Virus record (IMG/VR): IMGVR_UViG_3300044796_000410
Location: 1 to 32,013 of that record
DNA length: 32,013 nucleotides
From: a virus
Reading direction: 5' to 3' (one strand)
A program made the translations under genes and the position numbers. Every line of letters starts with the position of its first letter. The first letter of the stretch is position 1. Below, one piece after another: positions 1-32,013 of the stretch. Under the pieces are notes generated by a model. That model was given only the letters and a program-made list of their open reading frames with translations. It did not search any database and was not told the origin of the DNA.

Positions 1-37
1 GATGTATTTAAGAGTGATGTATTTAAGGTGGTAAATA

Positions 38-148
38 ATGTTTAAAGAGATATTTTTTGCAATCATGATAGTCATCGCTGTTAAAGGCTGCATGGTAATT
101 AACCACAAATATCCTTATGTTGAATTCTTTGAATGGCCTACATTATGA
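38..148 (+). CDS. Small membrane or lipoprotein-like protein, 36 aa
   Basis: A short reading frame opens with ATG seven bases after a good ribosome binding site (AAGGTGG at 25-31). The product has a hydrophobic N-terminal half (IFFAIMIVIAVKGC), then a short polar tail rich in aromatic residues. The VKGC stretch at the end of the helix is a poor fit to a lipobox, so a lipoprotein is possible but a one-helix membrane peptide is more likely. The stop overlaps the next start as ATGA. It sits upstream of a lysozyme-like gene, where small lysis accessory proteins are often found; no function can be assigned from sequence. Confidence 0.5.
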   Translation: MFKEIFFAIMIVIAVKGCMVINHKYPYVEFFEWPTL

Positions 149-339
149 GCGTTAGAGAACGAATTAAATCTAGAACCTCGATACATAATGATTTTCTTTC
201 ATTCTTTAATGGATTTAAAAAAGATTTAACATTAAAAACCCATATTGTTTGCCTTAAACCCCCATCTGGTAAAGAATCTTGCATAGAATGTGAGGCTCTT
301 CTAAACTTCATGGATGCCAAAGAGAATCAATCACATTGA
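145..339 (+). CDS. Hypothetical protein, 64 aa
   Basis: I chose the ATG at 145, which overlaps the upstream stop as ATGA and gives MSVRERIKSRTS; an in-frame ATG at 133 lies deeper inside the upstream gene. The protein is basic and has one Cys-x-x-Cys pair (SCIEC) near the C-terminus, which could be half of a zinc site. It overlaps the following VRR-NUC gene by 26 bases, typical of tightly packed phage operons. I do not recognise the family. Confidence 0.5.
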   Translation: MSVRERIKSRTSIHNDFLSFFNGFKKDLTLKTHIVCLKPPSGKESCIECEALLNFMDAKENQSH

Positions 340-703
340 AGATGATGAGCAAGCAGCTCTTTTTCACATCTTAACTATTCGATATCCTGATATTCGTAAA
401 GTCACCTTTGCTATCCCTAATGGGGGTAAGCGCAACATCCGAGAAGCGGCAAGATTAAAAGCCCAAGGTGTCACCCCTGGCGTACCCGATATCTTCTGTG
501 CGCACTCATCAAAAACTCATAATGGTTTATTCATAGAAATGAAAAGACCTATTGTAAAAGGCAAGCCTAAGCCCGTTATAAGCCCTGAGCAAAGAGAAAT
601 GATAATTACACTGCTTGGACAAGGATATTGGGTTCATGTCTGCTATGGAGCTACAGAAGCGCTTAAGGTCATTCTAGAATATTGGAATCTGCCTACCGAG
701 TAA
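314..703 (+). CDS. VRR-NUC domain endonuclease, 129 aa
   Basis: This is a stand-alone VRR-NUC protein, a PD-(D/E)XK-type nuclease common in phages. The pattern is clear: PNGGKRNIREAARLKAQGV (residues 35-53), then PGVPDI (55-60) with the acidic Asp59, GLFIEMKR (71-78) with the Glu75-x-Lys77 core, and the SPEQ helix (90-93). The length is normal for the single-domain form. VRR-NUC proteins cut branched or structured DNA, so a role in resolving recombination or packaging intermediates is likely; that role is inferred from the family. The domain call is firm and the biological role is not. Confidence 0.92.
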   Translation: MPKRINHIEDDEQAALFHILTIRYPDIRKVTFAIPNGGKRNIREAARLKAQGVTPGVPDIFCAHSSKTHNGLFIEMKRPIVKGKPKPVISPEQREMIITLLGQGYWVHVCYGATEALKVILEYWNLPTE

Positions 704-729
704 CTATACTCTGGATAGAGGTAGAGATT

Positions 730-1218
730 ATGTCAATGAATGTTAATCAACTAATAGAGCTTATTATTCGTCCTGCGCTTAAGCAGATGGATGCACATAA
801 CTCTGGTGCTGAGCAATTGGTTGTGGGCACGTGCGCCAAAGAGAGTGCTTTGGGGTTTTATGTCCATCAATTAGGGGAAGGTCCTGCGTTGGGTATATTC
901 CAGATGGAGCCTGCGACTTATGATAATCTTTGGAATCAATATTTGGTTGATCAAGATAGAACTAAGCGTTTAATACTGAGTTCATGTGGTTATAGTGTTG
1001 TGCCGCCTGCTGATAGATTAATTACAGATTTTAAACTAGCTGCGATGATGTGTCGGGCTAGATATTTATGGGTAAGCCATCCTTTACCTAATTTTGGAGA
1101 TATAAATGGGCAAGCTACTTACTGGGCTAAATACTATAATGGAAACCCTATTACCGGGGTTCCAAGCGCGTACGTCGAAGCTTATACAAAGCTCGTTGGC
1201 GGATATTATGCAAAGTAA
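730..1218 (+). CDS. Lysozyme/transglycosylase-like peptidoglycan hydrolase, 162 aa
   Basis: The start at 730 (MSMNVNQLIE) follows an AGAGG ribosome site at 717-721; the longer frame from 682 would begin inside the VRR-NUC gene. The protein has the AKESALG stretch (residues 36-42) with a candidate catalytic Glu38, followed by GPALGIFQMEPATY (51-64), the pattern seen in lysozyme-like phage hydrolases of the lytic transglycosylase fold. A late WAKYYNG segment also fits. No signal peptide is evident, so export would need a holin or structural delivery. The next two genes encode one-helix membrane proteins, which makes a lysis cassette plausible. An alternative is a virion-associated hydrolase used at DNA entry. 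Confidence 0.75.
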   Translation: MSMNVNQLIELIIRPALKQMDAHNSGAEQLVVGTCAKESALGFYVHQLGEGPALGIFQMEPATYDNLWNQYLVDQDRTKRLILSSCGYSVVPPADRLITDFKLAAMMCRARYLWVSHPLPNFGDINGQATYWAKYYNGNPITGVPSAYVEAYTKLVGGYYAK

Positions 1219-1378
1219 ATGGAAAAAATATGCACTATTGCTAGCTCTTTTAGCAATAGTATTGCCTCTTAATTATTATCTTTTTAAAGATACACCTAAT
1301 GTTGTTGTTGAGAAAGAGGAAGAAGCGGTTATTAAAGAAGTGACGGGTATTGATATTGATTTCACAACTATCCCCTAA
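1208..1378 (+). CDS. One-helix membrane protein, 56 aa (paralogue 1)
   Basis: The start ATG at 1208 lies within the last codons of the hydrolase gene and gives MQSKWKKYALLLALLAIVLP; the long upstream extension in this frame runs through the hydrolase and is not credible. The layout is a short basic N-terminus, one strong membrane helix (residues 8-25), and an acidic tail ending in VIKEVTGIDIDFTTIP. The tail matches the next gene (VIKSITGIDVDLNP), so the two are paralogues. A holin or spanin-like lysis role is suggested by position only. Confidence 0.65.
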   Translation: MQSKWKKYALLLALLAIVLPLNYYLFKDTPNVVVEKEEEAVIKEVTGIDIDFTTIP

Positions 1379-1387
1379 GGATTTTAT

Positions 1388-1576
1388 ATGAAAAGTATAT
1401 TGTGTATTCTCACTAAGTTTCCAATAATATGCGCAGGGGTTATATTTTTAATCTTTGCTGCACCTATCAATTATCTATTTCTAAGTGACCAACCTAATAA
1501 TCCTTTAGAGCAAGCAGAAGAGATTGTAATCAAATCGATTACTGGGATTGATGTTGATTTGAATCCGCAAGACTAA
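1388..1576 (+). CDS. One-helix membrane protein, 62 aa (paralogue 2)
   Basis: The gene starts nine bases after the previous stop, behind AAGGATT at 1377-1383. The protein has a helix at residues 12-32, the motif PINYLFLSDQPNN (compare PLNYYLFKDTPN in the neighbour) and the acidic tail IVIKSITGIDVDLNPQD. The shared helix, NY.F turn and TGID tail point to an old tandem duplication. Its last 38 bases overlap the 3' end of a convergent minus-strand gene and no terminator is visible between them. Confidence 0.7.
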   Translation: MKSILCILTKFPIICAGVIFLIFAAPINYLFLSDQPNNPLEQAEEIVIKSITGIDVDLNPQD

Positions 1577-1979
1577 AAAGTTGTTCGGCAATGATTCGTA
1601 TTTCTTCTTTAAGATTTTCATTTTCCTCTAATGCTTTACATAAAGCCTCATTGGTAGCCATATTGTTTTCCTTCCATTTCTGCTTTGACTCATAAAGATT
1701 TACACGAATCTTTACTGCTGTTTCTAGTTGTCTTTTAAGCTTATCGTTTTCTTCGAATAATTTATGGTTAGATTCTAAAACAGCTTTATCCAATAAAGAA
1801 CTTGAGCCATTTTTCTTTCCTTCTTCATACGCCTCATTTAATAAATCTAAAATTTGGGAACATAAAACAGGCGCCGGAGGCATATATCTAAATGATACAT
1901 TAAATATATTATATCCGTTATTAAAAAAACTATATATGTCCAAATTATTATCAAATTTATAGGTGTATTTATCTGTCAT
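1539..1979 (-). CDS. Coiled-coil hypothetical protein, 146 aa
   Basis: The start MTDKYTYKFD overlaps the upstream stop by one base (TAATG). From about residue 67 to the end the protein is rich in Lys, Glu, Leu and Asn with heptad-like spacing (LFEENDKLKRQLETAV, LCKALEENENLKEEI), consistent with a coiled coil. The MTDKYT start and a segment I..L.NEAYEEGKK are shared with the upstream gene, so these look like paralogues, with the coiled coil added or retained only here. Function is unknown. Confidence 0.65.
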   Translation of the reverse strand: MTDKYTYKFDNNLDIYSFFNNGYNIFNVSFRYMPPAPVLCSQILDLLNEAYEEGKKNGSSSLLDKAVLESNHKLFEENDKLKRQLETAVKIRVNLYESKQKWKENNMATNEALCKALEENENLKEEIRIIAEQLFSLADSNQHQSQ

Positions 1980-2170
1980 TATGTTACCGCCTTAAGAATA
2001 TCATTTGCTCCGTCACGATATCCTTGGCTATAAACTTCGTTAGATGATTGATTATTAAGGGCCTCCTCCTTCCCTTTCCTATAAGCATCGTTCATTAATT
2101 CTGTAATATAGTCTATATCGCTAGTAGATATAATGGACTTAACATATTCTGCTGTATATTTATCTGTCAT
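1979..2170 (-). CDS. Hypothetical protein, 63 aa
   Basis: The ATG overlaps the upstream stop as ATGA. The protein is small and charged (MTDKYTAEYVKSII... ELMNDAYRKGKEEALNNQ). Its N-terminus and the NDAYRKGKEEA helix match the next gene, so it appears to be a shorter paralogue. A second similar helix (YSQGYRDGANDILKAV) repeats the A/Y-x-x-G-x pattern inside the protein. No family recognised. Confidence 0.6.
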   Translation of the reverse strand: MTDKYTAEYVKSIISTSDIDYITELMNDAYRKGKEEALNNQSSNEVYSQGYRDGANDILKAVT

Positions 2171-2541
2171 TGAATCTCCTCCAAATCAACCTTAACATCC
2201 TTTAATACCTGCTCTATCTTCTCTTTAGTAGTTAAACTTTCCCAGTTCTGAGGTTTCTCAATCTTATAGAAATTAAGAATAGCCTCAACAGATTTAATAA
2301 TAATAACCTCAGGAAACCCAACAGGATTAAACTGTGCAAGATACATTGCCAATGCATTAATAAAATGAACCTGATTTCCAGACCCTTGAACACCCGCAGC
2401 CTTGATATTAGCTATCTCATTAACCATCTTAGACCGAAGACTATCGCTATAATCATGCTCTAAACAGGCATGCGCTATCTCTTCAGCAACACGAGCTAAT
2501 TTATATACTTCCCATAATTCTTCTATTGTTTTAATACTCAT
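2167..2541 (-). CDS. Hypothetical protein, 124 aa
   Basis: A helical soluble protein beginning MSIKTIEELWEVYKLARVAE, with a good ribosome site on the minus strand (AAAGGAAATAAA just before the ATG). Segments such as IAHACLEHDYSDSLRSKMVNE and FINALAMYLAQFNPVGFPE suggest alpha-helical packing. It is the first protein gene downstream of the tRNA in this operon and is coupled to the next gene by an ATGA overlap. I do not recognise a family. Confidence 0.65.
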   Translation of the reverse strand: MSIKTIEELWEVYKLARVAEEIAHACLEHDYSDSLRSKMVNEIANIKAAGVQGSGNQVHFINALAMYLAQFNPVGFPEVIIIKSVEAILNFYKIEKPQNWESLTTKEKIEQVLKDVKVDLEEIQ

Positions 2542-2560
2542 TTTATTTCCTTTAATAAGT

Positions 2561-2636
2561 TGGCTCCCTGAACTGGATTCGAGCCAATAACCAACACGTT
2601 AACAGCATGTCGCACTACCAATTGTGCTATGTGGGA
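2561..2636 (-). tRNA. tRNA-Asn (GTT)
   Basis: A complete cloverleaf can be drawn on the minus strand, 76 nt long with an encoded CCA end. The D stem is GCAC/GTGC, the anticodon stem ACATG/CGTGT (one G-T pair) holds the loop CTGTTAA with anticodon GTT, the variable loop has 5 nt, and the T stem ATTGG/CCAGT holds CTCGAAT. The acceptor stem is TCCCACA/TCAGGGA, which has mismatches at pairs 5 and 6 (A-A and C-C), and position 54 is C rather than T. These faults raise the chance that it is decaying or needs editing, but identity as Asn is clear. It lies in the middle of the leftward operon. Confidence 0.88.
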
Positions 2637-2659
2637 ATAATAATTTAATTAGATACTCA

Positions 2660-2763
2660 CCCATAAAATACAACCATCAGACCGGTTATCTGGAAATAGG
2701 AATATCCAACTTAAGCTTTGCTTCAATCAGGTTAAGTTAAGCCCAATGATTGTATTTTATGGG
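2660..2763 (-). repeat. 104-bp element bounded by 18-bp inverted repeats; candidate structured RNA or MITE-like
   Basis: The ends 2660-2677 and 2746-2763 are inverted repeats matching at 17 of 18 positions. The single mismatch (C2674 against A2749) becomes a G-U pair in a minus-strand transcript, so all 18 pairs can form in RNA made from the leftward operon. Inside, the minus strand can form further small helices: AACTTAA with TTAAGTT, and CAGA with TCTG. It lies between the glycine-rich repeat genes and the tRNA. I see no clear target-site duplication, so an RNA domain is at least as likely as a miniature mobile element. Confidence 0.6.
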
Positions 2764-2765
2764 AT

Positions 2766-3107
2766 CTAGCCACCGCCACCGCCACCGACATCGCCATAGC
2801 CATCGCCATCGCCACTGCCATAGCCATAGCCACCGCCATAGCCATCGCCATCGCCACCGCCACCGCCATAGCCACCGCCATCGCCATCGCCATCGCCACC
2901 GCCACCGCCATAGCCATGGCCATAGCCATGGCCATAGCCATCGCCACCGCCATCGCCACCGCCATAGCCATAGCCATCGCCATCGCCATAGCCATAGCCA
3001 TAGCCATAGCCATAGCCACCGCCATCGCCCTCGCCATCGCCATCGCCCTCGCCATAGCCATAGCCATAGCCACCGCCATAGCCATAGCCAAATCTAATAT
3101 CACTCAT
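2766..3107 (-). CDS. Gly-Tyr-Asp repeat protein, copy 2, 113 aa
   Basis: The frame opens MSDIRFGYGYGGG and then consists almost wholly of Gly-Tyr-Gly-Asp dipeptide units, ending in a run of Gly just before the stop. The start codon lies inside the stop region of copy 1 (CATGAGTGA), exactly as copy 1 lies against the gene upstream of it. That repeated stop/start arrangement is why I prefer this frame over the Ala-Met frame and the plus-strand His-Arg frames, which are also open because the hexamer has no stops. Similar GYGDG-rich proteins occur in many phages without known function. Expression is plausible by translational coupling but not shown. Confidence 0.5.
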   Translation of the reverse strand: MSDIRFGYGYGGGYGYGYGEGDGDGEGDGGGYGYGYGYGYGDGDGYGYGGGDGGGDGYGHGYGHGYGGGGGDGDGDGGGYGGGGGDGDGYGGGYGYGSGDGDGYGDVGGGGGG

Positions 3108-3352
3108 GACAGGAGCCATAGCCATCGCCATCGCCCTCGCCATAGCCATAGCCATCGCCATAGCCATCGCCATCGCCATAGCCATCGCCATCGCCATCGT
3201 CATCGCAATAGCCATCGCCATCGCCATAGCCACCGCCATCGCCATCGCCATAGCCACCGCCATCGCCATCGCCATAGCCATCGCCATCGCCATAGCCATC
3301 GCCATAGCCATAGCCATAGCCACCGCCATCGCCATCGCCATCGCCATAGCCA
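2769..3352. repeat. Degenerate hexanucleotide repeat, two arrays
   Basis: About 580 bp are built from GCCATM/GCCACC-type hexamers (plus strand), split by a 26-bp non-repeat spacer near 3088-3113 that recurs after the second array near 3351-3376. The unit length is a multiple of three, so gain or loss of units keeps the coding frame of the glycine-rich genes. Units vary chiefly at one base (GCCATC, GCCATA, GCCACC). Such arrays expand and contract by slippage or recombination, and assembly of this stretch from short reads may be unreliable. Confidence 0.9.
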
Positions 3353-3369
3353 AATCTAATATCACTCAT
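3100..3369 (-). CDS. Gly-Tyr-Asp repeat protein, copy 1, 89 aa
   Basis: The ATG at 3369 overlaps the end of the DUF6948-like gene (TGT CAT GAG TGA contains ATGAGTGA). The protein starts MSDIRFGYGDGDG, continues as GYG/GDG units with rare Glu and Cys substitutions, and ends GSCHE, the same CHE end as the upstream gene because the overlap sequence is reused. The 262-bp offset between copy 1 and copy 2 starts marks a tandem duplication of the start plus array. The sequence is low in complexity and would be flexible and acidic. No function is known; an artefactual frame cannot be excluded. Confidence 0.5.
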   Translation of the reverse strand: MSDIRFGYGDGDGDGGGYGYGYGDGYGDGDGYGDGDGGGYGDGDGGGYGDGDGYCDDDGDGDGYGDGDGYGDGYGYGEGDGDGYGSCHE

Positions 3370-3670
3370 GACAGGTCCAAACAGGAACATCCCTGATTGA
3401 TTTCTTAGCTTTTTCTGTAATTGGAATTATTTCTATTACATTAGATAAAGTTACCTCAGATACCACGCATGGAAATTTACATTTATCAGATTTAGAAGTT
3501 CCATTAGTAGCAAGCTCAGATAAAGATGCAGCCCCTTCCCACCTCCAAATTCTACGAGCATCAGTTAAGGTGGCAACAGTAACTTCATCATTAATTTCTT
3601 TAATATATCCTGCGAACACACCAGCAGAATAGGTCCTAACCATATACATCTGTTCTTTTGAAAAATTCAT
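3362..3670 (-). CDS. DUF6948-like phage protein, 102 aa
   Basis: The pattern MVRTYSAGVFAGYIKE, then LTDARRIWRWEGAASLSELA, then a basic segment and IEIIPITEKAKKSIRDVPVW near the end is the one I associate with the small phage family DUF6948. The family is widespread in tailed phages, usually near early genes, and has no assigned activity. It starts behind a good ribosome site (AGGAGATGAT) and is the first gene of the leftward operon driven from the 3786-3814 promoter. Its 3' end overlaps the start of the glycine-rich repeat gene. The family name is from memory; the coding call is firm. Confidence 0.8.
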   Translation of the reverse strand: MNFSKEQMYMVRTYSAGVFAGYIKEINDEVTVATLTDARRIWRWEGAASLSELATNGTSKSDKCKFPCVVSEVTLSNVIEIIPITEKAKKSIRDVPVWTCHE

Positions 3671-3692
3671 ATCATCTCCTATGTTTATAAAT

Positions 3693-3777
3693 AATGAATC
3701 AATGGTGACAATGTGTGGACTAAAACACCTACAAAACGGTTAAATTAAAGTAAGATGTACTTCACCATCAATTCATT
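3693..3777. promoter_or_regulatory. Interrupted inverted repeat, operator pair candidate
   Basis: AATGAATCAATGGTGA at 3693-3708 reads as an inverted copy of TTCACCATCAATTCATT at 3761-3777, with two internal mismatches. The arms are about 52 bp apart, a distance that suits two operator sites or a looped complex. The right arm abuts the start of the leftward promoter. A regulator binding here, such as the Cro-like protein encoded next door, would control the leftward operon. The regulator assignment is inference. Confidence 0.55.
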
Positions 3778-3785
3778 ACAAACAA

Positions 3786-3814
3786 AGTATATTTACACAT
3801 CCGTATTTAGTCAA
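3786..3814 (-). promoter_or_regulatory. Sigma70 promoter, leftward early operon
   Basis: On the minus strand TTGACT (3814-3809) is followed after exactly 17 bases by TATACT (3791-3786), a near-consensus pair. The start point would fall near 3779, at the edge of the right arm of the inverted repeat 3761-3777, so a protein bound there could block it. It drives the DUF6948-like gene, the repeat genes, the tRNA and the genes down to 1539. Confidence 0.75.
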
Positions 3815-3821
3815 GAAGAAA

Positions 3822-3850
3822 TTGATATGTTTTTATAAATAAGATACAAT
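3822..3850 (+). promoter_or_regulatory. Sigma70 promoter, rightward early operon
   Basis: TTGATA (3822-3827), 17-base spacer, TACAAT (3845-3850). The start point would lie near 3857, giving a short leader that carries the GAAGGAG ribosome site (3864-3870) of the Cro-like gene. It is back to back with the leftward promoter, the usual shape of a phage early control region. Confidence 0.72.
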
Positions 3851-3875
3851 ACTTAAAAACCACGAAGGAGTCATG

Positions 3876-4202
3876 ATGAAAAGAATACACATATTTGAAG
3901 AGCCAATTAAGTTTGAAACGCCTGCTCATGAAAAGGCGCACGCAGCATGGTTAAAAGCTATGGAAATAGGAGGTGGTCATGTGATGGTCAGCCAAATACT
4001 TAATTTAAACTGGTCAAGATTAAGTAACATTACAAATGGACAGATTATTAAAGAGGAAGGTTACCGAAAACAATGCTTTCCTACGGCTGAGCAAGCCATT
4101 AAAGTATCTTTATTGACCAATTGTAAAGTGACAGCTGAACAGTTGCTGCCTGGTTATGATTTTAAATATATTTATAAGTATGCAAAAGCGAGAAAAAAAT
4201 GA
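3876..4202 (+). CDS. Cro-like helix-turn-helix regulator, 108 aa
   Basis: I take the second of two adjacent ATGs (3876), because it sits five bases after GAAGGAG while the first (3873) is only two bases away. The middle of the protein, GGGHVMVSQILNLNWSRLSNITNG, has the spacing of a helix-turn-helix, and the following FPTAEQAIKVSLLTNCKVTAEQLLPGYDF resembles the end of Cro/YdaS-type phage regulators. It is the first gene of the rightward operon and lies beside the divergent promoters. Its likely targets are the inverted-repeat arms at 3693-3777. I see no cleavage domain, so it is not a classical LexA-type CI repressor. Confidence 0.65.
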   Translation: MKRIHIFEEPIKFETPAHEKAHAAWLKAMEIGGGHVMVSQILNLNWSRLSNITNGQIIKEEGYRKQCFPTAEQAIKVSLLTNCKVTAEQLLPGYDFKYIYKYAKARKK

Positions 4203-4306
4203 ATCACGAAGAAGAGATAGAAAAGCTAAAAAAGTCTGTATCTGATTTAAGGTGGGTAGTAGCTGGATTATTTCTTGGTTATATATGGATAGTAATGGGT
4301 TGGTAA
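4199..4306 (+). CDS. Small one-helix membrane protein, 35 aa
   Basis: An ATGA overlap couples this frame to the regulator gene. The product has an acidic/basic N-terminal helix (MNHEEEIEKLKKSVSDLR) and one membrane helix (WVVAGLFLGYIWIVMGW). Small proteins of this shape are common in phage early operons; function unknown. A GC-rich hairpin follows the stop within ten bases. Confidence 0.55.
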   Translation: MNHEEEIEKLKKSVSDLRWVVAGLFLGYIWIVMGW

Positions 4307-4312
4307 TAAAAT

Positions 4313-4335
4313 AAGGGGGTCGACAAAACCCCCTT
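4313..4335. terminator. Hairpin AAGGGGGT/ACCCCCTT
   Basis: An eight-pair stem (4313-4320 with 4328-4335) closes a seven-base loop just after the small membrane gene. The plus strand has no U-run after it, while the minus strand reads into ATTTTATTA, so it would end leftward transcripts better than rightward ones. It may instead act as an mRNA end-protecting hairpin. Confidence 0.5.
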
Positions 4336-4364
4336 CATGACTGACTACATTAAGGAAAAAGAAC

Positions 4365-4392
4365 TTGAACATAGTAGGATTGGTACTACACT
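4365..4392 (+). promoter_or_regulatory. Weak sigma70 promoter candidate
   Basis: TTGAAC (4365-4370) and TACACT (4387-4392) are separated by 16 bases, each matching consensus at four of six positions. It lies after the hairpin at 4313-4335 and before the putative replication gene, so it could give that gene its own transcript. Weak evidence. Confidence 0.3.
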
Positions 4393-4402
4393 CAATGAAT
4401 GC

Positions 4403-4426
4403 AGTGCTTGTGGTAAGCACTTTTTC
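4403..4426 (+). terminator. Intrinsic terminator or attenuator before the replication gene
   Basis: AGTGCTT (4403-4409) pairs perfectly with AAGCACT (4415-4421) around a five-base loop, and the 3' arm runs directly into TTTTC. This is a small intrinsic terminator placed in the leader of the putative replication gene, 32 bases before its ribosome site, so it looks like an attenuation point. A palindromic operator is the alternative. Confidence 0.5.
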
Positions 4427-4457
4427 AATTAACATCTACCTAATACCGAGGTTTAAA

Positions 4458-5411
4458 ATGTCAATACACTCGCTTAATAGTTTAGTCTACTCTCAATCAT
4501 ATTTCAACACATTAAATTCTCTTAAAGATCAACTTAATGAAATCTTAGGTCATAGAAGAGCCTCCATGTGGTTAGATCTATGGCGTATCTCCCATTCAGG
4601 CAAGCTTATAATAAAAGAAGCTTACTCATATCTAGCGGGAATATGGAAATGCTGTCGCAGAACTGCTATTCGAAATATCAAAGCTATGGAGGAAATGGGG
4701 TTTGTTATAAGGCATATAAATAAATTAAAGTTTAACCTTAATGCAGCCAATGATTATAGGGTATGCACTCCCAATGAAGTATTAAAAATCATTAAGGGGT
4801 TTTACCAAAGAAGACAAAACATTCCTAATATAGATTATTCAGTTCAGTATGACCATATGGCGGATATATGCAAGTTGGAAAACGAGGTAAAAACAACCCA
4901 GGATAGAGAAATACCCAAAGAGGGTGACACAAGAGATTTATTAGACATGAATATTCCCCAGGTAAAAGGAAGCATAGGGTCAATGCTAGATAGGATTAAA
5001 GAAAGATTGAGGTCCAAAAAACATGATGAAATTGAACAAGTTATAGGGGGGGGTGGTGACACTAGTGTCACTGAAGAAGAAATAGATATTAAGATATATA
5101 ATAAGTCCGAGCCAAAGGCTCGTCCTATGAGTGTTTTCAACACTATGGTTGAAGAAAAAGAGCCACCAAGAATAATATCTGATGATATCAAGCGAGCAGC
5201 GTGGTCGTTTATTCAGGAAGATTATTACATATCAGACAAGCAGAAGGTCTACAGAGAGTTTTTATTCTTTGCTGCAAACAACCATGGGTTCACCCCAAAC
5301 TATTCTCTAAACGTCTTTAGGAAGCTTATACGTCAGAATAAGTGGTCTACGCCAAAGGGAATGAGGAATATAGATCTTGAGCTTGAGTACGCTTACAGGC
5401 AATTCATATGA
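4458..5411 (+). CDS. Putative replication protein with winged-helix N-terminal domain, 317 aa
   Basis: The ATG at 4458 follows GAGG (4448-4451) at a six-base spacing; an in-frame TTG at 4365 lies in the promoter/attenuator leader and is rejected. Residues roughly 35-100 (ILGHRRASMWLDLWRISHSG, KCCRRTAIRNIKAMEEMGFV) look like a winged helix-turn-helix as in phage O-type replication initiators. A long polar linker holds a run of eight G bases. The C-terminal part (AAWSFIQEDYYISDKQKVYR ... LIRQNKWSTPKGM) is a separate folded region. No helicase Walker motif is present, so if it is a replication protein it is an initiator or loader. A DNA-binding regulator is the alternative. Confidence 0.55.
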   Translation: MSIHSLNSLVYSQSYFNTLNSLKDQLNEILGHRRASMWLDLWRISHSGKLIIKEAYSYLAGIWKCCRRTAIRNIKAMEEMGFVIRHINKLKFNLNAANDYRVCTPNEVLKIIKGFYQRRQNIPNIDYSVQYDHMADICKLENEVKTTQDREIPKEGDTRDLLDMNIPQVKGSIGSMLDRIKERLRSKKHDEIEQVIGGGGDTSVTEEEIDIKIYNKSEPKARPMSVFNTMVEEKEPPRIISDDIKRAAWSFIQEDYYISDKQKVYREFLFFAANNHGFTPNYSLNVFRKLIRQNKWSTPKGMRNIDLELEYAYRQFI

Positions 5412-12344: not shown

Positions 12345-13505
12345 TTATGGTCCGACGGCTTGAATATCGCCTGATACTAGCCATACTGTGTCTGATAATT
12401 TTTCTGCAAATGCTTTTGAACCAGTTCCAATTGTTTGCGGTGTTGTTCCTGCTAAAGACAATATTGTTACACCTGTTCCTTGTAGGAAATTAACAGCTCC
12501 AGCGCCTACTTGTGCCCAAGTTATAACGGTACCAACTGGAATGTCTACGTCACTTGTTTGAGGAAGAATATAGTTTGCAGGACTCATGCTATTAAATTGA
12601 ATTGTGACATCAGAGCCGCCATCACTTAATTGGAGTTGTCTGCCAACAGTTTCTTGAAGCTCATCTTGATAGGAAATAGATCTATTTTTAAATGTTTGAT
12701 CTGCAAAAAAATCATTACCAAATTTACCGCTTGCTGTTCCAGGAGTAGTTTGCACTATTGTGGAAATACCGGAGAAACTTACATCAGCATATAGCTGGCC
12801 AGAAGCGCCAACAGTTATTATGGAATTGGAAATAATTTGCGCAAAAATACTCATTATTCCATTAATGGCTGCTGGTCCACTTGTCCAAATATCAAACTGT
12901 GCAATCAATGCTGATTGCGTTCCATTGACAGTAATTGCTTGTGCCCCTCCGCCAACCTGCAATGCAGCAAAGTTAACAAATGAAAGATAACCTACCCCAG
13001 TATCATTAAGAGTAATATATGAACCTGTTGCATTAGTGTATGAACCCACAGCAGTAGGAGCATAAACGCCAACATTTGGGGGAATGACAAAAGGTTCAGA
13101 ATAAGTTCCACTATCTAGAACCCATACTACACCTTGACCAGATAGCGCTGAAAGAGCAGCAGGAATGGTTAATTTTGGCGAACCAAGCATATTACCCGCA
13201 TTTAAATCACTACCACCTTTTGCTACAAACTGAACATTAGTGAATGGAAAACTATTATCACCAGGAGAATAAATAGATAATGTAATGACGCCATCTACAT
13301 TTGTTTGTTGAAATATTTGAGTGCCCGCATCATATGCGACTACAACAAGACTTTTGGTATCAATATTATTACCAGCAGCTAAAATAGAGTTAATATAACC
13401 TGGATTTGTAACTGTTGATAAACTTTCAGTAGAAGCATCAATATAACTCCAGGTAGGACTCCAACCATTTTGCCCAACTGCATTGCCATAAAATTTAGCA
13501 CCCAT
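12345..13505 (-). CDS. Tail fibre/tailspike protein, 386 aa
   Basis: The N-terminus (GWSPTWSYIDASTESLSTVT NPGYI, written with a break) resembles that of the 902-aa protein. A beta-helix opening FVAKGGSDLNAGNMLGSPKL followed by TIPAALSALSGQG is a close relative of the 902-aa module (KLTVQAAISALGGNG). The C-terminal domain (LQLSDGGSDVTIQF ... IPVGTVITWAQVGAGAVNF ... GSKAFAEKLSDTVWLVSG) is the end-domain type found on many phage adhesins. It lies between two related fibre genes, so gene duplication with domain exchange is likely. Confidence 0.82.
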   Translation of the reverse strand: MGAKFYGNAVGQNGWSPTWSYIDASTESLSTVTNPGYINSILAAGNNIDTKSLVVVAYDAGTQIFQQTNVDGVITLSIYSPGDNSFPFTNVQFVAKGGSDLNAGNMLGSPKLTIPAALSALSGQGVVWVLDSGTYSEPFVIPPNVGVYAPTAVGSYTNATGSYITLNDTGVGYLSFVNFAALQVGGGAQAITVNGTQSALIAQFDIWTSGPAAINGIMSIFAQIISNSIITVGASGQLYADVSFSGISTIVQTTPGTASGKFGNDFFADQTFKNRSISYQDELQETVGRQLQLSDGGSDVTIQFNSMSPANYILPQTSDVDIPVGTVITWAQVGAGAVNFLQGTGVTILSLAGTTPQTIGTGSKAFAEKLSDTVWLVSGDIQAVGP

Positions 13506-13523
13506 AATAAACTCCTAATTAAA

Positions 13524-14948
13524 TTAAACTATATATTCTGTAATAATAACGATACCGGATTGGCCATTACCGCCAGCAACAGCTCCTGTATTTCCTGATC
13601 CAGCTCCACCACCACCCGATCCATAATTAAATCCATTAGCACCGGGGAGATTAACCAATTGCTCACCCCCAATGCCATAAAAACTGTTACCACCCTGACC
13701 GCCAATTCCTATCAATGATACGCCCCAACCAACACCCAATAAGCCAGAATCACCATTTTTTACTAATTGGCCTGTCCCACCCCCTCCACCAGCACCATAT
13801 ATCCCTAAAGCAGGAGTGGTCACACTAGCAGCAGCACCAAATCCAGCACCACCACCATCAGCGATTACCAATGATCCTAAGCTCGTTGTTCCACCATTAG
13901 TACCGTTATTATTTCCTGCAACACCGCCTGCGCCTCCGGCGCCAACAGTAACAGCTTGAGAAGCTCCTATAGTTGCTGCATCAATCACTGACTTGGCATA
14001 AGCACCACCCCCGCCTCCTCCTGAGCCAGCGGAAGAACCTGCTGCTGAAGCAGCACCACCGCCTCCACCACCGCCGCCTACGCATTCAACAATGCAATAA
14101 GACATTCCGGTTGTCGGCGTGTAAGTGCCATTGGAGGTAAATGTTTGAACATTAATAGATGTGAATCCTGTAAGAGGAGGAGCAAACCCTAAAGTATTAG
14201 GCCCCGTCGCGGTCATTACATAACCTGGTGTTGTGCTACCGCCAAAAGGATATGCATAGCCACCTATGCTAAATGGTCCTGATGCACTTTGAGCACATAA
14301 TCCCTGAACAACTCCAGTATCTGTACCTGCAAGCCTAGTTGTAACATCATAGAAAAAGTGACCAGATCCACTGTTTATAAAATCAACAGTCGTTATTAAC
14401 GATTGAACAATAATTATTCCACCACCTGAATTTACAACATTGCCTTGCTGCAAGGAACCAACTTGAAATATAACAACCTCATTGGATGGGTTAACTAAAG
14501 CATTCCCACTTGCTGCAGCTACAGTTGAAAATATAACAGGAAACTCTGCGCCTGAAACCAAAACAGTAATAGCATCTCCTGCTCCTGTCCAATTCAAATT
14601 CGCATATGTTCCAATAATGAATTTTAAAGAGCTGTCCAATACCAATTGTTCATCATAGACTTCTGCATCTAATCCCGTAATAAACACGGGAACCGTAGGT
14701 GTACCCGCTGCTGCATAAGCAAAATTTATAGATGCATAAGGATTTGTATAACTACCATCCCCATTAACATCACTACCAATTTGCTTAGAAAAAAATATTT
14801 GGATCCCATTAGGAGGCAATACCGGAGTTGTGGGATTTTGCCATGCAGTATGACCAAGATTATCCACAGATGTTAATAGCTGTCCTGCCGCACTAGCTAC
14901 AGCAGCAGGAGGAATAAAGTGTATCGGTGAACTATGAATAGTAGACAT
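13524..14948 (-). CDS. Tail fibre with glycine-rich C-terminal domain, 474 aa
   Basis: Residues 1-45 are a short tail-attachment region. IQIFFSKQIGSDVNGDGSYT (about 49-68) opens a beta-helix module like the second one of the 902-aa fibre, and both modules end in a VNSGGG ... TT.R.AG.D.G pattern. From about residue 265 the sequence FTSNGTYTPTTGMSYCIVEC leads into a long Gly-rich domain (VGGGGGGGGAAS..., GAGGAGGVAGNNNGTNGG), as in glycine-rich adhesin domains of T-even and other phages, with final IVIITEYIV. These domains form polyglycine-helix bundles that bind receptors. Confidence 0.85.
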   Translation of the reverse strand: MSTIHSSPIHFIPPAAVASAAGQLLTSVDNLGHTAWQNPTTPVLPPNGIQIFFSKQIGSDVNGDGSYTNPYASINFAYAAAGTPTVPVFITGLDAEVYDEQLVLDSSLKFIIGTYANLNWTGAGDAITVLVSGAEFPVIFSTVAAASGNALVNPSNEVVIFQVGSLQQGNVVNSGGGIIIVQSLITTVDFINSGSGHFFYDVTTRLAGTDTGVVQGLCAQSASGPFSIGGYAYPFGGSTTPGYVMTATGPNTLGFAPPLTGFTSINVQTFTSNGTYTPTTGMSYCIVECVGGGGGGGGAASAAGSSAGSGGGGGGAYAKSVIDAATIGASQAVTVGAGGAGGVAGNNNGTNGGTTSLGSLVIADGGGAGFGAAASVTTPALGIYGAGGGGGTGQLVKNGDSGLLGVGWGVSLIGIGGQGGNSFYGIGGEQLVNLPGANGFNYGSGGGGAGSGNTGAVAGGNGQSGIVIITEYIV

Positions 14949-14956
14949 TTAATTCC

Positions 14957-15442
14957 TCATATCGTTAATAATGTTCCAATGGAGCTGCGCACTTTAAATG
15001 TGGTATTAGCCACCGTACACATAATCGTTAAACCATCCCCAGGATTAGTAGAGGCTATATATCCGCCAGTTCCCACAGTTGTTGTAAAACTATCAAATAC
15101 GATTGATTGGCCTGCGTGTTGATGAACTTCAAATAAGTTAGGGCCTAGGCCTTCAATATAAAATTGATCTCCCACATTCGCAGTCAATGGCAGATAAACA
15201 AGACCTAAAACTGGCGTATCCATAATGTAGCCCTGGGAAGGCGCTAGTGTTGTCGGATTGGTTGTGACGGTAGTCCAGGAAGTCCCGCTAATCACAAAAT
15301 CTTGTATTTGCGTCAGGGTTATCTTTTTGGTACTTCCTACAGGAGATTGTGTTAAATCAGTTACGTCAACAATAGGGATAACATCCAATGCATTTAAACT
15401 GGTTATCGGTAGCAACTGAGTTATCGGATTATAATTACGCAT
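14957..15442 (-). CDS. Tail-associated structural protein, 161 aa
   Basis: The sequence MRNYNPITQLLPITSLNALD, then PIVDVTDLTQSPVGSTKKIT and LTQIQDFV is the adaptor pattern found at the base of many phage fibres (a promise of D..DL..SP.GTTKKIT..Q). The rest is beta-rich and ends VRSSIGTLLTI. It overlaps no neighbour but is packed 8 bases from each. It probably links fibres to the tail hub or forms a short fibre; the role is inferred from the motif and position. Confidence 0.72.
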   Translation of the reverse strand: MRNYNPITQLLPITSLNALDVIPIVDVTDLTQSPVGSTKKITLTQIQDFVISGTSWTTVTTNPTTLAPSQGYIMDTPVLGLVYLPLTANVGDQFYIEGLGPNLFEVHQHAGQSIVFDSFTTTVGTGGYIASTNPGDGLTIMCTVANTTFKVRSSIGTLLTI

Positions 15443-15450
15443 CGGTCACC

Positions 15451-15858
15451 TTACATATTTGATGAAATTGCATACAATCTAATGGTTACAAAAACACCTG
15501 TATCTGCTGTTAATAATTGAATCTGCTGTCCTGCATATACTTCTCTACCGCCAGATAAGTCTGGATTTAACTCTGTATTGCCCACGGCAAAAGTAGTTGT
15601 GGGAAGAGCAATCGTAGTAGCAACATCAGGTTTTAAAAATACATTGGCTGCTTTAGTAAATGAGAAGAAAGCCAATAATCTTGTTGGGCTACCGCCGGCT
15701 GCATACACCGCTGTGCTTACAGTTGGAATAGTAATTGTTTGAGGAGTGGCAGCAGTTAGTTCTCCTTCGATGACTAAATCTGAGAATTTATAAGCATTAT
15801 TGCTCTGGGTGTTATAATCACCGCCGTTGTTTCTAATTGTAAAAGCTGGTACTGGCAT
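15451..15858 (-). CDS. Hypothetical tail-region protein, 135 aa
   Basis: A beta-rich protein (MPVPAFTIRNNGGDYNTQSN ... IQLLTADTGVFVTIRLYAISS) with an AGGAGC ribosome site. Its size, composition and place between two fibre genes support a virion component. No recognised domain. Confidence 0.65.
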   Translation of the reverse strand: MPVPAFTIRNNGGDYNTQSNNAYKFSDLVIEGELTAATPQTITIPTVSTAVYAAGGSPTRLLAFFSFTKAANVFLKPDVATTIALPTTTFAVGNTELNPDLSGGREVYAGQQIQLLTADTGVFVTIRLYAISSNM

Positions 15859-15866
15859 AATTGCTC

Positions 15867-18308
15867 CTAATATTTAATATAATAATTGACGTACATGTTG
15901 ACAGGTCTCGTTTCGCTGCCGCCTGTATTCCCGGTTGCTGTATTTGCTACCAATGTATCTGGCCCAAGTGCAAGATTATTTATTGCAGGTGCAACAACAG
16001 CAAATACCTCATGGTAATGTGACAGCAGCTGAGAATATTCAAATGTACCGAGATTCGGGCCTGTTAGACCTGTGACTGTTGACCATCTTGTTAAATTATC
16101 AAAGTCCCAAAGTCCGGTTGGATCGTAATTTCTTAAGAACATACCTTGAGCATCAGGAACGGCATATTGATATTGGTTAATTTTAAATAGGGTGTAATGT
16201 CGAACATCTTCCATATTATAAGAAGATAAAACATTTACATTTATTCCTATTGCTCCAAGTATCAATGGGTCTGACCCTGCTCCATTAAAGGTATACCAAA
16301 CATAGAATGTTCTTACAGCGCCAGGATTAGTTTGGAATGTGAAGTAAGAGCCAGCAGGAGGTATAACAGTAAAATCAATATTGGTGATTTGATATGCATT
16401 CATCACTTCTTGAAGTGTATTAGCAATATCTTCTGCATTATCAGTTGTGTTGACATTCACTTGGATTGGAAGTGCGCCAGGTTGTGCTAAAGGTGGGCCT
16501 GGATCTGTTTCAGTCCCAGTATCAAACCAAATATAATAAGGCAATGTATGATTATTAGCCGTGAAAAAATAAAATGTTTTGCCAGGGCCCCCGGTTATCA
16601 AAGTCGCTCCAGCCAATGTATCGATACTAAAAGCTATGCCTTGTTGTGCATACAGTCCAGTATCATAATTAAATGGCGTAAAAGTGAACCCGGTAGGGAC
16701 ATCCCCGTCAATACAATAGGTAAGGGGATCGTCAGCAAAATCAAAAGTCTTGAAATTAGCTCTGCAAATAAGCTGATTAATGGCAACGCCACTAGAGTAA
16801 GCGTTATAATTTAAACTAACATGGCCAACAGTAGAGCCGTTATAAATAGGAATTCCTGTGAAGGTAAATCCAGTTGCTCTTGCACCTGTACCATCCTGAG
16901 CATATGCAACACCAACACCAGAACTATTAACGGATAATCTAAGAATATCCATATTAGCCAGATTTCCATATGCTGTAGCATAATTGGCGCCAGTTCCGAA
17001 CATAGGGCACTCTGGAATGGTGCTGTTATCTACTAGAAAATCACCCAGCCTAGAAAAAGGAATTCCTAATGTTGAATAATCAGCATAGATATAAGTAGCG
17101 CCATCTAATAACATTCTGTTGCCACGAGGTAATGGGGATGTACTTAAAGGACTAATAATGTTTCCTGCAGTAGCCCCAATATCACCTACTTCCCATTCTG
17201 CATATTCATAACCTATTCTGGTTTGAACCTTAGGCAGTAATAAATCATATCCATTAGGATTAGGTAAGTCAGTCCAGCCATCATTGCCGCGCGTAATCAT
17301 ATCGGCATTAGTTTGCAGCGGGAAAGCTGTGAGAACTTGCTGCCCAAGAACTAATGTAAAGTTAGTGACATCTAATACGAAACCAATATTTGTAGGCAAA
17401 GCGATATCAATGGCCACGAAATCGTTGTTATTAACCGTATCGACCACATCCCCAAAGTTTTGACCAAACTGGAATTGGTATTGATGAATATCTCCGGTGG
17501 GAGTAATCGTATCGGTAAATATAGTTTCTGCAGGAACTACGGTTCCTGTCGTTCCAAAGTATTTAATAATATTGATTGATACAGGAATGTTGACATTGCT
17601 TTCACCCCAGAAGGCAAAAGTATAGAAATTATCATTGGCTGAGAACTTATTAACATCATTCCATTTGATACGAATGCTTTTTATGGTATCTGCGGGATCG
17701 AATGTCACTGCTGTAAATCGAGCTAAATATCTTGGGCTGTTTTCAGGGTCCTCCGTAAATCCTTGGGGGATAAATTGCAGCTTATTAACAGAGCCTAACG
17801 GATTAGAAAGCTCGACTGTAAATCCTCCTTGAGCTATAACATTCGTGCCAGCAACCAATGTATCTGTGGATGATGGTAAATCAGTATGAACTAAGAATTG
17901 ACCATTAGGGACGTAGTTGAAAAGGCCCGAATTGCCAGAAGGAGACCCTGAGCCTGAGATTCCAGGAACAGCTTCGCGCGTAAATTGTGGTCTCCCATCT
18001 GCATCCTGGACTACCACATAGTAGAGTTCAGAATTACCAAAAGCATCATATGGATAGGCATAGATAACAATATCATTACCATTATTATCAACAGGTGTAC
18101 CAACAGAACTGAGGATTATAGGGTTAGGCAACGGAACATAGGTATAAGTTCCCGTAGTACTAGATAATTCATAAACTGTTTTTGGTACAGTTCTGTTTAC
18201 ATCAGAATAGAAATATACTTTACCGCCAGCTAGTGGTGCGCCAGTCGCCTTGTCGACGAAATAACTTTGTAATTGATACAAAGGGATATACTGCGGATTT
18301 AAAGACAT
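15867..18308 (-). CDS. Tail fibre/collar protein, 813 aa, with re-created start
   Basis: Translation most likely begins at the ATG at 18308 (MSLNPQYIPLYQLQSYFVDK), behind GGAG. The N-terminal domain (ATGAPLAGGKVYFYSD, then a TVYELSSTTG...PLPNPIILSSVGTPVD region) is a tail-anchoring module seen in uncultured podoviruses. The C-terminus (GTFEYSQLLSHYHEV ... GNTGGSETRPVNMYVNYYIK) is a tail-collar type end with the H-x-H and GGSETRP-N motifs. A second, diverged copy of the first 13 codons lies at 19065-19026, beyond the endonuclease gene, showing that this start was displaced or replaced when that gene arrived. Confidence 0.88.
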   Translation of the reverse strand: MSLNPQYIPLYQLQSYFVDKATGAPLAGGKVYFYSDVNRTVPKTVYELSSTTGTYTYVPLPNPIILSSVGTPVDNNGNDIVIYAYPYDAFGNSELYYVVVQDADGRPQFTREAVPGISGSGSPSGNSGLFNYVPNGQFLVHTDLPSSTDTLVAGTNVIAQGGFTVELSNPLGSVNKLQFIPQGFTEDPENSPRYLARFTAVTFDPADTIKSIRIKWNDVNKFSANDNFYTFAFWGESNVNIPVSINIIKYFGTTGTVVPAETIFTDTITPTGDIHQYQFQFGQNFGDVVDTVNNNDFVAIDIALPTNIGFVLDVTNFTLVLGQQVLTAFPLQTNADMITRGNDGWTDLPNPNGYDLLLPKVQTRIGYEYAEWEVGDIGATAGNIISPLSTSPLPRGNRMLLDGATYIYADYSTLGIPFSRLGDFLVDNSTIPECPMFGTGANYATAYGNLANMDILRLSVNSSGVGVAYAQDGTGARATGFTFTGIPIYNGSTVGHVSLNYNAYSSGVAINQLICRANFKTFDFADDPLTYCIDGDVPTGFTFTPFNYDTGLYAQQGIAFSIDTLAGATLITGGPGKTFYFFTANNHTLPYYIWFDTGTETDPGPPLAQPGALPIQVNVNTTDNAEDIANTLQEVMNAYQITNIDFTVIPPAGSYFTFQTNPGAVRTFYVWYTFNGAGSDPLILGAIGINVNVLSSYNMEDVRHYTLFKINQYQYAVPDAQGMFLRNYDPTGLWDFDNLTRWSTVTGLTGPNLGTFEYSQLLSHYHEVFAVVAPAINNLALGPDTLVANTATGNTGGSETRPVNMYVNYYIKY

Positions 18309-18345
18309 ACTAAATCTCCTCGACTTATAGACATATTCCATGTAT

Positions 18346-18363
18346 CCTTGTCTATACAAGGAG
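18346..18363 (+). promoter_or_regulatory. Hairpin covering the endonuclease ribosome site
   Basis: CCTTGT (18346-18351) pairs with ACAAGG (18356-18361) around a CTAT loop. The 3' arm contains most of AAGGAG (18358-18363), the ribosome site of the endonuclease gene. Transcripts that include the 5' arm would be poorly translated. RNA hairpins that mask ribosome sites are known for homing endonuclease genes of T4. Confidence 0.55.
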
Positions 18364-18371
18364 AAAATATA

Positions 18372-19022
18372 TTGGATAAAGCAATAGTTAAGATATGCAA
18401 AGTTTGTGGTCCTCTTATTGATGAACAGGCAACTCGGGAAAAGAAAAGCTCATATAGAGGATGCAAAAAATGTATATCCGATAAAAATAAGGCAAAAAGA
18501 TTGGCAGATCCTGAACGATTCAAGGAGCTTCGTAGAAAATCTAGAATCTTGGAAAGAGATCCAGATGTGGAGACTATATTCTGCGTAAGATGCAAAATAG
18601 ATAAAAAAGTTTTGGAATTTAATGCATCTATGCTAAACATGCGTTCCCCCTACTGTAGAGAGTGTAGTCGAGCTTCTGTGAAAGCTCATCATGATAAAGA
18701 GGAGAGCAAGAATAAGCATCGAGAATGGTACAATCGTCAATATCGCGATAAAGCGCGTCATTTAAATTATCAAAAGCATTATGGAATTTCTCTTGATGAT
18801 TACAATGAGATGCTTTTGAAACAAAATGGCGTTTGCGCAATATGCAAGAAGCACCAAATAAAGTCCGCAAGGAATCATGATAACTATCTTTCTGTAGATC
18901 ATTGCCATTCGACAGGAAAAATCCGCGGTTTGCTTTGTAATAAATGCAATCAAGGGCTTGGTCTTTTTGGTGACTCTGTAGAGTCTCTTTTAATCGCAAT
19001 ACAATATTTGCAATCTTATTAA
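18372..19022 (+). CDS. Endonuclease VII-type HNH homing endonuclease, 216 aa
   Basis: I choose the TTG at 18372, eight bases after AAGGAG; another TTG at 18348 lies inside the hairpin. The C-terminal 80 residues are a recombination endonuclease VII domain: YGISLDDYNEML (137 on), CAIC (155-158), VDHCHSTGKIRGLLCNKCN (175-193) with the catalytic His region and zinc cysteines, then GDSVESLL. The N-terminal half carries extra Cys pairs (CKVCG, CKKC, CVRC, CREC), probable zinc fingers for site recognition. It runs opposite to the virion operon and splits the 5' end of the tail gene. Families of this type are mobile in phages. Confidence 0.88.
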   Translation: MDKAIVKICKVCGPLIDEQATREKKSSYRGCKKCISDKNKAKRLADPERFKELRRKSRILERDPDVETIFCVRCKIDKKVLEFNASMLNMRSPYCRECSRASVKAHHDKEESKNKHREWYNRQYRDKARHLNYQKHYGISLDDYNEMLLKQNGVCAICKKHQIKSARNHDNYLSVDHCHSTGKIRGLLCNKCNQGLGLFGDSVESLLIAIQYLQSY

Positions 19023-19025
19023 ATA

Positions 19026-19065
19026 GTAATTGATATAAAGGAATGTATAGTGGATTAAGTGACAT
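19026..19065 (-). pseudogene. Remnant of the original tail-fibre start
   Basis: The 40 bases encode MSLNPLYIPLYQL, the same as the 813-aa fibre start except Leu6 for Gln. Its ATG overlaps the stop of the upstream ejection gene (TAATG), the packing used throughout this operon, so this is likely the ancestral start. The match to the functional copy at 18308-18269 is 31 of 40 bases, with mostly silent differences, and ends at TATCAATTAC. Beyond that the frame reads antisense into the endonuclease gene and would give an unrelated tail of about 130 residues. Confidence 0.75.
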
Positions 19066-20945
19066 TATTCCGCCCTTTTTCTAATTTCAATGGTTAATGG
19101 TTCATGGCTTACCGCTTCTGCGGAAGTTCCAGGGATAGCGCCAGTCAATAATCTAGATAATTCTTTATTCATCGGATCGTTTTGCAGAATTTTAGAAATT
19201 AGGCTTTCTCTTACTCTAGGAGAAGTTAGGAATTTATTTACACCAGCTCCTACTGCTCCGCCAATAGGTATTGCTGCGGCTGCCCCGGCCGGTCCTCCCA
19301 TTCCAAAGCCTATAGTTCCTAATGTTGTTAATCCTGCCCAAGGTAATAATTTTTGCCCAGTAGGAGGGTTGAACATCATTTCTGAAGCTTTTGGATTCAT
19401 TCCAATAAGGTTGCTAAAATCATCTAGTGATTTTTCAGATCCTTCAGCGCCTTCAAATAATATTTTCTTTTGATCTTTGCCGATATCTCTATAAATTGAA
19501 GATAGTTTTTTAGGATTAATACTTTGGTCAGGCTGAATAGCTTCTGAAAAAATACCAGATCTAAGGACATTCATTTGCTCTTCGTCAAATAATTCAGTGA
19601 TTTTTGAAAGCTGCTGCGGCCTATCTTTAGTTTTAACAAATGTATCGATGAAAGTATCAGATAGTGATAATCGTGGGTCCATAAAGTATTTAAACATATC
19701 TTTATCATGCTTAACTTTTTGTAAGTCCCCATAGTATTTTTGAGCTTCTTCAAACGCTTTTAATACTTCTTTATCTCCAGATACCGAATCAACCATATCC
19801 TTATCTAGCGCGCCCAAAAGTCTCGAATAAATTCTAGAGGCATTATTATCTCCAGAACGTTTAGCTTGATATGCCGAATCACCTAAATAGCTTCTTAAAA
19901 GATTCATATCCTTGAGAGATGACAGACTTTTATCATTACTAAAAAATTCTAAATCCGTAAGAATTTTACTATCTACATTTCTCTCGAGCGCAGGTATAAC
20001 GGATTGTTCATACCACAAATCAAAAGATTCCTTATTAAGGTTATCTTGTGTTGGAATTATTCCTTTTTTAGCTGCCAGGTCATCTACATTTTTATAATTA
20101 TCAGAAGCTATCTTGGTTCTTTGATTTATTTCATCAATAGATGCTTTCTGTAATATAGCTCCAGCTTCATTTTTGCTGTGGATATTACCACCGCTTACTT
20201 CTGTTAATATATCTTTCCCTTGTTTTTGCATAATATCTGCGGTTCTTTTCGTAGTTTCATTAGCGCCAGACATAGGAATGCTTGGTAATACATTCTCTTG
20301 CAATTGCATTAAATATGGATTTTCTAACACTCTGCCAAGGCTTGTTTCAGTTCCTTTTGCAGCTTCATAATTCTCTGCAATTTTAGAAGAGCTTGTTTGT
20401 CCTCTTAGCATATTGCTCGGTTTTGCCGCCTGATAAGCAGCATGCCCACCTGAGAAGGTGGCGTCTAAAAAAGATCCAAGTGCAGCAGAAATAGCTGTGT
20501 TTTTAAGTCTGCTCTCATCTTCTTTCACATATTGGGAAGCACCCGCTGCACCACCTTGAATTCCGCCTCTTTTTGCTCCAGTTGCGAGCGCCTTTAATGG
20601 CTTAGCTAATTTTGTAGCTGCAAATGCTTGGCCACCTACAGGAATAAATGCGGCAGGTAAAGTAGAGCCAATAGATCCCAATAGCTCTCCGGCCAATGCC
20701 CAGTTCGGATTAGCTTCTTGATATGGAGCATACTGTTGTTCCATATTTAAAACCTCTTGCTTCAACTCTGGAGATTCCCCCCCAGTTAATTGCTCAAATC
20801 CTTGTTGAACACCATATAAAGTTCTTCCAACGCCAGTTTCCGTGCCTTTCAAAAAAGATTTAAAAGCAGATGGTTGCTTTATTGGCTGACCTTGAGCGAG
20901 TGCCAATATTTCTTCATCTGTGTACATACTTAAATCTTTATTCAT
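19065..20945 (-). CDS. Ejection/internal virion protein, gp16-position, 626 aa
   Basis: The start MNKDLSMYTDEEILALAQGQ at 20945 overlaps the upstream stop (TAATG), preferred over an in-frame upstream codon at 20969. It is close in length to P22 gp16 (609 aa) and occupies its place, last of three ejection candidates. Two hydrophobic Gly/Ala-rich segments (LGSIGSTLPAAFIPVGGQAF, and TLGTIGFGMGGPAGAAAAIP near the C-terminus) could insert in membranes, as expected of a DNA-ejection protein. The centre is helical and charged. Assignment rests on order and composition, not on a recognised active site. Confidence 0.7.
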   Translation of the reverse strand: MNKDLSMYTDEEILALAQGQPIKQPSAFKSFLKGTETGVGRTLYGVQQGFEQLTGGESPELKQEVLNMEQQYAPYQEANPNWALAGELLGSIGSTLPAAFIPVGGQAFAATKLAKPLKALATGAKRGGIQGGAAGASQYVKEDESRLKNTAISAALGSFLDATFSGGHAAYQAAKPSNMLRGQTSSSKIAENYEAAKGTETSLGRVLENPYLMQLQENVLPSIPMSGANETTKRTADIMQKQGKDILTEVSGGNIHSKNEAGAILQKASIDEINQRTKIASDNYKNVDDLAAKKGIIPTQDNLNKESFDLWYEQSVIPALERNVDSKILTDLEFFSNDKSLSSLKDMNLLRSYLGDSAYQAKRSGDNNASRIYSRLLGALDKDMVDSVSGDKEVLKAFEEAQKYYGDLQKVKHDKDMFKYFMDPRLSLSDTFIDTFVKTKDRPQQLSKITELFDEEQMNVLRSGIFSEAIQPDQSINPKKLSSIYRDIGKDQKKILFEGAEGSEKSLDDFSNLIGMNPKASEMMFNPPTGQKLLPWAGLTTLGTIGFGMGGPAGAAAAIPIGGAVGAGVNKFLTSPRVRESLISKILQNDPMNKELSRLLTGAIPGTSAEAVSHEPLTIEIRKRAE

Positions 20946-22200
20946 TAGGCACCTGCTTAACAATATCAATAGTTAAAGGAAGGCCTCTTCTTTGAGCTTC
21001 TTTTTGTGCTTCAGATTGCTCGGGCGTATACGCTGATGATTTCACTACATCAGGAATCACCACAGGATTAGAAAGAGCAAATTCATCCCATCCAGCCTGC
21101 GCTTTTTCTTGCGTCATCATAGGATTTTGAGCCGACAATAAAGATGACATCCATGTGTTGTATTGCCTCTCTCTATCACCTACAGTTTTAATGAATTGTA
21201 CAACTGAAGAAAACGCTTCAGGATTCATGCGTCTATTTGGCTGAATGCCTTTTAGAATTGCGATATCACCTTCAGATACTGTACCTGTACCTTCTAGCTT
21301 TTCAATGCTATCTAAGAGCATACTATAAACTTTATTATCTAATTCTTGTCCTGCTGAACTTAAAGCTTCCCTATTCCCTGCAAATACACCTTTTTCATAC
21401 CAAGGAACTTGATTGTATGCACTTTGAGCGGAAGTTAAATTTGTATTCAAATTATCAATAGTTTTATTGGATTTTGTTATTTCTTGAAGTTTAACCTTTT
21501 TATCTTTAGCAGAAAGTTTGGCGCTCTCTTCTTCATAAGCTTTCTGTGCTTCTGGGAGATTAGCTTCCCTGCGTTTCTTTTCTCTGAAATATTGGTTTTC
21601 TTGTTGAGAATCCATAGGAACCATGCTGCTCAACAGATCTGATCTCATATTTTCTGGCAAAGTATCTAGGATGGTTGTAATAGTAGGATTATATTGTCGA
21701 TTAACTTCTTCTACTAAAGCGGCGCTATCAATTGGTTCCGCTTCTTCTTGAGATTGGGCAAAATCTTGTATTTGCAAATTTAGGTTGAATCCCTTTAAAG
21801 CATTGTCTAGCTCTAAACCTTCAGTTTGCGCTTTAGAGGCTGCTGCAGAAGCATTATATTGACCAATCTTAGCCTGACTTTCGCCTGGAGCTAGCATTCT
21901 TTGCAATTCAGCCAAAGCCATTTGTTCAGCATGCATTCTTCTCTGCATTTCAGCATTAGGCGCAACTTCAGCCGTTTGAGCAAGACTATGCTGCGTAGAT
22001 GCCTGCGATGCTTCCGTAGCAGCTAACATTTGGGCTAATTCAGCATTTAATCTTTGATCGTACGCAGCAATATCTTTCTTCAAACGCTGTTGTTCGAGTT
22101 TCTTGGAGTGAGATTCTTGTGCAGCACCATAACTCTTCATAAAATCTTGGGTAGGATTTTGAGGCGTAAACTGAGGAAGGGTCTGTAATTGATAGGCCAT
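20938..22200 (-). CDS. Ejection/DNA-transfer protein, gp20-position, 420 aa
   Basis: I take MAYQLQTLPQFTPQNPTQDF at 22200, which overlaps the previous stop (TAATG); the longer frame to 22314 starts with an odd Arg/Trp-rich stretch that is antisense-like shadow. The protein is highly helical: Gln/Ala/Glu-rich coiled segments (QQRLKKDIAAYDQRLNAELA, MHAEQMALAELQRML) and long polar helices in the middle. Size and place match P22 gp20 (471 aa). Such proteins are packaged and released into the cell envelope with the DNA. Confidence 0.7.
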   Translation of the reverse strand: MAYQLQTLPQFTPQNPTQDFMKSYGAAQESHSKKLEQQRLKKDIAAYDQRLNAELAQMLAATEASQASTQHSLAQTAEVAPNAEMQRRMHAEQMALAELQRMLAPGESQAKIGQYNASAAASKAQTEGLELDNALKGFNLNLQIQDFAQSQEEAEPIDSAALVEEVNRQYNPTITTILDTLPENMRSDLLSSMVPMDSQQENQYFREKKRREANLPEAQKAYEEESAKLSAKDKKVKLQEITKSNKTIDNLNTNLTSAQSAYNQVPWYEKGVFAGNREALSSAGQELDNKVYSMLLDSIEKLEGTGTVSEGDIAILKGIQPNRRMNPEAFSSVVQFIKTVGDRERQYNTWMSSLLSAQNPMMTQEKAQAGWDEFALSNPVVIPDVVKSSAYTPEQSEAQKEAQRRGLPLTIDIVKQVPNE

Positions 22201-22823
22201 TACATCATTCCTCCGATTGCGCCACCAGCAGCTGCTCCACCAGGACCACCTAATGCGAATCCTGCTCCAGCGCCTAATGCACTCCAAAATGCACTTGAAG
22301 ATTGATTTTCCCAATTAGCTGATTGCGCCGTTAATCCAGTTTGTGCTGCCATAAATCTAGATAAATCTTGCGCCATCTTGTCTGAAGCGTTATAACCCAT
22401 TTTATTGATATCACTACCGATTCCCAGGCCTTTGTAATACAACTCTGTCAAATGATCCACATATTCCCAATAATCTTGATTAGCTATTTGCTGAGATTGC
22501 TCCATCGCGTTTTGTTGATGTGTAGGTGTGCCTAACATACCGCCCGCAGCAGCCGCAGAATTAGCAGCATTCATGGATTGTTCCATCTGATAATCATAAC
22601 CAGGCGAAGCTTCATAGGTTGAACCCATCATCTGGTTAATGGCATCAGGGCTATATAACAACATCATCATCTGCTCTTCCATAGTAGGAAGTGCACGAAG
22701 ACCGGCTTCACGCCATGGACCATAATACTCATTAAGCATGTTTTCCATGTCTTCATAACTATATAAATCCAAAGCCTCATCGTAAGGATTTGTCTGGCTG
22801 CCACCGAATAATGAATCAAACAT
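22200..22823 (-). CDS. Ejection/DNA-transfer protein, gp7-position, 207 aa
   Basis: MFDSLFGGSQTNPYDEALDL starts after AGAGGTT. The middle is rich in Met, Gln and Ala (MEQSMNAANSAAAAGGMLGT), and the C-terminus is a glycine-alanine hydrophobic segment (ALGAGAGFALGGPGGAAAGG) of the type that can enter membranes. Length is near P22 gp7 (229 aa) and the gene precedes the gp20-position gene as in P22. Confidence 0.72.
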   Translation of the reverse strand: MFDSLFGGSQTNPYDEALDLYSYEDMENMLNEYYGPWREAGLRALPTMEEQMMMLLYSPDAINQMMGSTYEASPGYDYQMEQSMNAANSAAAAGGMLGTPTHQQNAMEQSQQIANQDYWEYVDHLTELYYKGLGIGSDINKMGYNASDKMAQDLSRFMAAQTGLTAQSANWENQSSSAFWSALGAGAGFALGGPGGAAAGGAIGGMM

Positions 22824-22831
22824 AATAACCT

Positions 22832-23149
22832 CTATGTAACTGTGAACGTTCCTAAAACATTTCCGTTCTGAAGAATTTGAACTGCGCCCGTATCTGAATT
22901 AACAAAGATTTTATTATTAAATCTTCCATTGCCATTGGGGCCTTCATTAAATGTCACTAAATTAGCAATTTCAACGCTCGTCATAGACGGAACAGTGATA
23001 CCGCTCGTGGAAAAATTAACCTGCAATTGCTGACTTTGTTGCGCAAAATAGATATTCCAATCAGGCGTAACATTTCCATCCGTTGGATTAACCATTGCGC
23101 CATTCACATAGCTAGGGAATGTCAAAGATGTAGGGCTTACAAAACTCAT
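22832..23149 (-). CDS. Small structural protein, 105 aa
   Basis: A strong GGAGGTGAG ribosome site drives MSFVSPTSLTFPSYVNGAMV. The protein is beta-rich and ends FVNSDTGAVQILQNGNVLGT plus FTVT. It occupies the place of the P22 tail needle gp26 and gp14, but it is far too short and lacks the long coiled coil of a needle. It may be a minor tail or head-completion protein. Confidence 0.65.
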   Translation of the reverse strand: MSFVSPTSLTFPSYVNGAMVNPTDGNVTPDWNIYFAQQSQQLQVNFSTSGITVPSMTSVEIANLVTFNEGPNGNGRFNNKIFVNSDTGAVQILQNGNVLGTFTVT

Positions 23150-24795
23150 TGCCTCACCTCCAATGTATTCTCTCTAATCTGCATAATGCCGTTAGTTATC
23201 ACTACACGCGCTTTACTGTAAAACCTAAATTGATGCACTAAATCATTGGCCTCGCCAATCTGGTTAAACATCACGCGATTCTTTCTGTTAGCCAAAGGAT
23301 TCATCTGCACACTTACATAATTAGCCCATGCTTCAGCGCCATCACGCGACACGGTGTAATCAATGCGCGGAACATAATCATCAAGCACCCATTCATTTGT
23401 TAGGGTGGAACCCACGTATCCAATAGGAGTTTCATTGGTTAGAACCGAACCATTTTCAGTTGTTAGTCCGGCTAGAAGTGAACGTTTGAAAAAAATATCT
23501 TCCCCTTGCTCCACAGTGAAAGACAAATTATTTGCCACAAAGCGCGAACTATCGTCCAGCCTTGATGGAGGGCAAATTCTAATCCTTGGTATTTCCTCGA
23601 TTTGGGGAGGAAACGGATTAGGTTGCAGATTGCTCGGTTGTGTATAGTCAAAATAAGTATACTTGTAACTTAACTCGTACAAGTCACCGTCATTTAAGCT
23701 CACGAAATAGTAAGTATCATTGTAATAAGCAATGCGTGAAGCAATATGATGATTCAAATGTTCATCAGTCAGTGTTGAAAATAATTTAGACTCAAAGTCA
23801 TAAACCAGTGTTAAATTATCAGCAGGATTAATGAAAGTGATTTGATAAAATACATGACCTGCTTCTGTATAAAAGAAAGCATAAGATTCTTGTGGGAATT
23901 GCAACTGCTCAAATCTATATTCAATACCATCTGTAGAAATAGTGCTACCATTTGCGCCATTGGCCATCATTATCACTGGACCGGAGCGCTCATTAATACC
24001 TAACCACACAACCATGTCATCCATGGCCGCAATGGTTGATGGGCTTAAACATCCAAAGTCAATACTTGTTGAACCATTACGTTGATAGGGAAAATCAGGA
24101 GCGCCCACATCATTCCAAAGTTCAGTAACATTATTGCCGAACACATAAATAAGTGACCCCTTCCCTGGGGCCCGTAGAACTGCAACCGAATTGTCAGGTT
24201 TGGTTTGTATAGAGCCAGCAACGGCAGCGCCACCTGCGCCCCATAACCAGCTTAAGCCATTATTGGGAGCTGATAAATACCAGGCTGCTGAATCCAAATC
24301 AGGAACAATAAAGTAACCATCATGATAAGTAACATATCCAGGTTTAATTGGGTTTCCGGTATTAGGATTTAAAGGCAATACAGCGGTTTGAAAATCACCT
24401 GTAAGCCAATTATAAATCCATAACGCCTGCCCATCTGCAATAGCAATTTGCGAGGCAATGTTTTCATCTATGAATACATCACCGGAAAAAGTATTTAAAT
24501 CAAATAACTCTTGTACTACAAGATTATTTTGAGGGCCCTGTATTTTATATACGTGATTGCTTACAACCGCAATCATAAATCCGCCACGTGTACTTGCGTA
24601 TATTGCACGCCCTAATCCGCTTTTAGTTAGGATAGTATAAATGCTTTTGTATCCAGCATAAGAGACCAAAAACCCATCAGTCACAATCATGTTAAATGAT
24701 TGTTCATCAGACATCTTTGGGTAGCGCGAGAATTTATTGCCGCCAACAATATTGACAGGTAACTCGGCTTTAGGTCTCTGTGCGGATGGCTGCAT
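23146..24795 (-). CDS. P22 gp10-like packaged DNA stabilisation/tail hub protein, 549 aa
   Basis: P22 gp10 plugs the portal-tail channel after packaging. This protein has the expected opening: a proline-rich start, then LPVNIVGGNKFSRYPKMSDE QSFNMIVTDGFLVSYAGYKSI (two stretches written with a break), followed by beta-propeller-like repeats (STRGGFMIAVVSNHVYKIQG, GSLIYVFGNNVTELW, DDMVVWLGINERSGPVIMMA). It is longer than P22 gp10 (472 aa). It overlaps the next gene by four bases and directly follows the gp4-like gene, as in P22. Confidence 0.85.
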   Translation of the reverse strand: MQPSAQRPKAELPVNIVGGNKFSRYPKMSDEQSFNMIVTDGFLVSYAGYKSIYTILTKSGLGRAIYASTRGGFMIAVVSNHVYKIQGPQNNLVVQELFDLNTFSGDVFIDENIASQIAIADGQALWIYNWLTGDFQTAVLPLNPNTGNPIKPGYVTYHDGYFIVPDLDSAAWYLSAPNNGLSWLWGAGGAAVAGSIQTKPDNSVAVLRAPGKGSLIYVFGNNVTELWNDVGAPDFPYQRNGSTSIDFGCLSPSTIAAMDDMVVWLGINERSGPVIMMANGANGSTISTDGIEYRFEQLQFPQESYAFFYTEAGHVFYQITFINPADNLTLVYDFESKLFSTLTDEHLNHHIASRIAYYNDTYYFVSLNDGDLYELSYKYTYFDYTQPSNLQPNPFPPQIEEIPRIRICPPSRLDDSSRFVANNLSFTVEQGEDIFFKRSLLAGLTTENGSVLTNETPIGYVGSTLTNEWVLDDYVPRIDYTVSRDGAEAWANYVSVQMNPLANRKNRVMFNQIGEANDLVHQFRFYSKARVVITNGIMQIRENTLEVRQ

Positions 24796-25532
24796 TAATA
24801 CCCCCAGCCAACAGGCACATAACCACCACTAGCATTCGCGTATGCATAATTTGGCGCATAGTTGCCAGAGAAGGGATTCTGTATCTTTTGCGTAAAGTCT
24901 GTAGGACTTGTGCCGCGAACTAATTGTTCGTATTGTTTGAATCGTTTATCAATACTTGGTGGAGGAATAACATTGTATTCTTCACATAAATAGGTGGCTG
25001 TACCGTAGCGCAGATATTCTAAATAATAGGGGTCGTAAATCAATGATAAATCTTGATTAGCTACTGTAGAGGCTAGAGAAAATTTACCCCAAAATTCAAA
25101 TACATAGGGTTTATCTGGGGTGAAGTATATATATAAATTCATACCTCCCATTACCCGTTCAGTTTCATACACATAAGGTAGTGATGCAATGCCGTTAGCA
25201 CGAGGTGTTGCCCAATAGTTTTCACGTGATTGACGTGACATGGGGAAGCGCACGGTTTGGTCTGGTGTTGCATCATCAGGAATAACGAAGGTCAGCGTTT
25301 CAAGCTGAACCAGATTAGGAATAAAGTAAGCTTCATTGGCAACGATGCCAGTAAAGTTTTGTTTAGTAAAATAGGGGATCATACCCAAATTAGCAGTATT
25401 CATTGCTAATAGAGCATTTAAACAATACATCCCATCTTCGAATTGAGAGCCTGACACTTCTTGCAAGTCTCGGCTGACAATCCCGGTTAGGAACCAAGCG
25501 CGCGTGACCAACTCACCTGAAGTATATGGCAT
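24795..25532 (-). CDS. P22 gp4-like tail accessory factor, 245 aa
   Basis: The start MPYTSGELVTRAWFLTGIVS and the following SGSQFEDGMYCLNALLAMNT match the head-to-tail adaptor family of P22 gp4, in which A..L.(L/N)(A/S)(L/G)(I/V)(L/S) and (G)L..LN..L..W patterns open the protein. In the middle, PYVFEFWGKFSLASTVANQD and LYLEYLRYGTATYL-type segments fit the family. It is longer than P22 gp4 (166 aa). Gene order after coat and before gp10-like agrees. It would form the ring below the portal. Confidence 0.82.
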   Translation of the reverse strand: MPYTSGELVTRAWFLTGIVSRDLQEVSGSQFEDGMYCLNALLAMNTANLGMIPYFTKQNFTGIVANEAYFIPNLVQLETLTFVIPDDATPDQTVRFPMSRQSRENYWATPRANGIASLPYVYETERVMGGMNLYIYFTPDKPYVFEFWGKFSLASTVANQDLSLIYDPYYLEYLRYGTATYLCEEYNVIPPPSIDKRFKQYEQLVRGTSPTDFTQKIQNPFSGNYAPNYAYANASGGYVPVGWGY

Positions 25533-25554
25533 ATAGCCCCCTTATCCGTAACAT

Positions 25555-25582
25555 TAGGGAGAGACAATATTGCCCCTCCCTA
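25555..25582 (-). terminator. Hairpin after the coat gene, possible attenuator
   Basis: TAGGGAG (25555-25561) and CTCCCTA (25576-25582) form a perfect seven-pair stem in the gap between coat and gp4-like genes. There is no U-run, so it is either a partial, factor-dependent stop or a 3'-end shield for coat mRNA. Either would help make coat more abundant than the downstream tail proteins. Confidence 0.5.
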
Positions 25583-25589
25583 CCATTTA

Positions 25590-26867
25590 TTAACTTAATG
25601 GAATAACAATCTTCATCAAATACTCAGGAACTGCGTCTGCGCCGTAAATACAATCATGCCACCAGGTAATTTCGTTTTGACCTGGGATAGCACCGGTATA
25701 TAGACGAGTAGAAATACCTGTTAATGGATCTTTCTCATTAGAAGTCACATACGGAGATTGGTCAGGCAATTGGGGCATTGCTAAGTACATAGCGTTCCCA
25801 CCAACAATCAATCCACAGATATGGCTTGGTAGAACCGTAACTTGCATACCCGCAACAATGTTGTAGGTTAAGTTTTGGTTTTGGTTACCAGGTGTTGCAC
25901 ATAATGCAGGAGTAATGTTTACAGTCACGTTACCTGAGCCATCAGAGCCAGCAGGCGCTGTGATTTGACATTGAACTGGGACTAAACCATTTTGCTTGTA
26001 ACCCATGAAGGTTAAATAGCGAAGATTAGGATTAGAGCCTACATTGTCATTGAAGGTAAAGCCATCAAATGCAAAGATAGCATTTGGATCGTTTGGAGTA
26101 GCACCACTAAATGTGATTTGAGTGATGTTGTTCCCAGTAGGATCATTTGTTGATACTACAGTTAATACGTTACCCACTCCGAATGGACCTGTGTTACCTA
26201 CGTTACCAGAAGTATGCTGTGGCAATAACATTGATTCATAGAACTCAACGCCATTCCAATCAGATACCATCCATTTACTCATAATCTCTTCGTTACGATT
26301 GATAACGAATTGGTTAGCAGCAGATGATGCAATGTTAGGAGTAACAGTAATAGGCCAGTAAACTTTTAAATCAAAGTCCATAGCAGAACCATACGCACGA
26401 TATTGTGCAAGCATGTTCGCTACTTGAGTGATGTTTGATAATTGAGTTTGACCATCACCGAAATAACGGTATGGGCGTGTTTCAGCTAATTGAGCAATGA
26501 ATGCTTCAACATCATAAGCTAATTCACCAATAGCACCGCGACCAATGTAATCCATATAAGATTGTTCGTTCATGTTGAACAATACTTGTTGGTTACTAAA
26601 TGCATAAGGAACTAATTTAGCTTGGTCAACAGTCAACGTACGTTTACGTTGTACAACACCTTGTGGTGAACCAACTAAAGAGTTTTGGCTTCTTAAACGA
26701 TAGGTTAAATCGTAAGATACAGTGTCGCCAAGGTTACCATTGAAATTCTGGAAGTTATTGAATTTAGTGTTACAAGTAACAATAAAAGCACTATGGAATA
26801 ATAAGTATGCTAAGCCAGCACGTTGGTACGTGATAACCTGCTGTAAAGTATTTACTGGGGTTGACAT
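25590..26867 (-). CDS. Major coat protein, P22-gp5-like, 425 aa
   Basis: Start MSTPVNTLQQVITYQRAGLA at 26867. Length is nearly that of P22 coat (430 aa). N-terminal region with GNLGDTVSYDLTYRLRSQNS, then a long helix region (GELAYDVEAFIAQLAETRPY) and NRNEEIMSKWMVSDWNGVEF match the HK97-fold plan of this group. Residues about 235-330 (VLTVVSTNDPTGNNITQITF ... YLTFMGYKQNGLVPVQCQIT) look like an inserted beta domain, as P22 gp5 has. The gene follows scaffold. Its ribosome site lies inside a hairpin (26872-26913). Confidence 0.88.
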   Translation of the reverse strand: MSTPVNTLQQVITYQRAGLAYLLFHSAFIVTCNTKFNNFQNFNGNLGDTVSYDLTYRLRSQNSLVGSPQGVVQRKRTLTVDQAKLVPYAFSNQQVLFNMNEQSYMDYIGRGAIGELAYDVEAFIAQLAETRPYRYFGDGQTQLSNITQVANMLAQYRAYGSAMDFDLKVYWPITVTPNIASSAANQFVINRNEEIMSKWMVSDWNGVEFYESMLLPQHTSGNVGNTGPFGVGNVLTVVSTNDPTGNNITQITFSGATPNDPNAIFAFDGFTFNDNVGSNPNLRYLTFMGYKQNGLVPVQCQITAPAGSDGSGNVTVNITPALCATPGNQNQNLTYNIVAGMQVTVLPSHICGLIVGGNAMYLAMPQLPDQSPYVTSNEKDPLTGISTRLYTGAIPGQNEITWWHDCIYGADAVPEYLMKIVIPLS

Positions 26868-26871
26868 TTAA

Positions 26872-26913
26872 GTTCTCCAAAATCAACTATTAGTTATTGT
26901 TGATAAGGAGAAC
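26872..26913 (-). promoter_or_regulatory. Hairpin masking the coat ribosome site
   Basis: GTTCTCC (26872-26878) pairs with GGAGAAC (26907-26913), and an inner ATCAAC (26882-26887) pairs with GTTGAT (26899-26904). On the minus strand the 3' arm is GGAGAAC, the coat Shine-Dalgarno site, seven bases before the ATG. The structure would lower coat translation until opened, or mark an RNase cleavage site between scaffold and coat. Confidence 0.65.
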
Positions 26914-26923
26914 CTTTAGCCTT

Positions 26924-27583
26924 TTAGCGACGTATCCATGATTGTTTCATGTAGTCACTGACACCGTGGTTTCCATTATCAACAGCCGTTGCTGTAGGCT
27001 TTATTTGTGATAATGGTTCACGTGATTTCATATTCGTTTTAGCAGCATCATTGTCTTTAATAGACTTTGATAATTCCTGTATAGCTTCCATTGCCTTTCT
27101 CTGAGAACGCCCAGATAGAGCCAATATGGAGCCTAGTTTCCCAGGGTTATTCGCCAACTCGTACATTACATCAGCAGTGTTTTCGGTATTTGTAGCCATC
27201 TGAACAATATCTGTAAATTCAGATAACCCAAATTCCTGCATTTTATCTTTAAAATCTGGATACTTCTCATAGCCACTTGCCATCTTAGTAGTAAAGTCAT
27301 TCATGACCTTCTGTGCGACAGCTTTCTGCCCAGCTTTCTCGATTACATTCTGCAGCTTAGCTTCCATCATGGCTTCGATTTCATCCCTTGTAGGGCCTCC
27401 ACCAACTCCACCTGGTAACCTGGATTGGGTCTGAGCTTGGACTTTCTCCAATTTCTCGCGCTCTTTCATAATCCTTGCATGCACAACATGATCTAATTGT
27501 TCCTGTGTGTACGTTTTTGACGCAGCAGGAATCTCTGGAACTTCAGTAGCCTGATCCAAATCTTGCGATAAACCATCACTCAT
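26924..27583 (-). CDS. Scaffolding protein, 219 aa
   Basis: MSDGLSQDLDQATEVPEIPA starts behind AGAGAGG. The protein is acidic at the N-terminus, helical in the centre (HARIMKEREKLEKVQAQTQS, MMEAKLQNVIEKAGQKAVAQ) and carries a basic C-terminal end (YMKQSWIRR), the usual layout in which a basic helix-turn binds coat. It directly precedes coat. It is shorter than P22 gp8 (303 aa). It is the first virion gene read from the leader at 27.6 kb. Confidence 0.8.
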   Translation of the reverse strand: MSDGLSQDLDQATEVPEIPAASKTYTQEQLDHVVHARIMKEREKLEKVQAQTQSRLPGGVGGGPTRDEIEAMMEAKLQNVIEKAGQKAVAQKVMNDFTTKMASGYEKYPDFKDKMQEFGLSEFTDIVQMATNTENTADVMYELANNPGKLGSILALSGRSQRKAMEAIQELSKSIKDNDAAKTNMKSREPLSQIKPTATAVDNGNHGVSDYMKQSWIRR

Positions 27584-27604
27584 ATAAAACCTCTCTGTTG
27601 ACTA

Positions 27605-27687
27605 TTACCCCGTCACGGAAACCGCATAACAGTGCGTGCTGCTCATTTACCCCATGAGTGGGATACCGCATATCGGTGCGTCCGATC
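27605..27687 (-). ncRNA. Tandem structured leader RNA before the scaffold gene
   Basis: Two copies of a motif start at 27605 and 27647, 42 bases apart. Both contain TTACCCC, then a variable hairpin (CCG-TCA-CGG in one, CCCA-TGAG-TGGG in the other), then ACCGCAT and GTGCGT, in which CGCA pairs with TGCG around a six-base loop. The first hairpin changes sequence but keeps pairing, which argues for RNA structure. It lies 22 bases upstream of the scaffold start in the leader of the late operon. Function unknown. Confidence 0.6.
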
Positions 27688-27809
27688 TATTTCTAGATAA
27701 TTAAAGATTAGAACAGGCAATAAATTAATGCAAGTCATTGATTAATAAGGAAATTGGTGTAAATAAAGATAAATTATGGTATATTAATGGAAATTTGTGG
27801 AAATATAGA

Positions 27810-27815
27810 TATAAT
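27810..27815 (+). promoter_or_regulatory. Perfect -10 box for a rightward transcript
   Basis: TATAAT lies in a very AT-rich stretch with recurring GAAAT/TAAAT motifs upstream (27749-27805). No good -35 box sits at the usual distance, so an activator or A-tract upstream element would be needed. A start near 27822 would begin at the structured RNA described next and lead into the small-gene island. Confidence 0.4.
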
Positions 27816-27823
27816 ATATTTTA

Positions 27824-27912
27824 GAGAATGACGCTTCTTAAAAAAGCCATTCCCTAGCTACTTCTCGTGCTTCATTAGCGTCTCAATGCATCAATGGGGT
27901 ACGAGAATCTTT
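27824..27912 (+). ncRNA. Candidate structured RNA/leader
   Basis: No protein frame is present. GAATG-x-GCTT (27825 on) can pair with AAGC-CATTC to make a nine-pair stem with a two-base bulge. After a short link, TTCTCGT pairs perfectly with ACGAGAA, enclosing about 32 bases that can fold again. The element ends just before the AGGAG ribosome site of a 41-aa membrane gene, so it could be a small RNA or a regulatory leader. I match it to no known class. Confidence 0.45.
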
Positions 27913-27931
27913 ATACAGGAGAAATATTTTA

Positions 27932-28057
27932 ATGAGTGATTTTGCCAAATTTGCATTTACCGTTGTTTACGGAACAGCAATACTTTTAATTTGCGGTACT
28001 TCTTTTGAGATTAATAATAATTTGAAAATAATCTTAGAGAAAATGGAATGCCAATGA
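27932..28057 (+). CDS. Small membrane protein, 41 aa
   Basis: The ATG follows AGGAG (27917-27921) at ten bases. MSDFAKFAFTVVYGTAILLI continues into a helix-forming tail ending MECQ. One membrane helix; first gene of the rightward island inside the late region. Function unknown. Confidence 0.5.
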   Translation: MSDFAKFAFTVVYGTAILLICGTSFEINNNLKIILEKMECQ

Positions 28058-28098
28058 TTATTATGTTCTGGAAGGATGTGACTAAATATAAGTGAAAA

Positions 28099-28425
28099 AT
28101 GGAAACTACATATAATTTTAAAGCCATCCCAGGAGAGGAAAATTATCTTATATCCAATTGTTTAAATATAAGAAATTTGGGAATTGGAATAAAAGGCCCT
28201 TTTAATGGGGTTATAATGAATCCTATGCATATTTTTGATAAAGAGGATTTTATAAAATTATCTAAGATTTATGCGGAAGAAAATGGGATGCCAATGATTT
28301 ATATGGCGGAATATAACACTCAAGGTGATTGTAATATTTGCGTATCTCCTGCGCCTGATATGGAATACGAATTTATAATGCGCGTAACCTGTAATTATGA
28401 TAGATATTACAATGGAAATAATTGA
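28099..28425 (+). CDS. Hypothetical protein, 108 aa
   Basis: METTYNFKAIPGEENYLISN opens a mixed alpha/beta protein with several aromatic residues and scattered Cys. No clear ribosome site, and no recognised domain. It overlaps the next small gene by 14 bases. Confidence 0.55.
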   Translation: METTYNFKAIPGEENYLISNCLNIRNLGIGIKGPFNGVIMNPMHIFDKEDFIKLSKIYAEENGMPMIYMAEYNTQGDCNICVSPAPDMEYEFIMRVTCNYDRYYNGNN

Positions 28426-28516
28426 TGCTTTAGGATTAATAACAATGGGTATTTTTCTTATATCCATGTCTGCCATTTTTTTAGCAATTGCTATAGGAAT
28501 AGTAGTTGTGCTTTAA
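28412..28516 (+). CDS. Small membrane protein, 34 aa
   Basis: MEIIDALGLITMGIFLISMS runs on as one long hydrophobic stretch (AIFLAIAIGIVVVL), either one long or two short membrane helices. No strong ribosome site; translation is probably coupled to the overlapping upstream gene. Confidence 0.42.
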   Translation: MEIIDALGLITMGIFLISMSAIFLAIAIGIVVVL

Positions 28517-28529
28517 ATAAAAGATCACT

Positions 28530-28775
28530 ATGAAGATGGATGGAAAAATTCTGAATGAAAAGTTTATACGACATACATGGCCTCATGTTTTGGGGACAAA
28601 AAGAATGAATAAAATAGAATTCGTAAAACAATACGTACTAAACGATGCGAGTGTAATTTCAGTTTTTGACCTTGATAGTTCTATATTGAAAGAGAGGGTT
28701 CAAAAGAGAATAGACCAAGCGTCAAAAGTATATGACATGATTAATGAACATTTTGAGCCAAGAAATGAAGATTAA
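28530..28775 (+). CDS. Hypothetical protein, 81 aa
   Basis: A basic, helical protein (MKMDGKILNEKFIRHTWPHV ... ERVQKRIDQASKVYDMINEH). An alternative ATG six bases further gives the same protein less two residues. No family recognised. It overlaps the following HTH gene. Confidence 0.55.
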   Translation: MKMDGKILNEKFIRHTWPHVLGTKRMNKIEFVKQYVLNDASVISVFDLDSSILKERVQKRIDQASKVYDMINEHFEPRNED

Positions 28776-29025
28776 AAAGACAGACGATCAATTAATATCA
28801 TCCTTCTGGGCTGCTCCTCCAGAAGCAATATTCAATATTAAAACAATAGCATTAGTGCTTAACCTATCTGAATCATGCCTTAATAAACATAGAGCAGAGG
28901 GACGAGGGCCTAAGTTTAGCAAGATGTTAAATACTACTATTGTTTATAGAAAGAAGGATGTTGAAGAGTTTTTAGATAGTTTTGTTCTCAAAAATGCATC
29001 GCAATCACTATTTGGGGTTAAGTAA
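28765..29025 (+). CDS. Excisionase/AlpA-like helix-turn-helix protein, 86 aa
   Basis: The core FNIKTIALVLNLSESCLNKHRAEGRGPKFSK MLNTTIVYRKKDVEEFLDS fits (shown in parts: residues 24-42 FNIKTIALVLNLSESCLNK and 60-71 YRKKDVEEFLDS) the MerR-like fold of phage excisionases and AlpA regulators: helix-turn-helix, a GRGPKF wing, then a VY-R-D--EFL strand and helix. I take ATG 28765; ATG 28744 would add seven residues. It may be a local transcription factor for the late region. Confidence in the fold is good. Confidence 0.7.
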   Translation: MKIKKTDDQLISSFWAAPPEAIFNIKTIALVLNLSESCLNKHRAEGRGPKFSKMLNTTIVYRKKDVEEFLDSFVLKNASQSLFGVK

Positions 29026-29030
29026 TAAAA

Positions 29031-29213
29031 GTGGAAAGCGAAATATGCGTGATATGTAAATATAGAATTATTGATGGAGATGGCCGCATCGGCATGTTTA
29101 CTGGGGTTAAATGGGTTTATTGTCACGGTAAATGCGAAGACAAACTTGAAAAAATTATAAGATATCGTGCATCGAAGGATGTGGTGGAGTTTTTAGAGGG
29201 GAATGATAAATGA
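29031..29213 (+). CDS. Small zinc-finger protein, 60 aa
   Basis: A GTG start gives MESEICVICKYRIIDGDGRI. CVIC (residues 6-9) and YCHGKC (30-35) supply four likely zinc ligands. This single treble-clef or ribbon type is common in small phage regulators and inhibitors. It is coupled to the next frame by ATGA. Confidence 0.6.
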   Translation: MESEICVICKYRIIDGDGRIGMFTGVKWVYCHGKCEDKLEKIIRYRASKDVVEFLEGNDK

Positions 29214-29338
29214 GCAAAGACAAACTACTAGCTTGCTCTCTAAGGGGTGTTAGCTTAATATATATTGAGAAATCTATTAATGTAAAGACCATTCCAAAAA
29301 TAGAAATTGGAATGAAAGCAAGGGCGTTCAATCTATGA
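29210..29338 (+). CDS. Hypothetical protein, 42 aa
   Basis: Both ends use ATGA overlaps, joining the zinc-finger gene and the next gene, which supports it as a real frame despite its size. MSKDKLLACSLRGVSLIYIE continues to IPKIEIGMKARAFNL. Unknown. Confidence 0.45.
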   Translation: MSKDKLLACSLRGVSLIYIEKSINVKTIPKIEIGMKARAFNL

Positions 29339-29643
29339 AACCACAACCATTTAATCTAGAAAATATAATAAATGATATCATCCTAAAAAATGAAGGTCAT
29401 TTTTTAAAATTTGTTACTAAGCCTCTGAGGATTAAGAATTTTAATGATTTTGTTTCTTGCGATAATCCTCCAGGTAAAGATGAGAATGATTTAGAGCTTC
29501 TTGTATTCCATATTGATTTTGATGCGCCCTATGTAACCAATGGTTGTTATAAAGATGGTAAATTTTATGATTTTATGGCCGCTATTGAAAGCAAGAATCC
29601 AATCTTAGGATGGTATAAGCCTGATGAAACCACAACCATTTAA
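29335..29643 (+). CDS. MKPxPFNLE-family protein, 102 aa
   Basis: MKPQPFNLENIINDIILKNE opens with the phage motif MKPxxFNLE. The rest has beta-like segments (LELLVFHIDFDAPYVTNGCY). Its first 27 bases recur, with one change, at 29624-29650, and its own last codons and stop are the out-of-frame reading of that second copy. So the two genes overlap because of a duplicated start. Confidence 0.62.
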   Translation: MKPQPFNLENIINDIILKNEGHFLKFVTKPLRIKNFNDFVSCDNPPGKDENDLELLVFHIDFDAPYVTNGCYKDGKFYDFMAAIESKNPILGWYKPDETTTI

Positions 29644-29959
29644 CCTAGAACTATGGATACATCTTGGTAAGCCTGATTGTGTTTGGACTAAGAGTGGTGC
29701 CAAAGTTAAAGATTTAACATTTTATCCTGATTGCGATAGAAAAACAGGATGCTTAACAGGTAAAATATGGTTAGAAGGATTTACATATTTATACATATGG
29801 AATGATATTGGAAGATTTGTTAGGCATCCAGAATGTAAGAGTATTAATGATATGGATAAAAGAGATAGATATTTAACCAATGAATTTATGTTTGGCCCTA
29901 ATGACCTAATGCTTCACATAGAAGATGAACCTAAAATACCTTGGATTATGAAGAAATGA
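29624..29959 (+). CDS. MKPxPFNLE-family protein, 111 aa
   Basis: MKPQPFNLELWIHLGKPDCV, then WTKSGAKVKDLTFYPDCDRK, resembles the widespread small phage protein that reads MKPFNLEEAKAGKPVCTRDG...V. Beta-rich, unknown function. It shares its start sequence with the gene before it and with MKLKPFKLSEF at 5871. Confidence 0.65.
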   Translation: MKPQPFNLELWIHLGKPDCVWTKSGAKVKDLTFYPDCDRKTGCLTGKIWLEGFTYLYIWNDIGRFVRHPECKSINDMDKRDRYLTNEFMFGPNDLMLHIEDEPKIPWIMKK

Positions 29960-30144
29960 GTACTACATTCCATTTAATATGTGACATATGTCAAATAGAG
30001 GCATTTGTTTGTGATAATCATGGATATTTTAATGATGAGGAATTAAAGCCGATGCTTCTACAACATAGATGGAATTGTAATGGTAAATTATCTTTGATAA
30101 CAGAAGATGAACTAGACAAATTAGAAAGATTGCCGGAGAAATAA
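29956..30144 (+). CDS. Hypothetical protein with Cys pairs, 62 aa
   Basis: ATGA overlap picks the start MSTTFHLICDICQIEAFVCD. The CDIC pair and later Cys/His residues could bind zinc. A helix ends the protein (ITEDELDKLERLPEK). Unknown. Confidence 0.55.
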   Translation: MSTTFHLICDICQIEAFVCDNHGYFNDEELKPMLLQHRWNCNGKLSLITEDELDKLERLPEK

Positions 30145-30294
30145 ATGGATTTATGCAAAAAATGCAATAATATTTATAAAAAATGGAAAATAGATTTATT
30201 TGCCGGAAGCGCAAGATATAGGCCATTGTTTTGTTCAAAATGTGAATACAAATATTGGGCTACGATAAATATAGAAAACCCACCCGTAGACTAA
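30145..30294 (+). CDS. Zinc-ribbon protein, 49 aa
   Basis: MDLCKKCNNIYKKWKIDLFA and FCSKCEYKYWATINIENPPV give a Cys-x2-Cys ... Cys-x2-Cys ribbon (residues 4, 7, 30, 33). A GGAG site precedes the start. Last gene of the island, convergent with the minus-strand gene at 30338. Confidence 0.6.
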   Translation: MDLCKKCNNIYKKWKIDLFAGSARYRPLFCSKCEYKYWATINIENPPVD

Positions 30295-30332
30295 AATCTA
30301 TCCATAGACTAATTAGTCAAGAGGAGTGGGCC
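30275..30332 (-). terminator. Intrinsic terminator of the 30338-32013 transcript
   Basis: On the minus strand CCCACTC pairs with GGGTGGG (one G-T), enclosing GACTAA/TTAGTC and TCTAT/ATAGA helices, and the structure runs into TTTTCT. It would stop the leftward transcript before it enters the rightward island. It overlaps the end of the zinc-ribbon gene. Confidence 0.65.
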
Positions 30333-30337
30333 ATGAT

Positions 30338-31231
30338 TTAAACCAATTGTAATCCCATGCTCTCACGCCAACCACATTGTTGCAATACTAATGTTGGACT
30401 TGTTCCAACAACCGTCACATATTGAATATTATGATTTAAATTATCTTTACCTACTGGCACCCAAGCTTCTTGCGTCAATACACCACTTCCAACAGGGCTT
30501 TGAATGGTAAAAGGCAAATTAGCAGTAACTGTTGCATAGTTATATGCCGTTACAACACCATAATCAGCTGGGTCTGATGAAGAAAAATCCATGCGATGCA
30601 ATACATGCGTTACCATGGGCGAACTCCAAGGAAATGCCCCATTAGACAAAGGTATTGTAAAGAATAATGTAGGACCATATCCAGCTCCTGTTAATCTTTG
30701 CAAAGAAACATATTCCCTCTCTCTTCCGCTACCGGTTTGTGTAACTTGAATCAATTGTTTAGTTGTGTTGGATATTAAAACGGTACCCACTCTACGCCAT
30801 TTGTTATATCCGGGAGGTAAAAAGTTATTTCCTGTGGCTACAATAGCGCTCGTAACATTAACGCCTGTGCTATCCCCTATAACATATACAGCCAGCGCCT
30901 CAGAAACAGCTACAATATTTACATATTGAAATGCGATTGGATAACACCCACCTGGGCCCGTATTATTTAAATCAACCGAAATTTTTGCCGGCAATCCAGA
31001 TATAGAATAGGGATTGTAAGAAATAACAAAATCACTCGTAAAATCTCTGGCTGCACCTGGATTCAAAGTAAACTGTGTACCACCACTTAACCAGGTTGGA
31101 GATGTAGTAGGAGTAATGGTCAGCTCAAATCCCTCTAGGAATGGGTTAGACCCATAATTAGGAACAGAAAATGTCCCATTGTTAAACATAGGAAAAAACG
31201 TAGGATGAGGCAATGCAGGTGCTAGTGCCAT
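30338..31231 (-). CDS. Probable virion structural protein, 297 aa
   Basis: I take MALAPALPHPTFFPMFNNGT at 31231, behind AAGGA; the longer start to 31279 lies in the hairpin-bearing gap. The protein is beta-rich. Its middle (GGCYPIAFQYVNIVAVSEAL AVYVIGDSTG, then NNFLPPGYNKWRRVGTVLIS) is clearly related to the next gene upstream (GGCFPLPLSQ..., YAIGDSTG, YFLPAGYDSFVRVGEVYING). The C-terminus QCGWRESMGLQLV also parallels IIGWTDDMGVALR. So it is a paralogue of its neighbour. Likely a decoration, fibre or head-tail protein. Confidence 0.68.
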   Translation of the reverse strand: MALAPALPHPTFFPMFNNGTFSVPNYGSNPFLEGFELTITPTTSPTWLSGGTQFTLNPGAARDFTSDFVISYNPYSISGLPAKISVDLNNTGPGGCYPIAFQYVNIVAVSEALAVYVIGDSTGVNVTSAIVATGNNFLPPGYNKWRRVGTVLISNTTKQLIQVTQTGSGREREYVSLQRLTGAGYGPTLFFTIPLSNGAFPWSSPMVTHVLHRMDFSSSDPADYGVVTAYNYATVTANLPFTIQSPVGSGVLTQEAWVPVGKDNLNHNIQYVTVVGTSPTLVLQQCGWRESMGLQLV

Positions 31232-31299
31232 AATGTATTCCTTAATTAAAGATAGGGCCCCAATATTTATTAGGGCCAATCATTGTTAAAATTACTTTA

Positions 31300-32013
31300 T
31301 TAACGTAATGCAACGCCCATATCATCGGTCCAGCCGATAATTTCAATGTCAACAGTATCAGATGCGCTAGTCGCAGAATAATCAATACCTGCATGGCCAG
31401 TAGTTACATCTACACCCGGTAACATTTCAACATAGAATGATGATTTAGCGCCAGCAACAGAACCTTGCAATATAATTGCTCCACCTGTTAAACCAGTAGG
31501 ATTCAATGTTAAAACATCAGTTTGCGCATTAGGATTAAAAAATACATTCAACATAACTTTAGATGTGAATCCAGGTGCAATAGGACCATTACCAGTTGTA
31601 AAGTCTACGAATGTAGCTGAGGTTGCTGGAGTAAGAGTACTCAACGCAGTAACGCTATTAGCTAATTCATATTGACGGACTTCATAATGACCTGTTTGAA
31701 GAGCAGGAATAATATGGAAAGTTGTACCATTGATATAAACTTCACCCACGCGCACAAAGCTATCATAGCCAGCAGGTAAGAAATATGCGCTTGTAGGCAC
31801 AATGATAGTGGTAAACGCTTTACCCGTAGAATCACCAATTGCATACAATGGGAATACAGTGTTATTACCCGCTAATCCAGCTTGACTTAATGGCAATGGA
31901 AAGCATCCACCAAATCCAATAGGTGTTCCTGTTACAGGGTTACCATTAAAGTCTAATCCTGTAGTTGCAAATACTGTAGATACATCCAAGGTGATTACAC
32001 CAGGAGCAGATGC
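31300..32013 (-). CDS. Probable virion structural protein, partial at the window edge
   Basis: The frame is open to the last base of the window, so the true start lies beyond 32013. The visible part has GGCFPLPLSQAGLAGNNTVF, LYAIGDSTGKAF, YFLPAGYDSFVRVGEVYING and the end DIEIIGWTDDMGVALR, all matched in the downstream gene. The pair arose by tandem duplication. Beta-rich, no membrane helix. Function inferred from place in the late region only. Confidence 0.68.
   Translation of the reverse strand, partial: ASAPGVITLDVSTVFATTGLDFNGNPVTGTPIGFGGCFPLPLSQAGLAGNNTVFPLYAIGDSTGKAFTTIIVPTSAYFLPAGYDSFVRVGEVYINGTTFHIIPALQTGHYEVRQYELANSVTALSTLTPATSATFVDFTTGNGPIAPGFTSKVMLNVFFNPNAQTDVLTLNPTGLTGGAIILQGSVAGAKSSFYVEMLPGVDVTTGHAGIDYSATSASDTVDIEIIGWTDDMGVALR

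Follow-up and report, generated by a model that had tools for sequence, protein, structure and literature searches.

Two diverged starts of a phage tail gene on either side of an Endonuclease VII-type gene

Mobile endonuclease genes and duplicated gene ends

Mobile endonuclease ORFs (mORFs) that carry foreign duplicated gene ends have been described in fungal mitochondria, namely in atp6 of Allomyces macrogynus and in atp6, atp9, cox2 and nad3 of Glomus sp., where identity between the two ends of atp6 is 63.5% in nucleotides and 91% in amino acids (PMC3630166). N-terminal gene duplications accompany introns of Tremella (PMC7315562). In T4, intron homing with one-sided homology was completed by illegitimate repair at microhomologies, according to 1999 work as cited in PMC2988022; hairpins over ribosome-binding sites are reported for segB and mobE (PMC2988022), and phage nuclease genes are located at exchange boundaries (PMC10448857).

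The locus described here lies in a stretch of viral DNA of 32,013 nt (IMG/VR record IMGVR_UViG_3300044796_000410), called the window below. As in the fungal mORFs, a coding gene holds an endonuclease gene along with a replacement for one of its ends, the native end is left as a stub beyond the endonuclease, and the two copies match in protein, with differences mostly at silent sites. The mark by which the Allomyces and Glomus mORFs are recognized is also seen, as the gene end is present twice, once on each side of the endonuclease, and the tail gene is complete with one of the two. The fungal elements replace the 3' end and encode LAGLIDADG or GIY-YIG enzymes, whereas at the phage locus it is the 5' end that is doubled and the enzyme is of the Endonuclease VII (EndoVII) type, encoded on the opposite strand; moreover, fusion transcripts were seen and donor phylogeny was tested for the fungal elements. 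Judged by this likeness of architecture, the fungal mitochondrial mORFs are a close precedent. The idea of the sequence-only reading, an inserted gene carrying the beginning of its target, thus has precedents: the mORFs carry foreign duplicated ends, and N-terminal versions exist inside introns.

Other described systems share single traits with the locus. The Tremella elements also are mobile endonuclease elements with a host-gene fragment able to replace the native one, but they are described as introns, whereas at the phage locus an intron is neither needed nor seen. The seg and mob genes of T4 and F-CphI of cyanophage S-PM2, a member of the DHHRN family, resemble it in being intron-free nuclease genes of sporadic presence; F-CphI shares in addition the EndoVII motif at the C-terminus, and segB and mobE a possible hairpin over the ribosome-binding site. 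One-sided homing in T4, as far as it is reported in the source cited above, likewise gave one homologous and one microhomology junction, although it was followed in laboratory crosses with an intron and the event presumed here is a natural one. Reported free-standing phage homing endonucleases sit between intact genes or split a gene, and no description of a stub plus a replacement start was found in the phage literature covered (open-licence papers).

Layout of the locus and its relatives

The neighbouring genes (head closure Hc3, ejection protein, major head protein) are of the P22-like podovirus type. Read along the minus strand, the locus begins with an upstream structural gene (19065 to 20945, minus strand) for a putative ejection or virion protein of about 626 aa, whose homologues lie directly 5' of the tail gene in two related contigs (L045 and L050, 29-34% identity). 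Its TAA stop overlaps, as TAATG, the start of a truncated copy of the tail gene, copy b (19026 to 19065, minus strand), which consists of 13 codons, MSLNPLYIPLYQL. After 3 nt follows an EndoVII-type (DHHRN) gene of about 216 aa on the plus strand (18372 to 19022), which is read towards the upstream structural gene and ends with its stop at 19020-19022. A divergent spacer of 63 nt (18309 to 18371) holds the Shine-Dalgarno sequences of both flanking genes; that of the tail gene is GAGGAGA (18315-18321, minus strand), six nt upstream of the tail start, and no sigma-70-type promoter was found in a search before this start. Copy a (18269 to 18308, minus strand), the working start with 13 codons, MSLNPQYIPLYQL, diverged from copy b at silent sites, opens an intact tail gene of 813 aa (15867 to 18308, minus strand) with a P22-tailspike-like head-binding N-terminus and a collar/fibre-like C-terminus. 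A group I intron or an intein was ruled out, because the complete tail gene has a start and a ribosome-binding site of its own, and the endonuclease is encoded on the opposite strand.

Copy a (18308 to 18269) reads ATGTCTTTAAATCCGCAGTATATCCCTTTGTATCAATTAC and copy b (19065 to 19026) reads ATGTCACTTAATCCACTATACATTCCTTTATATCAATTAC. They share 31 of 40 bases and 12 of 13 residues, and their likeness ends at base 40. Since the second-best match to copy a within the whole window is only 24/40, chance likeness of the copies is excluded. Of the nine base differences seven are silent, and the remaining two belong to a single codon (Leu/Gln, position 6); each of these residues is present in relatives (NPQYM in L007 and NPQYV in L045; NPLYI in L005 and L050, and NPLYV in L008). 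By neutral expectation, nine random base changes keep at least 12 of the 13 residues with P = 1.3e-4. The string YIPLYQL is common to both copies and occurs in no other related contig, which suggests that donor and recipient were close kin, as yet unsampled. Composition shows no step at the junction, so that the tail-gene start is not marked as foreign. Thus the two 40-base starts with 9 differences and 12 of 13 shared residues, the TAATG coupling and the opposite-strand EndoVII gene between them, all noticed in the sequence-only reading, were confirmed by alignment and by the PF02945 match.

For comparison, 29 distinct viral contigs with the tail-gene domain were collected, the tail domain and the head-closure protein serving as queries. 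All 29 (33-64% protein identity) lack both an endonuclease and a second start at the tail-gene site. The upstream gene ends -1 to +3 nt from the tail ATG in at least 14 of them, and seven relatives (L043, L045, L046, L053, L056, L057 and L066), including the nearest, have the same TAATG overlap. These empty sites and the conserved overlap indicate that 19065 is the ancestral start and that 18269 to 19025 is inserted DNA, as the sequence-only reading had proposed for the old start and for the endonuclease gene. The inserted unit deduced from the empty sites is 757 bp long, comprises the endonuclease gene, the spacer and the replacement 13 codons, and lies between codons 13 and 14 of the ancestral tail gene; on the right the foreign DNA may extend into the tail gene. 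That the host gene was kept intact is borne out by the complete 813-codon frame from 18308. Relatives with both starts and no endonuclease, or with the two starts flanking unrelated genes, would have spoken against the proposal; both were sought among the relatives and not found. Exactly one gene with the tail N-terminal domain is present in each of 14 related records. A nucleotide-level relative was sought via the tail protein in phages and via genome contigs, and none was near; the peptide patterns NPxYIPLYQ and QLQSYFVDK gave no near relative in viral contigs, and the best match of the head-closure protein was 57%. In one relative (L013/L068) an unrelated ORF of 248 codons (2170-2913 in L013), resembling a phage regulatory (Rha-like) protein, lies between the upstream and tail genes, which indicates that this junction receives other insertions too.

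The first 140 residues of the tail protein were modelled from 13 related sequences (pLDDT 78). The modelled N-terminus matches the head-binding domain of the P22 and Sf6 tailspikes (1lkt: VIA-align Z 11.7, 2.2 A over 93 residues); the fold is alike at 20% identity with the P22 domain, in a comparison that covers the N-terminal domain. The tail gene also gave a weak match to phrog_523, tail collar fiber. Since the alignment to 1lkt begins at model residue 11, the duplicated 13 codons correspond to the N-terminal arm, and the insert sits at the border between arm and domain.

Other repeats were also observed in the window. Two tandem small genes on the plus strand (29335-29643 and 29624-29959) have a common N-terminus, MKPQPFNLE, and then differ, a duplicated start without an endonuclease. 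The stretch from 2732 to 3396 (about 650 bp) is a degenerate repeat of 6-base units with a repeat period of 262 nt and Met-Ala/His-Arg-rich open frames on both strands; it is probably non-coding or misassembled. An intergenic direct repeat of about 30 bases (5617-5646 and 6171-6200, 554 nt apart) is a possible regulatory repeat.

The endonuclease gene

The probable start of the endonuclease gene is the TTG at 18372, with AAGGAG at 18358-18363 (plus strand), rather than the in-frame upstream TTG at 18348. The product matches PF02945 (E 3e-22) and the PHROG endonuclease VII, and it aligns with Hpy99I and T4 EndoVII with the active-site D-H-x-H, R and N all present. Its sequence, CAIC...DHCH...R...CNKCN, has the EndoVII-motif residues of the DHHRN (F-CphI type) homing endonucleases. 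CxxC pairs lie in the N-terminal part and the catalytic motif is C-terminal (residues 141-222 of 224). A C-terminal motif characterizes the endonuclease clade that includes the homing enzyme F-CphI, and an N-terminal motif the resolvase clade (PMC6083498); the C-terminal motif with an N-terminal extension found here is thus the arrangement of the F-CphI/endonuclease clade and not that of the resolvases. PF02945 genes are sporadic, being present in 3 of 52 related records, each at other sites. A core phage resolvase of the T4 gp49 type was rejected, because the gene is absent from the other 49 records, several of which are fragments, and because the motif is C-terminal. A hairpin (CCUUGU/ACAAGG, 18345-18362, plus strand) covers most of the endonuclease Shine-Dalgarno sequence (z from -1.5 to -2.2), in the manner of those over segB and mobE; this is weak evidence.

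Duplicated starts or ends at the endonuclease were not found at any of about 40 other EndoVII loci, the start- and stop-anchored scans of all loci taking in 23 viral EndoVII loci, several of them identical, and 16 phage EndoVII loci. The EndoVII search of 398 bacterial genomes gave nothing over the cut-off. In L090 (1489-2052) and L041 (7265-7816) a different EndoVII gene adjoins a homologue of the 245-aa gene at 24795-25532 of the window and marks a second insertion site in the phage family; the gene of L090 is on the same strand, between two intact genes.

Two overlapping minus-strand ORFs, 19065-18628 (145 aa) and 18640-18299 (113 aa), span the insert, reaching from copy b to shortly beyond the tail ATG. 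In synonymous codon shuffles of the endonuclease the 145-codon ORF from copy b appeared in 0.1-0.5% and both ORFs in at most 0.03%; the ORFs were found post hoc, and antisense ORFs of 115-135 codons occur elsewhere in the window. Ribosomes could travel along them from copy b as far as the tail start, which would protect the operon from polarity, or the ORFs may be due to chance.

Origin of the second start

The stub, the insert, the intact tail gene, the empty sites of the relatives, the intact active-site residues and the almost purely silent divergence are established; cleavage at the codon-13 site, a donor origin, one-sided repair and protection from self-cleavage are what we infer. A related phage is the most likely source of the second start, as judged from the sequences, because the dead stub has not been under selection since the insertion and the two spellings therefore most probably diverged while serving as functional starts in two phages. 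The explanation we favour, which we hold to be probable though far from assured, is that the tailspike gene of a P22-like phage received a free-standing homing-endonuclease gene of the DHHRN family beside codon 13, via donor-copying break repair. The recipient tail gene would have been opened, by the enzyme or by another break, at the boundary of the N-terminal arm and the head-binding domain. Repair would have been anchored on the right by tail-gene homology and would have copied leftwards from a related phage with the endonuclease before an intact tail gene. The copied tract would have comprised, as a minimum, the endonuclease gene, the ribosome-binding site of the tail gene and the opening 13 tail codons of the donor. 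The end of the tract would then have been joined to the cut end of the recipient gene with the help of a short homology or of none. The original 13 codons of the recipient would be left as a dead stub still overlapping the upstream gene, and the donor's 13 codons would now begin the working tail gene, hybrid or wholly donor. If the start belongs to the recognition site, the enzyme would cut the working start poorly because of the silent differences. One-sided repair, with homology on the right and a left join at codon 13, would give the observed order without further assumptions, and by analogy with T4 one-sided double-strand-break repair would be a sufficient mechanism.

The start of the tailspike gene is a usual place for host-range exchange. 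It is conceivable, though on balance unlikely, that a mosaic exchange took place near the tailspike start and that the endonuclease gene between the upstream and tail genes of the donor module was a passenger, the enzyme being uninvolved. Such an exchange would leave the same scar, and it agrees with a tail gene that has a conserved P22-type head-binding N-domain while downstream tail genes vary strongly among relatives. However, the breakpoint is located 40 bases inside the gene and precisely 3 nt past the endonuclease stop, and the left side is without sign of homology, as expected for break repair and not for crossing over in shared sequence. The sequence-only reading had gone further and proposed a standing homing strategy with the start as cargo. 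In this form the 757-bp unit would itself be mobile and would give each invaded tailspike gene, itself essential, a cleavage-resistant 5' end of 13 silently recoded codons without intron, intein or loss of function, the minus-strand ORFs perhaps sustaining translation of the operon. We find this doubtful, because a single one-sided repair leaves the same scar and, with no second case among the other EndoVII loci scanned, the model rests on one locus.

Simple duplication of the first 40 bases at insertion, with silent changes accumulating afterwards in the working copy by drift or by selection against self-cleavage or looping-out between direct repeats, would make a donor unnecessary and would account for the otherwise unseen YIPLYQL in both copies. 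But the dead stub should then also have gained amino-acid changes, the pattern has P = 1.3e-4 if changes are random, and the one residue that differs is naturally polymorphic in the family. The almost purely silent divergence thus argues against this explanation, in line with the sequence-only reading; we give it a small chance, and a plain duplication in which only the working copy changed afterwards is a less likely possibility. An ancestor with two tail genes sharing the N-terminal anchor, the first of which was cut to 13 codons when the endonuclease arrived, would account for the silent divergence, and tandem genes with common N-termini do occur (MANVKWSDDA/MANVKWSDNS in L052; MKPQPFNLE at 29335 and 29624 in the window). 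Against this, the 14 related records have one gene with the domain each and the 29 contigs have no second one at the site, which makes such paralogues slightly more improbable still. Finally, the record is a single uncultured-virus contig, and an assembly chimera of two phages might be suspected; this is extremely improbable, as only 10 exact bases are common at the junction, too few to mislead an assembler, and the gene order on either side matches one phage family.

Compared with the systems described so far, the arrangement is, by analogy, a phage equivalent of a device known mostly from the mitochondria of fungi. Should the second start be foreign, the locus would be a natural phage record of a nuclease gene lodged in an essential structural gene that still works. 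It would show how nuclease genes of this sort join segments of related phages at the receptor-binding protein, and it would add phages, and the 5' ends of genes, to the range of the fungal mitochondrial mechanism.
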